Assembly: GCA_017889705.1 (NCBI GenBank)
Contig: JAGGAB010000009.1
Coordinates: 1-64,000 of the forward strand
Length of the DNA stretch: 64,000 bases
Direction: 5' to 3'
Origin: Bacillota bacterium
Lineage (GTDB): Bacteria > Bacillota > Negativicutes > Sporomusales > Sporomusaceae
Positions 1 to 64,000 of this stretch are shown here, piece by piece. The translations under genes and the position numbers were made by a program. The notes below the pieces were generated by a model that worked only from the letters and a program-made list of their open reading frames with translations, was not told the DNA's origin and did no database searches. Each line of letters starts with the position of its first letter. The first letter of the stretch is position 1.

Positions 1-699
1 GCCACTCGCGGAACCTTTAAACCGTTTACCTACATGGATGACAAAGACCATTTGACTGGCTATGATATTGAAATTTTACGGGAAATAGAAAAAAGAAATC
101 CTTCAATAAAATTTGAATTTAAAACTATGAGCGTGGATGCCGGCTTTTTAGCGATGGAATCTGGCCAAATTGATCTAATTGCTAATCAAATAGTTAGCAA
201 TCCCCAAAGAGCAGATAAGAGCATTTTTACAAAAGAAGTTAACAATTATACCAGTCGGAAACTCGCTGTAAAAGGTGATCGCAACGACATACAGGGTATT
301 GATGATTTGCGTGGAAAAAAAGTTGCTGTTACAAGCAGCAGTGAAGTGACTAGGCAATTACAAAAGTATAATGAAACTGCAGAACCCAAGATTGATCTGG
401 TGTACACTGACAAGGGAACAGCTGAAACATTCAATCTGGTAGCTACCGGACGGGTTGATGCAACTCCGGCATATGATGTTGCAATCGAGGAAGCAAAAAA
501 GACTCTTGGTATTAATATAAAGGCGGTTGGCCCCACGATTGCCAGTGATGCTACCAGCTATGCACTACGTAAAGATGAAAAATCTCAACAGTTGGCAGAT
601 TTGATTGACGCCACGATCAAAGAAATGCGAGCAGATGGAACTCTGAAAAAGTTATCTGAACAATTTTTAGGTAAGGACTATACCATTCCGCAAAAGTAA
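1..699 (+). CDS. Amino-acid ABC transporter substrate-binding protein (5' end cut)
   Basis: Partial gene: the frame is open to base 1, so the signal peptide and first strand lie outside the window. The visible 232 codons match the bacterial extracellular solute-binding family 3 fold (SBP_bac_3): GYDIEILREIEKR near the start, a central IQGIDDLRGKKVAV hinge segment, and a C-terminal IKEMRADGTLKKLSEQFLG helix. It would bind a polar amino acid outside the membrane and deliver it to the two permeases and ATPase that follow. The downstream C-S lyase makes cystine or a related sulfur amino acid the best guess (as in Bacillus TcyJKLMN), but specificity cannot be read from the sequence. Confidence 0.88.
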   Translation, partial: ATRGTFKPFTYMDDKDHLTGYDIEILREIEKRNPSIKFEFKTMSVDAGFLAMESGQIDLIANQIVSNPQRADKSIFTKEVNNYTSRKLAVKGDRNDIQGIDDLRGKKVAVTSSSEVTRQLQKYNETAEPKIDLVYTDKGTAETFNLVATGRVDATPAYDVAIEEAKKTLGINIKAVGPTIASDATSYALRKDEKSQQLADLIDATIKEMRADGTLKKLSEQFLGKDYTIPQK

Positions 700-700
700 A

Positions 701-833
701 GATAACAAAAAATGGAGACTTAAATCAGGCGGCGCTTTAACGCCGTCTGATTTGTAACCGAAATTGTCTAGGAACTTAGCTGCTCACCTGTGACCACAGG
801 GTATGCCGAAGCAGGAGTATTGGGATAGGTTAG
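701..833 (+). repeat. Dispersed repeat family A, copy 1
   Basis: Starts with an AATGGAGACTTAAATCAG box, then a hairpin core around GGCGCTTTAACGCC, then a spacer and a GTATTGGGATAGGTTAG-like end. The same order of boxes recurs at 33275-33400 (minus), 43500-43620 (plus) and 53590-53716 (plus), with partial copies at 26286-26334 and 41783-41837. The first in-frame ATG of the following permease frame (803) lies inside this repeat. Confidence 0.75.
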
Positions 834-865
834 ACGTCAAGGAAAGTCAGAAAGTAGGTGATATC

Positions 866-1564
866 TTGGGAAGTTATTTTAGTTTTGATTATATGATAAA
901 ATCGTTTCCGATTTTATTGTCATATATTGATGTCACGATTATTGTAACCATTGTTGCAGAGATATTTGGCATTTTGATTGGCTGTGTAGTTGCATTAATT
1001 CGTATTAATAAGATAAAAGTACTAAATCAAATTTGTTTCTTTTACATCTCTTTTATCAGAGGTACGCCTTTTTTAGTACAGTTATATTTGGTTTGTTTTG
1101 GACTGCCTCAATTAATACAAGGCTTTGGCTATCAAGATATTCGCTCAATACCTGTGCTGCTATTTGTCTTTTTTATTATGGCAGTACACAGTGGCGCCTA
1201 CATTGCCGAAATTATGCGTAGCAGTATTTTAGCAGTAGATAAAGGACAGCTGGAAGCGGCTCATTCCGTTGGGATGAGTAGTTATCAGGCATATATTCGG
1301 ATTATTTTACCGCAAGCATTTAGTATGGCCATTCCTGCTATCGGCAACAACGTGATCGGGACCTTAAAAAGTACGTCATTAATTTTTAATGTTGGGATTG
1401 TCGATATGCTGAGAAAAGCGGAATTGATGGGATCTTATAGTTATCGGCATTTAGAGTTATATATCGATGTTGCGATTATTTATGTTCTCTTATGTTTTGC
1501 AGTACAGGCGGTAACTCGTTTCATCGAACGGCGCACAATACTAGGCAAGGAAGTAGCGTTGTAA
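866..1564 (+). CDS. Amino-acid ABC transporter permease 1
   Basis: Inner-membrane permease of the polar amino-acid (HisM/GlnP) family, about 232 residues with five or so hydrophobic segments. The EAA cytoplasmic loop is visible as GQLEAAHSVGMSSYQAYIRIILPQA. I place the start at TTG 866 (preceded by AGGTGAT), giving the usual short N-terminus LGSYFSFDYMIKSFPILL. The frame is open back to an ATG at 803, but residues from there are encoded by a dispersed repeat and have no family counterpart. Pairs with the second permease and the ATPase downstream in one operon. Confidence 0.85.
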   Translation: MGSYFSFDYMIKSFPILLSYIDVTIIVTIVAEIFGILIGCVVALIRINKIKVLNQICFFYISFIRGTPFLVQLYLVCFGLPQLIQGFGYQDIRSIPVLLFVFFIMAVHSGAYIAEIMRSSILAVDKGQLEAAHSVGMSSYQAYIRIILPQAFSMAIPAIGNNVIGTLKSTSLIFNVGIVDMLRKAELMGSYSYRHLELYIDVAIIYVLLCFAVQAVTRFIERRTILGKEVAL

Positions 1565-1596
1565 TTCATTTGATAAAAAAAGGAACGTAAATCACT

Positions 1597-2313
1597 ATGA
1601 ATATCATTATTGAGCCTTACATTTTAATGGAAATATTTTATAAATTAGTCCGATATGTTCCGGTGACGCTGGCGATAGCTGTAACCAGCATGCTTTTGGC
1701 CAGTATTTTGGGAATTTTGGTTATGGTTATTCGCATGAAAAAAGTTCCTGTGTTGAGCCCTATAGCTGATTTATATGTACTATTAGGTAGAGCATTGCCG
1801 ACAATGATTGTTCTATATATCGTATTTTTTGCTTTGCCGATCATCCTTATGGTTTTTTCTGAATCAACAGGCAAGAAGTTTGACTTTAATCAAATCCCGG
1901 CAGTTACTTTTGCCATTATTGGTTTGACGCTTAGCACAGGCGCCTATTTGGCCGAAATATTCCGGGCTGCTGTACAATCAGTTGAAAAAGGTCAAATGGA
2001 GGCTGCGTTATCAATTGGTATGACCTGGTGGCAGGGCTTTTATCGCATTATACTTAGACAAGCGGCGGTATTTGCGATGCCCTTGATGGCCAATCAGTTT
2101 TTAAATTTAATAAAAAATACTTCTATTGCTTTTATGATTACAGTAATGGAGTTGTTTGGAGCAGCTAATGTGCTTAGCGCTAGTAATAATCGCTATTTAG
2201 AAGTGTATGTTGTTGTGGCGCTGCTGTATTGGGGAACAAGTATTACTTTTGAAAAAATATTTTTGGTAATTGAGGACAAACTTGCTTTCTTTAAGAAAGG
2301 AATAAAACAATGA
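1597..2313 (+). CDS. Amino-acid ABC transporter permease 2
   Basis: Second HisM/GlnP-type permease, 238 residues, with the EAA loop [25 protein letters not shown]. Together with the preceding permease it would form the heterodimeric membrane channel of the importer; two-permease systems are typical of cystine importers such as TcyLM, which fits the context but does not prove it. The TGA stop overlaps the ATG of the ATPase gene by 4 bases, so the two are probably translationally coupled. Confidence 0.9.
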
Positions 2314-3065
2314 TTACATTTAAAAACATACACAAATCATTTGGCGATAACCAGGTATTAAAGGGGATTAACTGCACAATACCTACCGGTTCGGTAACGG
2401 TTATTTTGGGACCAAGCGGCTCTGGCAAAACAACATTATTACGGTCAATCAACTTTCTTGAAAAAGCTGATCGTGGAGAAATTATCTTAGATGATCTTCA
2501 CATCAATGTCGAAAAGGCATCAAAAGCCGAGATTCATAAAATTCGTCAGCATACAGCCATGGTTTTTCAAATGTATAACTTATTTACAAATAAGACCGCG
2601 TTAGAGAATGTCATGGAAGGTTTGACTATTGTAAAGAAGCTACCTAAACACGAGGCTAAAGAACAGGCATTATTTTATTTAGAGAAGGTAGGGTTGGTTA
2701 ATAAAGCTGATGCTTATCCGCATGAGTTATCTGGCGGACAGCAGCAGCGTATCGGGATTGCACGCGCCTTAGCTCTAAATCCTGATGTTATTTTATTTGA
2801 TGAACCAACCTCGGCACTTGATCCGGAATTAGTAGGTGAAGTGCTTGAAGTTATGCAAACGGTAGTTCAAGAAGTGAACTCAACAATGCTGGTTGTTACT
2901 CATGAAATTAACTTTGCCCGTGAAGTTGCAGACAATATTATTTTTATGGATCATGGTGTTATTGTTGAACAAGGGCCGCCAGAGGAAATATTAAGTAATC
3001 CCAAAGAAGAGCGAACAAAACAATTTTTGTCACGGTATATTTCATTTAACGAGTATGACATTTAA
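2310..3065 (+). CDS. Amino-acid ABC transporter ATP-binding protein
   Basis: ATPase of the importer, 251 residues. Walker [10 protein letters not shown] (about 35-43), Q-loop MVFQMYNLF, signature [15 protein letters not shown], Walker [13 protein letters not shown] and switch histidine in VVTHEINFA are all intact. Sequence style is that of the GlnQ/HisP/TcyN polar amino-acid family. It sits on the cytoplasmic face of the two permeases and powers uptake. It overlaps the preceding permease by 4 bases and is followed after 51 bases by the DUF1847 gene on the same strand. Confidence 0.93.
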
Positions 3066-3116
3066 AATAAAAGATAGTACAGGGAAACCTTAGAAAAAGA
3101 AAAGAGGAATTATAAA

Positions 3117-3791
3117 ATGGCTAGTAAAAAGGATCTTGAACAGTTAAGTTGCACAAATTGCAGTATTTATAATTGCAGAACAAAGAGTCAGCAGTTTCCG
3201 GCTTTCTGCTTGACCACAAAAGATGTTGCCGGACATCCGATTGATAATGATATTGAGGACATTAAAAAGCATTTACAGGGTGATGATCAAGATGCGATTA
3301 TTGCCAGAGCATCAGCTCAAGTAGAAGGGCTATTTTATGGCAAATTAACCCGGGTAGAGGAGATTATGGAATTTGCTAATAGGATTGGTGCTAAAAAAAT
3401 AGGTATCGCCACTTGTGCTGGTTTGATTGAAGAAGCCAAAATTTTTGCTGATATTCTCGCAGCTAAAGGGTTTGAATATTATAGTGCCATCTGTAAAGTA
3501 GGGGCAACTGACAAAACGGAAATTGGGATATTGGAAGAAGAAAAAATTCGTCCGGGTAACCATGAATCAATGTGTAATCCAATCTTACAGGCCAGAGTGT
3601 TAAACTATCAGAAAACCGATTTAAATGTTGTCATTGGATTGTGTGTTGGCCATGACTCATTATTTATTAAGTATTCTGAGGCACCGGTTACAACTCTGGT
3701 GACCAAGGATAGATTGACCGGGCACAACCCGGTAGCGGCTTTGTATACCGCTCATTCATATTACAAAAAGCTGTTGCAGAAAAAAGAATAG
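3117..3791 (+). CDS. DUF1847 family metal-binding-like protein
   Basis: 224-residue protein of the DUF1847 family, of unknown function. The N-terminus is cysteine-rich (CTNCSIYNC, then a further Cys about 16 residues on), and a second half carries IGIATCAGLIEEAKIFADIL, SAICKVGATDKTEIG, ESMCNPILQARVLN and VIGLCVGHDSLF, a set of conserved Cys/His positions suggesting metal or FeS binding. Good ribosome binding site (AAAGAGGAAT) before ATG 3117. It lies between the ABC importer and the PatB-like lyase, so a link to sulfur amino-acid metabolism is plausible but not shown. Confidence 0.8.
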   Translation: MASKKDLEQLSCTNCSIYNCRTKSQQFPAFCLTTKDVAGHPIDNDIEDIKKHLQGDDQDAIIARASAQVEGLFYGKLTRVEEIMEFANRIGAKKIGIATCAGLIEEAKIFADILAAKGFEYYSAICKVGATDKTEIGILEEEKIRPGNHESMCNPILQARVLNYQKTDLNVVIGLCVGHDSLFIKYSEAPVTTLVTKDRLTGHNPVAALYTAHSYYKKLLQKKE

Positions 3792-3854
3792 AAATATAGG
3801 GTGATTTATATCTATAAGCAGAGGCCAGTTTAGGGTGAGAGAGGAACGCAGATT

Positions 3855-5042
3855 ATGAGAGATAGCAGTACGAAGTTGGATTTTGACAAGCTTATTATCC
3901 GCCAGGGAACAGGCAGTCGCAAATGGGATGATATCGGCAGCGTTTTTGGGAGCAAAGAAGTATTGCCGCTATGGATTGCTGATATGGATTTTGCATCTCC
4001 TGAGGCTGTTACGGCAAAAGTTATTGAGCGGGCGCAGCATCCGCTCTATGCTTATAATGCCCGTCAGGATAGCTTTAACCAAGCAATTGTTGACTGGGTG
4101 AAGCGCCAACATGATTGGGATATCGAAAAAGAATGGATTGTCCAGGCGCCTGGTGTTGTGCCGGCCATAATTTTATCCATTTTAGCACTTTCCGAACCGG
4201 GGGATGGTGTGATCATCCAGCCACCGGTATATCCGCCGTTTTTTGCTTCGATAAAAGATAATAACCGGGCCATAGTCGAAAATCCGCTGGTTGCGAAGGA
4301 CGGTTATTATGAAATTGATTTTGAAGATTTGGAACAAAAACTTGCGAACCCCAAAAACAAACTGCTTTTGTTGTGCAACCCGCATAATCCGGTAGGCCGG
4401 GTATGGACACGCGATGAATTGACCAAAGTCTATAACCTTTGCCAGAAATATAAAGTTGATGTACTATCTGATGAAATTCACAGTGATTTAGTTTATGGCG
4501 GGCATAAACATACTGTTTTCGCTTCCTTAGGGACACCGGTTTGCAAACAAAGTGTTACATTTATGGCAGCAAGTAAAACCTTTAATATTGCCGGACTCAA
4601 TACTTCTTATATGATTATCCCCTGCAGCCGCAGGCGTGGACTGATTGAGGCCGAAGTTAACCGCTTGCACCTACGACGGAATAATCTTTTTGGTGTGTTA
4701 GCCACAGAAGCGGCTTATCAAGAAGGTGAGGCATGGCTTAAAGCTTTGCTTGTCTATTTGGAAAACAATGCAGATATACTTGTACAGTTTGTAAAAACAA
4801 AACTACCTAATGTAAAAGTGGTTAAACCGGAAGGAACATTTTTGGCCTGGTTGGATTTTCGCGCTTATTTTGACAATACAGAAGCGTTGGATGCATTTTT
4901 GATAAACAAGGCAAAAGTGGGACTTAATTCCGGGAAATCCTTTGGCCGCCAGGGGGAAGGTTTTGCCCGCATCAATTTTGCCACCCAACAGGCGGTTTTA
5001 GTTGGGGCCTTAACAAGAATAGAAAAGGCGCTCATGAAGTAG
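3855..5042 (+). CDS. PatB/MalY-type PLP-dependent C-S lyase or aminotransferase
   Basis: 395-residue class I/II aminotransferase-fold enzyme of the PatB/MalY (cystathionine beta-lyase) group. Visible hallmarks: PLWIADMDFASPEAV near the N-terminus, the cofactor-binding LSDEIHSDLVY, the PLP-lysine segment AASKTFNIAGL, and FARINFAT with the substrate-carboxylate arginine near the C-terminus. Such enzymes cleave cystathionine, cystine or cysteine conjugates to a thiol, pyruvate and ammonia. Its place after an amino-acid importer supports a role in degrading imported sulfur amino acids. A pure aminotransferase role cannot be excluded. Confidence 0.87.
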   Translation: MRDSSTKLDFDKLIIRQGTGSRKWDDIGSVFGSKEVLPLWIADMDFASPEAVTAKVIERAQHPLYAYNARQDSFNQAIVDWVKRQHDWDIEKEWIVQAPGVVPAIILSILALSEPGDGVIIQPPVYPPFFASIKDNNRAIVENPLVAKDGYYEIDFEDLEQKLANPKNKLLLLCNPHNPVGRVWTRDELTKVYNLCQKYKVDVLSDEIHSDLVYGGHKHTVFASLGTPVCKQSVTFMAASKTFNIAGLNTSYMIIPCSRRRGLIEAEVNRLHLRRNNLFGVLATEAAYQEGEAWLKALLVYLENNADILVQFVKTKLPNVKVVKPEGTFLAWLDFRAYFDNTEALDAFLINKAKVGLNSGKSFGRQGEGFARINFATQQAVLVGALTRIEKALMK

Positions 5043-5093
5043 ATTAACTACGGTTAGTTAATGAAAACTTATAGTTAGCTTTTAAACAGAGTA

Positions 5094-5123
5094 AGTCCGT
5101 ACCACTTTTGCGTGGTACGGACT
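5094..5123 (+). terminator. Hairpin terminator after the lyase gene
   Basis: Inverted repeat AGTCCGTACCAC / GTGGTACGGACT with a 6-base loop, between the convergent lyase and TerC genes. The T-rich tail is short (ATTCTTATAG), so termination efficiency is uncertain. Confidence 0.7.
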
Positions 5124-5156
5124 ATTCTTATAGTATATGTGTTGAAGTAGAGATGT

Positions 5157-5864
5157 TTAGGCCGCGTCAGTTTTAGCAGTATGTTCATCAGCGGTGTGTG
5201 CTTTAGCTGCGTAGTGGGCATTCCGTTTGGCGGCGCCTAACACGGCGGCAACGATTATTAAGCTAAGCACCCATTCTTGAGGACCAGATAAAGAGAAGTA
5301 GTTAGTTAGTAGTGGGTCGCCGGCTATCATGCTGCCTGCAGTCCAGGCAAGCACTGCACCGCCCGCATAAACTATTAGCGGGTAACGGTCTACTATTTTG
5401 ATAAAGGCAGTACTTCCCCAAATAATAGTAGGAATGGTAATCAGGATACCGATAATCACTAAGGTGAGATCGCCGTTGGCTACACCGGCTACCGCCATTA
5501 CATTATCAATACCCATGACGCCATCAGCGATTACAATGGTGCGTACGGCTGCTTGCAAGCTGGTATGCGAAGCTATCGAATGATCTTTTTTATCTGCCAG
5601 CAATTTGTAGGCTATCCAAATGAGCAGGATGCCACCGGTCATCATTAAGGCCGGAATCTGCAATAACCATACTACTAATACTGAGGAAATGATCCGGACA
5701 CAGATTGCGCCGGCTGTACCCCAAAATACGGCTTTTTTCTGCTGATTTTGAGGCAACTTGTGAGCAGCCATACCAATCACAATAGCATTGTCACCTGCAA
5801 GGATTAGGTCGATGAAAAGAATAGCCAGTAAACTCCAAAGAAAATCTGTTGTCATAAATTCCAT
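5157..5864 (-). CDS. TerC/YkoY-family membrane protein, probable Mn2+ exporter
   Basis: 235-residue integral membrane protein of the TerC family (YjbE/YkoY type). Typical acidic membrane motifs are visible: IDLILAGDNAIVIGMAA near the N-terminus and VIADGVMGIDNVMAVAGVANGD in the middle, both thought to handle divalent metal. Family members in Bacillus (YkoY/MeeF, YceF/MeeY) move Mn2+ out of the cytoplasm. Start ATG 5864 is 8 bases after AGGAGG. The upstream leader is a yybP-ykoY Mn2+ riboswitch, which strongly supports manganese as the substrate. The C-terminus is a hydrophilic Ala/Lys/His-rich tail. Confidence 0.9.
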   Translation of the reverse strand: MEFMTTDFLWSLLAILFIDLILAGDNAIVIGMAAHKLPQNQQKKAVFWGTAGAICVRIISSVLVVWLLQIPALMMTGGILLIWIAYKLLADKKDHSIASHTSLQAAVRTIVIADGVMGIDNVMAVAGVANGDLTLVIIGILITIPTIIWGSTAFIKIVDRYPLIVYAGGAVLAWTAGSMIAGDPLLTNYFSLSGPQEWVLSLIIVAAVLGAAKRNAHYAAKAHTADEHTAKTDAA

Positions 5865-5890
5865 AGTAAATTCCTCCTGTTATTAAAAAA

Positions 5891-5918
5891 CTAACCTTGC
5901 CTAGTTTGGCAAGGTTAG
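5891..5918 (-). terminator. Intrinsic terminator of the Mn2+ riboswitch
   Basis: Perfect 11-bp stem CTAACCTTGCC / GGCAAGGTTAG with a 6-base loop followed on the minus strand by a run of T (A-run at 5884-5890). It lies between the aptamer and the TerC gene. The CCTTGCC arm repeats the sequence at the aptamer 3' end, as expected for a transcriptional switch. Confidence 0.85.
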
Positions 5919-5942
5919 TTAAACGTTAGGGGAATAGAAAAA

Positions 5943-6044
5943 GACCTTACCATTTAGGCAAGGTCTCACCAGCGTGTTAAAGGCCAGCAAAGCCGGGCTT
6001 ACGCCGCAGTGTCGACTTTGCTTGTCGGTTACTCCCCTTGATAA
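5943..6044 (-). promoter_or_regulatory. yybP-ykoY manganese riboswitch
   Basis: Read on the minus strand the leader has AAGGGGAGTAACCGAC, then AGCAAAGTCG, then CCGGCTTTGCTGG, then GAGACCTTGCC: the order and sequence of the conserved boxes of the yybP-ykoY RNA. AAGG at the 5' end pairs with CCTT at the 3' end to close P1. In this family Mn2+ binding prevents terminator formation and turns on an Mn2+ exporter, in agreement with the TerC-type gene it precedes. Next to it, 5941-5967 forms a second hairpin that may act as antiterminator. Confidence 0.9.
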
Positions 6045-6142
6045 TATATTGTTTGATATTATTATATACAGGACTTATACTTACGTCAAGATGCTGCCTA
6101 ACCCCAATATTAAATAATCCAATCAGATAAGAATTGAAAATA

Positions 6143-6739
6143 TCACATTGCTTGTGTGTCAAATTTAGTTTGCAGTTCGTTAATTTTTGCTTGATAGCTG
6201 GTAACGACATCAGCTTCATAAATCAAGGACAAGTTAATTCTGGCAGCGGCAAGCGAAGCTTCAACACAAGTCCTAAGGAACAACAAACCGATTTTTAAGT
6301 CACCAAGTACGCCGCGCTTTACTTTGGGCAGCATGGATATACCAGGCTCCAAGGCTGTGAGGCAGGCTTCGCCGATTGTTAACGGTATTTCAATGGCAGA
6401 TAAAGCTGCCGCCTGGATGTTAGCCTTGCGTACTTGGGTTTGTTCCGGGCAGTCATTTGGTAGTTTATAAGCATCAAGAACTCCTTGATAAGCGATTGCA
6501 TCCCCATCGATGCAGGCTAATAATTCAGTGTGTAGTTTGGTTAACTGACTTTTGGCATTTTGGAAAAATTCCTCATGTTTTTCTCCGGTTGAGTGACCTA
6601 AAGCTGAATTGACTGCCATTTCCAGTAAAGCAACACCCATTAAGCCTGATAATGCAGTAACGCAGCCACCTGCCGGAACAACTGGTTCAGCAGTCGCTAC
6701 CTTATTGGCAAAGTCTTTAATGTTTAAATCTACCAGCAT
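6143..6739 (-). CDS. Cyclodeaminase/cyclohydrolase family protein (FchA-like)
   Basis: 198 residues from ATG 6739 (AAAGGCGG 7 bases upstream; the frame continues to 6829 but without a ribosome binding site). The N-terminal segment NIKDFANKVATAEPVVPAGGCVTALSGLMGVALLEMAV is the all-helical fold typical of formiminotetrahydrofolate cyclodeaminase/methenyl-THF cyclohydrolase (compare PAPGGGSVSALAGSLGAAL in the protein encoded at 33472). The glycine triplet is PAGGC instead of PGGGS, so it is a divergent paralog. Substrate unknown; a folate-linked reaction is inferred from family only. Confidence 0.75.
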   Translation of the reverse strand: MLVDLNIKDFANKVATAEPVVPAGGCVTALSGLMGVALLEMAVNSALGHSTGEKHEEFFQNAKSQLTKLHTELLACIDGDAIAYQGVLDAYKLPNDCPEQTQVRKANIQAAALSAIEIPLTIGEACLTALEPGISMLPKVKRGVLGDLKIGLLFLRTCVEASLAAARINLSLIYEADVVTSYQAKINELQTKFDTQAM

Positions 6740-6909
6740 GTTATCATCCGCCTTTGTATCAGAATGAGGACAAAACTTTACATGTATATCATACACTTTA
6801 TTTTCCAATTGTTCAGTGATTATTATCATAGAGTTGCAAGATTTTTCTTATGCGTGCAACTGCTGAAAACATGATTGTTGACTGAGTATTGCTATCAAAA
6901 ATAAAGGAG

Positions 6910-6925
6910 TGTGATGGTTGTCACA
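6910..6925. promoter_or_regulatory. CRP/FNR-family type operator
   Basis: TGTGATGGTTGTCACA is an exact TGTGA-N6-TCACA dyad, 65 bases before the YgbA-like gene. This pattern is bound by CRP/FNR-superfamily regulators, including NO-responsive HcpR/DNR types. Which regulator binds here cannot be told from the window. Confidence 0.6.
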
Positions 6926-6990
6926 GCAAGTATAAGCAGTTTCAGGAAAAATAATAGTAATCAGAAGGCTTAAAGGGTAGGTGCTGTTAC

Positions 6991-7314
6991 ATGTTGGGGA
7001 AAAGGCTTTCGCGAGAATGCGCCAGTATCGAAAAGATGATTACGATATATTGTCAGGCAAAGCATAAAACTGGTAATGGACTGTGTGAAGACTGCAACGG
7101 TTTGTTAGAGTATGCACGGCAAAGACTCTGGCATTGTATGTTTAGTGAGGAAAAACCGGTATGTGCGAAATGCCCGGTTCATTGTTATCGTAAAACTATG
7201 AGAGAAAAGATTATTGACGTAATGCGCTATTCGGGACCCCGAATGCTATATAAACATCCGGTATTAGCGTTGCTTCATTTATTTGATTCATATAAAGTAC
7301 GCCGCCAAGCTTGA
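6991..7314 (+). CDS. YgbA-like protein (nitrous oxide-stimulated promoter family)
   Basis: 107-residue cysteine-rich protein matching the family named after the nitrous oxide-stimulated promoter (PF11756, E. coli YgbA). The recognisable pattern is ECASIEKMITIYCQAKH, then GLCEDCNGLLEYARQRL, then KPVCAKCPVHCY and MREKIIDVMRYSGPRML. Seven to eight cysteines suggest FeS or zinc binding. E. coli ygbA is induced by NO through NsrR; here the CRP/FNR-type dyad 65 bases upstream may play the equivalent role. A hairpin overlapping the stop codon terminates the transcript. Confidence 0.85.
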   Translation: MLGKRLSRECASIEKMITIYCQAKHKTGNGLCEDCNGLLEYARQRLWHCMFSEEKPVCAKCPVHCYRKTMREKIIDVMRYSGPRMLYKHPVLALLHLFDSYKVRRQA

Positions 7315-7347
7315 ATAAATAATTATTAAGCTTAGCAGCGTACTTTT
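7295..7347 (+). terminator. Terminator overlapping the ygbA-like stop codon
   Basis: Interrupted inverted repeat AAGTACGCCGC..AAGCTT / AAGCTTAGCAGCGTACTT ending in TTTTA. The 5' arm encodes the last codons of the gene. Confidence 0.65.
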
Positions 7348-7482
7348 ACATAGTGCTATCATAAACGTGTCTGGGGTTGGCAGTAACCAAGAATAGTATT
7401 GCAAAAATTCGCAATATAACATACAATTAACACAACGACATAGTTAGACAAATTTTTATCATAACAGAGGAGAGATTTTCGT

Positions 7483-8331
7483 ATGGATCATGAAGAAAAA
7501 ATAAAAACAAACAATGACATCTTAGCTGCTTTTAAATTAGTTTTACCATACCTAAATCATATTGTACGCGAAGATATGGCAGTTGGATTGACTGATCTGA
7601 AAGAATATTTGGGGTATTACCGGGCCAAGGAATTTGAATTGGATTTACCGGAAGGCAAACCTATAAGAGGGATACAAACAATAGAAGAAGCAATCAACAC
7701 TGCCAAAGATACTTATGCCGATGTTCCTGCTGAAGTATATGGCCGTCCCATAAAAACAATCTTTACCCCTATCTATGGAATAAATAAAGAGATTATTGGT
7801 ACCTTGAGTTCAGGGATTGATACGAAAAATAATCTTGAACTAATTAGTAATGTGGAAAATTTGGCTAGCACAGCCAAACATGCAGCAGAGAGTGTGGAAC
7901 AGGTTGCGAAAAGTGCCAGCGAACTGGCTGAGTCGGGGCAGCAAACCATAAAGGCAGCGCAGGTTTTAGTAGAAAAAAATCGGCATACTGCAGAAATTTT
8001 GGAGTTTATCAAAAATATTGCCGCCCAAACAAATTTGTTAGGGTTAAACGCTGCGATTGAAGCAGCGCGCGCCGGAGAACATGGCAGAGGCTTTGCGGTT
8101 GTAGCGGAAGAAGTTAGAAAATTAGCCGATCAATCGCAAGAAGCCGTAAAGAAGATTCAGATTACGTTGCAGGAAATGAGTGCTGCCATTGGCGATATAA
8201 ATAAAGCAATTGAAGTTACTGGGGCTATCAGTGAGGAGCAAGCTGCTACTACTCAGGAAATTTCGTCAAATTTGGAATATGTCAGCAGTAGTGCTAAAAA
8301 GTTAGAAGTGTATGTAGAGCGGTTTAAATAA
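7483..8331 (+). CDS. Soluble methyl-accepting chemotaxis-type signalling protein
   Basis: 282 residues with no transmembrane segment. Residues 1-110 form an input region with the look of the small ligand/PAS-like domain found in short cytoplasmic receptors ([37 protein letters not shown], then [10 protein letters not shown]). The rest is the coiled-coil signalling domain with the hairpin-tip sequence [41 protein letters not shown]. It would dock CheA/CheW. The cytoplasmic location suggests an internal cue; the ligand is unknown. Monocistronic, with AGAGGAGAG upstream of ATG 7483 and a terminator at 8356. Confidence 0.88.
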
Positions 8332-8355
8332 GATTCTTGGAATAGGTAAAAATAT

Positions 8356-8400
8356 GGGGCTGGGCATTATTGATAAATAATGTCCAGTCCCAATTTTATT
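8356..8400 (+). terminator. Terminator after the chemotaxis receptor gene
   Basis: Stem GGGGCTGGGCATTATT / AATAATGTCCAGTCCC with a short loop, followed by AATTTTATTTT. Confidence 0.8.
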
Positions 8401-8481
8401 TTGCATAATATTACTTGTATGGCGGGAACGAGAACAGGAAAAAAAGAATATGTTGCAACCAGAAAAACTAAGAAACTGCTC

Positions 8482-8512
8482 TTGACTTTGAGTTAACTCA
8501 AAGTGGTAACCT
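8482..8512 (+). promoter_or_regulatory. MerR-type promoter 1 (19-bp spacer)
   Basis: -35 TTGACT (8482-8487), 19-bp spacer, -10 TAACCT (8507-8512). The spacer carries the perfect 18-bp palindrome CTTTGAGTTAACTCAAAG (8486-8503). A stretched 19-bp spacer with a central dyad is the hallmark of MerR-activated promoters. The same arrangement precedes the lar operon, the DUF362 gene and the merR gene itself. Confidence 0.8.
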
Positions 8513-8546
8513 ATGATCAAAGGAAAATCCAAAGCCGGGAGGTGGT

Positions 8547-8642
8547 TTGTACATCTTTCCATTGCAACCCAAGTGTCAGGCTGGCCATGCACAATGGTTG
8601 GAGCTTGTTACTGATGATGAATATAACAAACTAAGAAGGTGA
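8547..8642 (+). CDS. Small protein, 31 residues, first gene of a MerR-box bicistron
   Basis: TTG start at 8547 directly after GGGAGGTGG, giving MYIFPLQPKCQAGHAQWLEL and ending in DDEYNKLRR. No family recognised. It could be a short functional peptide or a leader ORF that couples translation to the next gene: its TGA stop overlaps the GTG start of the next frame (GTGA). It begins 34 bases after the -10 of MerR-type promoter 1. A short length and a TTG start keep confidence moderate; the strong ribosome binding site and overlap argue for translation. Confidence 0.5.
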   Translation: MYIFPLQPKCQAGHAQWLELVTDDEYNKLRR

Positions 8643-8803
8643 GTGCACTGAAAAAGGTGGCTGGTATTTTGGCTGTCATGATGGTAGTTAGCGTATTTAG
8701 TTCAATCTTATGGTTGAAATGTTTCGTCTGCAGTAATTATGTGTCTGAGGAGGACTATGGCCGGATGGCAGAAGAGCTGGTAAACCAGTCCGGGCAAAGA
8801 TAA
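8639..8803 (+). CDS. Small single-pass membrane protein, 54 residues
   Basis: GTG 8639 overlaps the stop of the preceding 31-codon frame by 4 bases. The N-terminus is MSALKK then a hydrophobic segment (VAGILAVMMVVSVFSSILW, residues 7-25), followed by KCFVCS with two cysteines and an acidic-amphipathic tail SEEDYGRMAEELVNQS. Expected topology: one membrane helix with a short tail. No known family. Sits behind the MerR-type promoter at 8482, so it is probably induced with the lar, DUF362 and aldo/keto reductase units. Confidence 0.6.
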   Translation: MSALKKVAGILAVMMVVSVFSSILWLKCFVCSNYVSEEDYGRMAEELVNQSGQR

Positions 8804-9027
8804 GTGTTTGCGGATAAAGTTAAAGCAAAAGGAGAGATTCTGGTGCAAAGAACGAAACAATGATATACTCTTTCCATAATTATAAAAATTAAGATAAGAA
8901 GTAATGCTTGAAGTTGCGTAAATGGAAACGGTTTAAATCTGAAAATGAGCATGCTATATTATTACAATAAAGTAAAAAGAGGAACTGGGATTTTGGAAAG
9001 ACTGAAATCATGGACAAGGTGATAGGA

Positions 9028-10275
9028 ATGAAGAAATATATCTTGGGTTTTATACTTATTTGCAGCATAATTACGAGCTATTTCTTATTTGTGCCTAAGT
9101 CGGTGCATACCGGTTATGATACTGATGTAGGGCAGATTATGCATGTAGTTACAGCAGATATGAAACATGAACGCACGATTTCATGGAAGACAAAAAAAAT
9201 GGGTGAACCAGGATATCTGGAAATACGGCCTAAGCAATCTAATAATATTTCCAGAATTGATGCTGAAGCGGTAGAGCTGCCTTCCCCTAATGGCAATCAA
9301 TATGCGCTGTATACAGTGCATATTAGCCATCTTACAGCCGGCGCTGACTATGAATATCGTATATCTGTCGGCAAACGTCAGTCCGCATGGAAAAATTTTA
9401 GGACAGAATCGGAGTCGACAGCATTTAAGGCCATTGTTTTTGGTGATTCACAGGCAGTAGATTATGCAGTTTGGGCAAAAACAGCGAAGGCTGCATGGGG
9501 AAATTATGGAGATGCGGCATTTTTCATTAATATGGGTGATCTTGTTGACAATGGGCAAGATGATTCCCAGTGGAATGCTTGGGTTGATGGAGCGGCAAGT
9601 CTGTTAGCAGCGATACCTATAGCGCCGGTCATGGGAAATCATGAAGCCTATAGTCTTGACTGGAAGATGGCGAAGCCTGATTATTATCTCTCACTTTTTG
9701 CCTTGCCGGAAAATGGTCCGGCAGGCCTAAAACGACATGCGTATTCCTTTGATTATGGCGATGTGCACTTTAGTGTACTTAATACACAGCAAAATGAGCT
9801 AGGTGAGTGGTATCCTGATTTATTAGAGCAACAGAAAGAGTGGCTTGAAAAAGATCTTGCCGGTTCCAAGAAAAAATGGAAGGTAGTTCTCATGCATCGT
9901 GGTGTATGGAAAAATCCATTTAATGGGCCGTTGGATGGGATTGGGCAAACCTTTGTGCCAGTGTTTGATAAATATCATGTTGACCTTGTATTTACTGCAC
10001 ATGTGCATTCGTACGCACGCACGAAGGCTTTAAAAAATGGCAGTCCTGATCCAGACGGTACTATCTATATTACGACAGGACGCAGTGGTGAGAAGGTATG
10101 GGATAAATCCCCACGAAAACCGACGGATGAGTTTTATTATAATCCTCTTGATATGCCGAATTACCTTTTGCTGGAGGCAGATTCAAGTTCGCTTAAAGTT
10201 GCTGCTTTTAAACAGAACGGTGAGCTTTTTGATCAAACAGAGATAAAGAAAACACGGCTTGCGCCGAACTTTTAG
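9028..10275 (+). CDS. Exported metallophosphoesterase, purple acid phosphatase-like
   Basis: About 415 residues; ATG 9028 follows AAGGTGATAGG and gives the signal-anchor MKKYILGFILICSIITSYFLF (an alternative ATG is at 9010). After it comes a fibronectin-like N-terminal domain (about 30-130; VHISHLTAGADYEYRISVG), then the calcineurin-type phosphoesterase domain with metal motifs FGDSQ, NMGDLVDNG, MGNHEAY, VLMHRG and FTAHVHSYART. It would hydrolyse phosphate esters outside the cytoplasm. The last codons (KKTRLAPNF) lie inside the 100-bp repeat B, so the C-terminus may have been replaced or extended by insertion of that repeat. Confidence 0.87.
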   Translation: MKKYILGFILICSIITSYFLFVPKSVHTGYDTDVGQIMHVVTADMKHERTISWKTKKMGEPGYLEIRPKQSNNISRIDAEAVELPSPNGNQYALYTVHISHLTAGADYEYRISVGKRQSAWKNFRTESESTAFKAIVFGDSQAVDYAVWAKTAKAAWGNYGDAAFFINMGDLVDNGQDDSQWNAWVDGAASLLAAIPIAPVMGNHEAYSLDWKMAKPDYYLSLFALPENGPAGLKRHAYSFDYGDVHFSVLNTQQNELGEWYPDLLEQQKEWLEKDLAGSKKKWKVVLMHRGVWKNPFNGPLDGIGQTFVPVFDKYHVDLVFTAHVHSYARTKALKNGSPDPDGTIYITTGRSGEKVWDKSPRKPTDEFYYNPLDMPNYLLLEADSSSLKVAAFKQNGELFDQTEIKKTRLAPNF

Positions 10276-10342
10276 GATAAGCGGAAGCCGATGTTGCACT
10301 TAGCCTGTTTTTAAGGATGTTATACTTTCTGGTAGGATAAAA
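10244..10342 (+). repeat. Repeat B, left copy (inverted pair flanking the lar operon)
   Basis: About 99 bases from AAAGAAAACACGGCTTGCGC to TTATACTTTCTGG, matching in inverted orientation 13877-13976 with roughly 80 percent identity by eye. It contains an imperfect stem-loop (GGCTT...AAGCC). Its first 30 bases are the end of the phosphoesterase coding sequence. Confidence 0.75.
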
Positions 10343-10366
10343 AATAGGAAAACCTATTATTTAAAA

Positions 10367-10400
10367 TGCCTCCTTCACACATGAAGGGGGCAAACTTTTT
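10367..10400 (+). terminator. Terminator before the lar operon
   Basis: Stem TGCCTCCTTCA / TGAAGGGGGCA with a tiny loop, then AAACTTTTTG. Ends phosphoesterase transcription before the MerR-type promoter of the lar operon. Confidence 0.8.
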
Positions 10401-10453
10401 GTTTTAATAAGTTCATTCGTGAGTGGCGCTAAACTGGAATCACAAAAAAACAC

Positions 10454-10484
10454 TTGACTTAGAGTTAGCTTCAAGTGGTAGACT
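10454..10484 (+). promoter_or_regulatory. MerR-type promoter 2, lar operon
   Basis: -35 TTGACT (10454-10459), 19-bp spacer, -10 TAGACT (10479-10484). The spacer dyad (TAGAGTTAGCTTCAAG) is a less perfect version of the one at 8486-8503. larC starts 58 bases downstream of the -10. Confidence 0.78.
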
Positions 10485-10541
10485 AAATTAAAAGCAGGAA
10501 AAATTAACAAAAATAAAAATTATGTAATGGAGCACTTGACA

Positions 10542-11363
10542 ATGAAAGTATTATATTATGATTGTTTTTGCGGTATCAGCGGTGATATGAATCTAGGCGC
10601 ATTGCTCGATTTGGGCGTAGATGAGGATTATGTAAGGCAAGAGTTATCCAAACTCAAGCTAGATGCTGAATACGCGCTGCAGGTAAAAAAGGATAATAAA
10701 AAAGGAATAAGCGGAACCCGGGTGGATGTAGTCTTACATATTGCAACCCATATTCACAATCATCATCACCACCACCATCATCATCATCATCAAGCGCAGA
10801 ACGGTATAGAAGCTGAGCATGGTCATACTCAACATGTTCATAGAAATCTAAAAGATATTGAAAATATAATCATGAACAGCACTTTGAGTGATCAGGTAAA
10901 AAAGCTAAGTTTAGCTATATTTATGAAGGTGGCAGAGGCTGAAGCCAAGGTTCATGGAAAGCCACTGTATGAAGTGCATTTCCATGAGGTGGGGGCTGTT
11001 GACTCGATTGTTGATATTGTGGGAGCGGCAGTTTGCTTGGAATATCTTAAGGTGGATAAAATCATGGCCTCGTCGGTTCAAGTAGGCGGCGGATTTGTCA
11101 AATGCGCTCATGGCATCATTCCTGTGCCGGCGCCGGCAACCGTTGAAATTCTAAAGAATGTTCCCATGAAATCAGGGATAGTGGCTTTTGAAACTACTAC
11201 GCCCACCGGTGCTGCGATACTGGCAGCAAATGTAGGTGAGTTTGCCGATAGTATGGACTTAACAGTAGAAAAGGTTGGCTATGGGATTGGTCATAGAGAA
11301 CTTGATATTCCAAATGTTCTAAGGGTATATCTCGGCTGCGAAAATAAAAGCGATAAAAAATGA
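10542..11363 (+). CDS. larC: LarC N-terminal part: nickel-insertion protein for the nickel-pincer cofactor
   Basis: LarC inserts Ni(II) into the pyridinium bisthiocarboxylate mononucleotide to complete the cofactor of lactate racemase-type enzymes. The protein (273 residues from ATG 10542, GGAG 9 bases upstream) opens with the family signature YYDCFCGISGDMNLGALLDLG, has a His-rich loop with ten consecutive His (about residues 72-81) and then HGHTQHVH, and continues with VHFHEVGAVDSIVDIVGAA and TTPTGAAIL. It stops at the end of the LarC1 region (GYGIGHRELDIPNVLRVYLG). The C-terminal LarC2 domain, made by frameshifting in Lactobacillus, has no counterpart before larE, which starts 15 bases on. 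Confidence 0.9.
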   Translation: MKVLYYDCFCGISGDMNLGALLDLGVDEDYVRQELSKLKLDAEYALQVKKDNKKGISGTRVDVVLHIATHIHNHHHHHHHHHHQAQNGIEAEHGHTQHVHRNLKDIENIIMNSTLSDQVKKLSLAIFMKVAEAEAKVHGKPLYEVHFHEVGAVDSIVDIVGAAVCLEYLKVDKIMASSVQVGGGFVKCAHGIIPVPAPATVEILKNVPMKSGIVAFETTTPTGAAILAANVGEFADSMDLTVEKVGYGIGHRELDIPNVLRVYLGCENKSDKK

Positions 11364-11378
11364 TAGAGGCTGACGATT

Positions 11379-12185
11379 ATGATAAATAATGAAAAATATT
11401 TGAACTTGCTTACTTATTTAAAAAAACTAGAAAGAGTTGTTTTGGCTTTTTCCGGAGGGGTTGACAGTACTTTTTTACTGAAAGCGGCTAAGGAAGCCTT
11501 AGGCGATAACCTTAAAGCCGTAACTATACAATCACCCTATATTCCCAAATGGGAAATAGCAGAGGCCAAAGAATTAGTGGCCAAACTGGGAATAGATTTT
11601 GAAATAGTAGAGGCGCCCATTATTGATGAAATTAGAAATAATCCGGAAAATAGGTGCTATCTTTGCAAAAAAGCGGTGTTTAGTCAGATCAAAGCTATCG
11701 CTGCAAGAGAAGGCTATCGCTATGTGATTGATGGCACCAATTTTGATGATATTGGTGACTATCGACCCGGTTTAGCAGCATTGGAAGAACTCAATATAAA
11801 AAGTCCGTTATTAGAGTGCCGCTTAAAGAAACAGGAAATAAGAGATTTGTCAAAAGAGCTGGGGCTTGCTACTTGGGATAAACCACCCTATGCTTGTTTG
11901 CTGACAAGAATACCTTATGGCAATGAACTAAAAGAAGAAGATTTTATCAAAATAGAAAAAGCAGAAAAGTATATGATGGATATAGGATTTCGGGCAGTTC
12001 GAGTTCGCTGTCACGGCAATCTGGCAAGAATTGAAGTAGATAAAAACGATAAAAGTAGATTGTTTAATGAAGTACTACTTGAGCAAATATCAGCTAAGCT
12101 TAAAGAATTTGGGTTCCAGTATGTAACTTTGGATTTAGAAGGTTACCGGATGGGCAGCTTTAACGAGACGTTAGGCACCAAATAG
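11379..12185 (+). CDS. larE: LarE-type sulfur transferase for the nickel-pincer cofactor
   Basis: 268-residue PP-loop ATPase that adenylates and thiolates the pyridinium dicarboxylate precursor. The PP-loop AFSGGVDSTFLLKAAKE is at residues 23-39. Three cysteines stand in the positions reported for FeS-cluster LarE proteins: the pair in NRCYLCKKAVF and one in KPPYACLLTRIPYG. Only the last corresponds to the sacrificial cysteine of Lactobacillus LarE, so this copy is predicted to be the [4Fe-4S], multi-turnover type (inference from known family subtypes). Second gene of the lar operon. Confidence 0.92.
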   Translation: MINNEKYLNLLTYLKKLERVVLAFSGGVDSTFLLKAAKEALGDNLKAVTIQSPYIPKWEIAEAKELVAKLGIDFEIVEAPIIDEIRNNPENRCYLCKKAVFSQIKAIAAREGYRYVIDGTNFDDIGDYRPGLAALEELNIKSPLLECRLKKQEIRDLSKELGLATWDKPPYACLLTRIPYGNELKEEDFIKIEKAEKYMMDIGFRAVRVRCHGNLARIEVDKNDKSRLFNEVLLEQISAKLKEFGFQYVTLDLEGYRMGSFNETLGTK

Positions 12186-12221
12186 TGCAGCCTATGGCGG
12201 GAGGCATTTCAGGAGGAAACC

Positions 12222-12968
12222 ATGAATAAAGCAGACATAAAACAACTGCTGCAACAAATAAAGGACGATGAAATAGAAGTTGAAGCAGCCGTGAAACTTC
12301 TTGAAGATTTACCTTATAAGGAATTGGGATTTGCCAAAATTGATAATCATCGCGAATTTCGGGTAGGATATCCGGAAGTAATCTATTGTGAAGGAAAAAC
12401 AATAGAACAAGTAAAGGGCATTATTGAATTCATGCTAACTAAGAATAATAACATTTTGGCAACTCGTGCGAATGAAAAGATGTATGAAGCCGTAAAAACA
12501 ATCTGTGCAGAAGCCCAATACAATCCGCTGGGAAGGACAATCACCATCCGCAAACGAGATCAAAAACTCACAGACACATATATTGCCATTGTTTCAGCAG
12601 GAACTTCGGATATGCCGGTGGTGGAGGAAGCAGCAGAAACGGCAATGCTGCTTGGCAATCGCGTGGAAAAAATTATGGATACAGGTGTTGCCGGTATTCA
12701 TCGGCTTTTCTCCAAAATAGATCTCATTCGGGGCGCGAAAGTCGTTATTGTAGTTGCCGGTATGGAAGGAGCACTTGCCAGCGTTATTGGGGGACTTGTG
12801 GACAAGCCGATTATTGCCGTACCGACAAGTGTTGGTTATGGGGCGAACTTTGGTGGGCTTGCGGCGCTGCTGGCCATGCTGAACAGTTGTGCAAGCGGTA
12901 TAAGCGTAGTCAATATCGATAACGGTTTTGGCGCGGCTTACAATGCTAGCATAATTAATAAATTATGA
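12222..12968 (+). CDS. larB: LarB: nicotinate adenine dinucleotide carboxylase/hydrolase
   Basis: 248 residues. LarB carboxylates the pyridinium ring of nicotinic acid adenine dinucleotide and cleaves the phosphoanhydride, the first step of nickel-pincer cofactor synthesis. The C-terminal half has the AIR carboxylase (PurE)-like segment TYIAIVSAGTSDMPVVEEAAETA, then MDTGVAGIHRLF, VVAGMEGALASVIGGL and AVPTSVGYGANFGGLAALLAML, all diagnostic. AGGAGG precedes ATG 12222. The order here is larC-larE-larB; no lactate racemase (LarA) gene is in the window. Confidence 0.94.
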   Translation: MNKADIKQLLQQIKDDEIEVEAAVKLLEDLPYKELGFAKIDNHREFRVGYPEVIYCEGKTIEQVKGIIEFMLTKNNNILATRANEKMYEAVKTICAEAQYNPLGRTITIRKRDQKLTDTYIAIVSAGTSDMPVVEEAAETAMLLGNRVEKIMDTGVAGIHRLFSKIDLIRGAKVVIVVAGMEGALASVIGGLVDKPIIAVPTSVGYGANFGGLAALLAMLNSCASGISVVNIDNGFGAAYNASIINKL

Positions 12969-13807
12969 GCAGGCATAAACAATCAGAGCAACTAAGCATT
13001 ACTGCGGTTTCCTGCCAAGACTGGCCGGTTATCGAAAAAATGTTTGCAGACGCTTTTCAGCATGATATCTATTTTACCCTAATGCAGCGCAGACTGAGGC
13101 TAGCGCAAAAGTTTTCCTGCCTTTCTGCAAAAATGTCTGCATTGCTTGCCGGGAATATCTATTTATTATGGTCAGATAATGAGCCGGCTGGTTTTCTCAT
13201 ACTTAAAAAGCTTGGTGACAAGCAAATGCATTTGCACTATGTAGCGGTTGCGCCGGAATTTCGCCGACAAGGCTTGGGACGGGAACTGACGGTTTTCGCC
13301 ATTAATGCTGCCCGGGAATGCGGCGCCGATATTTTTCTGGAAACCGAAGCAGACAGTCCAGCCATGCAGCTATATAATAGCCTAGGCTTTAGCGTTGATA
13401 ATCAATTTCCGATTTTTAGACTGGTATTACCGGCGGCTCTGCCTAATGAAGCACAAGCAGCTGCCCAACTGATACCGGTTGAAGAAGACAAAGGTATACG
13501 TACGCGGGCTAAAGAATGGCTGTTAGGCTATAAAGCTTCAGTGCTAGCGTGCAACTTACCAGCAGAAATGCCGCTCAGTTTTCATATTTGCCAGCCTGCT
13601 GCGGGGAGCGCTGCAATCATCCACTGCAATCTTCATGGCGCCAGTAATGACTTACTGTATCAAACACTGCCACACTTAGCCTTGCACATGAAAAACTCTG
13701 ATGGCGCTTATTTGGTAGTGAGCGGTGCTGTCGGGGCGGATATAGTTTCAACCTGGCTGGGTAATCGTATTAACTATGTCACCATGACCAGGAAACAACA
13801 GGCTTAA
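12965..13807 (+). CDS. GNAT acetyltransferase domain fused to an unassigned C-terminal domain
   Basis: 280 residues. Residues about 8-150 have GNAT features: the acetyl-CoA loop VAPEFRRQGLGRELTVFAINAA and the family ending AMQLYNSLGFSVDNQFPIFRL. Residues about 160-280 (EWLLGYKASVLACNLPAEMPLS...GAVGADIVSTWLG) match nothing I recognise and are not LarC2. The ATG overlaps the larB stop by 4 bases (ATGA), so it is co-translated with the lar genes. Function in or beside nickel-pincer metabolism is only suggested by that coupling. A terminator follows directly. Confidence 0.75.
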   Translation: MSRHKQSEQLSITAVSCQDWPVIEKMFADAFQHDIYFTLMQRRLRLAQKFSCLSAKMSALLAGNIYLLWSDNEPAGFLILKKLGDKQMHLHYVAVAPEFRRQGLGRELTVFAINAARECGADIFLETEADSPAMQLYNSLGFSVDNQFPIFRLVLPAALPNEAQAAAQLIPVEEDKGIRTRAKEWLLGYKASVLACNLPAEMPLSFHICQPAAGSAAIIHCNLHGASNDLLYQTLPHLALHMKNSDGAYLVVSGAVGADIVSTWLGNRINYVTMTRKQQA

Positions 13808-13832
13808 ACACAGAGTTAAAACGTCAATATAG

Positions 13833-13880
13833 AGTAAGGAACAGGCTCAAATAAAAGTTGAACTTGTTCCTTACTTTTTA
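13833..13880 (+). terminator. Terminator of the lar operon
   Basis: 18-bp stem AGTAAGGAACAGGCTCAA / TTGAACTTGTTCCTTACT with one mismatch and a 7-base loop, followed by TTTTT. Its T-run abuts repeat B, right copy. Confidence 0.85.
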
Positions 13881-13976
13881 CCCTAACAGAAAGTATAACT
13901 TTCTTAAAAACAGGATAAGAGCAACATCGACTTGCGCTTTCGCTAAAAGCTCGGCGCAAGCCGTGTTTTCTTTACG
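13877..13976 (-). repeat. Repeat B, right copy
   Basis: Inverted relative to 10244-10342. On the minus strand it reads GTAAAGAAAACACGGCTTGC..., then a strong stem-loop GCTTGCGC...GCGCAAG, then GATGTTGC, CCTGTTTTTAAG and TTATACTTTCTG. It ends 17 bases before MerR-type promoter 3. Confidence 0.75.
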
Positions 13977-13992
13977 TTAGAAATAAAAATAC

Positions 13993-14023
13993 TTGACTTA
14001 GAGTTAACTCCAGGTGTTAAACT
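13993..14023 (+). promoter_or_regulatory. MerR-type promoter 3, DUF362-polyferredoxin operon
   Basis: -35 TTGACT (13993-13998), 19-bp spacer, -10 TAAACT (14018-14023). The dyad core GAGTTAACTC matches that of promoters 1 and 4. Confidence 0.8.
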
Positions 14024-14089
14024 CAATCTTAGAATGGTAAATAAAAACATATGTATGACAGGTGTAATGGCGGGGAGGAATGATGAATC

Positions 14090-15040
14090 ATGGATCGACG
14101 TCAATTTATCAGCGGGCTTGGTTATGGGCTATTATCGTTAGGATTAGCTGGATGTGGCCTTAATCTTTCCGAAAAAAGTGGTACAGCACAAAATAATAAA
14201 AATACAGCAAACAATCAAGTCGCAGCTTCGGCGGCAAGCAGCTATGACCGCGGCAAACTGATTATAGCGGAAGGAACAGATCCTAATTCACTAATCGAAA
14301 AAGGTTTTGCCGCTCTCGGAGGAATAGGTGCTTTGGTACGGAGCGGGTCTAGCGTTGTAGTAAAACCGAATTTCAGTGTTGCCAGAAAACCTGAAGAGGC
14401 GGCAACAACCAATCCGCAGTTACTCGCTGCGTTGGTAAAACAATGTTTAGCGGCGGGGGCTAAGGAAGTTAAAGTCATTGACTATCCTTTTCAGAGTCCG
14501 GCTGTATGCTTAACAAACAGCGGGATTAAGGACGCCGTGGAAGCTGTAGGGGGAAAAGCGTATGCCATCAATACGCAAAGTTTCTATACCCAGGTTGATA
14601 TTAACGGGAAGATATTAAAGAATGCCTTGTTTTCTAAAGATGTGTTAAATGCTGACGTGTTTATTAACTTTCCTATCCTCAAGCATCACAGTATAACCAA
14701 ACTGACGCTGGGTATGAAAAATATGATGGGGCTGGTATGGGACCGCGGCTACTTCCATAAAACTGACCTGATACAGGGGATTGCTGAACTTGCTGCATTC
14801 CGTAAGCCACAGCTTACTATTGTCGACGCTACAAGAGGTATTATCGATAACGGCCCTACCGGGCCGGGAACCATTCGTGAATGGAATCAGGTAATCTTTG
14901 GTGTTGATCCTGTTGCTGTTGACACATATGCTGCAACATTATTCGGGGTTAAACCGGAAGAAATCGCGTACATAACGGCAGCAGCGCAATTGGGTGTGGG
15001 TGAAATGGATTTGCGAAAACTCACGGTGGTAAAGGTGTAA
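14090..15040 (+). CDS. DUF362 protein, Tat-exported lipoprotein
   Basis: 316 residues. N-terminus MDRRQFISGLGYGLLSLGLA then GC: a twin-arginine signal with a lipobox (Cys 22), so probably a Tat lipoprotein on the outer face of the membrane. The rest is the DUF362 domain (GALVRSGSSVVVKPNFSVAR, VFINFPILKHHSITKLTLGMKNMMG, GVDPVAVDTYAATLFGV). DUF362 proteins are often linked to ferredoxins; their reaction is unknown. GGGGAGG lies 11 bases before the ATG. It is followed after 4 bases by a membrane polyferredoxin gene and shares a MerR-type promoter with the lar operon. Confidence 0.87.
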   Translation: MDRRQFISGLGYGLLSLGLAGCGLNLSEKSGTAQNNKNTANNQVAASAASSYDRGKLIIAEGTDPNSLIEKGFAALGGIGALVRSGSSVVVKPNFSVARKPEEAATTNPQLLAALVKQCLAAGAKEVKVIDYPFQSPAVCLTNSGIKDAVEAVGGKAYAINTQSFYTQVDINGKILKNALFSKDVLNADVFINFPILKHHSITKLTLGMKNMMGLVWDRGYFHKTDLIQGIAELAAFRKPQLTIVDATRGIIDNGPTGPGTIREWNQVIFGVDPVAVDTYAATLFGVKPEEIAYITAAAQLGVGEMDLRKLTVVKV

Positions 15041-15044
15041 TGGA

Positions 15045-16403
15045 ATGAATTTCAAAAAAGTCTCTTGGTTACGACATCTGTTGCAATTTATTTCATTATT
15101 GTCTTTTGTAATATTGCTTGTCAGCATATCCTACCCGCCGGGGGCGGAAAATCAGGTATTGCAATGGTTTTCACGGCTTGACCCTTGGATGCTGCTGAGC
15201 CAGCTCCGCTGGCATCAGGAATTTCCTTCATGGGCATGGCTGCCGCTATTGACCTTGGCAGCAACCGTGATGTGGGGGCGGATATTTTGCGGATGGCTGT
15301 GCCCGTTTGGCGCATTGTTAGCGCTAACAGATAAAATAGGCCGGACAGTTTTAAAAAAGCTACTGCCAACCAAAACCAAAATAGTTTATGCCTTGAAGCC
15401 AATGCGGAATTATTGGTTCCTCATTTTAGTGGTAATATTTATCCTTGGATCAAACTGGGTCTTTTTTTTAACCCCGTTTGCCTTATTTAGCCATGAAATT
15501 GTGAAGATTTTGCAAGGAGATATTCCTTGGATGCTTTGGGGGATACTGACAGGTACCTTGCTTTTTTCCCGACTATGGTGCAGTGTGGTGTGTCCTACCG
15601 GCGTCCTCTTGTCATTAACAGCCCGTTTGCGCCTTTTTCGTTATGAAATTACAGGAAAATGTGTGCAGTGTAAAAAATGTACGCGCATCTGTACTGTTGG
15701 CAGCGCACCGGTAAATACCGGTGTTGCACAGGACGGATGTTTAGCCTGCGGAGACTGCCAAAGGATTTGCCCAACAAAGGCAATCAAATGGCAGCGAAGT
15801 TCTTATTTGGATAAAAATAGTCAGCCAGTTTCCGCTGACGATGTTGCAACAACTAAGCGGCGGGAGTCGCGCAGAAGGTTCTTCAAAGTGGCTTTTGCCG
15901 TTACTATGGCAGGCATTCTATGGAAAAAAACGGTCTGGGCGGCGGAAAAAGTGCTGCGCCCACCGGGAGCCCTGCCGGAACCAGACTTTACTGCCGTTTG
16001 TAACCGGTGCGGCAGGTGTGTGCAGGTATGTCCTGGCAAAGCCTTGCGACCGATGCCTATTACAGATGGTCTCGCTAACTTTGAGACACCTCATATTATT
16101 CCACGGCAAAACCGCTGTGACTTATGTTTGTCCTGTCAAAAAGTATGCCCAACCGGAGCTATTGCCGAAGTCCCACTGGAAAAAATCCAGATGGGCCAAG
16201 CTGTTATTGATAGGCCGAGATGTCTCGCCTGGAATGACGGGAAGATGTGCTATATTTGTGGCGAACAATGTCCTGTACTGGCAATTGTTGCAGATGGACA
16301 ACATCGGCCAGTTGTTTTGGCTGACAAGTGTGTGGGCTGTGGTTCCTGTGAAAATGCATGCCCAGTCGATGGTGAGGCTGCTATTCGTGTTTTTCCTAAT
16401 TAG
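15045..16403 (+). CDS. Membrane polyferredoxin (NapH-like N-terminus, NapG-like C-terminus)
   Basis: 452 residues in two parts. Residues 1-190 have four to five transmembrane helices with the NapH/NosR-type motifs GRIFCGWLCPFGALLALTDK and SRLWCSVVCPTGVLLSL. Then come two ferredoxin-type clusters (CVQCKKCTRIC; CLACGDCQRICPTKAI). A second half starts with a RRESRRRFFKVAFAVTMAG segment that resembles a Tat/anchor sequence and carries four more clusters (CNRCGRCVQVCPGKAL, CDLCLSCQKVCPTGAI, CYICGEQCPVL, CVGCGSCENACPVDGEA). It looks like a NapH-NapG fusion moving electrons between the quinone pool or cytoplasm and the DUF362 partner. Confidence 0.85.
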   Translation: MNFKKVSWLRHLLQFISLLSFVILLVSISYPPGAENQVLQWFSRLDPWMLLSQLRWHQEFPSWAWLPLLTLAATVMWGRIFCGWLCPFGALLALTDKIGRTVLKKLLPTKTKIVYALKPMRNYWFLILVVIFILGSNWVFFLTPFALFSHEIVKILQGDIPWMLWGILTGTLLFSRLWCSVVCPTGVLLSLTARLRLFRYEITGKCVQCKKCTRICTVGSAPVNTGVAQDGCLACGDCQRICPTKAIKWQRSSYLDKNSQPVSADDVATTKRRESRRRFFKVAFAVTMAGILWKKTVWAAEKVLRPPGALPEPDFTAVCNRCGRCVQVCPGKALRPMPITDGLANFETPHIIPRQNRCDLCLSCQKVCPTGAIAEVPLEKIQMGQAVIDRPRCLAWNDGKMCYICGEQCPVLAIVADGQHRPVVLADKCVGCGSCENACPVDGEAAIRVFPN

Positions 16404-16461
16404 CCATTCTCTACCTGCAGCTCATTAGTTTCAGTAACCGCAAATGTATAGCAAAAAATAC

Positions 16462-16492
16462 TTGACTTAGAGTTAACTCCAGGTGGTAAGCT
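16462..16492 (+). promoter_or_regulatory. MerR-type promoter 4, merR-aldo/keto reductase operon
   Basis: -35 TTGACT (16462-16467), 19-bp spacer, -10 TAAGCT (16487-16492), dyad core GAGTTAACTC. The MerR start codon is 21 bases after the -10. Position in front of the regulator gene suggests autoregulation and makes this protein the likely reader of all four sites. Confidence 0.85.
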
Positions 16493-16512
16493 CTTATCAG
16501 AGGTGAAAACGA

Positions 16513-16899
16513 ATGACGATTACAGAAGTAAGTGGAAAATTTGATCTTCCTCAGGATACACTCCGTTATTATGAACGCATTGGCCTGATTCCACGCGTGA
16601 ACCGCAATAAAAGCGGCATTAGAGATTATAAAGAAGAAGACTGTAGGTGGGTCGAATTTATCAAGTGTATGCGCGGCGCAGGTCTGCCGATTGAAGTATT
16701 GATTGAATATGTTGGGTTGTTTCAGCAGGGCGAAGAGACGGCTGCGACCAGAAAAGAGCTTTTAATTGAACAGCGCCGTCAGCTTATAATAAGAATGGAA
16801 GATATGAAGAAAACGTTGGAACGCCTGGATTATAAAATTGCAAGATATGAACAGGCCGTAGTCAAAAATGAGAAAAAATTAAGAAGATCCGAAGAGTAA
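16513..16899 (+). CDS. MerR-family regulator, AdhR-like
   Basis: 128 residues: winged-helix N-terminus (VSGKFDLPQDTLRYYERIGL, then RNKSGIRDYKEEDCRWVEFI) and a C-terminal coiled coil. The sequence KCMRGAGLPIEVLIEYVGLF and GIRDY are those of Bacillus AdhR/YraB, a MerR protein that senses aldehydes (methylglyoxal, formaldehyde) through the conserved Cys52; here a Cys falls at position 52 (KCMR), with another at 44. No metal-site cysteines of the MerR/ZntR type are present. Directly followed by an aldo/keto reductase gene, as expected for an aldehyde-stress unit. Confidence 0.9.
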   Translation: MTITEVSGKFDLPQDTLRYYERIGLIPRVNRNKSGIRDYKEEDCRWVEFIKCMRGAGLPIEVLIEYVGLFQQGEETAATRKELLIEQRRQLIIRMEDMKKTLERLDYKIARYEQAVVKNEKKLRRSEE

Positions 16900-16914
16900 A
16901 TGGAGGCTAAGACT

Positions 16915-18036
16915 ATGGAATATAAAAAATTGGGCTTTGGATTCATGCGGTTACCGGTAATCAACCAGGATGATCCAACAAGTATTGATATAAACACTGT
17001 AAATCAAATGGTAGATACCTTTTTGGAAAGGGGCTTTACCTATTTTGATACCGCTTATATGTACCACGCGTATAAGAGTGAGATAGCAATCAGAGAGTCA
17101 TTAGTAAAACGTCATAAAAGAGATAGCTTTACGTTAGCAACAAAACTGCCAACGATGTTTTTGAAGACAAAAGAAGATCAGGAGAGAATCTTTAATGAGC
17201 AGTTGGAAAAATGCGGAGTGGAGTACTTTGATTACTATCTGCTGCATAATCTGGGTGTAGAGAATTACGCAACTGCCCAAAGACTGGATAGTTTTGGTTT
17301 TATCCAGCAAAAACAAAAAGAAGGGAAAATCAGAAAAATAGGATTTTCTTACCATGATAATGCGGATTTGTTGGATGAAATCCTGACAGCGCATCCAGAA
17401 GTAGAATTTGTCCAGTTGCAAATTAATTATCTGGATTGGGACAATGACAGCATTCAGTCCAGAAAATGCTATGAAGTGGCAAGAAAACATAATAAGCCGG
17501 TTATGGTTATGGAGCCGGTAAAAGGCGGCATACTTGCGGCAGTACCTGAAAAAGTAGAAAAATTATTTAAAGACTATCATCCGGATCTGTCCATTCCCTC
17601 CTGGGCCATCCGTTATGTAGCAAGCCAAGAGGGCGTTATGATGGTATTAAGCGGGATGTCTGACCTGGCGCAACTCCAGGATAATACAAGCTATATGCAG
17701 GAATTTAAGCCTTTTGTACCAGCAGAATATGACATTATAAAAAAAGCTGTTGAGATTATTAATGAAGCAATTGCTATTCCCTGTACAGCCTGTCAATATT
17801 GTGTAGAAGAGTGCCCACAGAATATAGCCATACCCAAATATTTCGCACTATACAACTCAGAAAAGCAGGCGATAGGCAATGGCCCTTCTATCCCCAGAGT
17901 ATATTACGGTAACTATACGAAAACATATGGCAAGGCATCAGACTGTATTGAATGTAAGCAGTGTGAAAATCATTGCCCGCAGCATATTGAGATTACAGAA
18001 TGCTTAAAAGATGTAGCGGCAGTTTTTGAGGCATAA
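16915..18036 (+). CDS. Aldo/keto reductase with C-terminal ferredoxin domain
   Basis: 373 residues from ATG 16915 (GGAGG 8 bases upstream; an in-frame ATG at 16900 is too close to the MerR stop to have its own site). The AKR barrel shows [16 protein letters not shown] with the catalytic Tyr, [18 protein letters not shown] and [14 protein letters not shown]. The C-terminus has two FeS motifs, [18 protein letters not shown] and [17 protein letters not shown]. This class reduces aldehydes or quinone-like carbonyls with NAD(P)H or possibly ferredoxin electrons. Regulated by the adjacent AdhR-like MerR protein. Confidence 0.9.
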
Positions 18037-18175
18037 TATTTTTTCTCAGATCAGGGAATTGCAGAATTCTAAACTGCACAACCTATGCGATGCTGATAAA
18101 TATACAGGCAAAAAATCGTTATTTTAGGCTAGGCTTTTGCTGAAAAGACTGGAATAGAAATAATGAATATGACTT

Positions 18176-18216
18176 AAAAGAGACAGATTGAAGAAATTCA
18201 ATCTGTCTCTTTTAGT
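18176..18216. terminator. Bidirectional terminator between convergent units
   Basis: Perfect stem AAAAGAGACAGATTGAA / TTCAATCTGTCTCTTTT with loop GAAA. A and T runs at both ends let it serve the aldo/keto reductase gene (plus) and the response regulator gene (minus). Confidence 0.85.
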
Positions 18217-18252
18217 CATATGTGTGCATTTTTAGGACTATAAGTGGGGGGA

Positions 18253-19434
18253 TTATTCTTTGCTTATAGGAGGAATATCTTTCAAATAAAAAAGAGTAAG
18301 AGCTATACCCAGCATTGTACGTCCGGCAAAAGAGTTCATGGAAACCCCGAGTATTTTTTCGATGGCCTGCTTACGGAAAAGAACTGTTTTATAATGGATA
18401 AACAGCATATTTGCGACACTTTGCAAATTATTACTCAAAATGATTTTTTCCATGGTATGGAATAAATCATTTCCAGTTACCCGGTCATGTTCTAGAAGTT
18501 TTCCAATAGTACTGTCAATCAGGGTATTAATGCTTTGTTCATTGACATATTGATTCAAAATCGGCAGAAATCCACTGTCAGCAAAGTGATAAATGCCTGA
18601 AGCTGGTGAGACGCGAAATCCGATTATTGCGGCGTTGCGGGCTTGTACGTAGCGGTCAGGAAAATTCTCTAATTTTGGATAACGATTAGCTATGCCAAGA
18701 GCAACTCTTATATCCGGAAAATGCTTTGCGGCAATAGTTTTTAAGTTAATGGCTGATGTCAATTCTTCATTTTTACAGTTTTCAGAAGACGTAAGCGTAT
18801 AGTCTAGAATGCCGATTCCATGGGAAGTTTGCCACACTACTAGTCCGATTTTTTTCGAAAGTTCCTCGATGAAGGCGTTTATTGCTACAATCTTTTCGTC
18901 AGGTGTTATGGTATCTGGAAACAACAGAATAAAAAGTGAAAATGACTGTGTAAAATCAATATCCATCTTTTTGGCTTGTTGCAGAATAACATCTATATCA
19001 GTGAGAGTTTTGGTGATTAATTTATTTAAAAACTCATTTTTATTTTGTTGCATCGACAAAACGTCTGGCGCAAGACGGTTCTGGATAATGCGCTCAATGG
19101 TCTTGTTCAGTCTTTTGGGAGACACTGGCTTCATAATGTAATCAAAAGCGTTTACTTCGAAGGCTTCTACGGCAAAATGGCTATATGCCGTTACAAAAAT
19201 AATATCAATAGTAGCATTGTTGGAGAGAATTTCTTTTGCGGCTGCAATTCCATTTAACTTAGGCATGTCAATATCCAGAAACAGTAAATGGATAGAATCA
19301 TTTTTAATTAGTTCTAAAGCTTGGTTAATATCGGTAAACATTCCGACAATGTAAATATCAGGATATTGTATAAGTAAGCGTTCTAACGCTTTCAAAGCGG
19401 GTTTTTCATCATCAACTAATATAGTTCTCAGCAA
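18253..19434 (-). CDS. Response regulator: REC, GGDEF_2-like middle domain and PucR-type HTH
   Basis: 393 residues, TTG start at 19434 after AAAGGAAG. The receiver domain has the phospho-acceptor Asp54 in LLFLDIDMPKL and the lysine in DYIMKPV. Residues about 140-300 resemble the middle domain of PucR/CdaR-type regulators (PDIRVALGIANRYP, FPDRYVQARNAAIIGFR). The C-terminus NLQSVANMLFIHYKTVLFRKQAIEKILG is like the PucR helix-turn-helix. This is not a LytTR regulator although the partner kinase ends in a LytS-type module. The start overlaps the kinase stop by 7 bases. Confidence 0.83.
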   Translation of the reverse strand: MLRTILVDDEKPALKALERLLIQYPDIYIVGMFTDINQALELIKNDSIHLLFLDIDMPKLNGIAAAKEILSNNATIDIIFVTAYSHFAVEAFEVNAFDYIMKPVSPKRLNKTIERIIQNRLAPDVLSMQQNKNEFLNKLITKTLTDIDVILQQAKKMDIDFTQSFSLFILLFPDTITPDEKIVAINAFIEELSKKIGLVVWQTSHGIGILDYTLTSSENCKNEELTSAINLKTIAAKHFPDIRVALGIANRYPKLENFPDRYVQARNAAIIGFRVSPASGIYHFADSGFLPILNQYVNEQSINTLIDSTIGKLLEHDRVTGNDLFHTMEKIILSNNLQSVANMLFIHYKTVLFRKQAIEKILGVSMNSFAGRTMLGIALTLFYLKDIPPISKE

Positions 19435-22400
19435 TACTGCACTTCCTTTCGCGTGTTAGGAATCTTGACAATTACGGTAGTTCCGGCATTAACCTTACTG
19501 ACGATTTGAATTCCATGTCCGTAAATGCGTTTTAGCCTGCGGTCGATATTGGTAAGTCCCACGCCATTATTAGCAGGACTGATTAATATATGTGACAATT
19601 TGTCTTGGGAAATGCCGATACCGTCATCCTGAATTGTTATCAAAATATTGGAATCTTGCTGTTCCACGGAAATAATGATTTTTCCGCCTTCTGATTTTGG
19701 CAAGATGCCATGTTTTATCGCATTTTCTACAAGCGGTTGGAGGATAAGGTTCGGAACCACTACAGTACCAGGTGGAACAGCTATATGGTACTGATAATTT
19801 AATTTATCTTCAAAGCGGGCTTTTTCAATCGTCATGTAAGATTCAACAAATTCCAGTTCTTTTTCCAAGGTGCTAAATTGATTCAGGTTATTAAAGTTAA
19901 AGCTGCTCCGTAGATAATTGCTTAAAGCCAACAGTAATTGTCCGGCTTTTTCTGCATCTGTCCAACAAAAAGACATAATTGTATTGAGGGTATTATAGAG
20001 GAAATGAGGTTTCATCTGTGCCTGCAAAAAAGCCATCTCGGCTTGACGTGTTTTGCTGACAGATTTTTTTAACTGTAGGAGAGTTTTCATTCGGGCTTTC
20101 AATTCGCTGGTGTTAAAGGGTTTTGTCAAAAAGTCATTGCTGCCTGCTGCAAAACCGGTTAACATGCTGGTGGCCGAGTTTTGTGTCGTCATCATTAACA
20201 CTGGCAGCTCAAACAATGAGTAACTTTCGCGGATTTTTCGACATATTTCATAGCCTGACATAGTAGGAAGCATAATATCAAGAATTACAAGATCAATGTT
20301 CTTGTTTTGGTTCAGTACTGTTAAAGCTTCTTGGCCGTTTGCAACAGCAATTGCCGAATAATTTTCTGCCGCCAAAATATTGATAAGCGCCTGTAAATTC
20401 GCATAATCATCATCGACAAGCAAAACAGTAAAATTACCGTTTGGGGTGAATGTTGCCGGTGTTTTGAATAAAGCCTGAGGAAGATTGTCATAACCGTGGG
20501 TTACCAGATCAGCGGCTGGGGAACCGGCAATGCTTATGGGCATACTGAATGTAAAAGTAGAACCTTTGCCAGGAGCGGAAGAAGCCCAGATCTTTCCACC
20601 GTGAATTTCGACCAGATATTTTGTAATACTTAAGCCTAAACCAGTGCCGGTATATTGCCCTGTCGATGCTACAGATAGCTGCTCGAAGGATTTAAAAATA
20701 TCGTCAATTTTATCGTTAGCTATGCCAATCCCGGTATCTTCCACACTGATTTCCAGCATAGTATTGTTTTTGACTGTGGAAATGGTAATGGTTCCCTGAT
20801 CGGTAAATTTGATAGCATTTCCCAACAGATTGTAAATAATCTGGTTAATGCGGTTTTCGTCTGCTTCAATTAAAGGGAGGTCGCTGGGAAGGTTGTTAAT
20901 CAAAGTAATTGGTTTAGAAAAAGCTAAATATTTACTTGCTTCCAAGGCTGTTGGGATTATTTTTTGGATATCAATGCTTTGCTTATTGAGTTGAATATCT
21001 CCATGCTTTAATTTTTCATAATCTAAGATATCGTTGACAAGATTAGCCAATCTTTTGCCGCTAGACACCACTAGATTTAAGTTTTCTTTTTGTTGTTGAG
21101 GTAAAATGGCAGCGCTGTTTTCCAGTACCGATTCTGTAATTGCAATTATTCCATGGAGTGGTGTTCGTAGTTCATGAGAAGTATTAGCCATAAAATCATC
21201 TTTTAATTTATTTAAAGAAAGAAGTTTTTGGGACAAGCTATTGATCTCAGAGAAAGAAGCAGAAAATCGCTGAGCTAATATAAAGGCTTGGATAAAAATG
21301 AAGATAAGGCTGACGATGGGGAAAACTTCTATATATGTTTGGCTATGGAGGCTCCAGCGCAATGCAGAATCTAGGATATAAGCGCCAATGGAAAATATTA
21401 TTGTGCTAAATAGTAAGGCGGCACCGACCCTATTTCTTATGACGGCTAGCCAGGCAATATAAGCATAGTACGTCGCGACAAGAATCAGCAGAAGTTGGAT
21501 ATAGAGGGTGAAGGTGGATTTTGTATAAAAGGCAATAGGTGTGAAGCAGGCGAACAGTGTAAGCAGGAAAGAATTAGCCACCAATACTTTTGTCACTCGG
21601 GCAGAGCACTCTTTGGGGTATAGTGCCTGCATGAATAATGCTAAGGCCGCTGAGGCCCAGTAAATTGTTGTATACTGCAAGAATACCAGACAATGGAAAC
21701 TGAGTGATGGGAAGACGTTAAGAATAACCATCTCACCCCGAGAGGCTGTGTTTAGCAAAAATAATACCATAATGAGTACAAAATATGGTTCGGCTTTATA
21801 GTTGTATTTCCTTTGTAACAGAAAAAGCGCAGTGTGATACACGGCCATGATAAAAATAGCACCTAATAGGAATATGGCTTCTTGCTGAGCTTTCTCCCGT
21901 AATGCAATGATTTGATGGTCGGTTCCCAGATAAATAGAATAAGAAGGACCGCCACGGGCATAAGTAAAGTTAGCTACTTGAAGAATGATTTCAAATTCAG
22001 TTTCATCTGTCCTGAAGAAACTGATTAGTGGTTTGTACTCAGGAAAATAAGATTCCGGATTTTTGCCGACAGTTCCGTTTGTGGCTACGACTTTGTCATT
22101 AACCATTAATTTGTAGGAGGTAAATGCTGGCCTGATTTTTAATCCCTTTACCACATTGGGATCGGCGGTTTTGACTTTTAAACGATAGGTCGCATAGCCG
22201 GTTTCCGGCAGATTGTCGTTAGAATGATTCCAGATACTAGGCACAGCAGCGTAATTTTTTGGCAGATTTGTTCCGGGGTGCAAGTCTTGGTAGGTTAAAA
22301 GCTGACTCCAATAGAATTCCCATTCGCCATCTAAAGGGATAACACTATTTTCTGCAAAAATCCAATCGCTAAGGTCTAAAACTCCTTGATGAGCTTGGGG

Positions 22401-22517
22401 CGTGTTGCTAACTTTATTGTCAGAAAAAGAAATTTCAATATAAAAATAAAGAAGTAGCAAAGGAAACAAAAGCAGTATAAAAAATAATACTGTTTTTTTT
22501 GTCATAAGGTGCAGCAT
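19428..22517 (-). CDS. Hybrid sensor kinase with two kinase modules (HisKA plus LytS-type)
   Basis: 1029 residues from ATG 22517 (AAAGG 13 bases upstream; the frame continues to a TTG at 22589). Order: membrane anchor; 7TMR-DISMED2-like sensor domain (about 50-190); seven-helix region (215-420); HisKA with His448 in SHELRTPLHG; HATPase (NLLGNAIKF, GTGLGLSI); receiver with Asp747 in LVILDIMLP; then a second transmitter of the His_kinase/LytS type with His838 in MKPHFLYNTLNT and its own HATPase (LQPLVENAIKHG). Two catalytic modules around a receiver in one chain suggest an internal relay. Ligand unknown, probably carbohydrate-like or small polar by 7TMR-DISM precedent. Confidence 0.88.
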   Translation of the reverse strand: MLHLMTKKTVLFFILLLFPLLLLYFYIEISFSDNKVSNTPQAHQGVLDLSDWIFAENSVIPLDGEWEFYWSQLLTYQDLHPGTNLPKNYAAVPSIWNHSNDNLPETGYATYRLKVKTADPNVVKGLKIRPAFTSYKLMVNDKVVATNGTVGKNPESYFPEYKPLISFFRTDETEFEIILQVANFTYARGGPSYSIYLGTDHQIIALREKAQQEAIFLLGAIFIMAVYHTALFLLQRKYNYKAEPYFVLIMVLFLLNTASRGEMVILNVFPSLSFHCLVFLQYTTIYWASAALALFMQALYPKECSARVTKVLVANSFLLTLFACFTPIAFYTKSTFTLYIQLLLILVATYYAYIAWLAVIRNRVGAALLFSTIIFSIGAYILDSALRWSLHSQTYIEVFPIVSLIFIFIQAFILAQRFSASFSEINSLSQKLLSLNKLKDDFMANTSHELRTPLHGIIAITESVLENSAAILPQQQKENLNLVVSSGKRLANLVNDILDYEKLKHGDIQLNKQSIDIQKIIPTALEASKYLAFSKPITLINNLPSDLPLIEADENRINQIIYNLLGNAIKFTDQGTITISTVKNNTMLEISVEDTGIGIANDKIDDIFKSFEQLSVASTGQYTGTGLGLSITKYLVEIHGGKIWASSAPGKGSTFTFSMPISIAGSPAADLVTHGYDNLPQALFKTPATFTPNGNFTVLLVDDDYANLQALINILAAENYSAIAVANGQEALTVLNQNKNIDLVILDIMLPTMSGYEICRKIRESYSLFELPVLMMTTQNSATSMLTGFAAGSNDFLTKPFNTSELKARMKTLLQLKKSVSKTRQAEMAFLQAQMKPHFLYNTLNTIMSFCWTDAEKAGQLLLALSNYLRSSFNFNNLNQFSTLEKELEFVESYMTIEKARFEDKLNYQYHIAVPPGTVVVPNLILQPLVENAIKHGILPKSEGGKIIISVEQQDSNILITIQDDGIGISQDKLSHILISPANNGVGLTNIDRRLKRIYGHGIQIVSKVNAGTTVIVKIPNTRKEVQYC

Positions 22518-22704
22518 ACTTTGACAACTGCCTTTCTCAATAGTGATAGTTTGTAATCGCAGTATACCTTGTAGTAACAGATAATTCAATAATTACCATT
22601 TTATTAAAAACAAAATTTACTATTTGCTGTCGAATTTTGATTAATTTGCAAACCTCTTGCAATCTAGAGATTTGCTAGGTAACAGCACTTTACTCAGGGC
22701 GGGC

Positions 22705-22744
22705 ATTATCCAAATGGATAATGCATTTTATCCATTTGGATAAT
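22705..22744. promoter_or_regulatory. Long perfect inverted repeat made of two operator-like dyads
   Basis: 17-base arms (22705-22721 and 22728-22744) are exact reverse complements around a 6-base centre. Each arm is itself a near-palindrome of the type TTATCCA-N-TGGATAA. This looks like paired binding sites of a dimeric regulator in the region upstream of the divergent sensor kinase gene and the riboswitch-controlled operon, though a cruciform/RNA hairpin is possible. Confidence 0.6.
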
Positions 22745-22780
22745 TAACACTTAATGGGAAATGTGGTAAGTTTATATAGG

Positions 22781-22830
22781 ACTAATTTCCTAAAAACCGG
22801 GGCGTTAGTCCTGGGTTTTAGGAGATTAGT
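22781..22830. other. Large imperfect hairpin upstream of the riboswitch
   Basis: ACTAATTTCCTAAAAACC pairs with GGGTTTTAGGAGATTAGT across a 14-base loop that contains GTTAGTCC. No T-run follows, so a terminator is unlikely. Could be a protein site or a structured part of the leader. Confidence 0.45.
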
Positions 22831-22887
22831 TTGCAATGATATAAAATTATAACTGAAATTGCTTTACTCTACATAATTATACAAATT

Positions 22888-22975
22888 TTACAGGCAAACT
22901 TATCGAAAGATAAGGACGCAAAGCTATGGGTCTAAGGACAGAGTGGTCTATGATTGCCAGGTTGCCGATTCGTAA
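22888..22975 (+). promoter_or_regulatory. c-di-GMP-I (GEMM-I) riboswitch 1
   Basis: Sequence order ACAGGCAAACTTATC, GAAA tetraloop, GATAAGGACGCAAAGC, GGGTCTAAGG, then GATTGCCAGGTTGCC reproduces the GEMM-I consensus (P2 with GNRA loop, GGACGCAAAGC joining segment, P3 with tetraloop receptor). The operon it leads into encodes an HD-GYP c-di-GMP phosphodiesterase. A partner for GATTGCCA is TTGGCATCAATC at about 23000, but no T-run follows, so the switching mode is unclear. Confidence 0.92.
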
Positions 22976-23090
22976 AGAGTTGTACTTGTTGGCATCAATC
23001 TGAGTGTAGGTTGGTGTTATTTATTTTTTCAAAACAAGTAATCGTTTTTGATTAATAAAATAGCAATAAGCAAATAATGGAGGATTATTT

Positions 23091-23264
23091 ATGCTTCAGA
23101 TCTTTAGAACAGTCGAGAAGAAGCGCTCAGAACTGGAAGAATTACGGGTTATAATTCAAGCAACCGAAATTACTTATCGGCAAAGAGGCGAACTTCATAT
23201 AGCAGAATCTCTTAAAAACTTAGAAGCAAATTTAGAAAAAGCTGTTGATATTTTGAGTACGTAA
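23091..23264 (+). CDS. Small coiled-coil protein, 57 residues
   Basis: ATG 23091 lies 8 bases after GGAGG. The product MLQIFRTVEKKRSELEELRV continues as charged helix to LEANLEKAVDILST and is predicted to be one long amphipathic or coiled-coil hairpin. It has the size of Spo0E-like phosphatases but lacks their SQELD motif, so I leave it unassigned. First gene after the c-di-GMP riboswitch, so expression should respond to c-di-GMP together with the HD-GYP gene. Confidence 0.65.
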   Translation: MLQIFRTVEKKRSELEELRVIIQATEITYRQRGELHIAESLKNLEANLEKAVDILST

Positions 23265-23306
23265 GCAGTAACTACTCAAATATCAATTATTTGCCGGGAG
23301 GGTTAT

Positions 23307-23486
23307 ATGGATAAATTAATAGAAAATATATATAACATTTATATTGTTTTATTAGGCGCAGGTATATTTTTTCTGATAGTACGATATTTCTATACGAAAG
23401 CATATTCACACAAAAGTATATTTCAAAAACAAATAGACTATGTTGAAATACGGAGTTGGCGGAAAAGAATACATAGGCGAATTTAG
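23307..23486 (+). CDS. Small membrane protein, 59 residues
   Basis: ATG 23307 after GGGAGGG. One hydrophobic segment (YNIYIVLLGAGIFFLIVRYF, about residues 9-28) is followed by a strongly basic tail ending RSWRKRIHRRI. Single-pass membrane protein of unknown function. Second gene of the riboswitch operon, 30 bases before the HD-GYP gene. The tail could bind an acidic partner or phospholipid heads; no family is recognised. Confidence 0.65.
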   Translation: MDKLIENIYNIYIVLLGAGIFFLIVRYFYTKAYSHKSIFQKQIDYVEIRSWRKRIHRRI

Positions 23487-23516
23487 CATGCTGATATTCT
23501 ATCAGGGGGTCGACGC

Positions 23517-24563
23517 ATGAATTTGATTTTTACAAAAGATTTAGTTCCTGGAATGTGTGTTGGTGAGGATGTAATTGCTGAAGATGGGTTTATAAAACTA
23601 TTGCCCCAGGGAGCTATTCTCACGCAAGTGCAAATAAACAGTCTGAGAAATTGGGAAATACCATCAATTTATATTGATGATACAAGTGAGTGGACAGAGG
23701 GGAAAGCAATTGCCATCCATATGACAAAGAAGGAGTTTATACACGGTTATAGAGAAACATTTGACAAAGTTGTTCATGCCTTTAGACGTATTAAAAAATT
23801 TAGGGAAGGTTCCATTGCTGAAATGCAGGAACTTGTCGACCAAAATATTATTCTTTTGTCAGAAACAATTGGCGTTTTAGAGCATTTGCAAGATATACGG
23901 TGTTATAGTGAGAATACCTTCAACCATTCCTTAAATGTTGCTATAATTGCCGGGGTTTTGGGTAAATGGTGCAATTATGAGGGACGTGAATTGAAAAACC
24001 TGATCTTAGCCGGCTTGCTCCATGATATTGGTAAATTGTTTATTCCGTTGCCCATACTAAATAAACCGGGGCTTCTGTCTGAGGAAGAATTTGCTATTAT
24101 TAAGCAGCATCCTCAGGCTGGTTATCAAGTACTTAAAGATGCCACGATTCCTGAGGGTGTAAAACTGGGAATTTGGCAGCATCATGAGCGGATGGATGGC
24201 AGCGGCTACCCTATGGGGTTAGTCGGTGATGAAATTTACGCTGGGGCAAAAATTATTGCTATTGCTGATGTCTATGATGCAGTAACCTCTGAACGGGTAT
24301 ATCACTGCAAAATGACGCCGTTTGAAGCGCTAGACATGTTGGCAGACAAGATGTTTGAAAGATTAGAACCTGTTGCCTGTTTGACCTTCATAAGTAATAT
24401 GAAGAATTATCTTACCGGGAGTAGCGTGGTTTTGAGCAACGGGCAAAAAGCAAAAATTATTGCATTCAATGCCAGAACCGGATATTTTACCAAGCCAGTT
24501 GTCTGTTTGCAAAATGGTAAGCTTATAGATTTGCAGAAGACCGATATTTGGATTGCCGGTTAG
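23517..24563 (+). CDS. HD-GYP c-di-GMP phosphodiesterase
   Basis: 348 residues. Residues about 1-120 form a short N-terminal domain of the type found before HD-GYP (LVPGMCVGEDVIAEDGFIKL). The catalytic domain has all landmarks: HSLNVAIIAGVLGKW, LLHDIGKLFIPLPIL, IIKQHPQAGYQVLKD, GIWQHHERMDGSGYPMGL and IIAIADVYDAVTSERVY, so it should be an active c-di-GMP hydrolase. A C-terminal extension (about 280-348) is PilZ-like in position but not recognisable. Regulated by the c-di-GMP-I riboswitch at 22888, which would give feedback control of c-di-GMP breakdown. Confidence 0.93.
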   Translation: MNLIFTKDLVPGMCVGEDVIAEDGFIKLLPQGAILTQVQINSLRNWEIPSIYIDDTSEWTEGKAIAIHMTKKEFIHGYRETFDKVVHAFRRIKKFREGSIAEMQELVDQNIILLSETIGVLEHLQDIRCYSENTFNHSLNVAIIAGVLGKWCNYEGRELKNLILAGLLHDIGKLFIPLPILNKPGLLSEEEFAIIKQHPQAGYQVLKDATIPEGVKLGIWQHHERMDGSGYPMGLVGDEIYAGAKIIAIADVYDAVTSERVYHCKMTPFEALDMLADKMFERLEPVACLTFISNMKNYLTGSSVVLSNGQKAKIIAFNARTGYFTKPVVCLQNGKLIDLQKTDIWIAG

Positions 24564-24671
24564 TTCGCTGCTTACAAATTCCGCCATACTAAAAAATGGT
24601 TGACGAAACAATCGCGATATTTTATAATTAATACAAAGTTCAAAAAATTCCACCACTTATTGTTATGCCTA

Positions 24672-24724
24672 CAGCTATTAGATATTAGGGGGCAAAACTC
24701 TATTTTGAGTTTTGCTCTTTTTTA
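24672..24724 (+). promoter_or_regulatory. HutP-responsive attenuator before the permease gene
   Basis: CAG-CTAT-TAG-ATAT-TAG (24672-24688) has three NAG triplets separated by exactly 4 nt, the known binding pattern of the HutP antiterminator. It is followed at once by an intrinsic terminator: GCAAAACTC / GAGTTTTGC around a short loop, with a G-rich 5' flank able to pair with the CTCTTTT tail, ending in TCTTTTTTAT. Binding of HutP with histidine and Mg2+ to the NAG array would block the hairpin. Confidence 0.82.
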
Positions 24725-24864
24725 TTTGGCCCAAGCTGCCGCAACCAATCTTGTTCAGGCCAAGTACAGCCCAAAAACATTCAGACAGGGAAGGGGGAAC
24801 GAAGATTTTTATTTGTAGTAAAACAAGGGGTATCTAAAGTCTGTAAAAGTTTGGGGGAACAATA

Positions 24865-26283
24865 ATGACAACACCAACAGTAGATCTTGAGCAACTTTGT
24901 CCGGAAAAGTCCGGGCTTAAACGTGACATGAAGTCACGTCATCTCATGATGATTTCTATTGGAGGAACGATTGGTACCGGGCTATTTATGGGGTCAGGAC
25001 AGGTAATAAGTCAGGCTGGTCCGTTTGGTGCTATTTTGGCGTATTTGTTTGGCGGTCTTGTCATGTATCTGGCCTTGCTCTGTCTGGGTGAACTAGCGGT
25101 AGCTATGCCTGTTGCCGGTTCATTTCAGAGCTATGCTTCACGGTTTATTTCACCAGGTGTTGGTTTTACCGTCGGTTGGTTGTACTGGATTAACTGGGCG
25201 GTTTGTATTGCAGCAGATTTTACGGCTGCCGGTATAATTATGACCGGCTGGTTTCCGCAGGTTGCAGTTTGGGTGTGGTGTGCAATTTTTGCAGTGGCGT
25301 TGGCTTTATTAAATTTAATTTCGGTTAAGGTATATGGGGAAACAGAATTCTGGTTTGCCAGTATTAAAGTAGTGGCAATTGTAGGCTTTATTATTGCCGG
25401 TGCCGGGTTGATGTTTGGTTTTACCGGCAGGGAAGGCGCAATTGGTTTTTCAAATTTTGGTATGGGCTCCGGACTTTTTCCTAATGGTGGCTGGGCAGTG
25501 TTTTTAACCATGATTACCGTGGTATATTCCTTCCAGGGGTCGGAGCTAGTGGGGATTGCTGCCGGAGAGTGTGAAAATCCAGGGAAAAATGTGCCGCGGG
25601 TTATTAAAGGTATTGCGCTTAGGATTGTGCTATTTTATGTATTGGCTATGGTTGTTTTGTCAGCTACTATTCCTTTTAAGGAAGCTGGTCTGCTGGAAAG
25701 TCCGTTTGCTCATGTATTTGGGCGTATTGGTATTCCGCTTGCGCAGGACATTATGAGTTTTGTTGTCCTCACTTCTGCTTTGTCGGCCGGCAATTCTGCC
25801 TTATATGTTTGCTCAAGGTTACTCTGGTCTATGTCTAAAGATAAACAGGCACCTGGTTGGTTATCACAGCTAAATTCACGGGGCGTTCCTTTTTACGGTG
25901 TTTTAGTGACTTTGGCATTATCGGGTTTATCGCTGCTTACCAGTGAATTTGCTGCTGATACCGTGTATTTGTGGCTTATGTCCAGTGTCGGTTTAACTGG
26001 TTGTTTAATCTGGATTGTCATTGCCTGGTGCCAGTTGAATTTCCGCAAGAATTTCCTGCAGTTAGGCGGCAAGATGGATCAATTGGTTTTCAGGACTCCG
26101 TTATATCCTGTACTACCGGTTGTGGCTATGATATTAAATGCCGGTATTATTCTCAGTCTGTATTTTGATGAATCGCAGCGCATTGTATTATATACTGGTA
26201 TTCCTGTTATGATATTTATTTACTTGTATTATTTGATCGTGCATAGCAAAAAAGAGGAAAAGGCTGCAGAAGCTGTAGAATAG
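24865..26283 (+). CDS. Amino-acid permease of the AAT/APC family, probable histidine transporter
   Basis: 472 residues with 12 predicted membrane segments. The first helix region SRHLMMISIGGTIGTGLFMGSG is the APC-superfamily substrate site, followed by YLALLCLGELAVAMPVAGSF and YSFQGSELVGIAAGECENP, typical of the AAT family (LysP/ProY/GabP). Its place at the head of the hut locus and behind a HutP-type attenuator make histidine the most likely substrate. The N-terminus begins with a hydrophilic stretch of about 30 residues. Confidence 0.9.
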   Translation: MTTPTVDLEQLCPEKSGLKRDMKSRHLMMISIGGTIGTGLFMGSGQVISQAGPFGAILAYLFGGLVMYLALLCLGELAVAMPVAGSFQSYASRFISPGVGFTVGWLYWINWAVCIAADFTAAGIIMTGWFPQVAVWVWCAIFAVALALLNLISVKVYGETEFWFASIKVVAIVGFIIAGAGLMFGFTGREGAIGFSNFGMGSGLFPNGGWAVFLTMITVVYSFQGSELVGIAAGECENPGKNVPRVIKGIALRIVLFYVLAMVVLSATIPFKEAGLLESPFAHVFGRIGIPLAQDIMSFVVLTSALSAGNSALYVCSRLLWSMSKDKQAPGWLSQLNSRGVPFYGVLVTLALSGLSLLTSEFAADTVYLWLMSSVGLTGCLIWIVIAWCQLNFRKNFLQLGGKMDQLVFRTPLYPVLPVVAMILNAGIILSLYFDESQRIVLYTGIPVMIFIYLYYLIVHSKKEEKAAEAVE

Positions 26284-26285
26284 AC

Positions 26286-26334
26286 TGCATAAAAACGTTG
26301 TCTGAATTAACACTCCATTTATCCTTGACTTTTT
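26286..26334 (-). repeat. Dispersed repeat family A, partial copy 2
   Basis: On the minus strand AAGGATAAATGGAGTGTTAATTCAGAC..., the first about 45 bases of the element, directly after the permease stop codon. The hairpin core is degenerate and the 3' half is missing. Confidence 0.55.
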
Positions 26335-26446
26335 CCAGGAGCTGCCTTATGATGCAAATAAGAACTCTGCCGTAGATAAGAGATATGAGTGTGGCGACAG
26401 TGCTTATTTGTACAGAGAATAGGGAGAAAGTCAGGGATAAAGTTTA

Positions 26447-26881
26447 ATGATGAGTCTGGGAAAAATAGCAGTTTTGTCGGTTTTGCAATCCGAACCGGAA
26501 GAGAGCAAACTACTGGAGAAGAGTTTGCCGTCAGGCTACAAGGTATATAAAAGCAAAGTTGGCTCAATGGATTCGGCTAAGATTTTTGCTGCGGTGGAAA
26601 CAGCTGCAAAAAGGGAAGGCTTTATTAGCAACAATTACCGGGAAGAACATGCTTTATACCATAGTATTCTGGAGGCTTATCAGGGAATCTGCCGGGGCAA
26701 TGCCGGTTTGGGCAATGTATTGCGCAGTGCCGGTTTATTATACAGCATTGTCCGTGGAACTCGTGCAGCCGGCTGTGATGCTGACGGTGAATGGATTGCA
26801 GTTGCCTTATATGGTTATATGGGGGCACCCATGAAGGGTTTTGAGCACGAAGTACTTGGTCTGGGAATGAACCCGATTTAA
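26447..26881 (+). CDS. hutP: HutP, RNA-binding antiterminator of the hut operon (copy 1)
   Basis: 144 residues. Matches Bacillus HutP along its length: GYKVYKSKVGSMDSAKIFAA, EEHALYHSILEAYQGICRG, VLRSAGLLYSIVRGTR, EWIAVALYGYMGAPMKGFEHEVLGLGMNPI. HutP hexamers bind L-histidine and Mg2+ and then bind NAG-repeat RNA to stop a terminator from forming. His residues of the metal/histidine site (HALYH) and the glycine-rich C-terminus are kept. Located between the permease and hutU, directly before the second attenuator. Start could be ATG 26447 or 26450. Confidence 0.93.
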   Translation: MMSLGKIAVLSVLQSEPEESKLLEKSLPSGYKVYKSKVGSMDSAKIFAAVETAAKREGFISNNYREEHALYHSILEAYQGICRGNAGLGNVLRSAGLLYSIVRGTRAAGCDADGEWIAVALYGYMGAPMKGFEHEVLGLGMNPI

Positions 26882-26931
26882 GTAAAACCTGGATTTAGAG
26901 CTAATAAAATAAAAAAGTACAAGTTAACCCA

Positions 26932-26984
26932 AAGTTATGAGACATAAGGGGGTAAACTCAGTAATGAGTTTGCCCCCTTTTTAT
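26932..26984 (+). promoter_or_regulatory. HutP-responsive attenuator before hutU
   Basis: AAG-TTAT-GAG-ACAT-AAG (26932-26948) is again three NAG triplets at 4-nt spacing, the last overlapping the base of an intrinsic terminator AAGGGGGTAAACTC / GAGTTTGCCCCCTT ending in TTTTTAT. The layout is the same as before the permease gene although the sequences differ, which argues for a conserved function. Confidence 0.85.
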
Positions 26985-27012
26985 ATTACTAATTACTGGA
27001 GGCGGTAGTATT

Positions 27013-29037
27013 ATGAACAATAAACAAATTGCCAGCGCCATGACTGTTCGCTTGGATGCTGAGCTGCCACCTATGCCGGAATTTGTGGCAGGTATTCGGC
27101 GGGCGCCTGACCGCGGATTTCGTCTGACACCAAGCCAAACCGAAACAGCATTAAAAAATGCGCTGCGTTATGTGCCGGAGGAATTGCATGAAACATTAGC
27201 CGATGAATTTCTAAATGAGCTTGTGACATATGGCCGGATTTATGCCTATCGTTATCGGCCGCAAGGACGAATTTACGGCCGGCCGCTTAACGAGTATCGC
27301 GGCAACTGCCTGGAAGGCAAAGCTTTTCAGGTTATGATTGACAACAATCTGGATTTCGAAATTGCCTTATATCCGTATGAATTAGTGACCTACGGTGAAA
27401 CCGGTCAAGTATGCCAGAACTGGCTGCAATACCGGCTGATAAAGAAGTATTTAGAGGTCATGACTGTAGATCAGACGCTGGTAATTCAGTCAGGACACCC
27501 GCTGGGGCTGTTTCCGTCCAAACCCGAGGCGCCGCGGGTCATTATTACCAATTCCCTGATGGTTGGTATGTTTGACAATCAGGCTGACTGGGAGATTGCC
27601 GAGCAGATGGGGGTTGCCAATTACGGACAAATGACAGCTGGCGGTTGGATGTATATCGGTCCACAGGGCATTGTGCATGGCACGTTTAATACGCTGCTGA
27701 CAGCCGGACGCTTAAAACTGGGTATTCCTACTGACGGTGATTTGCGTGGCAGATTATTTGTCAGTTCCGGCTTAGGCGGAATGAGCGGCGCTCAGCCAAA
27801 AGCTATTGAGATTGCCGGCGGTGTAGGTATTTTTGCCGAAGTAGACGCTTCCCGCATTGAAACCCGTCATAACCAGGGCTGGGTTGGCCGTGTTTCCGGT
27901 AATGTTGAGGAAGTATTCCGGTGGGCAACTGAGGCAATGACTAAACAACAAACCGTTTCAATTGCCTATTGCGGCAACATTGTTGATTTGCTGGAATATG
28001 CGGTCGCGCATACTATTCAGATCGATTTATTGTCAGATCAGACTTCCTGTCATGTTGCTTATGATGGCGGCTATTGCCCGCAGGGAATAAGCTTTGAGGA
28101 GCGCACACATTTACTGGCAAGCGACCGGGAAAAGTTCAAACAACTGGTAGATAAATCGCTGCGCCGCCACTTCGAACTGATCAAGATACTTGTTGACAAT
28201 GGAACGTATTTCTTTGATTATGGCAATTCGTTTATGAAAGCTGTGTACGACGCCGGCGTAACTGAGATTTCCCGCAATGGTGTTGATGAAAAAGATGGTT
28301 TTATCTTCCCGTCTTATGTGGAAGATATTATGGGGCCGGAATTGTTTGACTACGGCTATGGTCCTTTTCGCTGGGTATGTCTCAGCGGTTTGGAAGAAGA
28401 CCTGATAAAGACGGATAAAGCTGCTATGGTTTGTATTGATCCCAATCGCCGGGGGCAGGACCGGGATAACTATATCTGGATCCGTGATGCTGAGAGAAAT
28501 AAACTGGTGGTAGGCACAAAAGCCCGTATTCTGTATCAGGACGCCGAGGGGCGTACGGCGATTGCTCTTAAGTTTAATGAAATGGTGCGTAAAGGTGAAA
28601 TTGGTCCGGTAATGCTCGGTCGTGACCACCATGATGTCAGCGGCACAGATTCACCTTTCAGGGAAACCGCTAATATTAAAGACGGCAGTAATGTTATGGC
28701 CGATATGGCAACCCATTGTTTTGCCGGCAATGCGGCTCGGGGGATGAGTCTGATTGCGCTGCATAACGGCGGCGGTGTGGGAATCGGCAAGTCGATAAAC
28801 GGTGGATTCGGTCTGGTGCTTGACGGCAGTCAACGGGTAGATACTATTATTAAATCCGCAATGATGTGGGATGTTATGGGTGGCGTAGCCCGGCGTTCCT
28901 GGGCTCGCAACGAAAATTCTATAGCAACCTGCGTGGAATATAACCAAAACTACAGTGGTCAAGGGCATATTACATTACCCTATATTCCGGACGAAAAGTT
29001 AATAAAAGCAACTGTAGCAAAACATTGGGCCAAATAA
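27013..29037 (+). CDS. hutU: Urocanate hydratase, long form
   Basis: 674 residues. Converts urocanate to imidazolonepropionate using tightly bound NAD+. Conserved segments: NPQ-type start region, PQGIVHGTFNTLL, RLFVSSGLGGMSGAQPKA, HNQGWVGRVSGN, DQTSCHVAYDGGYCPQG, LGRDHHDVSGTDSPFRETANI, MATHCFAGNAARGMSLIALHNGGGVGIGKSINGGFGLVLDG. About 110 residues longer than the 555-residue Bacillus enzyme; this length fits the longer subclass that includes the vertebrate enzyme. Preceded by a HutP attenuator; followed by hutH after 31 bases. Confidence 0.96.
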   Translation: MNNKQIASAMTVRLDAELPPMPEFVAGIRRAPDRGFRLTPSQTETALKNALRYVPEELHETLADEFLNELVTYGRIYAYRYRPQGRIYGRPLNEYRGNCLEGKAFQVMIDNNLDFEIALYPYELVTYGETGQVCQNWLQYRLIKKYLEVMTVDQTLVIQSGHPLGLFPSKPEAPRVIITNSLMVGMFDNQADWEIAEQMGVANYGQMTAGGWMYIGPQGIVHGTFNTLLTAGRLKLGIPTDGDLRGRLFVSSGLGGMSGAQPKAIEIAGGVGIFAEVDASRIETRHNQGWVGRVSGNVEEVFRWATEAMTKQQTVSIAYCGNIVDLLEYAVAHTIQIDLLSDQTSCHVAYDGGYCPQGISFEERTHLLASDREKFKQLVDKSLRRHFELIKILVDNGTYFFDYGNSFMKAVYDAGVTEISRNGVDEKDGFIFPSYVEDIMGPELFDYGYGPFRWVCLSGLEEDLIKTDKAAMVCIDPNRRGQDRDNYIWIRDAERNKLVVGTKARILYQDAEGRTAIALKFNEMVRKGEIGPVMLGRDHHDVSGTDSPFRETANIKDGSNVMADMATHCFAGNAARGMSLIALHNGGGVGIGKSINGGFGLVLDGSQRVDTIIKSAMMWDVMGGVARRSWARNENSIATCVEYNQNYSGQGHITLPYIPDEKLIKATVAKHWAK

Positions 29038-29068
29038 AACAACAATCTAAATAAGGGGAGAAATAAGC

Positions 29069-30598
29069 ATGATCGTATTAGATGGATATTCGTTAACCTT
29101 AGCAGATGTGGTAAAAGTTGCCCGGAACTATGAACCGATCGAATTGAGTGAAGCGGGACGCACCCAAATCATTGACAGCCGCAAGATTGTCGATAAAATT
29201 CTGGAAGAAGAAAGCCCGGTATATGGAATCTCCACTGGTTTTGGCGATTTCAGCAAGATATTTATTTCCAAAGAAAAAAGAGAAAAGCTGCAACGAAACT
29301 TAATCCTAAGTCATGCTACCGGTGTAGGAGAATATTTGCCGGAGGATGTTGTGCGTTCAGCCATGCTGCTTAGAGCTAACTCGCTGGCCAAGGGTTATTC
29401 AGGAATAAAACTTTCCACTGTTGAAATGCTACTGGCTATGTTGAATAAGCGGGTATGTCCGGCTGTACCGGCAAAAGGCTCAGTAGGTGCCAGCGGCGAC
29501 TTGGCCCCCCTTTCCCATATGGTACTTGTTATGCTGGGAGAAGGGCAGGCCTTTGTTGACGGCAAGCTGGTAAGTAGTGCCGAGGCTTTGGCACAAAGCG
29601 GTCTTAAGGCGATAGCACTCAGTGGTAAGGAAGGGTTGGCCCTGATTAACGGCACTCAAATTATGACTGCAGTGGGCTGCATGGTCTGGCAGGATGCAGT
29701 TGATCTGATGAAGACTGCCGATATTGCTGCGGCGCTTTGTATTGAGGCACTTAAGGGAACACGCACTGCTTTTGATCCGCGGATTAGTCAGGTCAGGCCG
29801 CATGCCGGGCAAGTTGCCACAACTAATAACATGCTGCGGTTGACTGCTGACAGTCCGATAATCGAATCCCATGCCAATTGTTCTAAAGTTCAGGATGCCT
29901 ATTCGCTGCGCTGTGTACCGCAGGTGCATGGTGCATCCAAAGACGCCTTACGGCGCATGGAAGAAACGCTGACTATCGAAATTAATGCGGCTACCGACAA
30001 TCCCTTGATTATGCCGGATACCGGCGAAGCCATCTCCGGCGGCAATTTCCATGGTCAGCCGATTGCGCTGGTTATGGATTATCTCAAACTGGCTCTAGCG
30101 GAACTTGGGAATATCTCTGAACGGCGTACCAACCGTTTGCTTGACGCTCATCTAAGTGATTTGCCTCCGTTTTTGACCGCTTATCCTGGTGAAGATTCCG
30201 GTTTAATGATTACCCAATATACGGCGGCTTCCCTGGTATCGGAAAATAAAGTACTTGTTCATCCGGCCAGTGCGGATTCCATTCCTACTTCGGCGAATCA
30301 GGAGGACCATGTAAGCATGGGCACCATTGCTGCCAGACAGGCCGGGGAGATTTTGAATAATGTGCGGTATATCCTGGCGATTGAATGCCTGGCGGCTGCA
30401 CAAGGTATTGATTTCTTAGCGCCTCTGCAACCTGGTAAGGGTACCGGCGCCGCCCACAAAGCCATCCGTGAGGTAGTGCCGCATTTGGATGAAGACAGAA
30501 TGCCTTCGCCGGATATTCAATGCATTTATTCGCTAATTGCCGGTCGGACACTGGTGACAAAAGTTGAAGAAGCTGTCGGGGCCTTAAAAATAAGCTAA
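29069..30598 (+). CDS. hutH: Histidine ammonia-lyase
   Basis: 509 residues. Deaminates L-histidine to urocanate, the first step of the pathway. The self-processed MIO cofactor is made from Ala141-Ser142-Gly143 in GSVGASGDLAPLSHM. Also visible: YGISTGFGDF with the catalytic Tyr, NGTQIMTAVG, QDAYSLRCVPQVHGA, NAATDNPLI and GGNFHGQPIA. GGGGAG precedes ATG 29069. Length and motifs are normal. Confidence 0.97.
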   Translation: MIVLDGYSLTLADVVKVARNYEPIELSEAGRTQIIDSRKIVDKILEEESPVYGISTGFGDFSKIFISKEKREKLQRNLILSHATGVGEYLPEDVVRSAMLLRANSLAKGYSGIKLSTVEMLLAMLNKRVCPAVPAKGSVGASGDLAPLSHMVLVMLGEGQAFVDGKLVSSAEALAQSGLKAIALSGKEGLALINGTQIMTAVGCMVWQDAVDLMKTADIAAALCIEALKGTRTAFDPRISQVRPHAGQVATTNNMLRLTADSPIIESHANCSKVQDAYSLRCVPQVHGASKDALRRMEETLTIEINAATDNPLIMPDTGEAISGGNFHGQPIALVMDYLKLALAELGNISERRTNRLLDAHLSDLPPFLTAYPGEDSGLMITQYTAASLVSENKVLVHPASADSIPTSANQEDHVSMGTIAARQAGEILNNVRYILAIECLAAAQGIDFLAPLQPGKGTGAAHKAIREVVPHLDEDRMPSPDIQCIYSLIAGRTLVTKVEEAVGALKIS

Positions 30599-30618
30599 CA
30601 ATAGAGGGAGGGAAGGAA

Positions 30619-31905
30619 TTGGGCAAAAAGCTGGTTATTAAGCATGCAGCAGAGCTTATTACCTGCCGGGGAAGCGCCCCGAAAGCAGGTGTTGCGATGA
30701 ATGAAATTGGTATCATTGCCGATGGTGCTGTGAGTATCAAAGATGGCATTATCCAAATGGCAGGCCCAACGGCGCAGGTAATGGCTGCTCTTGACGGGAA
30801 CGATTACGAAGAAATCGATGCACAGGGCAAGTGTGTGTTGCCTGGATTTATTGATTCTCATAATCACTTTGTATTTGGCGGTTACCGGGCAGAAGAATTT
30901 TCTTGGCGGCTTAAGGGTGACAGCTACATGGAAATCATGGAGCGCGGCGGCGGTATTATTAATTCTGTGCGCGCTACCCGGCAAGCTGGTACAACAGAAC
31001 TCAGCCAATTAGCGCTAACCCGTTTAGACTCCATGCTAGGTATGGGGGTTACTACGGTAGAAGGAAAAAGTGGTTATGGACTTGACTGTGACACTGAAAT
31101 CAAACAACTTGAGGTTATGGCTGCGCTAAAGGAACAGCATCCGGTTGAGGTTATACCGACCTTCCTTGGTGCTCATGCTGTACCAAAGGAATACGAAGGA
31201 CGAAGCGGTGAGTTTATCGATTTTTTAATTGAAGAAGTCTTGCCGGTGATCGCCGAACATAAATTAGCCAGGTTTTGTGATGTCTTCTGTGAAAAAGGCG
31301 TATTTTCGATTGCTGAATCGCGGCGACTGTTATTAGCGGCGCAAAAACTGGGTTTAAAAAGCAAGCTGCACGCTGATGAGATTGTCCAATTGGGCGGTGC
31401 TGAGCTGGCGGCTGAGCTTGGTGCGGTATCTGCCGATCATTTACTACACATCTCTGATGCCGGGATTGCTCAAATGGCTCAAAAACAGGTGGTGGCAACC
31501 TTGCTGCCGGCTACGGCCTTTAGCTTACGGGAACCTTATGCCCGAGGACGGGAAATGATTGATCAGGGTGTGGCGGTTGCGCTGGCTACCGATTTTAATC
31601 CGGGAAGCTGTTTTAGTGAGTCCATACCGCTGGTGATTGCGCTTGCCGCTTTATATATGAAGCTTACCCCCGCTGAAATTGTTACCGCACTTACCATCAA
31701 TGCGGCGGCAGCTATTGATGAAGCTGACCGATTAGGTAGTATCGAGCCTGGAAAACAAGCGGACATCCTGATCCTGGAACAGCCGTCCTACCTTTATCTG
31801 CCCTATCATATCGGTGTAAGTATTGTCGAGACTGTTGTGAAAAAAGGGGAAATTGTCTGGACAAAAGCGAAAGGAAGCTGTCATGATAAGTGTAGTGAAA
31901 AATAG
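30619..31905 (+). CDS. hutI: Imidazolonepropionase
   Basis: 428 residues, TTG start at 30619 after GAGGGAGGGAAGG. Amidohydrolase that opens imidazolonepropionate to N-formimino-glutamate. Zinc-site motifs: DSHNHFVFGG, TTVEGKSGYGLD, LGAHAVPKEY, KLHADEI, SADHLLHIS and ATDFNPGSCFSESIP. Its 3' end overlaps the following hutP copy by 23 bases. Confidence 0.96.
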   Translation: MGKKLVIKHAAELITCRGSAPKAGVAMNEIGIIADGAVSIKDGIIQMAGPTAQVMAALDGNDYEEIDAQGKCVLPGFIDSHNHFVFGGYRAEEFSWRLKGDSYMEIMERGGGIINSVRATRQAGTTELSQLALTRLDSMLGMGVTTVEGKSGYGLDCDTEIKQLEVMAALKEQHPVEVIPTFLGAHAVPKEYEGRSGEFIDFLIEEVLPVIAEHKLARFCDVFCEKGVFSIAESRRLLLAAQKLGLKSKLHADEIVQLGGAELAAELGAVSADHLLHISDAGIAQMAQKQVVATLLPATAFSLREPYARGREMIDQGVAVALATDFNPGSCFSESIPLVIALAALYMKLTPAEIVTALTINAAAAIDEADRLGSIEPGKQADILILEQPSYLYLPYHIGVSIVETVVKKGEIVWTKAKGSCHDKCSEK

Positions 31906-32335
31906 CAGTCTTGGTAAAATGGCGGTGCTGATGGTCATGTATTCCGGTGAGGCTGAGACAGCTTTGCAAACTAAAGGACGAGAATGCGGATATGTACTTT
32001 GCAAAGGCAAGGTTGGTTCAATGGATTCTGCCAAGATTTTTGCGGCGGTGGAAACAGCAGCCAAGAAAGAAGGTCTCATTGACCAGCGTTACCGGGAAGA
32101 GCATGCGCTCTATCATTCGGTGCTTGAAGCTTACCATGGCATGTGCCGGGGGCAGGACGGACTTGGCGCTATTTTGCGCAGTGCCGGTTTGCTGTTTAGT
32201 ATTGTGCGCGGCACGAAGCTGCCTGGCGATAGTAGTGATGGTGAGTGGATTGCGGTAGCATTATATGGCAATATGGGTGCGCCGATCAAAGGCTATGAGC
32301 ATGAGGTTCTAGGATTGGGCATGAATCCGATATAA
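31883..32335 (+). CDS. hutP: HutP, second copy
   Basis: 150 residues from ATG 31883, which follows AAAGGAAG inside the end of hutI (the frame is open back to 31853). Sequence is close to the first copy: KGKVGSMDSAKIFAAVETAA, EEHALYHSVLEAYHGMCRG, ILRSAGLLFSIVRGTK, EWIAVALYGNMGAPIKGYEH and LGLGMNPI. It has a longer N-terminus (MISVVKNSSLGKMAV). Two HutP paralogs in one locus could form mixed hexamers or split control of the two attenuators; which is inference. Confidence 0.93.
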   Translation: MISVVKNSSLGKMAVLMVMYSGEAETALQTKGRECGYVLCKGKVGSMDSAKIFAAVETAAKKEGLIDQRYREEHALYHSVLEAYHGMCRGQDGLGAILRSAGLLFSIVRGTKLPGDSSDGEWIAVALYGNMGAPIKGYEHEVLGLGMNPI

Positions 32336-32378
32336 CAGAAGAAGTTCATATGTGATAGTAATAAGAGGAGGAATTTTT

Positions 32379-33278
32379 GTGGCTAAACTTGTAGAATGTG
32401 TACCTAATTTTAGTGAGGGGCGGCGGCCTGAGGTTATCGAAGCAATTGTGGCCGAGGTTCGTAAAAATAAGGAAGTTAAATTGCTTGATGTGAAACCTGA
32501 TGCCAGCCATAACCGGGTTGTTGTAACCTTTGTCGGTGAACCGCAGGCTGTTAAGCAAGCTGCTTTTGCGGCCTGCGCCAAAGCGGCTGAACTGATCGAT
32601 ATGGAGAAACATCAGGGTGAGCATCCACGCGTTGGTGCCACTGATGTTGTTCCCTTTATTCCTGTGAGCGAAGTGACATTGGAAGAATGTGTCGAGCTTG
32701 CCAATGAGCTGGGAAGAGAGATTGCCGATAAGCTGAATATACCTGTGTATCTGTATGAAGCTGCCGCTAAAACTCCTGCCCGAAAAAATCTGCCTGATGT
32801 TCGTAAAGGCCAGTACGAAGGCTTAAAGCAAGAAATCAGCCAACCGGAACGCCGGCCGGATTATGGTCCGGCAAAAATGCATCCGACAGCCGGTGCTACA
32901 GTTGTTGGAGCCAGGCAGTTTTTGATTGCTTATAATATTAATCTGAATACTAGTGATGTTACTATTGCCAAAAATATTGCCAACACTATCCGGGAAGCAA
33001 AAGGCGGTTATCGCTATGTCCGGGCTATGGGCGTCATGCTTGAAGAACGAAACATTGCCCAAGTATCAATCAACATGCTGGACTATACCGGAACACCGCT
33101 TCACCGCGTATTTGAAACTGTCAAATCGGAGGCGGCGCGCTATGGAGTAAATGTGATCGGCAGTGAGATTGTCGGACTGACACCGCTGCAAGCCTTATTG
33201 GATGCCGCTGAATTTTACCTGCGGTTTGAGGGTTTTGACCGCAAACAGGTTTTGGAAACAAATTTGTCCGATGACTAA
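32379..33278 (+). CDS. ftcD: Glutamate formiminotransferase
   Basis: 299 residues, GTG start at 32379 (GAGGAGG 6 bases upstream; the open frame extends to 32352 without a site). Transfers the formimino group of N-formimino-glutamate to tetrahydrofolate. Landmarks: AKLVECVPNFSEGRRPEV, LDVKPDASHNRVVVTFVG, EHPRVGATDVVPFIPV, PVYLYEAAA, GATVVGARQFLIAYNINL and VSINMLDYTGTPLHRVFE. It is the stand-alone transferase domain; the cyclodeaminase domain is the separate gene at 33472. Confidence 0.95.
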   Translation: MAKLVECVPNFSEGRRPEVIEAIVAEVRKNKEVKLLDVKPDASHNRVVVTFVGEPQAVKQAAFAACAKAAELIDMEKHQGEHPRVGATDVVPFIPVSEVTLEECVELANELGREIADKLNIPVYLYEAAAKTPARKNLPDVRKGQYEGLKQEISQPERRPDYGPAKMHPTAGATVVGARQFLIAYNINLNTSDVTIAKNIANTIREAKGGYRYVRAMGVMLEERNIAQVSINMLDYTGTPLHRVFETVKSEAARYGVNVIGSEIVGLTPLQALLDAAEFYLRFEGFDRKQVLETNLSDD

Positions 33279-33400
33279 CTCGCTCTAATACTTACCGCTT
33301 TGATAAGCGGTGAGCTAAAGACTGACTAAGTCCCTGGATAATTCTGACTAGAATTCAGGTGGCGTTAAAACGCCGTCTGAATTAAGTCTCCATTTATCCG
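33275..33400 (-). repeat. Dispersed repeat family A, full copy 3
   Basis: Full-length in inverted orientation between ftcD and the cyclodeaminase gene. On the minus strand it reads GGATAAATGGAGACTTAATT, hairpin core GGCGTTTTAACGCC, AATTATCCAGGGA, then a small hairpin ACCGCTT/AAGCGGT and GTATTAGAGCGAGTTAG. The 13-bp sequence TCCGATGACTAAC occurs at both edges (33267-33279 and 33397-33409), resembling a duplication on insertion or a unit boundary. Confidence 0.8.
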
Positions 33401-33471
33401 ATGACTAACCTTGTTTATAGCAACTCGATACCTATTGTAAGATCTTTGTGATATATGGAAAGGAGACGATT

Positions 33472-34098
33472 ATGCTTATTGAAAAAAACGTGACAGATTT
33501 TATTGATGTATTGGCGTCAGCTTCACCGGCTCCAGGTGGCGGCAGCGTGTCAGCCTTGGCCGGATCATTAGGTGCAGCGTTGACCGCCATGGTTTGCCGA
33601 CTTACACTGGGCAATGAAAAATACAGTGATGTGCAGGCCAAGGCTGGATCGATGCTAAAGCAGGCTGATGAACTGAAAAATTTGCTGCAAAAATATGTGG
33701 ATGAGGATACTGAAGCCTTTAATAAGGTTATGGCTGCATATAAGCTGCCTAAAGACACCGAGGAACAAAAGACGGATCGTTCCCAGGCAATCCAGCAAGC
33801 TATGCAAAATGCTGCCAGTTTGCCACTCAAGGTTGCGGAATATTGTCTCACGATTATTACTATGGCTGAGCAGATACTGCGGCTTGGCAACGCAAATGCC
33901 GCCAGCGATGCTGCCGTGGCTGGGCTAATATCTCACGCCGGAATGCAAGGGGCGATATATAATGTGCGCATTAATTTAGCCTCAATAAAAGATCAGCAAT
34001 TTGTCGAAACTACCCAGGCGCAAGTTGATGCTATTAAATCTCAGGCGGCAGTACAGTATGGTAAGCTGATTGCGACTGCCGATAAAGCGATCGGATAA
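33472..34098 (+). CDS. Formiminotetrahydrofolate cyclodeaminase
   Basis: 208 residues from ATG 33472 (AAAGGAG upstream; the frame opens at 33448). Helical fold of the FtcD C-terminal/FchA family: VTDFIDVLASASPAPGGGSVSALAGSLGAALTAMVCRLTLG. It would cyclise 5-formimino-THF to methenyl-THF with release of ammonia, the last step of the histidine pathway encoded here; the related methenyl-THF cyclohydrolase (FchA) activity is also possible. Related to the more divergent protein at 6143-6739. Confidence 0.9.
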   Translation: MLIEKNVTDFIDVLASASPAPGGGSVSALAGSLGAALTAMVCRLTLGNEKYSDVQAKAGSMLKQADELKNLLQKYVDEDTEAFNKVMAAYKLPKDTEEQKTDRSQAIQQAMQNAASLPLKVAEYCLTIITMAEQILRLGNANAASDAAVAGLISHAGMQGAIYNVRINLASIKDQQFVETTQAQVDAIKSQAAVQYGKLIATADKAIG

Positions 34099-34157
34099 TA
34101 ATTTGAATGGTATAGAGTGATACGATACATACAGTAACAGAAGTTAATATGACAGCT

Positions 34158-34205
34158 AAACAGCTTTAGTTCGAATTTTTGCGGACTAAGGCTGTTTGCT
34201 CTTGC
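34158..34205 (+). terminator. Terminator after the histidine-degradation locus
   Basis: Imperfect stem AAACAGCTTTAGTTCG / CGGACTAAGGCTGTTT with an 8-base loop, then GCTCTTGCTTCC. The T-run is interrupted, so strength is uncertain. Confidence 0.6.
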
Positions 34206-34374
34206 TTCCCTAACAGAATAGGTGTATGACAGACAATGCGATTTAATGGGTAGGAGATTAGTTAATAAAGTTGTATAATAGATATTATTATCAACTTTTT
34301 CTTTGATACTAAACTTGTTTTGTAGTGAATAGCAACCATTTTTGTTGTGACGTATGTGCCAAATAGGAGATAAT

Positions 34375-35544
34375 ATGGTTAATTCTTTGAGCATTTTTGG
34401 AAATAAACAATTTCAAAACATGACGATTTCCCATTTTAATACAATAGTAGGACAAAATTTACTGCTGCCGGTACTGCCTGTTTTGCTTCAATACAAAGGT
34501 TTTACGGAAACCAAAATTGGCTTTATTATGGGGATTACGGCAGCAAGTGCATTATTTATCAGGCCGTTAGTAGGACGTAAAGTGGATACTAAGGGCAGCC
34601 GACCGGCTATTCTTATAGGACAACTGTTATTTCTGTTATCAATTGCCGGTTTTTTGGCAGCGACAAGTTTTTTTGAATTTTTTGCGTTGCGGTTGCTGTT
34701 TGGCGTTGCTCTGGCTTTTTATGGCACAGGTGCGGTTACTTTTGCCAGCAGCATTGGGTCAGGCGAAAACAATGCCAGTGCAATTGCTATGTATACGCTT
34801 GTTACCATGCTGGGTCTTGGGATTAGTATGGGATTTTCGCAAATTATTTTTGATGTCTGGGGATTTGACATAATTATCATAGGTAGTTTGCTATTGCTCG
34901 GAATTGCCATCGGTGTTATGAAATTTCGCGCCCTGCCAATTAAACCATCTGGCGGCAGTGAACGCATTCCCTTTATGAGTGTGCTTAAATCACCAACACT
35001 TATTGGACTTACTGCCGGTCAGTTTGCCGCCAATTTTTCTTTTAGTGCGGTATTTACATTTGTGCCGCTTGCCGCTTTGGCGCAAGACATTCATTTTTAC
35101 TCCATGTTTTTTATTGCCTTTGCGGTTTCCGTTGTCGGTTCCCGTTTTTTTGTACAAGATGTAAATATTAAATTAGGTTTAAAAAAGACCGTAATTTACG
35201 CCTGTGTAACCATGCTTGTAAGTATTTTGCTGCTGATTGTCAACATCAACCCGGTGGTACTTGTTCTGTCAGGCTGTTTGTTTGGCATAGGTTTTGGCGT
35301 AGTTTTTCCTACACTGGTTTTACTGGTAATTGAACATATGGATAAAAGCTGCCGGGGGACAGCGTTAAGTATACTTACGGCGGCCGGTGATATCGGTGTC
35401 GCGCTTGCTACTGCTCTATTGGGCGGTGTTGCGGAACATTTTGGTTATGCCTGGTTATTTTTAGCAGCAGCAGTAGTCCTATCTCTATGCACATATTGCT
35501 TTTACAAAATTTTAAATAAGGCTTCTCTAGAGTGTATAGAATAG
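34375..35544 (+). CDS. MFS transporter
   Basis: 389 residues from ATG 34375 (AGGAGATA upstream; the open frame begins at 34354). Twelve hydrophobic segments, with the MFS loop 2-3 signature visible as GRKVDTKGSRPAILIGQ and a second-half equivalent that is weak. Similar to drug/metabolite exporters of the YfcJ/arabinose-efflux type, which share MTISHFNTIVGQNLLLPVLPV-like starts. Substrate unknown; single gene. Confidence 0.82.
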   Translation: MVNSLSIFGNKQFQNMTISHFNTIVGQNLLLPVLPVLLQYKGFTETKIGFIMGITAASALFIRPLVGRKVDTKGSRPAILIGQLLFLLSIAGFLAATSFFEFFALRLLFGVALAFYGTGAVTFASSIGSGENNASAIAMYTLVTMLGLGISMGFSQIIFDVWGFDIIIIGSLLLLGIAIGVMKFRALPIKPSGGSERIPFMSVLKSPTLIGLTAGQFAANFSFSAVFTFVPLAALAQDIHFYSMFFIAFAVSVVGSRFFVQDVNIKLGLKKTVIYACVTMLVSILLLIVNINPVVLVLSGCLFGIGFGVVFPTLVLLVIEHMDKSCRGTALSILTAAGDIGVALATALLGGVAEHFGYAWLFLAAAVVLSLCTYCFYKILNKASLECIE

Positions 35545-35588
35545 GTAAGTCATAATAATGAGCTTTTGCCAAGATTGGAGGAACCAAT

Positions 35589-35987
35589 ATGAATATTGCT
35601 TTTTTCTTGATTCCCAAAAGTGAAGTTGTTTATATGCCGATAAAATCCACAATGCGCCAAGCTCTCGAACGCATGGAATATCACCGTTATACCGCGGTTC
35701 CGCTTATTGATGAAGCTGGTAAATATGCAGGGACTATTACCGAAGGGGATTTCTTATGGAAAATGAAAAATACGCCGGGATTAACATTTGCCGATACCGA
35801 AAAGATTAATATCAAAGATATTCCACAAAGAATGACCAATAATCCGGTGCATATCAATGCGCAAATACAGGACTTGTTTTCACTGGCGATTAACCAAAAC
35901 TTTGTTCCCGTGGTTGATGACGCTGGGGTGTTTATCGGAATTGTTCGCCGCAGAGAAATTTTGGGGCATTATGCCAAGCTGTTGTAA
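35589..35987 (+). CDS. CBS-pair protein
   Basis: 132 residues made almost entirely of two CBS motifs (ALERMEYHRYTAVPLIDEAGKYAGTITEGDFL and DLFSLAINQNFVPVVDDAGVFIGIVRRREIL). CBS pairs bind adenine nucleotides or second messengers. Length and layout are like Bacillus CbpB (YkuL), which binds c-di-AMP; that assignment is only by similarity of architecture. Good site TTGGAGG before ATG 35589. Confidence 0.8.
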   Translation: MNIAFFLIPKSEVVYMPIKSTMRQALERMEYHRYTAVPLIDEAGKYAGTITEGDFLWKMKNTPGLTFADTEKINIKDIPQRMTNNPVHINAQIQDLFSLAINQNFVPVVDDAGVFIGIVRRREILGHYAKLL

Positions 35988-36089
35988 CGATTTGGTTGGT
36001 AAGAGCTAATGGCAGGTTTTCTAAAATAAATAGTTATGTATGCAAATTTTAAAATTTAATAAACCTAAAGTGTTGATCTGTGCCTATCT

Positions 36090-36126
36090 CAAAGGGCGTG
36101 CCGTTAAGCGACACGTCCTTTGGCGT
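36090..36126 (+). terminator. Hairpin after the CBS gene
   Basis: CAAAGGGCGTG / CACGTCCTTTG with an 11-base loop. No clear T-run, so it may be a weak terminator or a structural RNA element. Confidence 0.45.
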
Positions 36127-36184
36127 AAGCAGGGGCGATTCACACTCATGGTACAATGATGGAGATGGCAATAAGTTAAAAGTA

Positions 36185-36240
36185 TTGACAAAGGCAAGTA
36201 CTACGTTTTATTATATATACATATGAATATATAATCATAT
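36185..36240 (+). promoter_or_regulatory. Promoter and AT-rich dyad operator of the cad operon
   Basis: TTGACA (36185-36190) and TATTAT (36209-36214) form a sigma-A promoter. It is overlapped downstream by an imperfect dyad ATACATATGA...TCATATAT (36218-36240), the usual kind of ArsR/CadC repressor site, just upstream of the cadC-like gene. Confidence 0.65.
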
Positions 36241-36282
36241 ATTAAGACGAATTCAAGGAAACTCTATTTTTTGAGGTGGCGT

Positions 36283-36645
36283 ATGAAAAATTTATTATGT
36301 GATATGTGTGAGGAACGTTGCGAGCATCCCGAGACGATATGTCTTGCAAAATCCGAAATGCTGCCGGAAAACACGGTTCAGCAATTAGCGGAAACTTTTA
36401 AGATTTTAGGCGATGGTACCCGGATTAAGATTCTGCAGCTCTTAATCAAGCGGGAAATGTGCGTGTGCGACATTGCCGATACGCTTTCTATGGGCCAGTC
36501 GGCTATTTCCCACCAACTTCGGGTGCTGCGTGCCGCTAAACTGGTCAAATTCCGGAAAGACGGCAAAGAAGCCTGGTATTCACTGGATGATGAGCATGTG
36601 GTGGGGTTGATGTGCCAGGCCATGGAGCATATTAGTCACACGTAG
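36283..36645 (+). CDS. cadC: ArsR/SmtB metal-responsive repressor, CadC-type
   Basis: 120 residues from ATG 36283 (GAGGTGG upstream). The N-terminal cysteines CDMCEERCEHPETIC and the CVCD in the recognition region (REMCVCDIADTLSMGQSAISHQLRVLRAAKLV) are the Cd/Pb/Zn site of CadC. The winged helix binds the AT-rich dyad upstream and is released by metal. It is in one operon with the P-type ATPase that starts 31 bases after its stop. Confidence 0.9.
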   Translation: MKNLLCDMCEERCEHPETICLAKSEMLPENTVQQLAETFKILGDGTRIKILQLLIKREMCVCDIADTLSMGQSAISHQLRVLRAAKLVKFRKDGKEAWYSLDDEHVVGLMCQAMEHISHT

Positions 36646-36676
36646 AAGGTGTTTTTGATAAAAGGAGATGAAATGT

Positions 36677-39115
36677 ATGGGAACAAATAGTGAAGCCTGC
36701 TCTTGCGGCTGCTGCCACAGTTCACATGCGGTGTCTGCTGGCGTGGGTGAGGCGGCTGTCGCTGTGGACAGTGCCAATTTGATAAATAGTACATTTGGCA
36801 TAGACGGGCTGGACTGCGCCGATTGCGCCGCTAAGCTGGAAAAGGGTATTAAGAAGCTGCCCGGTGTGCGGGAAGCTCAAGTGAACTTTGCAGCAGCCAA
36901 ATTAAAAGTTGTGTATGATAAAACACAGTTAGAGGTAGCGCAGATAATCACAACAGTTAGCGGCTTTGGTTATAGTGTGGTTGGCCTACAGGCCGGACAG
37001 GACGCGCCGGGCTATCATATGTCAGTATTTCGGATTGAGGGTATGGACTGCGGCGACTGCGCCGCTAAGCTAGAGAAAAAAATAGCGGCTCTGGCCGGTG
37101 TGCGGGTGGCAACAGTAAATTTCGGTGCCGCCAAACTGACAGTTGAGCATGCCTTGACTGATTTGGATATTAGTAAAGCCGTACAGCAGGCAGGTTATCA
37201 GGCGATTCTAGACGGCCAGGCAGTCCGGCCTGGTACTCAGCTAGCTGGTAACTGGTGGCGCAAACCGCGAACGCTGGCAACGATTGGCTCCGGCGTATTG
37301 TTGCTGGTCGCTATGCTGCTGGATTGGGTAGGGGTGAGTGACCGTGTGGCTATAACGCTCTATTTAGCGGCTATGGTGGTCGGCGGGTATCATGTGGCCA
37401 AAAGCGGGCTATACGGTCTGAAGAGCCTGACCTTGGATACCAATTTTCTCATGACTATTGCCGCTGTCGGTGCGGTGGGCATTGGTGAATGGAGTGAGGG
37501 CGCAACGGTTGTATTCCTGTTTGCACTGGGCAATGCCCTGCAGGCCTATACGCTGGACAAAACACGGGAATCTATACGCGCCTTGATGGAGTTGGCTCCG
37601 AGGGAAGCGCTGGTGAAGCGTGATGGCAAGGAAGTGCGTCTACCGGTAGAGGAAATTGTCGTAGGTGATGTGATTATTGTTAAACCGGGAGAGCGTATTG
37701 CTATGGATGGCAATGTGCTAAGCGGTGTTTCCACGGTCAATCAGGCACCGATCACCGGTGAGTCTATGCCTGCCGAAAAGCAGGCCGGTGACGTAGTGTA
37801 TGCCGGGACGGTTAATGAACAGGGCGCTTTAGAAGTTACAGTGACCAAACTGGCGGCTGATTCGACGCTGGCTAAAATTATGCACATGGTGGAAGAAGCA
37901 CAGGCTGAAAAGGCGCCCATGCAGCAGTTTGTCGACATCTTTGCCAAATACTATACACCGGCTGTCATCCTGGCGTCGCTAGGGTTGATGGTCATTCCAG
38001 CGCTGCTGTTCAATCAGCCCTTTGACATTTGGTTTTATCGGGCTTTAGTGCTACTGGTTATCTCTTGTCCTTGCGCCCTGGTTATCTCAACACCGGTATC
38101 TATTGTATCTGCGATTGGCAATGCCTCGCGGCGAGGCGTACTGATTAAAGGCGGGGCGCATTTAGAGCAGATGGGGCGCATTCAAGCCATGGCTTTTGAT
38201 AAAACCGGGACACTGACAATGGGTAAACCAATGGTGACCGATGTGCTGCCGTTAACTGGTATCGAGCAAAAAGAATTATTAGCATTGGCGGCGGCGGTGG
38301 AAAAATGGTCAGAGCATCCGCTGGCACAGGCCATTGTAACGAAAGCCGGCAATGTGCCTTTACAGACAGTATCCAAGTTTAAGGCTCTCATCGGGCAGGG
38401 GGCGCAGGGCGATGTCGACGGTCAGACAGTGTATGTGGGGAATCGTCGTCTGTTTGAAGAGATCGGGCATGCCCTGGCCGATTATGAAACACAGCTGATC
38501 CAGTTGGAGCAGCAAGGCAAGACGGTGATGCTGGTAGGTACTGCAGAGCAAGTATTAGGAGCTATTGCTGTTGCCGACACGCTGCGGGACAATAGCACTG
38601 AGGCGCTGGCTGCGCTGCGGTCGGCCGGAGTACACAATATGGTTATGCTGACTGGTGATAACAAACGGGTGGCGGCGGCTATTGCCGAAAAACTCAATAT
38701 GGATGCTGTTTACAGTGAACTGTTGCCAGAAGACAAAGTAGCGTCATTGAAAAAGATAACGACTGAGTACGGCAGTGTGGCCATGGTGGGTGACGGTGTG
38801 AATGATTCTCCCGCCCTGGCAACTGCCACTGTGGGTATCGCGATGGGCGTGGCTGGTTCAGATACGGCACTGGAAACGGCTGATATTGCCCTGATGTCCG
38901 ATGATCTGAGCAAACTGGCCTATGTCATGAAGCTTAGTCGCAAGACGGTGGCAATTATTAAACAGAATGTTACCTTTTCGCTGGTAATAAAACTTTTGTT
39001 TGTGATCGGGACTTTCGCCGGTTTTGTCAACCTGTGGTTGGCAGTTTTAGCCGATACCGGTGCTTCAATCCTGGTAACGCTAAACGGTATGCGGTTGGTA
39101 CGGGAGATAAAGTGA
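36677..39115 (+). CDS. cadA: Heavy-metal P1B-type ATPase (Cd/Zn/Pb export)
   Basis: 812 residues from ATG 36677. Cys-rich start EACSCGCC, two HMA domains (GLDCADCAAKLEKGIKK and GMDCGDCAAKLEKKI), then the membrane and catalytic domains: TGES (PITGESMPAEK), ion-site SCPCALVISTPVS, phosphorylation DKTGTLTMG, SEHPLAQAI and GDGVNDSPALA. The CPC with two GxDC-x2-C modules and the CadC-like partner favour export of Cd2+, Zn2+ and Pb2+ over copper. All catalytic motifs are intact. Confidence 0.95.
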   Translation: MGTNSEACSCGCCHSSHAVSAGVGEAAVAVDSANLINSTFGIDGLDCADCAAKLEKGIKKLPGVREAQVNFAAAKLKVVYDKTQLEVAQIITTVSGFGYSVVGLQAGQDAPGYHMSVFRIEGMDCGDCAAKLEKKIAALAGVRVATVNFGAAKLTVEHALTDLDISKAVQQAGYQAILDGQAVRPGTQLAGNWWRKPRTLATIGSGVLLLVAMLLDWVGVSDRVAITLYLAAMVVGGYHVAKSGLYGLKSLTLDTNFLMTIAAVGAVGIGEWSEGATVVFLFALGNALQAYTLDKTRESIRALMELAPREALVKRDGKEVRLPVEEIVVGDVIIVKPGERIAMDGNVLSGVSTVNQAPITGESMPAEKQAGDVVYAGTVNEQGALEVTVTKLAADSTLAKIMHMVEEAQAEKAPMQQFVDIFAKYYTPAVILASLGLMVIPALLFNQPFDIWFYRALVLLVISCPCALVISTPVSIVSAIGNASRRGVLIKGGAHLEQMGRIQAMAFDKTGTLTMGKPMVTDVLPLTGIEQKELLALAAAVEKWSEHPLAQAIVTKAGNVPLQTVSKFKALIGQGAQGDVDGQTVYVGNRRLFEEIGHALADYETQLIQLEQQGKTVMLVGTAEQVLGAIAVADTLRDNSTEALAALRSAGVHNMVMLTGDNKRVAAAIAEKLNMDAVYSELLPEDKVASLKKITTEYGSVAMVGDGVNDSPALATATVGIAMGVAGSDTALETADIALMSDDLSKLAYVMKLSRKTVAIIKQNVTFSLVIKLLFVIGTFAGFVNLWLAVLADTGASILVTLNGMRLVREIK

Positions 39116-39148
39116 TTAAGTAAGTACTTGCTGCAATGAAACGAATTG

Positions 39149-39180
39149 AGGCCCGGCAATTGCCGGGCTTATATCATTTT
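39149..39180 (+). terminator. Terminator of the cad operon
   Basis: Perfect stem GCCCGGCA / TGCCGGGC (AGGCCCGGCAATTGCCGGGCTT) with the tail ATATCATTTT. Confidence 0.75.
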
Positions 39181-39224
39181 AACAGAATGCTTTATACAAC
39201 TGTGACAGGTTTAGTGGTACTGTA

Positions 39225-39272
39225 TTGACAAAAGCGGCATGCTGAGTTACTATTAATTCGATAGTTATCGAA
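39225..39272 (+). promoter_or_regulatory. Promoter with ArsR-type palindrome
   Basis: TTGACA (39225-39230), 17-bp spacer, TACTAT (39248-39253). The perfect 16-bp palindrome TTCGATAGTTATCGAA (39257-39272) sits right behind the -10, where a repressor would block start. The nearest candidate binder is the ArsR protein encoded 34 bases on. Confidence 0.8.
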
Positions 39273-39305
39273 ATATAAGTATATTTGACTTGAGGAGCTG
39301 TAACC

Positions 39306-39602
39306 ATGGATACTAAAAAAATGGCCAAAATATTTAAAGCACTTTCCAATCCTAATCGCCTGGAATTGTATTTAAAAATTGCCGAGGCGCATGAAACCAG
39401 TTTTAACGCAAGTCGAGAGTGCTTTATTACTGATATTGCTAATTGTCTTAATATTGGTGCGCCAACAATATCACATCATATCAAGGAATTAGCGAATGCG
39501 GATTTGATTACCACTGAGAAACAGGGAAAATTCCTAATTTGCAAGATTAATGAAGAACTGGTAGAGGAAGTAAGTAAACTGCTGAGTTTGCAGCGTAAAT
39601 AA
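39306..39602 (+). CDS. ArsR-family repressor
   Basis: 98-residue winged-helix protein: MAKIFKALSNPNRLELYLKIA, then ITDIANCLNIGAPTISHHIKELANADLI and the beta wing TTEKQGKFLICKINEE. It lacks the CxC metal motif in the recognition helix but has two cysteines (CFITDIANC), so the inducer is unclear. Probably autoregulates through the palindrome at 39257 and controls the flavodoxin-ferredoxin gene that follows. Confidence 0.87.
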   Translation: MDTKKMAKIFKALSNPNRLELYLKIAEAHETSFNASRECFITDIANCLNIGAPTISHHIKELANADLITTEKQGKFLICKINEELVEEVSKLLSLQRK

Positions 39603-39695
39603 CTGCCAGGCAGTGCCAACTTTTTTTACCAAACACTTCGATGGTTATAAAACTATAGAACTTAATTATCAGCAGCACAAAAGGAGGATATAAAC

Positions 39696-40451
39696 TTGAA
39701 AGTTTTTTATTTTACAGCAACAGGAAACAGTTTGCATGTTGCCAAAAGCATTGGTGGAGAACTATATTCTATTCCGCAGATGTTAAAGGAAAAAAGGCAT
39801 GTTTTTGAAGATGAAGCAATTGGTTTTGTATTTCCCTGCCACGGGCTCGGAATCCCCAGGTTGGTAATTGATTTCATGCAAAAATCTCAATTTGCGGCAA
39901 AGTACTTTTTTGCGGTTATGACATATGGCAATAAGGCGGCAGCCGGATTAAATCACTTGGCAAAAATCGGGAAAAATACAGGGATTTGTTTTAACTATAC
40001 CAATGAAATACTCATGATTGATAATTACCTGCCACTTTTCAAAATTGAAGATCAGTTAACTAAAGAGGGTTCAAAGAATATTGACGAGCAATTGGAACGC
40101 ATAGTAAGTGACATATTTACCAAACAAACCAAGATAACTCAAAAAGGGATTGCCACAACAGCTGTTTCGCGGGTTATTTATAAATTATTCACTAAGCACA
40201 ACTATGATAAGGGGGATAAGAATTTTATCATCAAGGATAACTGTAATGGTTGTAAAGTATGTGAGAAAGTCTGTCCCAAAAGTAATATTGAAGTTGAAGG
40301 TAAACCGGGATTTTTGCATAAATGTGATGTCTGCTATGCCTGTATACATCATTGTCCACAGCGAGCAATTCATTTAAAATCAGAGAGAAGCAGTGCCCGA
40401 TTCATAAATCAAAATGTAAAATTAAAAGAAATTATCGATGCAAATAATTAG
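39696..40451 (+). CDS. EFR1-type flavodoxin-ferredoxin protein
   Basis: 251 residues, TTG start after AGGAGG. Residues 1-160 form a flavodoxin fold with the phosphate loop FTATGNSLHVAKSI; residues 185-230 hold two [4Fe-4S] motifs, CNGCKVCEKVCPKSNI and CDVCYACIHHCPQRAI. Matches the EFR1 family of combined flavodoxin/ferredoxin electron carriers common in anaerobes. Electron partner unknown; likely controlled by the ArsR-type gene before it. Confidence 0.88.
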   Translation: MKVFYFTATGNSLHVAKSIGGELYSIPQMLKEKRHVFEDEAIGFVFPCHGLGIPRLVIDFMQKSQFAAKYFFAVMTYGNKAAAGLNHLAKIGKNTGICFNYTNEILMIDNYLPLFKIEDQLTKEGSKNIDEQLERIVSDIFTKQTKITQKGIATTAVSRVIYKLFTKHNYDKGDKNFIIKDNCNGCKVCEKVCPKSNIEVEGKPGFLHKCDVCYACIHHCPQRAIHLKSERSSARFINQNVKLKEIIDANN

Positions 40452-40477
40452 CGTAAATCGATAATCGAGGACAAACT

Positions 40478-41386
40478 ATGTTTACTATTTTAAAAGACTT
40501 TATCAAAGGCAATCCTCAAAGGAAGCCTGCTTACCCAATAACAATCAATGCTATTGATACATTGCCTGGTTTAAATTCCACTCAGCCAAAGGCTATCTGG
40601 TTTGGACATTCTACCGTGTTATTAGAACTGGAAGGCAAAAGAATCTTAGTCGATCCTAATTTTGCCGATTCACCATCACCGTTTCCGCTGGTTGGAGGTA
40701 AGCGTTTTAGCAAGATACTGCCCTTAGAGCCGGAAAAACTGCCAGCAATTGATGTTGTTCTTTTGTCACATGACCATTATGACCATCTGGATTATCATTC
40801 TATTATGCGAATAAATGATAAGATCGGTTTGTTTTGTGTACCCACTGGAGTCAAGAAGCGCCTGGTAAGCTGGGGAATTAACCAAGAAAAGATAAAAGAA
40901 CTCACATGGTGGCAAGAAGTAAACCTTGCAGACCTGACGCTGGTTTGTGCACCGGCACAGCATTTTTCCGGCAGGACTTTGTTTGATCGCAACACAACAC
41001 TGTGGTGTTCCTGGATTATTGTTGGCGCAAAAACAAAAGTTTTCTTTAGCGGTGATGGAGGGTATGGTCTTCATTTTGAACAGATTGGCAAAAAGTACGG
41101 GCCATTTGATTTGACATTAATGGAGTGTGGTCAATATGATGAACGCTGGTCAACTATTCATATGATGCCGGAAGAAACGGTACAGGCTCATATTGATGTG
41201 AAGGGTAAAATTTTATTGCCAATACATTGGGCAGCTTTTAGTCTGGCTTTTCATGCTTGGACAGATCCGATTGAGCGTGCAACAGCGGCAGCAAGCAAAC
41301 AAGAAGTAAGAATAACTACTCCTAAGATTGGTGAAGCCGTATTTATTGGAGCGGCAGAGTATCCTGCAGACACTTGGTGGAGATAA
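40478..41386 (+). CDS. MBL-fold hydrolase, UlaG/NAPE-PLD-like
   Basis: 302 residues. Metallo-beta-lactamase fold: IWFGHSTVLLELEGKRILVDP, the metal motif LSHDHYDHLDYHSI, LVCAPAQHFSGR, FFSGDGGYG and LPIHWAAF. The family includes N-acyl-phosphatidylethanolamine phospholipase D-like and UlaG-like hydrolases; substrate is unknown. It begins 26 bases after the EFR1 gene and is probably in the same operon. Confidence 0.85.
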   Translation: MFTILKDFIKGNPQRKPAYPITINAIDTLPGLNSTQPKAIWFGHSTVLLELEGKRILVDPNFADSPSPFPLVGGKRFSKILPLEPEKLPAIDVVLLSHDHYDHLDYHSIMRINDKIGLFCVPTGVKKRLVSWGINQEKIKELTWWQEVNLADLTLVCAPAQHFSGRTLFDRNTTLWCSWIIVGAKTKVFFSGDGGYGLHFEQIGKKYGPFDLTLMECGQYDERWSTIHMMPEETVQAHIDVKGKILLPIHWAAFSLAFHAWTDPIERATAAASKQEVRITTPKIGEAVFIGAAEYPADTWWR

Positions 41387-41527
41387 AGGGAGCTTTAGGA
41401 TGGGTAGGTAGTCATCGATAAAAAGGCAATTAGAGGAAAAACGTATTGGCTACTATCGCAGGAATTGTTACTGCCAGTTAGGCTTTAGCTAAGGTAGCGA
41501 CAGAGTTTACACAAGCTATTGATATAT

Positions 41528-41630
41528 TTAAAATGGAATATATAATTCTTAGAGGCTGAAGCCTGAGTGTGGCCTGAGTGTGGCCTGAGTGTGGGACTAA
41601 CCAAATAAAGCCAAAAAAATTCCATTTTAA
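41528..41630. repeat. Tandem 11-bp repeats bracketed by 12-bp inverted repeats
   Basis: CCTGAGTGTGG occurs three times head to tail (41562-41594). TTAAAATGGAAT (41528-41539) and its exact complement ATTCCATTTTAA (41619-41630) flank it. No coding frame of note. Lies just upstream of the second c-di-GMP riboswitch, so it may belong to its promoter region or be a small mobile relic. Confidence 0.6.
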
Positions 41631-41671
41631 GCAGGATTTTGGAATGTTTTGCCGAATTATGCAAAAAAATA

Positions 41672-41749
41672 GTATTAGCAAACCTCCTGAAAAGGTGGGA
41701 CGCAAAGCCATGGGTCTAAAGACTTCGGTCTAAGATTGCCAGGTTGCAG
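41672..41749 (+). promoter_or_regulatory. c-di-GMP-I (GEMM-I) riboswitch 2
   Basis: GCAAACCTCC, GAAA, GGTGGGACGCAAAGCC, ATGGGTCTAAAGAC, TTCG loop, GTCTAAGATTGCCAGGTTGC: complete GEMM-I aptamer. The last segment AGATTGCCAGGTT is also the 5' arm of the terminator that follows, so ligand binding and termination exclude each other: a c-di-GMP ON switch. Confidence 0.95.
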
Positions 41750-41783
41750 CATTAAGTTAGCTGAACCTGGCAATCTTTTTTTA
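41733..41783 (+). terminator. Expression-platform terminator of riboswitch 2
   Basis: 13-bp perfect stem AGATTGCCAGGTT / AACCTGGCAATCT followed by TTTTTTT. Confidence 0.92.
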
Positions 41784-41837
41784 TCCGATTATTACAATTC
41801 AGACAGCGTTAAAACGCTGCCTGAATTGTAATAATAT
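41783..41837. repeat. Dispersed repeat family A, core-only copy 4
   Basis: Palindromic core ATTACAATTCAGACAGCGTT / AACGCTGCCTGAATTGTAAT with a flanking TTATCCG box. It keeps the CAGACNGCGTT...AACGC hairpin of the family but lacks the 3' half. Confidence 0.6.
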
Positions 41838-41895
41838 ATGCTGAATATTATTTTAATTTTTGATCAATATTTATATTAACTATTAGAGGTGGACT

Positions 41896-42183
41896 GTGAA
41901 AGAAAGTTTTAATTATACTGTGGTTGAGATTGGACCCGACTGTCTTGCTATTAATTCTGATCGTATTCGCAGCAAAATTTGCAGTTATTTTACCGGAGAA
42001 TCTAAAGAAATATGTCTTGATTTTAGTAGAACGCTTTGTATTGATGCAGCTGGTGTTGGTGTTGTTGCCGCGTTAGTTTTTGAAGGACGGAGAAAGGGCT
42101 TTACTATATCAATGAAAGGAGCTAAGGGGGCAGTATTAGAAATGCTTACGGCAACCGGATTATATCGATTAGCTTCGGAGTGA
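41896..42183 (+). CDS. STAS-domain protein
   Basis: 95 residues, GTG start 41896 after GAGGTGG. Has the anti-sigma-factor-antagonist fold core CLDFSRTLCIDAAGVGVVAALVFEGRRKGFTISMKG. The usual phosphorylated Ser in D-S-S/T-G is replaced by Ala (CIDAAGVGV), so it is probably a non-phosphorylated scaffold or ligand-binding STAS domain. Its stop overlaps the ATG of the diguanylate cyclase gene, implying joint action in one signalling unit. Confidence 0.78.
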   Translation: MKESFNYTVVEIGPDCLAINSDRIRSKICSYFTGESKEICLDFSRTLCIDAAGVGVVAALVFEGRRKGFTISMKGAKGAVLEMLTATGLYRLASE

Positions 42184-43100
42184 TGATAGCATTGGAGTTT
42201 GCCAAACAACGTATTTTACTTGTTGATGACTCAAAATTAAATAATCAAATTATGCAGGACATATTAAGCAATGATTATGATATGTTTGTTTCGACATCAG
42301 GAGAAGAAGCTTTAGCGATAGCTGCTTCAGAAAGTATAGATCTTATTTTGCTGGATGTTGAAATGCCGGAAATGGATGGCTATGAGGTATGCAGAAGATT
42401 AAAGAAAAATCCTTATACCAAAAATATTCCGGTTATTTTCGTATCCGCTGCCAATGATGTTCAACATGAAACAGAGGGACTCGAAATGGGGGCCATCGAT
42501 TACATTATAAAGCCTTCCAACCCGGCTATTATCAAAGCAAGAGTCAAAAATCATTTGGAACTTAAAACGTATAGGGATATACTAGAGCGAATATCATTAA
42601 TTGATGGTTTAATCGGTATAGCTAACCGACGGCATTTTGACCAGACATTAGAAAAAGAATGGATACGTGCTTTACGCAAGGGAGATATTATATCACTTGC
42701 TTTAGTTGACATAGACTATTTTAAAAAATATAACGATTATTATGGGCATCTGGCAGGAGACAAATGCTTACAAAAAGTGGGTAGTATTCTGAAGGAATCC
42801 CTATACAGAACTAATGATTTGGTAGCGCGTTATGGGGGAGAAGAATTTGTTGCTCTTCTTCCCGCAACAACACAAGTTGAGGCATTTATGATTATGGAAA
42901 GAACACGCAGTAATGTAGAGGAATTGTATGTTCCGCATGAGATGTCAGAAGTATCCGATTATATTACTGTGAGTATAGGGGTAGCTTCTATATGGCCGGG
43001 AGCAGATACCGTTTCCTCAGATTTGATTCGACAAGCGGATGCTGCTTTATATCAGGCAAAAAAATTAGGGCGCAACAGAGTTTGCCGTGAATTAGCTTAA
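42183..43100 (+). CDS. Response regulator with GGDEF diguanylate cyclase domain
   Basis: 305 residues: receiver domain with Asp58 (LILLDVEMPEMDG) and GAIDYIIKPSNP, then a GGDEF domain with DIDYFKKYNDYYGHLAGDKCL, active site RYGGEEFVALLPA, and the product-inhibition site RxxD (RTND) five residues before GGEEF. It should be an active, feedback-inhibited c-di-GMP synthase of PleD/WspR type. Translation is coupled to the STAS gene, and the operon is under riboswitch 2, which turns on with c-di-GMP. Confidence 0.94.
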   Translation: MIALEFAKQRILLVDDSKLNNQIMQDILSNDYDMFVSTSGEEALAIAASESIDLILLDVEMPEMDGYEVCRRLKKNPYTKNIPVIFVSAANDVQHETEGLEMGAIDYIIKPSNPAIIKARVKNHLELKTYRDILERISLIDGLIGIANRRHFDQTLEKEWIRALRKGDIISLALVDIDYFKKYNDYYGHLAGDKCLQKVGSILKESLYRTNDLVARYGGEEFVALLPATTQVEAFMIMERTRSNVEELYVPHEMSEVSDYITVSIGVASIWPGADTVSSDLIRQADAALYQAKKLGRNRVCRELA

Positions 43101-43223
43101 AGTTGATTTGCCATAATTGACAACTAGTAGCAGGGAATTGTTTCCTGCTGTTTTGGTCTGTTAAAAATTAAAGGGTTTTGGCGAATTCCGGAGAAATATG
43201 TAACATCCAAGGAGGCATAAGCC

Positions 43224-43385
43224 ATGAAATTGCAAAAAAATCATCGTCATACCCAAAGAAAAGAAGTTCACTATAGTAGTGAAAAAAAACCTAGTCTTGC
43301 CGGACCGGCAACCCAGCAAAATAATGGTGAAGTAATATCCATATTTAAGGCTTTAGAAAGATGCAGGCTAAAGCTTGCGCTGTAA
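43224..43385 (+). CDS. Small basic protein, 53 residues
   Basis: ATG 43224 lies 8 bases after GGAGG. Starts MKLQKNHRHTQRKEVHYSSE, is basic and His-rich in the N-terminal half, has a Pro/Ala/Gln-rich middle and ends in a short helix ISIFKALERCRLKLAL. No family recognised. The good ribosome binding site supports expression. Confidence 0.55.
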   Translation: MKLQKNHRHTQRKEVHYSSEKKPSLAGPATQQNNGEVISIFKALERCRLKLAL

Positions 43386-43480
43386 TATCTTTCGGCGAAA
43401 TGACCCTGCAGGTTAAAGCAAATGGTTATACATGTATGGGTTGTATTGTTAGGGAAACTTGTTCATTTATTAAATACTAA
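43361..43480 (+). CDS. Possible 39-residue cysteine-containing peptide
   Basis: ATG 43361 lies inside the end of the preceding small gene in another frame; product MQAKACAVISFGEMTLQVKA then NGYTCMGCIVRETCSFIKY. The C-x2-C-x5-C pattern could bind metal. Ribosome binding is weak (AGAAAG), so coupling to the previous gene would be needed. May not be a gene. Confidence 0.3.
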   Translation: MQAKACAVISFGEMTLQVKANGYTCMGCIVRETCSFIKY

Positions 43481-43499
43481 AAACTGCGAACAGGGAAAG

Positions 43500-43620
43500 A
43501 TAAATGGAGACTTAATTCAGACGGCATGTTAACGCCGCCGAATGATAGTCGGAATTATCCAGGGAAATTACCCGCTCTGTACTCAGCGCTTGCAGAAGCG
43601 GGGGTATTAGAGCGGGTTAG
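43500..43620 (+). repeat. Dispersed repeat family A, full copy 5
   Basis: 121 bases: TAAATGGAGACTTAATTCAG, core hairpin around CATGTTAACG, GAATTATCCAGGGAAATTA, then a hairpin CCCGCTCT...AGAGCGGG with inner stem CGCTT/AAGCG and end GGGTTAG. Best example of the two-hairpin structure of the family. Confidence 0.8.
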
Positions 43621-43670
43621 TTATTCTATAACGAAAAAGTAAACTTCAATTTCGACAGGGGGTTGCTTTT

Positions 43671-44168
43671 ATGAAAAAAATATGGTTTGCAGGAGGCTGT
43701 TTTTGGGGTGTTGAAGCCTACTTCAGGCAACTCAGCGGTGTGTTAAACACAACTGTTGGATACGGACAGGGAAGTAAGGACAGGCCAACATATGAACTGG
43801 TATGCACTGGGATGACAGGACATGCTGAAGTATGCGAAGTGACTTATGAGGAAAAGATAATAAGCCTACAGAAGCTATTGGAACATTTTTTTCGAATCAT
43901 TGATCCGACAACATTAAATCGTCAAGGTCCTGATGAGGGAACACAGTATCGGACAGGTATATATTATGAGTCAGAAGCTGACAGGAAAGTCATCATTGAT
44001 TTCATAGATAAAATGAAACCGCACTATGCGGCGCCCATTGTTGTGGAAGTTGAACCGGTAGGGCGATTTTTTCCGGCAGAGGATTATCATCAAAGATATC
44101 TTGAAAAGACGCCGGGAGGTTACTGTCATATTAATCTATCCTTGGCAAAACCGGATGAACGTAAATGA
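43671..44168 (+). CDS. msrA: Peptide-methionine (S)-S-oxide reductase
   Basis: 165 residues. The catalytic motif GGCFWGVEAYF (Cys10) is at the N-terminus, followed by VGYGQGSKDRPTYELVCTGMTGHAEV, EHFFRIIDPTTLNRQGPDEGTQYRTGIYY and EDYHQRYLEKTPGGYCHI. It repairs oxidised Met residues. A C-terminal Cys (GYCHI) replaces the asparagine common at this place and could be the resolving residue. Confidence 0.95.
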   Translation: MKKIWFAGGCFWGVEAYFRQLSGVLNTTVGYGQGSKDRPTYELVCTGMTGHAEVCEVTYEEKIISLQKLLEHFFRIIDPTTLNRQGPDEGTQYRTGIYYESEADRKVIIDFIDKMKPHYAAPIVVEVEPVGRFFPAEDYHQRYLEKTPGGYCHINLSLAKPDERK

Positions 44169-44215
44169 TTTTGCGCTGTAAGGTCGTTTTTGAAAACTAC
44201 AGTATTATGATAAAT

Positions 44216-44249
44216 GCGACAGAGAATGGTTAGCTCTAGTCGCTTTTTT
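44216..44249 (+). terminator. Terminator after msrA
   Basis: GCGAC-A-GAG / CTC-TA-GTCGC stem followed by TTTTTTATTA. The remaining gap 44250-44513 shows no further feature that I can support except the ribosome binding site of the next gene. Confidence 0.7.
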
Positions 44250-44513
44250 ATTATTATCAGCAGCAAAATATTTCAATTATAGGAAGGCGGTGTGCTATAA
44301 TCAGACATAAGTATTACGTAGATTTAATACATAGCTGGAATTTTGCCAAGTATAAAGGGGGAGTCTAAGAGGATGTTGGCTTGAGTATATGTTAAGTTTC
44401 GATGAAATTTATAGGGAAAGCAAGGATTTACCATTTTTATATAGAATTAGCTAAAAAACATATTGTTTTATCAGATGACTAGCTGGTGTTTTTCTAATAA
44501 TGGAGGTTTTGTA

Positions 44514-45332
44514 ATGTTTGCCGAGTTTAAGTCAATCGTAGTGTGTAATGAAGTAAATTTGAATAAGATTGCTCAGCATTTTGGTATAAATCGTAAGTTT
44601 AAATGGGAAGATTCACTGATATTAAAAGAAGATTATTTAAAAGGGATTATAAATGATCCAGCAAGAAAGTTTGTTTATATTTTTTATTTTGGAAGTATGG
44701 TCTTTGTAAATTTCCAGGATCATGAAATCATGGATGTAGTAAAGTATATAAAAAAGATTGAGCCGGAAGTAAATGAAGTTAATGCTTTTGCTTATGTAGA
44801 TGACTATAAACTAGAAGTTGATACAAATGAAACACCGGCGATTAATAATGATTATATGATCGTGAATGCTTATGAAGAGTATCACTTGGAAATTGTTTCA
44901 ACAATTTTAGCAAAATCAGTTTCGTTAGGAAAAAATGAAAATGAAGTAGATTCATTACTTGACAGAATTGAAAATGTTGTAAACAATTTAAGTCGTGGCG
45001 AACTAGGTGTATCGGATGAAGACCTTGCGAAAATGTCTGCTAATATTTTGCGGTTTAGGCTTAGTGCAATTTCGTATTTGATGCTGTTAGACAATCCGGA
45101 GATAACCTGGACTAATGAAGAAGCATCTGCTTTATATAACGAGCTTTCCGCCCTGTTTGAACTTAAGGATCGTTATGAAAAATTACGACATAAAACCGAG
45201 ACCCTCTTGGATATTACTGAGGCATTTTCGAATTTGGTTCATGCAAAGCGAGGAACAAGACTAGAATGGGCTATTATTATTTTAATAGTGATTGAAATAA
45301 TTTTATCCTTGTATGAGATGTTTTTTCATTAA
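44514..45332 (+). CDS. RMD1/DUF155-family protein
   Basis: 272 residues from ATG 44514 (GGAGG 8 bases upstream; the frame opens at 44463). Domain of the RMD1/Sif2/YagE family (DUF155): FVYIFYFGSMVFVNFQDHEI, VNAYEEYHLEIVSTILAKSV, LLDNPEITWTN, LEDRY-type coiled region and a C-terminal membrane anchor RLEWAIIILIVIEIILSLYEMFF. The eukaryotic members support mitochondrial translation or microtubule dynamics; the bacterial role is unknown. Confidence 0.88.
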   Translation: MFAEFKSIVVCNEVNLNKIAQHFGINRKFKWEDSLILKEDYLKGIINDPARKFVYIFYFGSMVFVNFQDHEIMDVVKYIKKIEPEVNEVNAFAYVDDYKLEVDTNETPAINNDYMIVNAYEEYHLEIVSTILAKSVSLGKNENEVDSLLDRIENVVNNLSRGELGVSDEDLAKMSANILRFRLSAISYLMLLDNPEITWTNEEASALYNELSALFELKDRYEKLRHKTETLLDITEAFSNLVHAKRGTRLEWAIIILIVIEIILSLYEMFFH

Positions 45333-45345
45333 AACATAAGTTGAT

Positions 45346-45374
45346 TTTGACGGCTCTCGGGCCGTCATTTTTAG
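45346..45374 (+). terminator. Terminator after the RMD1-like gene
   Basis: TGACGGC / GCCGTCA stem with a 6-base loop, then TTTTTAG. Confidence 0.85.
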
Positions 45375-45430
45375 TGCCTGTTAATCGTCTTTAAAGACTA
45401 TAAAGCGGCTAAAAATTATAATTGTTTTGG

Positions 45431-45485
45431 TATTGACTAAAATGTATTTTGGTATTGACTAAAATGTATTTTGGTATATACTTAA
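45431..45485 (+). promoter_or_regulatory. Duplicated promoter region with direct repeats
   Basis: A 22-bp unit starting TATTGACTAAAATG and ending in ATTTTGG is repeated twice in tandem. The second copy supplies TTGACT with TATACT 16 bases later as a promoter, and each unit has an AAAATGTATTTT near-palindrome that could be an operator. Upstream of the small basic gene at 45559. Confidence 0.6.
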
Positions 45486-45558
45486 ATTAATTAGTGACAG
45501 TTGCTTTAAACTATGCATGGTTTGCAAAGTCGTGTGACTGAAGACGGAGGTATTTGCT

Positions 45559-45792
45559 ATGAAAGAAGAAAAACACAACAAAGTAGGTCGTCCTAAGGTC
45601 AAAGAGAAAAGAAAACCGCGGTCAATAAAAGCAACAGAAGCAGAGTGGAAACGAATTGTAAAACTTTTAAAGCAAATTGATAGTCCCAAAGCGGTAGCAA
45701 TTATAAACGCTTTGGAAAGTTACCTCACTCTCAACGGTGAAGAGCTATGTGTCGACAGTCTCAATAAGGAAGGGGAAAGTCAAGGATTTTAG
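45559..45792 (+). CDS. Small basic protein with AT-hook-like start, 77 residues
   Basis: ATG 45559 after ACGGAGG. The first 25 residues are highly basic with GRPKVKEKRKPRS, similar to an AT-hook. A helix-rich middle (TEAEWKRIVKLLKQIDSPKAVAIINALESYL) could be a ribbon-helix-helix or short HTH. Probably a DNA-associated protein, perhaps acting on its own duplicated promoter. No family assigned. Confidence 0.6.
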   Translation: MKEEKHNKVGRPKVKEKRKPRSIKATEAEWKRIVKLLKQIDSPKAVAIINALESYLTLNGEELCVDSLNKEGESQGF

Positions 45793-45913
45793 ATGAGATT
45801 TGCTGAGCTACGGTGTAGAATACTACAGGAAATATTGCAAGCCTGCTCTAATTTTGATCGGTAGAATTCTTGTGTTTCTCCAAGAAAATAAATGCTTTGG
45901 AGGGAATGATTCT

Positions 45914-46594
45914 ATGAATGTTAGAAAAGGTTATCAGGAAGAACTTTATGAAATCAATGAACAGCTATATGAAATGGGTAAACAAACGATTACCTTTGTC
46001 ACTGAGGCAGTAGAGGCATTTGTTGCTTTTGACGCTGAGTCAGCCGAACCTATTCGGCATTACGAACGGCAAATTGATGCGCTGCATCAGACAATAGAAG
46101 AAAAATGTATTGCGATTATAGCTACGCAACAACCTGTGGCTAGCGATTTGCGATTTCTTATTGCAGCCATTAAGATTTCTGCTGAAATTGAGAGAATCGC
46201 CGATTATGCAAATAATATTGCTAAAATAACTCATAAAAAACTTCCGGGATTAGATTTAGGGCCAGTAGTGCCATTGCAAGAAGTTGTCAAAGATATGGGG
46301 AAGTTAGTGATAAATTTACTGTCTGATACATTGCAGGCATATGAGAACAAAACTCATGATTTTGTTGTTAGTGCTAAAGAACGGGATGCAGAAGTAAATA
46401 AAGCTAATCGTGCGTTACTTAATTTAATGATTGAAACTGGTAGGAATAATGGTAATTTAACTCAGGCTATGCTGGAGATGCACACGGCCATCCGTTATCT
46501 TGAACGGGCAGCAGATCGGACGGTAAATATTGCTGAATGGGTATTTTATCTGGGAACCGGGTTTCGATATGTTAAACCCAAAAAAATAAAATGA
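45914..46594 (+). CDS. phoU: PhoU-family phosphate uptake regulator
   Basis: 226 residues from ATG 45914 (GGAGGGAATG upstream; the open frame reaches back to 45800 without support). Two PhoU three-helix repeats with the metal-binding ExxxD pattern in EIERIADYANNIAKI and YLERAADRTVNIAEWVFYL. PhoU dampens Pst transport and PhoR signalling. No pst genes are next to it, so it could also act with a Na/Pi transporter elsewhere. Confidence 0.92.
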   Translation: MNVRKGYQEELYEINEQLYEMGKQTITFVTEAVEAFVAFDAESAEPIRHYERQIDALHQTIEEKCIAIIATQQPVASDLRFLIAAIKISAEIERIADYANNIAKITHKKLPGLDLGPVVPLQEVVKDMGKLVINLLSDTLQAYENKTHDFVVSAKERDAEVNKANRALLNLMIETGRNNGNLTQAMLEMHTAIRYLERAADRTVNIAEWVFYLGTGFRYVKPKKIK

Positions 46595-46624
46595 TTTTAT
46601 GTGGTGCATGGCATGTAGGAGGTT

Positions 46625-46879
46625 GTGTTGGTGAAGCTTTATGTTTGGACTCATGATCGAACCTTCCATAGTTGGAGTATGATAGAAGAGCCGTGCTTAC
46701 ACACAGCAATGTATAACAAAGCAACTGCTATTGTGTTAGCTGAGACAGAAGAACAGGCTATCACTTTATTGGCAGAAAAAAACGAGGGATGGCGTGCGGA
46801 AGATTTTAAAAGTTTAAGACCGCAAGTGTTTGAACTAGACGCTGCTTTAGTTGTTTATAGTCAGGTACATTATATATAA
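46625..46879 (+). CDS. Hypothetical protein, 82-84 residues
   Basis: Start is one of GTG 46625, TTG 46628 or GTG 46631; the last has the best spacing to TAGGAGG. The product (LYVWTHDRTFHSWSMIEEPC...VVYSQVHYI) is a compact alpha/beta-like sequence with several Trp and His residues. ATAIVLAETEEQAITLLAEK reads as strand-helix. No family recognised. Ends just before a strong bidirectional terminator. Confidence 0.65.
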   Translation: MLVKLYVWTHDRTFHSWSMIEEPCLHTAMYNKATAIVLAETEEQAITLLAEKNEGWRAEDFKSLRPQVFELDAALVVYSQVHYI

Positions 46880-46880
46880 A

Positions 46881-46910
46881 TTAACGCCACCTAGCACTAG
46901 GTGGCGTTAA
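46881..46910. terminator. Bidirectional terminator
   Basis: Perfect stem TTAACGCCACCTA / TAGGTGGCGTTAA with a 4-base loop between two convergent genes (ends at 46879 and 46915). Confidence 0.82.
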
Positions 46911-46914
46911 TTTA

Positions 46915-49002
46915 TTACGTTTCAATCCCATATTCTTTTATTTTGCGATATAGGGTGGACTTGCTTACTTTGAGAAGGGCGGCGGCCTTGACTACATTAT
47001 GATTAACGAGAGATAAGGCCGAGCGAATAGATAGTATTTCTGCATCCTGTAACGATACTACATCACTTGTGATGGTACTAATAGGCGAAATACCGGATGC
47101 CAATGAAGATATGTCGGGATTGCGCAATAGTTCTTCCGGCAAGTGCTCAGGATAGAGCATAGTACCATGAGCCATATTCACAGCATAAATCATGGCGTTT
47201 TCCAGTTGGCGTACATTCCCTGGCCAATCGTAGGTACTGATAATGTCATATACGGAATTGGAGATTTGAAGAATAGGAAGTTTGACACGACGGCAATAGT
47301 TTTGAATGAAATAGTTTGCCAGTAATAAGATATCTTTACGGCGTTCGCGCAGCGGCGGAATATGCAACTTTAGGACCGATAAACGAAAGTATAAGTCCTC
47401 ACGGAAAGTTTTTTCCTCCACCATTTTATAGAGATCTTTATTGGTGGCGGCTACCAGGCGGAAGTCGACTGGTTGGTAACGCTTGCCGCCTACACGCATA
47501 ACTTTTTTGTCTTCCAGAACACGTAGCAATACAGCCTGAATCTCAAAAGGCATGTCGCCGATTTCATCAAGAAAAAGTGTACCGCCGCTGGCTAACTCAA
47601 TTTTGCCGGGCCGTCCTCTGCGCTCTGAACCGGTAAAACTGCCGCCTTCATAGCCGAATAGCTCGCTTTCGATTAGATTGCGCGGCATAGCGGCACAATT
47701 GATGGCGATAAAGGGACCGGTGGGGCGGGAGAAGTTATGAATGGATTGAGCAAAAAGTTCTTTGCCGGTACCACTTTCACCGACCAGTAGAATATTTTCC
47801 GGTGAGGCGGAGAAGCGCTGGCACATTAATTTGCTTTTGCAGGTACCTTCATCATTGCCAATAATATCTTCAAAGTGAAAGGTTGCATTGTTACCGGCAC
47901 GGTGAGCTACAAGTGCATTGATTTTATCAACATGACTCAGTCGTAACACTGCGCCGACCACTTGCGCATTGGTTTGCAAAAAAACCGGTCGTGTACTAAT
48001 GATGTAAGTTTGTTCGCTTTGGTTAACTGACATGGTTTCTTCCACATAATTAAGGGTAGACCCGCTTTTTATAGCTTGTGTAATCAGGGAATTAGATTTG
48101 AGGTGTTCAAATATACTGTAATTGACGGCTTCTTGCAAGCCAATCTGCAGTATGTACAGTCCTTCATGGTTGCTGCGAATAATCTTTCCAAAAGAATCAA
48201 CCATGATAATACCTTCATCGCTAAAACTGATAGCAGCTTCTAAGGTATTATTGGCAATAGTCAGGCTATGGTTGGCCTGTTTCAAGCTCATTTGCTGCCC
48301 AATAGCCATTGCCAGTGTGGTTACCCAACCGAGGGAGTGGGCCTGAAGGTTGTGAAGCTCGTACTTGTTGGTGGATTCATCAAAATCATGGGCTAACAGT
48401 AATGTGCCGATAAGCCGCTTGTTAGTATCAAAAATGGGAGCAGAAGAGGTTAGGTTATTTTGCAGCAGCAGAGAAAAATTTTCTGGTCCAAGCAGTTGGA
48501 CCGGGCGTTTGTGACGCATGCACAAAATGTGAGCACTGGTTCCAGCAATTTCTTCAGCCCAATTTGAGCCAACAACCGAATTGATGCTGTTAAATTTAGA
48601 AATTTCCTCCAAATTACCTTTCTGCATCAGCAAAATACCCTGATGATCCCTAAGAGTCAGTGTGTAACCGGAATGGATAGCCAGGTCAATAAACGGTTTA
48701 ATCAAGGATGTGGCCGTTTCAAGCAATAATTGGTTTTCCGCAAGCAATTCCTGAAGCTGGGCAGGGCTTACAGTGGTGCCTAATTTTACGGAAAAAGGGT
48801 CAACTCCGGCTTGGTGGGAACGAAGCCATGATTCGGCTACCGCACGGCGTACATAAGGAGAGGTTAGCGGGTTTTCGCCATGCGTCAAGAAGCGCTTCTT
48901 ACATTCCTGGATATGCTCCCAGTTTGCCATAGGGGTAATGGCGCTTTCGTTATAATCTGATGGCGCATTTAATTCGGAATACAGCGAGAGATTAGCTTCC
49001 AT
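46915..49002 (-). CDS. Sigma-54-dependent activator, AcoR-like
   Basis: 695 residues. N-terminal start region ([22 protein letters not shown]) and GAF domain as in AcoR-type activators, a PAS domain (about 250-350), AAA+ domain with Walker [16 protein letters not shown], a GAFTGA-loop variant GSFTGS, Walker [14 protein letters not shown] and [15 protein letters not shown], and a Fis-type HTH ([20 protein letters not shown]). It should open sigma-54 promoters on a small-molecule cue. The divergent molybdopterin operon has a perfect -24/-12 promoter and is the likely target. Confidence 0.93.
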
Positions 49003-49136
49003 ATATTCAGATCCTCCAAATAGATCTAGTAAACAACATAATGTTATTAATAAAAAGCTGATGATGTATTTTTCTATGTTTGGCGTTAAAATTCCTATAC
49101 GACAAATACAAATATAAGAAAGTGCCTATATCTGAG

Positions 49137-49166
49137 TTTACGCAAATGTGCCAATTGTGCAGTAAA
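49137..49166. promoter_or_regulatory. Candidate upstream activator site
   Basis: TTTACGCA ... TGCAGTAAA, an imperfect dyad about 160 bases before the sigma-54 promoter at 49323. Distance suits an enhancer-binding protein. Low confidence without further copies. Confidence 0.35.
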
Positions 49167-49208
49167 AATAATAGCTGCAGCCTCATCAGGCTGCAGCTAT
49201 TATTTTTT
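49164..49208. terminator. Strong bidirectional terminator inside a divergent promoter region
   Basis: AATAATAGCTGCAGCC / GGCTGCAGCTATTATT stem with a short loop, A-run before and T-run after, between the starts of the activator gene (49002, leftward) and the oxidoreductase operon (49436, rightward). Confidence 0.8.
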
Positions 49209-49322
49209 TGCGCAGTGAAGTTTCCAATTTAGTAATCCCGATTTTGGGAATTTTCTTAAATGCAGGAATCCAAAGCTGCCGGCAATGCGGCTTATGCCCG
49301 CAAATAATCTGCATTTAACGTT

Positions 49323-49337
49323 TGGCACAATTTTTGC
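49323..49337 (+). promoter_or_regulatory. Sigma-54 promoter (-24/-12)
   Basis: TGGCACAATTTTTGC matches TGGCAC-N5-TTGC exactly, 99 bases before the start of the molybdopterin oxidoreductase gene. The adjacent activator is of the sigma-54 class. Confidence 0.9.
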
Positions 49338-49435
49338 TCTATAGGTTCAGTAACCTTGTGGTATAAGGAGGTGAGCAAACCGATCATACATAGTTATTTT
49401 ATGCCTAATTTTTCATCGACAAAGGAGAGGAACGG

Positions 49436-52129
49436 ATGAAAAAATTTGTACTTACAAGAAGAGATTTTCTTAAAGCAACTGCTGTAACTGGGATTGCGAC
49501 AGCGTTGAGTGGTTCACTAAAGGGGCTTAAGCGGGGCGAAGCTGCGGCAGCGGCTGCCAAAACAGCAGAAACAAAAATCATCAGAACCTGTTGCCGGGGG
49601 TGTATCGGTAAGTGCGGTATGTTAGCTCACGTGAGAGATGGCCGATTGATTAAACTGGAAGGTGATCCGGATCAACCAATGACCAGAGGTAAGGTGTGTG
49701 CTAAAGGCCTTGCTGCTATACAGGCACTGTATAATCCTAATCGTAATAAGTACCCCATGGTTCGGGTTGGTGCGCGCGGCGAAAACAAGTGGAAACGCGT
49801 TTCTTGGGAAGAGGCAATTGATACCATTGCAAAAAAACTCATGGAAACTCGCGAAAAGTATGGTGCAGAAGCAGTTCTTTGTACTACCGGAGGCGGCGGA
49901 AATCCAGAATTCGGCAGTGTTAGAAGATTTGCCAGTGTATTTGGTACGCCAAACTGGTTTGAACCAGGTGCGCAGCAATGTTATATGCCTCGGACAGTTT
50001 GTTATAACATGATCTATGGAAATACAGACATGAAGTATCAAACTACCAGCATTGCTGATAGTGAGGCTCATGAAATTTACTTCTATGACGATACTCCTAT
50101 GAAGACGTTAGTATTGTGGGGAACTGCTCCCGCGTATAACAGCCCATCCCAGGGCGGTCGGGCTGTTGTGGAACTTAGAGCCCGGGGTGTGAAAACAGTT
50201 GTCGTCGATCCACGGTATACGGCAGATGCTGCGAAAGCTGATATATGGCTGCCAATCAGACCCGGCACTGATGTAGCGCTTGAGCTTTGCTGGATTCGCT
50301 ACATTATCGAACATAAGCTTTACGATGAAGAATTTTTGATAAAGTGGTCTAATCTGTCATTCCTGGTAAATCCAAAAACAAAAATGTGTCTAAGGGAAAG
50401 CGAAATTACATCTGGAGGTGATCCTAACACTTTTGTGGTATGGGACAAGAAAACCCAATCCGCCAAGCCGCTGCCGTATCCGTGGGACGATAATCTTGAA
50501 CCTGAACTTTTTGGAACTTTTACGGTCAATGGTATGGAATGTAAAACAGGTTTTCAGCTTTATAAAGAACGATGTGAACCGTTTACTCTTGCTAAAGCAG
50601 CAGAAATCTGCTGGCTGGACGCTGAAATGATAGAAAAAGCAATCAAGCTTTATGTTCAGGGCCCTGGCGGACTTTGTCTCGGTGTTGCAACAGACCAGCA
50701 TCCGCAGTCAGCCCAGGCAGCTATGGCTGCTTGTGCACTTGATTTAATGATGGGTTATGTGCAAAAACCTGGGGCACTTCTTCAGAATTTCGGGGATGTT
50801 AAATTTGCTGACTCTGCTGTTTCGCCGCTATATAAGTTATTACCGCCCGAACAATTTGCAAAACGTCTAGGCGGTGCCGAGTATAAGGGCGCAAATTCAT
50901 GGGGATCTTGCCATAGCCCAACCGTTCTGGAAGCAATTAAAACAGGTAAACCTTATCCGGTACGTATATGGCTGGAGCGTTCAGGCAATAAGCTTGCTAT
51001 GCTTGGTAATGCGTCATCCTGGATTGAAGCTTTAGAGAAGCTGGACTTCATTGTTCATATGTACATGTATCCGACGTCATTTTCGGCTTATGCCGATGTT
51101 CTGCTACCTACCCAGGAGTGGCTGGAGTCGGATTATGTTGTACCACCGCTAAATATGCTGTTTGTTAGGCAAGCGGTTACCCATACCTATGAAACCATGA
51201 ATGAAACGGTAATCTGGGCGAAGATTGCCAAACGCTGCGGAGAATTGGGACATCAGGCCTGCAAAGACTCTTTTGATCCGGCAAAGACAGCGCCGGAACA
51301 GCCATATTGGAATTCGATGGAAGAATTCCTTGACTATAACTGCAAACTCAAATTGGGCATGACCTTTAAGGAACTTGCGCAAAAAGTGCCTTACGAAGCT
51401 ATGCCTATCGAAAAATGGCGTAAATATTATACCTATAAGGCTATTGATCCTAAGACCGGTAAGCTGAAAGGTTTTGGTACTCCCAGCAAAAAACTGGAGA
51501 TTTACGGAGAAAACTTTATCAAGTTAGCACGGACCGGAGCGCCGTATTCACCCTATCCGCTGCCGCCGGCATCAAAAGATTATGATCCGCTGCCTTATTT
51601 TGTCGAACCACATGAAAGTCCGCTGGAAGACAGTGCGCTTGCCAAGAAGTTTCCGCTTGTCATGACCAACGGCAGACTTCCATATTACCACCATGGAACA
51701 TTGCGGAATATTCCATGGCTGAGGGAAATTTATCCTGTACCAGAGCTTTGGATTCACCCCAAGACTGCAACTAAATATGGCGTAGGCCAAGGAGACTGGG
51801 TCAATGTTGAGTCGCAACGCGGTAAAATTAAGGCTAAGGCTTGGCTAACAGAAGGTATTAATCCGGGCGTTGTTTACATGGAACGCTTCTGGACTCCGGA
51901 GACTTTAAACACTGATACCCATGGTTGGAAAGAAGTAAACGTTAATGTTCTTTCTAAAAACGATGCGCCGTTTAATGATGTTATTGGTACTTATACGCTG
52001 CGAGGCTATCTTGTCAAGGTATCAAAGGCAGACGGACCGCCGCGAGGTGTTTGGTTAAAACCGGAGGAGTTTAAGGCATGGCTTCCTGAGCCGTCAGATC
52101 CAACTCCTTTAAGTGATAAGGAGGTGTAA
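49436..52129 (+). CDS. Tat-exported molybdopterin oxidoreductase, catalytic subunit
   Basis: 897 residues, DMSO reductase superfamily. Tat signal LTRRDFLKATAVTGIATALSG. FeS site C53-x2-C56-x3-C60-x27-C88 (CRGCIGKCGM, GKVCAKG). Likely Mo/W ligand Cys182 in GAQQCYMPR; a Cys ligand is shared with the Phs/Psr/Ttr/Arr sulfur- and arsenic-oxyanion branch rather than with serine-type DMSO reductases. C-terminal MGD-binding region PLVMTNGRLPYYHHGTLRN and VNVESQRGKIKAKAWL. The substrate cannot be read; an exogenous terminal acceptor is inferred. First gene of the sigma-54 operon. Confidence 0.9.
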   Translation: MKKFVLTRRDFLKATAVTGIATALSGSLKGLKRGEAAAAAAKTAETKIIRTCCRGCIGKCGMLAHVRDGRLIKLEGDPDQPMTRGKVCAKGLAAIQALYNPNRNKYPMVRVGARGENKWKRVSWEEAIDTIAKKLMETREKYGAEAVLCTTGGGGNPEFGSVRRFASVFGTPNWFEPGAQQCYMPRTVCYNMIYGNTDMKYQTTSIADSEAHEIYFYDDTPMKTLVLWGTAPAYNSPSQGGRAVVELRARGVKTVVVDPRYTADAAKADIWLPIRPGTDVALELCWIRYIIEHKLYDEEFLIKWSNLSFLVNPKTKMCLRESEITSGGDPNTFVVWDKKTQSAKPLPYPWDDNLEPELFGTFTVNGMECKTGFQLYKERCEPFTLAKAAEICWLDAEMIEKAIKLYVQGPGGLCLGVATDQHPQSAQAAMAACALDLMMGYVQKPGALLQNFGDVKFADSAVSPLYKLLPPEQFAKRLGGAEYKGANSWGSCHSPTVLEAIKTGKPYPVRIWLERSGNKLAMLGNASSWIEALEKLDFIVHMYMYPTSFSAYADVLLPTQEWLESDYVVPPLNMLFVRQAVTHTYETMNETVIWAKIAKRCGELGHQACKDSFDPAKTAPEQPYWNSMEEFLDYNCKLKLGMTFKELAQKVPYEAMPIEKWRKYYTYKAIDPKTGKLKGFGTPSKKLEIYGENFIKLARTGAPYSPYPLPPASKDYDPLPYFVEPHESPLEDSALAKKFPLVMTNGRLPYYHHGTLRNIPWLREIYPVPELWIHPKTATKYGVGQGDWVNVESQRGKIKAKAWLTEGINPGVVYMERFWTPETLNTDTHGWKEVNVNVLSKNDAPFNDVIGTYTLRGYLVKVSKADGPPRGVWLKPEEFKAWLPEPSDPTPLSDKEV

Positions 52130-52131
52130 TT

Positions 52132-52707
52132 ATGGTCCAAAGAACTATGGTAATTGATTTGGATCGGTGCATTGGCTGTAAATCTTGTGAAGTAGCTTGT
52201 AAACAGGAGAATGGAGTTACTCTTGGATGTACCTGGAATAAAGTGTTGACAGTAGGACCGACAGGCACATATCCCAAAGTTGAAATGTATTATTTGCCGA
52301 CTATGTGCCAGGAATGCAAAGAGGCTCCCTGTGTCAAAGCGTGTCCGACAGGAGCATCGTACAAAAACGAAGATGGGGTTATCCTTGTCGATAAAGAGAA
52401 ATGTATTGGCTGCCGGTATTGTATGATGGCCTGCCCGTATGGCGTCCGTACCTTTAACGAAGAGACCAAAGTAGTAGAAAAGTGTACATTGTGCACCCAA
52501 TTGCAGGCCGTTGGCGAACAGCCAGCCTGTGTCAAGGCGTGTCCGGCTACTTGCCGATTTGTTGGTGACATTGACGATCCAAACAGTGAAGTTTCACAAG
52601 TAATTCAAAAGGCTGGCAGTGACAGTGTGCATGTTCTTCCTGATGTAGGGAATAAACCTTCTGCGCAGTATATCTTGCACAGTAACATTGCTAAATGGAA
52701 GGAGTGA
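52132..52707 (+). CDS. Four-cluster ferredoxin subunit (DmsB/NrfC/PhsB type)
   Basis: 191 residues with four [4Fe-4S] motifs: CIGCKSCEVACKQEN, CQECKEAPCVKACPTGA, CIGCRYCMMACPYGVR and CTLC...QPACVKACPATCRF. Passes electrons from the membrane anchor to the catalytic subunit. It has no signal peptide and would be carried through the Tat pathway with the catalytic subunit. Starts 2 bases after its stop region; ATG 52132 follows AAGGAGGTG. Confidence 0.95.
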   Translation: MVQRTMVIDLDRCIGCKSCEVACKQENGVTLGCTWNKVLTVGPTGTYPKVEMYYLPTMCQECKEAPCVKACPTGASYKNEDGVILVDKEKCIGCRYCMMACPYGVRTFNEETKVVEKCTLCTQLQAVGEQPACVKACPATCRFVGDIDDPNSEVSQVIQKAGSDSVHVLPDVGNKPSAQYILHSNIAKWKE

Positions 52708-52711
52708 TAAC

Positions 52712-53551
52712 ATGAGTATTCAATGGCCGTTGGTTTTCTTTACACTCTTTGTAGGATTAGGGTGCGGCACTTTTATTGTTACTGTACTTCTGACCGAGTG
52801 GGCTGGTAAAGAAAAGCAAATCAGAACATTTAGTTCAATTATTGCGATTGCTGCTTTAGCCGTCGGAGGAGCGTCAAGTACTCTGCACTTGGGGCATCCG
52901 GAGCGGATGTTTGGCGCCATGGCCCACCCAAGTTCCGGCATCTTCATGGAATCCATGCTTAGTTTTCTGCTGGGGTTGGCTATCGTGATTTATTTGCTGG
53001 CGATTAAGAGGGATGCTTCTGCAACAGTTTGTAAAATATTGGGAAGCATTGGGGCGGTATTGGCAATTGCACTTGCTTTTGTTAATGGTGATGCTTATGT
53101 AATGCCGTCCATACCTGCCTGGAATACATTGATTTTGCCTGCACTTTACTTAGTATCGGCAGCAGTTATGGGATGTTTTTGTACGGGTATATTGCTTGCT
53201 CGCTCAGCTAATCATGATGAAGCGGCACTAACGGCAATAAAGAAGGCTGCTCTGCTCACCTTGGCGATTCAAACCATCTTGATTATCGCGTACTTGGTAC
53301 ACATAGCCGTAGCACCATATCCTGATGCCAGCCGGTCAATCGGGCGGATATTAGCCGGCGGTTTAGCGCCGATCTTCTGGGGAGGACTGGTACTGATTGG
53401 TTTAGCGGTGCCAGTAATACTGATGAAAAAGCCAGAAACCAGTTCATTCCCTATGACGGTCAATTTTGGAATGGCTTGCGTTTTGCTCGCTGGTATTGCT
53501 TTTCGGGTATTGATGTTCTCACTGGGGAGCAGCATTAAGCAGTTTTTCTAA
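52712..53551 (+). CDS. DmsC-like membrane anchor subunit
   Basis: 279 residues from ATG 52712 (GGAAGGAG upstream; the frame opens earlier at 52688, overlapping the previous gene). Eight hydrophobic segments and the DmsC-type segment SSTLHLGHPERMFGAMAHPSSGIFMESM, with the HLGHP histidine near the quinol site of DmsC. It would oxidise menaquinol and feed the FeS subunit. Confidence 0.87.
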   Translation: MSIQWPLVFFTLFVGLGCGTFIVTVLLTEWAGKEKQIRTFSSIIAIAALAVGGASSTLHLGHPERMFGAMAHPSSGIFMESMLSFLLGLAIVIYLLAIKRDASATVCKILGSIGAVLAIALAFVNGDAYVMPSIPAWNTLILPALYLVSAAVMGCFCTGILLARSANHDEAALTAIKKAALLTLAIQTILIIAYLVHIAVAPYPDASRSIGRILAGGLAPIFWGGLVLIGLAVPVILMKKPETSSFPMTVNFGMACVLLAGIAFRVLMFSLGSSIKQFF

Positions 53552-53589
53552 ATCTGCGTAAGGGAAGAATCATTTTACTTCTTCTAAGC

Positions 53590-53716
53590 AAAATGAAGAC
53601 TTGAATCAGACGGCGTTTTGACGCCGCCTGAATTCTAGTCGAAATTATCCTGCGATTTAACCGCTCTTACTTTTACTCTATAAAGGTGATTGTCTTAGAG
53701 AGGGTTAATCATCGGA
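53590..53716 (+). repeat. Dispersed repeat family A, full copy 6
   Basis: AAATGAAGACTTGAATCAG, core GGCGTTTTGACGCC, GAATTCTAGTCGAAATTATCC, then CCGCTCTTAC...AGAGAGGGTTAATCATCGGATAG. It lies within the molybdopterin operon between the anchor and chaperone genes, so it is transcribed as part of the mRNA. Confidence 0.78.
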
Positions 53717-53732
53717 TAGAAACGGAGGAAAA

Positions 53733-54416
53733 GTGGATAAAACATTAGAGTATGCAGAACTTATCTCAAACAGGGAGCGTTTATACCGGTTTTTAGGACG
53801 GTTATACGAAGTGGAAGTCGATAAAAACCTGCTGGAGCAGATAACCGCTATGATATTTCCTGTTGAGTGTGGAGAAGAGGTTCTTAACCAAGGATACCTC
53901 TTACTTAAAAACTACATTATGCTTCCGTTAAACGATCCTGTGAATGATTTGGCTGTCGACTTCGCACGGATATTTCTCGGCGCAGGGATAGTAGGCGATG
54001 AGGTTGCATATCCATACGAGTCGGTTTACACAAGCCCTAAGCGACTTATCATGCAAGATTCTCGTGATCAAGTTTTGGCGGTATACAGGAACAAAGGTCT
54101 GAACAAAACCGAGGGGCTGGATATTCCGGAAGACCATATTGCGTTGGAACTAGAATTTATGGCACACCTGTGCCAAGAGACACAACAAGCTGTTGCTGCG
54201 CAAGATTGGAAGGCTGTGTCTGCGTGCCTAAAAGGGCAACTGGAGTTTCTCACAGCCCATTTGTTGAATTGGGTTCCTGCGTTTTGCACAGATATTGAAA
54301 AATATGCTGAAACAGAGTTTTACCAAGCGGTTGCCAAAATCACTAACGGCTATTTACACTTAGAGCTTGATATCCTGGAAGATATGATTGCCGACTGTTG
54401 TGGGAACTGTGCATAA
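53733..54416 (+). CDS. TorD/DmsD-family maturation chaperone
   Basis: 227 residues, GTG start at 53733 after ACGGAGG. All-helical chaperone fold: RERLYRFLGRLYEVEVDKNLL, LAVDFARIFLGAGIVGDEVAYPYESVYTSPKRLIMQDSRDQV, LDIPEDHIALELEFMAHLCQ. The YESVY and DHIALELEFM segments are diagnostic. It binds the Tat signal of the molybdoenzyme and supports cofactor loading. A cysteine pair CCGNCA closes the protein. Confidence 0.9.
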   Translation: MDKTLEYAELISNRERLYRFLGRLYEVEVDKNLLEQITAMIFPVECGEEVLNQGYLLLKNYIMLPLNDPVNDLAVDFARIFLGAGIVGDEVAYPYESVYTSPKRLIMQDSRDQVLAVYRNKGLNKTEGLDIPEDHIALELEFMAHLCQETQQAVAAQDWKAVSACLKGQLEFLTAHLLNWVPAFCTDIEKYAETEFYQAVAKITNGYLHLELDILEDMIADCCGNCA

Positions 54417-54496
54417 AAGTGCTAAATACAGTTTTGTTTTCACTGAGTACTCGTAATTTGTAAAGTCGCTTTGGCAACAAGAGAGGAAGGCAAGCA

Positions 54497-55141
54497 ATGA
54501 GCCAAAATAAATCTAAAAACGCTCAAAGCATGATGCCAAATTCAGCAAAACATTCGCGGCGTACTTTTCTAAAAATCAGCGCTGGGGCTCTTGGCCTGTT
54601 TTTGGGCTTGGGGGGGCTGGCTAGGGCCATCCCGCACAAAACGCTCTTGCGTCCCCCGGGGGGGCAGGATGCAACCTCTTTTATTGCAAAATGTGTCAGG
54701 TGCGATCGCTGCCGAAGTGCCTGCCCTAGTTCTGTAATCGCTTTGGCGCATTTGTCGGACAGTATTCTGAATGCGCGCACGCCGGTAATGAATTTTCATC
54801 TTGGCTATTGCAATTTTTGTAATAAATGTGTTGAGGTCTGCCCCACTCAGGCATTAAAGCCTTTCGATATCAAGAGCGTGAAGCTTGGACTGGCAGTAGT
54901 GCAGCAAGATACGTGCATTGCCTGGCAGTCACGCGGGTGTATGGTATGCGTTACCGCGTGCCCTTATCAGGCAATTACGCTTGATAACCAGAAACACCCT
55001 GTTGTTGATTCGCAAAAATGCAAAGGTTGCGGTATGTGTGAAAAAGTTTGTCCAGCCCTAGTGATGCGGTCATATAGTGGAGGTAAGGTTCGCGGCATTG
55101 TAGTCACACCTATTTCCGGCAGAGATGAGGGACCGGTATGA
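54497..55141 (+). CDS. NapG-like Tat-exported ferredoxin
   Basis: 214 residues. Tat signal SRRTFLKISAGALGLFLGLG after a 22-residue hydrophilic start. Four FeS motifs: CVRCDRCRSACPSSVI, CNFCNKCVEVCPTQAL, CMVCVTACPYQAI, CKGCGMCEKVCPALVM. NapG with NapH forms a quinol dehydrogenase route to the periplasmic side. The stop overlaps the start of the NapH-like gene by 4 bases (ATGA). Confidence 0.9.
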   Translation: MSQNKSKNAQSMMPNSAKHSRRTFLKISAGALGLFLGLGGLARAIPHKTLLRPPGGQDATSFIAKCVRCDRCRSACPSSVIALAHLSDSILNARTPVMNFHLGYCNFCNKCVEVCPTQALKPFDIKSVKLGLAVVQQDTCIAWQSRGCMVCVTACPYQAITLDNQKHPVVDSQKCKGCGMCEKVCPALVMRSYSGGKVRGIVVTPISGRDEGPV

Positions 55142-56007
55142 AAAAAAATAAAACAAGGAGCCTGAGGCTGACGACAATGACAATTGTCGTCATGGCTGTT
55201 TTTATTGGTGCGGCCGGAAATGTTGGTACAGGATCACTTTCTGCCTTTGGTGTAGACGCTATTACGGCAGTTTGTCCTTTGGGATATCTGGAAACGGTAG
55301 TTGCCGGACGGGATATCCTGCCACAGGCTTTACCGTCTTTTTTAGTGATTGCCGGGCTTACTGTCTTATTAGGGCGTATTTTTTGTGGTTGGCTTTGTCC
55401 TGTTCCGTTGGTGAGAAAAATTGTAATTAACAAAATTGATGAAGAACAGGAACTGGTTGAGGATAATGCGGCTCTGCAAGCAGATGGTGACTGCAAAACC
55501 GTAAAGCCTGTTTGTTCTCAGACTAATCGCGATGATAACAAGAAACCAGCCAAAGGGCTGGTTGTTCTTGGGGTGACAGTAGGTTCTGCGGCTATCTTTG
55601 GTTTTCCTGTATTTTGTCTTGTTTGTCCGATCGGACTGATTTTCGCAACATTATTTGCATTGCTTCGTCTGGTTAAATTTAATGAGCCAACAATGGACCT
55701 TATTATTTTTCCGCTGATAATTATTGTGGAATTTGTACTTTTTAAAAAGTGGTGCAGCAAAATATGTCCCTTAGGAGCTTTGCTTAGCATATTCGGCAAG
55801 TTTAATCGAAGGCTTATACCTATAATTGACCATTCCCGTTGTTTAGAGGAAAGTCAGGGTATCAAGTGCCGGCAATGCCGCAGTGCTTGTAGCATGGACG
55901 TGGATTTAAAGAACGACAAGGGTACTGGTAATCTCAGTGAGTGTACCAAATGCCGAGAATGTGCAGACAATTGTCCGGTTCAGGCCATTAGATTTCCCTG
56001 GAGGTGA
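55138..56007 (+). CDS. NapH-like membrane ferredoxin
   Basis: 289 residues, four to five membrane helices with NapH/NosR-type cysteine motifs GRIFCGWLCPVPLVRKIV and CSKICPLGALLSIF, and two C-terminal FeS clusters CRQCRSACSMDVD and CTKCRECADNCPVQAI. A soluble insertion of about 45 residues (EEQELVEDNAALQADGDCKT) sits between helices. It overlaps the NapG-like gene and would link the quinone pool or cytoplasmic donors to the exported ferredoxin. Confidence 0.88.
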   Translation: MKKNKTRSLRLTTMTIVVMAVFIGAAGNVGTGSLSAFGVDAITAVCPLGYLETVVAGRDILPQALPSFLVIAGLTVLLGRIFCGWLCPVPLVRKIVINKIDEEQELVEDNAALQADGDCKTVKPVCSQTNRDDNKKPAKGLVVLGVTVGSAAIFGFPVFCLVCPIGLIFATLFALLRLVKFNEPTMDLIIFPLIIIVEFVLFKKWCSKICPLGALLSIFGKFNRRLIPIIDHSRCLEESQGIKCRQCRSACSMDVDLKNDKGTGNLSECTKCRECADNCPVQAIRFPWR

Positions 56008-56015
56008 AGACTGAT

Positions 56016-57179
56016 ATGTTATCCAAACTTGAACTATTTGCCGAAGCTTGTGCCAAGCTTGATAAGCGTGGTATTGTCATGCAAGAAAAGCGATGTTTGC
56101 GCAAGCGGCATATCCATAGTTCCTGTCAGCGTTGTTCGGACATATGTCCTACCGGCGCCATTACTTGTACGGAAAGCTTAGTTTTTCTGGGAGAAAAATG
56201 TAGCGGCTGTGGTGCGTGTGCTACGGTCTGTCCCAGTGGCGCGCTTGCGGCTAAGCTGCCTTCAAATAGAGAAATAAGCGCGCTTGTTTTTCACCATGTG
56301 AAACACTCGGGAGCAGTCGCCTTTGCCTGTGAGACTTATCTTAAAGTGCATCCCGCTGAACGCCGCCGGGTTATCAGTGTGCAGTGCATTGCACGGTGTG
56401 ATGAAGCGATTCTTGTCGCTGCTGTTCTTAGTGGCGCAACCCACGTAGCTATTCTTAATACTGCCTGTGAGGATTGTGTCCAAAATAAGGTTTGTGCACA
56501 GGTACAGGTAGTGGTTGACACGGCAAATCGCTTGCTGGCGTGTTGGAAGTACCCTCAACTAATTACAATTACGCCAACCATTCCGCAGAAAATCAAGCCT
56601 CTTCCTGTTGCCGAAGGTGAGGTGACAGGCATGTCGCGGCGTAATTTCCTCACTGCTTTTAAACGGAAAAGTGAGAGTCTTGTTACCCAAGTACTCCCAG
56701 AAATTATTTTAACTACAGAAGAAACGTCTGCAAAAAATAATAATGAAATAGAGAACCCGCTGGAAGAACCTAAGCATTTGCCAGATAAATGGAGGGCGCT
56801 GTTTGATTCTTTACAACGGTTGCCGAGTACAGCTGTGTCCGAATTTCCAAGCACTATATGGGGGGATATTCGCATTGATAGCAGTTGCAATGGCTGCGGA
56901 ACCTGCGCGGATGCCTGCCCGAGTTCAGCGCTTACTATTCATAAGCAGCAGGAGCTTTGGAGGCTTTCGGTAGATGTATCGCATTGTACGCAATGTGGTT
57001 TATGCAAAGATGTTTGTTGTCGTGGAAGTATCGAAGTCATTTCAACTGTAGCTCTTAACGAAATACTTGATCAGAAGTCCCAGGTGCTTGTGGAAAAAAG
57101 ACAAGAGGAAATCGACACCTTGTTAGAGCCTATAGAAGACCGGATGGCGCGGTTATTGGGGTGCTCGGTTAAAAACTAA
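56016..57179 (+). CDS. Large polyferredoxin with MvhD-like middle and internal twin-arginine motif
   Basis: 387 residues from ATG 56016 (GGAGG 11 bases upstream; GTG 56004 overlaps the previous stop). N-terminal clusters CQRCSDICPTGAI and CSGCGACATVCPSGAL; then a domain similar to the MvhD/HdrA-associated FeS subunit (VISVQCIARCDEAILVAAVL, then CEDCVQNKVC); then an internal SRRNFLTAFKRK at about 210; then two more clusters CNGCGTCADACPSSAL and CTQCGLCKDVCCRGSI. No signal peptide, so it is probably cytoplasmic and connects a soluble donor to the NapH-like protein. The internal motif lacks a hydrophobic follower and looks like a fossil of a fusion with a Tat ferredoxin. Confidence 0.82.
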   Translation: MLSKLELFAEACAKLDKRGIVMQEKRCLRKRHIHSSCQRCSDICPTGAITCTESLVFLGEKCSGCGACATVCPSGALAAKLPSNREISALVFHHVKHSGAVAFACETYLKVHPAERRRVISVQCIARCDEAILVAAVLSGATHVAILNTACEDCVQNKVCAQVQVVVDTANRLLACWKYPQLITITPTIPQKIKPLPVAEGEVTGMSRRNFLTAFKRKSESLVTQVLPEIILTTEETSAKNNNEIENPLEEPKHLPDKWRALFDSLQRLPSTAVSEFPSTIWGDIRIDSSCNGCGTCADACPSSALTIHKQQELWRLSVDVSHCTQCGLCKDVCCRGSIEVISTVALNEILDQKSQVLVEKRQEEIDTLLEPIEDRMARLLGCSVKN

Positions 57180-57234
57180 GATAAGAATATAAAACGCGGT
57201 AGTGAATACCGAAATCAGGAAAAGGATGTGAAAT

Positions 57235-57444
57235 ATGCTAAATTTCAGCATGCCGGAATTAGGGGTAGTTTTAGTTATTGCTCTTATTGTATTCGGGCCA
57301 GGTAAGCTACCTGAGGCGGGGAAGGCAATAGGTAAAGGGATTAGTGAACTAAGACGGGCAGTAACGAGTGAACCATCTAACGATGTCGTTGTAAAGATTG
57401 AAGGGAAGCCAACAGAAAACAAGTCAGGTGAAGTAAAATTATAA
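57235..57444 (+). CDS. tatA: TatA, twin-arginine translocase component
   Basis: 69 residues. One N-terminal helix (MPELGVVLVIALIVFGPGKLPE), the FGPGKLPE hinge and an amphipathic helix AGKAIGKGISELRRAV: complete TatA. AAAGGATG precedes the ATG. It ends an operon that has two proteins with twin-arginine signals, so it may serve as dedicated translocase subunit. No tatC is in the window. Confidence 0.93.
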   Translation: MLNFSMPELGVVLVIALIVFGPGKLPEAGKAIGKGISELRRAVTSEPSNDVVVKIEGKPTENKSGEVKL

Positions 57445-57470
57445 GTAATATCTAATGGTTTGAGAAAGAT

Positions 57471-57520
57471 AGCGCTTCATAAGTTTGGATAAACTTATGA
57501 AGCGCTTTTGTTTTGTAGTT
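57471..57520 (+). terminator. Terminator of the molybdopterin operon
   Basis: Perfect stem AGCGCTTCATAAGTTT / AAACTTATGAAGCGCT with loop GGAT, then TTTGTTTTG. Confidence 0.88.
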
Positions 57521-57542
57521 GAGTAAGAATATTTAATGTAAA

Positions 57543-57589
57543 AACAGGTGCCTGTGTGATATTAAAATATCCACGTGGCACCTGTGATT
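57543..57589 (-). terminator. Terminator of ilvE
   Basis: ACAGGTGCC...GGCACCTGT stem with inner GATATT/AATATC; on the minus strand it is followed by TTTTTA. Confidence 0.78.
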
Positions 57590-57623
57590 TTGAATTTAGC
57601 AATAATTATGTTAGTGTGATAGA

Positions 57624-58646
57624 TTAGACTTTAACAATCCAACCTTCAGGTGCTGCCAAATCACCAAATTGAATACCACAAAGCGTATTGTACAATTGGG
57701 TGGTAAGGGGGCCAACCTCGGTTTCACTATGGAAGACATGGAAATTATCTTTATATTGGATGCCGCCAATTGGAGTGATAACCGCTGCGGTTCCGCATGC
57801 ACCCGCTTCCTTAAACTCTTTGAGGTTATCAATTAAAACATCCCGTTCGACTGCTTTTAAACCTAAGTATTCTTTCGCTAGATGCAATAAGGAATATTTC
57901 GTAATACTTGGTAAGATGGAAGGTGAATTAGGAGTAATAAATTCATTATCCCAGGTAATGCCGAAGAAATTGGCAGAACCGACTTCTTCGATCTTGGTAT
58001 GAGTGGCAGGATCAAGGTAGATACAATCACCAAAGCCGCTTTGCTTTGCCAATTTATATGAATATAAGCTTGCCGCATAGTTGCCGCCTACTTTCGATGC
58101 GCCTGTTCCATAAGGAGCTGCCCGGTCATAGTCGGAAACGATGAAATTAACCGGTGTCATGCCGCCTTTGAAATAGGGACCGACAGGAATACAAAAAACA
58201 GTAAATAAATATTCTGGAGCTGCCCCAACACCAATATTATCGCCTACGCCAATCAACAGTGGCCTAATATACAGTGTGGCACCAGTACCATAAGGTGGGA
58301 CATAGGCTTCATTGGCGCGCACTACTTGCAAAACAGCATCTACAAATTTTTCCTCGGGAAGTTCTGGCATTAACAGGCGCTCGGCGCTGCGATTCATTCG
58401 TTTGGCATTTTCATAAGGGCGGAACAGCTGGATATCTCCGTTTTTGGTTCTGTAGGCTTTTAGGCCTTCGAAGCACTGCTGGCCATAGTGTAATGCAGTT
58501 GAAGCTTCACTAATGGAAAGCTTATTGTCAGTTACTAGCTGGCCGTTATCCCACTGGCCATCTTTCCAAGTGGAAATATAACGGAAATCTGTTTTGATAT
58601 AGTTAAAACCCAAGTTAGCCCAATCAATATTTATCTGTTTGCTCAT
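57624..58646 (-). CDS. ilvE: Branched-chain amino-acid aminotransferase
   Basis: 340 residues from ATG 58646 (AGGAGAT 10 bases upstream; an ATG at 58658 touches the ribosome binding site). Fold-type IV PLP enzyme: [54 protein letters not shown] with the PLP lysine region, [11 protein letters not shown] and [12 protein letters not shown]. It makes or degrades Leu, Ile and Val. Expression is controlled by the T-box leader upstream. Confidence 0.95.
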
Positions 58647-58805
58647 ACTATGTACCATCTCCTAAATAAACTTATTTTTGTACGCTAATGCAGTCGCCCG
58701 ATGCAATTCTCATTTATAGGGGGTGATGTCAAACAATCCCCCAAAGATTTGTAGTTTGCTAAGCAAAAAACAACAAAGCTCAAGTAATTCATCACCTCCC
58801 CAAAA

Positions 58806-59095
58806 TAAAAAAACTCTTGTCCTTCAAGTCAGATAGACTTAAAGGGGCAAGAGATATTCTCGCGGTACCACCCTTTTTACAGATAAAAATATCTGCATCT
58901 CATCAGGTCAAACAACCCTAGCAGAATAACGACTGCACTCCTATCGGAGCTGAGGCCGGCGCAGCTTACTTTATAAGTTCAGCATTGCTGTTCAGGAGCG
59001 ACGTTTGCATTCCCATCGTACCGGTTCACACCAGCCACCGGTTCTCTGAATCGACATAGAGCGCAAGTTCTCCCTCATCACATTTACTATGTTAA
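58806..59095 (-). promoter_or_regulatory. T-box leader of ilvE, probable valine specifier
   Basis: On the minus strand: a Stem I region with GGGAGAAC, AGAGAACCGG and GGTGGCTGGTG boxes; the T-box AGGGTGGTACCGCG near 58860-58875; and a terminator CTCTTGCCCCTTTAAGTC / GACTTGAAGGACAAGAG with T-run (58806-58852). Pairing GGAG/CTCC and TTGC/GCAA leaves the loop ACGTCG, making GUC (Val) the most likely specifier. Uncharged tRNA would promote readthrough. Confidence 0.9.
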
Positions 59096-59216
59096 GTTAA
59101 AGTGTACTTTTATTTAACTATACGCTCATAGTTAGCTTCTGTCAACAGCAAAAAGAATTATTGTTTTGGAAAAAGTGCAATTATTAAAGCATAGAGTAGT
59201 AATAAGTGTAATATTG

Positions 59217-59921
59217 TTAACTGAAGGACCTTGATTGTTGTATTTCTGCGACAAAGGCATGAAATAAGCCTGCTGTCGTACGCTGAGCAAGAGGGAGAAG
59301 AAGTTCTGTCGAGTTACTGTACCGGGTTTCATCACCTTCGGTACGAACCCAATCAAAAAAATCAGCGGCGATGCAGGCATTATTGAGGATAAGCGCATTT
59401 AGATCCTGGGAGTATATACCGCCAGTAAATGCAGCGAATTTGTCATAATTTGCTTGTACCCATCCTTCATATTGTTTATGACCGTTGAACAGCTTGGCTC
59501 TTGCATGATGCGGAACACATAAATCCTGCAGAAGATGTGCAGCTGCTCCTAAGAAAAATGTAGCTTTTTTTAAGTTGAACTGTTTAACAGACTGGCGTGC
59601 CAATTGATAATAGGCTTCAAAATTATCAATTGCATGTGTGGAATGCCACAAGCCTTTTCGAGAACAAGGTTCAAAGTAATGATGTACATTCTTCCAGTTC
59701 TTATCAGCCCAGTATACACCTAAATTAAGTTCGGTTGTGTATTGGCTAAGAAAGTCTGAAATTTGTCCAAGACCATCATTCTTAATAATAGCAAGGGCTT
59801 GGCGGTTGCAAAATTCATGCGTTACTCCTGGTTTGTCAAAAAAGCTTTGCAGGGGAGATACAGCGGCTAACATTAAATGGAGGCAAGCATCTGCAGGCAC
59901 GGTTTTTAGTGTTTGAATCAT
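59217..59921 (-). CDS. Zinc-dependent phospholipase C-like protein
   Basis: 234 residues from ATG 59921 (AAGGAGAG upstream; the frame opens at 59984). All-helical zinc phospholipase C/P1 nuclease fold: THEFCNRQAL, DFLSQYTTELNLGVYWADKNWKNVHHYF, GLWHSTHAIDNFE, FLGAAAHLLQDLCVPHHAR, YEGWVQANYD. The His/Asp zinc ligands are all there. Known family members are secreted, but no signal peptide is seen here from either start. It may act inside the cell or leave by another route. Confidence 0.85.
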   Translation of the reverse strand: MIQTLKTVPADACLHLMLAAVSPLQSFFDKPGVTHEFCNRQALAIIKNDGLGQISDFLSQYTTELNLGVYWADKNWKNVHHYFEPCSRKGLWHSTHAIDNFEAYYQLARQSVKQFNLKKATFFLGAAAHLLQDLCVPHHARAKLFNGHKQYEGWVQANYDKFAAFTGGIYSQDLNALILNNACIAADFFDWVRTEGDETRYSNSTELLLPLAQRTTAGLFHAFVAEIQQSRSFS

Positions 59922-60199
59922 AATTCTCTCCTTAGAGATTATTTTTCTAAAACATGCATCTTGCCGATAAATGTATAACTTCATGTTTATTGTAACAAAG
60001 TCAAGGTGGGAGGCTGTTAAATCTATGTTATTGTTTAATTAAAAATCATTGTCAGTACGGTGGTAGACGTATATCTGTTGCCGGTGCAATGACGAAGCTA
60101 CTGTGAATTAACAGTAAAATAATGTAATTTTAATACATTCCTTTATTTACCAGGATAAAATATAAGGGTAATCCAATATATTTATTTTAGGAGGTAAAC

Positions 60200-61351
60200 A
60201 TGAACCATTACAAATGTTTTTGGAAACGCTCTCTGATGGTAGGTTTGGCGGCAACCTTATTGATGTCAGGAAGTTGTATTGTCGGCAATGGGAATGCTCA
60301 GGCAAAAGCCATTCCTCAACTCTTTGATTTTGAAGCGCATCGTGGGGGGCGGGATGCTCGCCCGGAAAACACACTGGTCAGTTTTGCCTATGCAATGGAA
60401 CTTGGTGTAACTACACTGGAATTGGATATGCAAATGACGAAAGATGGCCGCATTGTTATCAGCCATAATCCATATATGAATCATAATTTAGCCAAAGATG
60501 CAAGTGGCAAGTATGTTGAAAACGGTAAGTATGATATTCGCACAATGACTTTGGATCAAATAAAAAAATTTGATGTTGGAACCATGAATTCCGCAGCCGG
60601 TGATTATTATGCCGGACATGGAAAAACGCAATTATCGGTGCCAGGAACTCAAATGCCCACTTTGGAAGAAGTATTTGAACTGGCAAATGCCTACGGCAAT
60701 AATAAAGTATTGTTCAATATTGAGACTAAATCGTATCCAGACCAGGCATTTCCAGAAGCAAAAAACAATCCTGAGCCGGCTGTGTTTGTAGCTAAAGTCT
60801 ATGAAATTATAAAAAAATATCATATGGAAGATAGAGTTATGCTACAATCTTTTGACTGGCGGACATTAAGAGAAATGAAGAAACTAGATTCCGGTATTAC
60901 GCTGGTGGCTTTAACCTGTGAACAGCCTTCCTGGGGACCTGACAGTATCTGTCGCCAAGTAGGTAAACCGGGAGCTTCTCCTTGGATGGCAGGTCTTGAT
61001 ATTGATACCTTTAATGGTAGTTATATAAAAGCTGCCAAAGCGATTGGTGCTGATGTGGTGTCTCCTTACTGGGAAGAACTATCAAATGAAATGGTAAGTG
61101 AAGCTCATGAGTTAGGGATGAAAGTAGTACCTTGGACAGTGAATAACCCGGTGAAAATGAATATGTTAATTGATATGGGCGTAGATGGGGTTATTACGGA
61201 TAAGCCCTGGGTGTTGCGTGAACTCCTTATTAAGAGGGGAATATCTGTGGCAGAGCCGACAGTAAACACCAATAGTCCATATCACACCGGTATTAATATT
61301 GTTATGGGGGAAACTAAAAAATTAGGTAAAGGCGGAGATTCTGCCGAGTAA
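60200..61351 (+). CDS. glpQ: Exported glycerophosphodiester phosphodiesterase
   Basis: 383 residues, ATG after AGGAGG. Signal sequence with MVGLAATLLMSGSCIVGNG (the Cys could be a lipobox). Catalytic motifs FEAHRGGRDARPENTLVSF, TTLELDMQMTKDGRIVISHNP, NIETKS and the C-terminal VVPWTVNNPVKM, DMGVDGVITDKP. It releases sn-glycerol 3-phosphate from glycerophosphodiesters outside the cytoplasm, the natural follow-up of phospholipase action. Gene symbol by function and location; glpQ-type. Confidence 0.92.
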   Translation: MNHYKCFWKRSLMVGLAATLLMSGSCIVGNGNAQAKAIPQLFDFEAHRGGRDARPENTLVSFAYAMELGVTTLELDMQMTKDGRIVISHNPYMNHNLAKDASGKYVENGKYDIRTMTLDQIKKFDVGTMNSAAGDYYAGHGKTQLSVPGTQMPTLEEVFELANAYGNNKVLFNIETKSYPDQAFPEAKNNPEPAVFVAKVYEIIKKYHMEDRVMLQSFDWRTLREMKKLDSGITLVALTCEQPSWGPDSICRQVGKPGASPWMAGLDIDTFNGSYIKAAKAIGADVVSPYWEELSNEMVSEAHELGMKVVPWTVNNPVKMNMLIDMGVDGVITDKPWVLRELLIKRGISVAEPTVNTNSPYHTGINIVMGETKKLGKGGDSAE

Positions 61352-61374
61352 TTAATTAAATTATAGTTTCATTA

Positions 61375-61425
61375 AACAAACAACTACTGTCGTCTTGGTA
61401 GACAAGAGCAGTAGTTGTTTGTTGC
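61375..61425. terminator. Bidirectional terminator
   Basis: Stem AAACAAACAACTACTG / CAGTAGTTGTTTGTT with an inner GTCTTG/GACAAG hairpin, between the convergent phosphodiesterase and YibE/F genes. Confidence 0.75.
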
Positions 61426-61512
61426 TGTATATAAAGCAGGTGAAAAAGCATGCCGCCGCAAAAAAAATGTTGGCAGGCTTTATGCTTTATTTTTAGTAGG
61501 GGAAGGGGTTAA

Positions 61513-62637
61513 CTATTCGTGAACTTTCTGGTTGGTTAACAGCCAGCCGGCCAGCCAGGCCGTAAAAGGGGCAACAAGTACAACGCCAAAACTGCCGACA
61601 AGGGTATGGAGAATCTCAGCTGCAATATAGGTCAGGTTCAGTATATTCATTACTGGTGTACCCTGAGCCATAAAGACCATCATAAGGGCAGTAAAAGAAC
61701 CGGAATACGCTAATAGCAAGGTTGTCGTCATTGTACCGACAACTGCCCGACCAACATTCATGCCTGATGCAATGGCTGAACGGCGGGTAATATCAGGATT
61801 TTTGTCGATAAGTTCAGTTACGGCTACTGCTATATCAACTGCCACATCCATCATAGCTCCTGAAGATGCCACAAAAATCCCCGCCAGAAAAATCTTGGTA
61901 AGATCAATATGGCTAAAGCCAACATGCAGCAAGGTTTCGGCAAACGGAATAACTGCACCATGTATTTTAAAGAGTTGACCAAATAAAATTGCCAACAAAC
62001 AGGCGGCAATTGCACCACACATAGTTCCCAGAAAAGAAACTAACCCAGTACGGTTGACTCCCGCCACTAGAAAAGTAACGCACCCGACAACAACGCAAAT
62101 AACCAAAAGGGAAAGAATAATGGGATCCCAGCCTTTTAGAAACAGCGGCCAAAGTACTTTCCATAAGACCAGGATCGTAAAGATAAAAGAGAGTACGGCT
62201 TTAACCCCGGTCCAGCGAGCAAAATAAAAAAGCACAAAGATAAATAGCCCAAACAGGAGAAGTTCGTTATCAAGGCGATAGTGATCAATTAAATTGGCGG
62301 CAATAATTCGGCCATTTTCTCCCTTAATAACAACTAAGGCTGTATCACCAGGCTGAAATACCTTATCCATTTCCAGTTTGCCCAGTAAAGTGTTTGTGGC
62401 TTCAATTTTTTGACCGGAAAATTCACCACCGACAACTTCCAAGGATACCCCTTGTACGCCGGTTTGAACTACACCGCGCTGATAGACGGTTTGGTTATCA
62501 ACCGCAATAACTTTGGCTTTACTGCGAATATAATCATCATCTTGTGTCGGAAATCCGGTCGGTAAAAAATATAATATGATACAGAGAACCGCAATTACAA
62601 ATACAAAAGTTTTATCGATATTCCGGAAAGAGGGCAT
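61513..62637 (-). CDS. YibE/F-family membrane protein
   Basis: 374 residues from ATG 62637 (GAAAGG 8 bases upstream; an earlier ATG at 62646 touches it). A single N-terminal helix, an extracytoplasmic beta domain (about 40-120; GVVQTGVQGVSLEVVGGEFSG) and seven or so C-terminal helices. The conserved region FLAGIFVASSGAMMDVAVDIAVAV and SAIASGMNVGRAVVGTMTTTLLLAYSG is that of YibE/F. Function unknown; a transporter role has been guessed from topology. Confidence 0.88.
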   Translation of the reverse strand: MPSFRNIDKTFVFVIAVLCIILYFLPTGFPTQDDDYIRSKAKVIAVDNQTVYQRGVVQTGVQGVSLEVVGGEFSGQKIEATNTLLGKLEMDKVFQPGDTALVVIKGENGRIIAANLIDHYRLDNELLLFGLFIFVLFYFARWTGVKAVLSFIFTILVLWKVLWPLFLKGWDPIILSLLVICVVVGCVTFLVAGVNRTGLVSFLGTMCGAIAACLLAILFGQLFKIHGAVIPFAETLLHVGFSHIDLTKIFLAGIFVASSGAMMDVAVDIAVAVTELIDKNPDITRRSAIASGMNVGRAVVGTMTTTLLLAYSGSFTALMMVFMAQGTPVMNILNLTYIAAEILHTLVGSFGVVLVAPFTAWLAGWLLTNQKVHE

Positions 62638-62656
62638 GACCGGCATCCTTTCTTAT

Positions 62657-62694
62657 ATTTTAGGCCAAGCGGAGAGAGCGCTTGGCCTAAAATG
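62657..62694. terminator. Terminator after the alkaline phosphatase gene
   Basis: Stem TTTTAGGCCAAGCG / CGCTTGGCCTAAAA with a short loop, symmetric A/T ends; located between the minus-strand phosphatase gene and the yibE/F gene. Confidence 0.82.
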
Positions 62695-62724
62695 TTTATA
62701 TTGGTTATGGAGCTTAACTAACTA

Positions 62725-64000
62725 CTATTTTACACCCATAATGTTTATGATTTTCTTGGCGATATCGGTATTGTCGTAATATCCTTGGAATAACTCACTG
62801 CCGGTACCTTGCGCATATACAGGTATGGCGACACCGGTATGTGCATATGTTGTCCAGCCAATACCGGCTTTTTGATTGAGGATATGAGTGACGGTAACGC
62901 TGAAGGGTTCATATGTACCATAGAGTAAATAGCTGTTGGGATCTTTAGTGCGTTTTTTCGGCTCAACCATGCTGGCAGCCAAAGCTGCGTTTAAACGGGT
63001 TGTGTCATACTCTGTAAGGTCAGTCAAACCGAACTCGTTTGCAAGAACCGGCAGCCAGTCATTTAAGTTAGCATACTGTGCACCGACAGTTTCACGATAA
63101 TTTTTTATTTTTTTGTCAAATGCTTCAAAAGAGACATCTTGTTTATTGATTTTACTGAAGAAGGTTTCATATTCGGTACCTGCGAAACCAATTGTCATAC
63201 CGCCGGTTTCGTGGTCTCCAGTTACTATTATCAAGGTTTCATTAGGATGCTTGGCATAGAATTTAAGAGCTTCATTAATGGCATCATCAAAGGCGAGGAC
63301 ATCACGAACTGTTGTGGCAGCGTCGTTGGCGTGGCAAGACCAGTCAATTTTGCCGCCTTCTACCATCATGAAGAAACCTTTAGAGTTGTCTAACAGCTCA
63401 ATGCCTTTTTTAGTGAAGTCAGCCAAAGTAACCTGATTAGGATTGCGGTCAATATCATAGGGCATTGCTGATTCGGCAGCAAGCTCCGGAGCAATGGCAA
63501 ATACTTTGCCATCCTGTTTATTTAGTTTGTTAAAATCTTCTTGGGTATTAACCAGTTTATAACCATTATTTTTTGCGACTTCAAATACGCTTTGTTTATC
63601 TTTCTTAGGACCGGTAGGAGCTAAGAGGCCGCCGCCGGCAAAATAATCAAATCCACTGTTAGCCAGTGCAAGACCAATCTCATAATAGTTTTTGCGAGTT
63701 GGTTCATGGGCATAAAATGCACCTGGTGTTGCATGGTCAATCGATACATTGGATACAATACCGACTTTCATACCTTTTTCCTTGGCCATTTCTGCCATAG
63801 TTTTCAGTTTGACAGTCTTGGTTGCATCCATACCCAGGATGTCATTATTGGTTTTTTGACCGGTGGCCAACGCTGTTCCGGCTGCAGCCGATTCAGTAAT
63901 AAAGGTATTGTTGGAATGGGTTGTCTGCATGCCTTGATTTTGGAAGGCTGTGAATCCAAGTTTACCTTTATGCATTTTGTCAGTACTTTCAAGAGTGCCT
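62725..64000 (-). CDS. Alkaline phosphatase (5' end cut)
   Basis: Partial: the frame is open across the window end (GTLESTDKMHKGKLGF...), so the signal peptide and the first metal motif are missing. PhoA-superfamily phosphatase: nucleophile Ser in TESAAAGTALATG, then GIVSNVSIDHATPGAFYAHE, FFMMVEGGKIDWSCHANDA, VTGDHETGGMTIG and YAHTGVAIPVYAQGTGSELF with the C-terminal His ligand. Releases phosphate from monoesters outside the cell. With the phospholipase and glycerophosphodiesterase genes it forms a phosphate-ester salvage group. Confidence 0.92.
   Translation of the reverse strand, partial: GTLESTDKMHKGKLGFTAFQNQGMQTTHSNNTFITESAAAGTALATGQKTNNDILGMDATKTVKLKTMAEMAKEKGMKVGIVSNVSIDHATPGAFYAHEPTRKNYYEIGLALANSGFDYFAGGGLLAPTGPKKDKQSVFEVAKNNGYKLVNTQEDFNKLNKQDGKVFAIAPELAAESAMPYDIDRNPNQVTLADFTKKGIELLDNSKGFFMMVEGGKIDWSCHANDAATTVRDVLAFDDAINEALKFYAKHPNETLIIVTGDHETGGMTIGFAGTEYETFFSKINKQDVSFEAFDKKIKNYRETVGAQYANLNDWLPVLANEFGLTDLTEYDTTRLNAALAASMVEPKKRTKDPNSYLLYGTYEPFSVTVTHILNQKAGIGWTTYAHTGVAIPVYAQGTGSELFQGYYDNTDIAKKIINIMGVK

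Follow-up and report, generated by a model that had tools for sequence, protein, structure and literature searches.

The window analysed here, that is, the whole stretch of 64,000 nucleotides at positions 1 to 64,000 of contig JAGGAB010000009.1 of a Sporomusa genome, contains four promoter-like sites together with genes for nickel-pincer nucleotide (NPN) synthesis, a DUF362 protein (DUF362w), a membrane polyferredoxin, a MerR regulator and an aldo/keto reductase (AKR), as collected in Table 1. The products of larB, larC and larE exceed the NCBIfam family cut-offs, as in the known lar operon, but the unit holds no larA and its larC lacks the LarC2 half. Besides its CxxC, the LarE protein has three more cysteines (Cys147, Cys173 and Cys211), one of which could provide the final Cys of a CxxC-C motif such as has been reported for LarE with a [4Fe-4S] cluster. 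The polyferredoxin resembles the NapGH quinol dehydrogenase in matching both the NapH and NapG models, but it is one fused protein, scores below the family cut-offs and is paired with DUF362 instead of a nitrate reductase.

Table 1. Sites and genes of the studied region, with positions as numbered in the window.
Feature	Position	Strand	Characteristics
Site/promoter 1	8482..8512	+	TTGACT-TTGAGTTAACTCAAAGTGG-TAACCT, 19-bp spacer, perfect GAGTTAACTC dyad, PWM 43.1
31-aa ORF (TTG start), C-terminal remnant of a regulon cupin	8547..8642	+	Matches cupin C-termini
54-aa small membrane protein (GTG start)	8639..8803	+	CxxC; conserved in Sporomusa
Site/promoter 2, ahead of larC	10454..10484	+	TTGACT, 19-bp spacer, imperfect dyad GAGTTAGCTT, -TAGACT, PWM 40.4
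larC, LarC1 half only	10527..11363	+	His-rich loop; PF01969 positions 1-239 of 375; TIGR00299, 229.3 bits
larE	11379..12185	+	CxxC (C93, C96); TIGR00268, 332.5 bits
larB	12222..12968	+	NF033503, 301.4 bits
GNAT acetyltransferase with C-terminal region lacking a domain assignment	12965..13807	+	Start overlaps larB stop
Site/promoter 3, ahead of DUF362	13993..14023	+	TTGACT, 19-bp spacer, -TAAACT, PWM 43.3
DUF362w	14090..15040	+	Twin-arginine and lipobox-like N-terminus (by eye); H200, K210, H223 align with LarA H174, K184, H200
Membrane polyferredoxin	15045..16403	+	NapH-like half and NapG-like half, both below family cut-offs
Site/promoter 4, ahead of merR	16462..16492	+	TTGACT, 19-bp spacer, -TAAGCT, PWM 46.3
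NmlR/AdhR-like MerR regulator	16513..16899	+	Cys52; NCBIfam model scores, Cys alignment
AKR with C-terminal 4Fe-4S dicluster domain	16900..18036	+	Domain and family matches

The earlier note on this DNA had described four promoters sharing TTGACT, a 19-bp spacer and TANNCT, and we confirmed these elements and their coordinates at all four positions. When the window was scanned with a position weight matrix (PWM) built from ten sites, the window's own four included, only sites 1 to 4 and the mirror of site 1 (12.7 bits) exceeded 12 bits, while the reversed window gave zero sites in the same scan. Site 4 is separated from the ATG of merR (16513) by 20 bases, and this promoter of the regulator itself has the dyad within a 19-bp spacer, as seen in the NmlR/AdhR clade.

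The regulator had earlier been labelled AdhR-like on the basis of a cysteine at position 52 and its context. That residue is indeed present, within FIKC52MR, and NmlR was by far the best NCBIfam model (139.4 bits, the next best reaching 48.3), but the score lies below the NmlR cut-off of 175. Among 27 distinct MerR rows, 22 keep Cys52 (24/29 with two duplicates counted), and so does a MerR paralogue on contig C39. NmlR/AdhR relatives respond to methylglyoxal or formaldehyde, as stated in the part of PMC4776306 dealing with them, and by this kinship the regulator of the window would be a sensor of electrophiles. The same part of that source describes the NmlR/AdhR (YraB) regulons of Bacillus subtilis, Haemophilus and Neisseria as combining, like the window, a MerR protein having a conserved cysteine (Cys52 in AdhR) with a few reductase or detoxification genes; those named there are adhA/adhC, estD, yraC and yraA, with no lar or DUF362 gene among them, whereas the regulon of the window has both. 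The earlier note had linked the four sites to this MerR protein and had named a second MerR paralogue owning them as a possible refutation. A second NmlR-like paralogue with 53% identity is encoded in another cluster of the same genome, so that the regulator of the window is a candidate owner of the sites.

The search of the whole genome (5.0 Mb, 154 contigs) that had been proposed earlier placed the four sites of the window in a larger regulon. A 32-base pattern derived from them gave 8 matches with up to three mismatches, and a slightly looser pattern gave 11, five further sites lying elsewhere around the second NmlR-like paralogue. With the looser pattern, eight of the nine genomes searched in the genus, the present one included, gave 62 sites in total. 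Reversed patterns yielded no match in either of the own-genome searches, nor with the looser pattern in the genus. The link to lar genes recurs beyond this genome as well, with the larC directon containing a site at 23 of 80 larC loci, Clostridium among them. A single operator family joins a DUF362-polyferredoxin pair, a 4Fe-4S AKR and an NmlR/AdhR-type MerR to lar genes, as the earlier note had proposed for the window, and does so again in other Sporomusa and in Clostridium. We read the window as containing a portion of a Sporomusa regulon of the NmlR/AdhR MerR type. A full-text search of the open-licence literature found no paper treating nickel-pincer together with MerR. Even if this regulon part alone were to hold, NPN synthesis would come under stress control.

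For which protein would NPN then be made? The earlier note had suggested that methylglyoxal detoxification gives D-lactate and that the cofactor is produced for the lactate racemase needed to use it. The methylglyoxal response of the regulator's relatives and the three strong LarA genes of the genome would agree with this, but the latter lie on other contigs, and none of the 33 larA loci examined (30 from a longer list of matches and the three own) carried a site above 20 bits, so that LarA was rejected as a regulon member for these loci. Furthermore, no LarA-labelled ORF was found within 80 larC loci (phmmer at 1e-8, the queries being the genome's own three LarA proteins), and no glyoxalase was noticed among the ORFs named behind the 11 own-genome sites, several ORFs there being unnamed. 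We regard this route to lactate racemase as highly improbable.

An NPN user other than LarA has been anticipated. About 15% of the genomes analysed in a 2024 study have larB, larC and larE without larA, and therefore NPN is probably loaded into non-LarA proteins, according to the section of that study concerned (PMC11796402), and an excerpt of a Haloferax paper (PMC8305020) lists larBCE for a possible, unnamed nickel-pincer enzyme. In three Sporomusa genomes, DUF362 and lar genes are joined in a single operon, which points to DUF362 as such a user. The gene orders are site-DUF362w-polyferredoxin-larC-larE-larB-DUF362t (locus L067), site-DUF362t-DUF362w-polyferredoxin-larC-larE with DUF362t as two ORF fragments (L068, S. 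malonica) and site-DUF362w-polyferredoxin-larC-larE (L069). A further type, DUF362F, has a 2x[4Fe-4S] ferredoxin inserted directly after the equivalent of the nickel-ligand histidine; in two other families it adjoins larC (L180) or occurs in the order site-DUF362F-merR-larB (L183), while 25 of 30 DUF362F loci (L181, L182, L184-L206) had neither a site nor a lar gene within 1.5 kb.

The predicted structures of these proteins resemble LarA. At E<=0.001, all 18 PDB matches of the DUF362w model and all 12 of the DUF362F model were LarA-family structures, with modest TM-scores (0.36-0.52 by query) and large rmsd (4-14 A). A profile comparison of DUF362 (19 rows) with LarA (15 rows) gave 94.5% and E 7.4e-8, whereas the six DUF362w rows alone gave no match to LarA. 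The alignment pairs H200, K210 and H223 of DUF362w with H175, K185 and H201 of the own LarA, which in turn align with H174, K184 and H200 of Lactobacillus plantarum LarA (chain 5huq), residues whose roles, with K184 as the tether lysine, are given in the relevant portion of PMC11770544. The spacing H-x9-K-x15-H, as in LarA, was found in 30/30 DUF362F loci, the own one included. No clear counterpart of LarA H108 or R75 was seen in DUF362 in the profile alignments, and no H174 equivalent is present in those DUF362w copies of L067 and L069 that lie nearest to larC. The LarA superfamily (DUF2088) and DUF362 would thus have the fold and cofactor residues in common as far as models go, and DUF362, while lying outside DUF2088, belongs to the same Pfam clan, CL0471; the DUF362 protein of the window gave no match to PF09861 at E<=0.001, and that on contig C44 matched weakly. 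In the portion of PMC11770544 covering its tree, DUF362 served solely as an outgroup. Among the best structural matches of the DUF362 models were the LarA-like enzymes 9q3j and 9q3k (PMC12611868), which by the corresponding part of that report have a single catalytic histidine and set a precedent in that they are NPN proteins lacking the usual acid/base pair. Those are members of the LarA family proper missing the H174 equivalent, whereas DUF362 mostly keeps that residue and has no identified equivalent of H108. As a marker of NPN use, the H-K-H triad alone was dropped, because DUF362 types having no association with LarC keep the lysine and second histidine (rows L038, L040, L087 and L096).

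Co-occurrence was determined in 299 genomes of the phylum, with all odds ratios (OR) uncorrected for phylogeny or anaerobic life. DUF362 was found in 231 of these genomes and the DUF362F type in 155. DUF362F-like proteins were linked to LarC with an OR of 9.7, compared with 4.1 for LarA and LarC, both figures being uncorrected for phylogeny. The link was strongest among the 147 genomes lacking LarA, where LarC was present in 42 of 48 DUF362F-positive genomes against 24 of 99 others (OR 21.9, likewise uncorrected), and it was weak in LarA-positive genomes (OR 3.0, p 0.01). Of the DUF362F-like genomes, 24/155 had no LarC, and 18 of those 24 have LarA. Genomes with only non-F-like DUF362 showed no LarC association (OR 0.67, p 0.14), and DUF362 taken as a whole shows no tie to LarC. 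One may ask whether DUF362 binds some other nucleotide or metal centre, with the lar genes belonging to the regulon for another reason, such as rebuilding NPN whose sulfur and pyridinium groups had been damaged by electrophiles and thereby keeping ordinary LarA enzymes working. LarC is missing from 59 of the 231 DUF362 genomes, a strong LarA (E<1e-30) is encoded in 45 of the 49 lar genomes checked, and the own genome has, in addition to its three strong LarA genes, a second larB-larC set with full LarC on contig C36, within a 17-kb stretch having no site above 14 bits. All of this would suit a separate ligand, but DUF362F-like proteins track LarC best exactly where LarA is absent, and the joint operons of three Sporomusa genomes would also have to be accounted for, which together make us consider a separate ligand rather unlikely.

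The 4Fe-4S AKR is another conceivable destination, if a subclass of such enzymes uses NPN or acts on a substrate in common with an NPN enzyme. Counting larC directon neighbours with one script gave AKR at 21/80 loci, 15 with a site and 6 without (one of these, L120, outside Firmicutes), against 4/80 for DUF362 (L067, L069, L074 and L136), a count that leaves out L068, which the script passed over because its gene calls overlap. This difference speaks against DUF362 as the recipient. The larC-adjacent AKRs form a distinct class with a PYHG motif, and a nickel/cobalt-type ECF importer lies between AKR and larC in some Clostridium, with CbiM/CbiQ/ABC genes at that place in L093. The catalytic residues of AKRs are Asp, Tyr and Lys, and both the enzyme of the window and the larC-adjacent class keep them, therefore making ordinary NAD(P)H use the simplest reading. 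Moreover, Pfam shows only AKR and Fer4 domains in the AKR of L093, and different sites precede AKR and larC in the window. On balance we find it improbable that the lar genes serve the AKR. A Tat-type AKR without the Tyr and Lys is encoded on contig C39.

We return to DUF362 as the recipient and propose, at a probability of about one in two for the reading as a whole, that a regulon of the electrophile-stress type makes NPN through larC-larE-larB, most likely for DUF362 redox proteins. The inducing stress would probably be reactive electrophiles, upon which a MerR protein occupying the GAGTTAACTC dyad of the 19-bp spacer would untwist the promoter and turn on the genes. The output would be threefold, with 4Fe-4S AKRs, flavodoxins, cupins and a nitroreductase as one part, DUF362 proteins, one having a NapGH-like membrane polyferredoxin, as the second, and larC-larE-larB for NPN synthesis as the third. 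Tat-type DUF362 proteins would be loaded with the cofactor in the cytoplasm and then exported, whereupon they could exchange electrons via ferredoxin-type partners, with the hydride chemistry of the pincer ring presumably serving a net redox reaction and not racemisation. More tentatively, and at somewhat less than even odds, DUF362F, together with the exported DUF362w and DUF362t of Sporomusa, could be the missing non-LarA users of NPN, as a net-redox class wired to ferredoxin or quinol and partly under electrophile-stress control. The regulon, common operons and co-occurrence name DUF362 as a concrete and widespread candidate; if this is true, the role of NPN shifts from serving racemases to serving redox reactions, and DUF362, a domain without a known function, gains a chemistry.

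Site 1 is followed by no intact enzyme gene, but by the cupin remnant and the 54-aa membrane protein. We judged it unlikely to drive the metallophosphatase gene at 9010, since about 500 bases, the remnant and a conserved small ORF intervene. The 31-aa ORF is 62.5% identical over 24 aa to the cupin C-terminus of L073/L238 and 56% over 25 aa to those of L009, L252 and L244, others being weaker. Relatives of the 54-aa protein occur in genome G003 at 78% (L073/L238) and 81% over 48 aa (L237), at 53% in L250 (G007) and at 41% in L246 (G006); no site was seen adjoining the relative in L246, while those in L073/L238, L237 and L250 all adjoin such a site.

The four promoters claimed in the earlier note were confirmed at their positions, each with a 19-bp spacer and a TANNCT −10 element. 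The products of larB, larC and larE in unit 2, the synthesis genes of the nickel-pincer nucleotide (NPN), exceeded NCBIfam cut-offs, and this LarC stops after the LarC1 half (PF01969 1–239 of 375), without the LarC2 half. A second larB lies with a full-length larC on contig C36 of the same genome (L034:7058–9025), without a site, and LarC in the regulon operon of S. silvacetica is longer (444 aa). A relative of the GNAT protein was found 3′ of larB in S. acidovorans (L073:10118). The polyferredoxin of unit 3 consists of a NapH-like and a NapG-like half. The 54-aa protein of unit 1, easily overlooked at its size, has site-adjoining relatives in other Sporomusa, with 78 and 81% identity at two loci of Sporomusa G003 and 53% in G007; a relative in G006 has 41% identity.

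Site-linked units and features of the window and of the second cluster
Feature	Position	Description
Unit 1	site 8482	31-aa fragment resembling the C-terminus of a regulon cupin, then 54-aa CxxC membrane protein
54-aa membrane protein	8639–8803	CxxC; conserved in Sporomusa
Unit 2	site 10454	larC-larE-larB and GNAT protein
larC	10527–11363	
GNAT acetyltransferase	12965–13807	start overlaps larB stop; C-terminal region beyond GNAT part without family assignment
Unit 3	site 13993	DUF362 protein (twin-arginine, lipobox-like N-terminus, judged by eye) and membrane polyferredoxin
Unit 4	site 16462	MerR and 4Fe-4S aldo/keto reductase (AKR)
Contig C39		second cluster: two DUF362 proteins, Tat-type 4Fe-4S AKR, flavodoxins, cupin
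Contig C39, further genes		second cluster: cyclophilin-like lipoprotein, dienelactone-hydrolase-like protein

Using a pattern derived from the four window sites themselves, with the same pattern read backwards as control, we found eight matches at ≤3 mismatches in the 5.0-Mb genome and none backwards. A looser pattern gave 11 against 0 in this genome and, across the genus, 62 against 0, in eight of nine genomes (own counted). We also built a weight matrix on ten sites of this genome, so that these ten match by construction; it scored 66 hits >24 bits when run over the first 40 of the 80 larC loci fetched, against none in the same DNA reversed. Contig C39 carries a second regulon cluster with five sites and a MerR paralogue of 53% identity to the window MerR, and contig C110 another AKR with a site. 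Genus-wide, with the surroundings of all sites except the single one of G010 annotated, site-headed units repeat AKR, MerR, flavodoxin, cupin, nitroreductase and DUF362 genes.

For the window MerR, NmlR was the top model, well ahead of the runner-up yet under the NmlR cut-off, and the formaldehyde response of AdhR and NmlR requires a conserved cysteine (PMC4776306); because of these two points, stress control of the regulon by an NmlR/AdhR-like MerR is plausible. Either the window MerR or the C39 paralogue may own the window sites. A third MerR relative (L041:5177–5628, contig C152), with Arg in place of Cys52 and a divergent site scoring 24.8 bits, lies opposite a gene resembling a short-chain dehydrogenase.

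The larC sample comprised 80 loci from named genomes, the best 80 of 84 relatives, and a same-strand site >22 bits lay within the directon leading to larC at 23 of them. DUF362, polyferredoxin, larC and larE follow a site on one strand in S. silvacetica (L067), S. malonica (L068) and Sporomusa KB1 (L069). Clostridium loci such as L093 have the order site-AKR-CbiM-CbiQ-ABC-larC-larE-larB with a divergent MerR gene, the transporter genes being checked against Pfam for L093. An AKR occurred within the larC directon at 21/80 loci (15 of them with a site) and DUF362 at only 4/80, a count excluding L068, which the script misses; across species the commoner larC neighbour is therefore an AKR rather than DUF362, and within the sampled loci the DUF362–lar operon occurs mainly in Sporomusa. 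Upstream of larC at L072, L075, L078, L093, L120 and others, from Clostridium, Propionispora and one Deferribacterales MAG, lies a gene for a distinct subclass of 4Fe-4S AKR that has a PYHG motif.

LarA itself was ruled out as a regulon target for the loci examined, with a site >20 bits at 0/33 larA loci (30 fetched from relatives and three own) and no ORF labelled LarA at 1e-8 in the 80 larC loci. A strong LarA (E<1e-30) is encoded in 45 of 49 genomes having these lar loci. Three of the other four (G015, G018, G019, G054) have MerR and an AKR or DUF362 close to lar; LarA absence in these four is weak evidence since two are MAGs.

In the literature surveyed, descriptions of NPN concern racemases and epimerases of the LarA type. 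A 2024 paper (PMC11796402) puts genomes that have larB, larC and larE without larA at about 15% of those it covered, and infers unknown non-LarA NPN proteins. Full-text searches of open-licence papers returned nothing on nickel-pincer together with MerR, and linked DUF362 to nickel-pincer only through outgroup use in PMC11770544, which places the DUF362 and LarA families in clan CL0471; DUF362 by itself was listed for nine papers. NPN binding is a candidate role for DUF362 proteins. Pfam models of the two families cross-hit in the window's genome, and profile comparison (19 DUF362 rows, 15 LarA rows) gave 94.5%, E 7.4e-8, pairing H200, K210 and H223 of the window DUF362 with H175, K185 and H201 of the own-genome LarA. 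The latter align with L. plantarum H174, K184 and H200, respectively acid/base, cofactor-binding lysine and nickel ligand (PMC11770544). Eight rows of DUF362F, the type with an inserted 2×[4Fe-4S] ferredoxin, and of the further type DUF362t gave identical pairing (E 3.6e-4, probability only 36.9%); six rows of the window type, DUF362w, alone had no match to the LarA profile. In structure searches with AlphaFold models of DUF362w and DUF362F (mean pLDDT 82 and 76), all matches of these predicted models at E≤0.001 were LarA-family (18/18 and 12/12; query TM-scores 0.36–0.52, rmsd 4–14 Å). A PDB sequence search with the window DUF362 found no relative at E≤1. The LarA spacing H-x9-K-x15-H and two ferredoxin motifs were present at 30/30 DUF362F loci (own counted), and 25 of the 30 DUF362F loci fetched had neither a site nor any lar gene at a distance of up to 1.5 kb. 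The window DUF362w forms a branch different from DUF362F, and two larC-adjoining DUF362w copies lack the first histidine. DUF362w may be regarded as a putative NPN protein because of the shared operon, the predicted fold and the aligned residues.

Among 299 genomes of the phylum (≥95% complete, own counted), LarC occurred in 183, any DUF362 in 231, DUF362F-like proteins (E≤1e-25) in 155 and LarA (E≤1e-20) in 152. Uncorrected for relatedness or anaerobic life, as are all odds ratios here, DUF362F-like and LarC gave 131 both, 24 and 52 single and 92 neither (OR 9.7, p 2.5e-18), and the known pair LarA and LarC 117, 35 and 66, and 81 (OR 4.1). In the 147 LarA-negative genomes, LarC was present in 42/48 DUF362F-positive against 24/99 other genomes (uncorrected OR 21.9, p 1.5e-13); in the 152 LarA-positive genomes the link was weak (uncorrected OR 3.0, p 0.01). 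Genomes with only non-F-like DUF362 showed no LarC association (uncorrected OR 0.67). LarA was present in 18/24 DUF362F-positive genomes without LarC, so LarC absence does not exclude NPN use; DUF362F occurred in 6/81 genomes with neither LarC nor LarA. In genus g53 (G102, G136, G164, G211, G292), LarA and DUF362F-like proteins occur yet no PF01969 LarC was found. Among the matches listed with at least 50% identity to DUF362F, LarC was present in 45 of 48 genomes, the other three being one genus.
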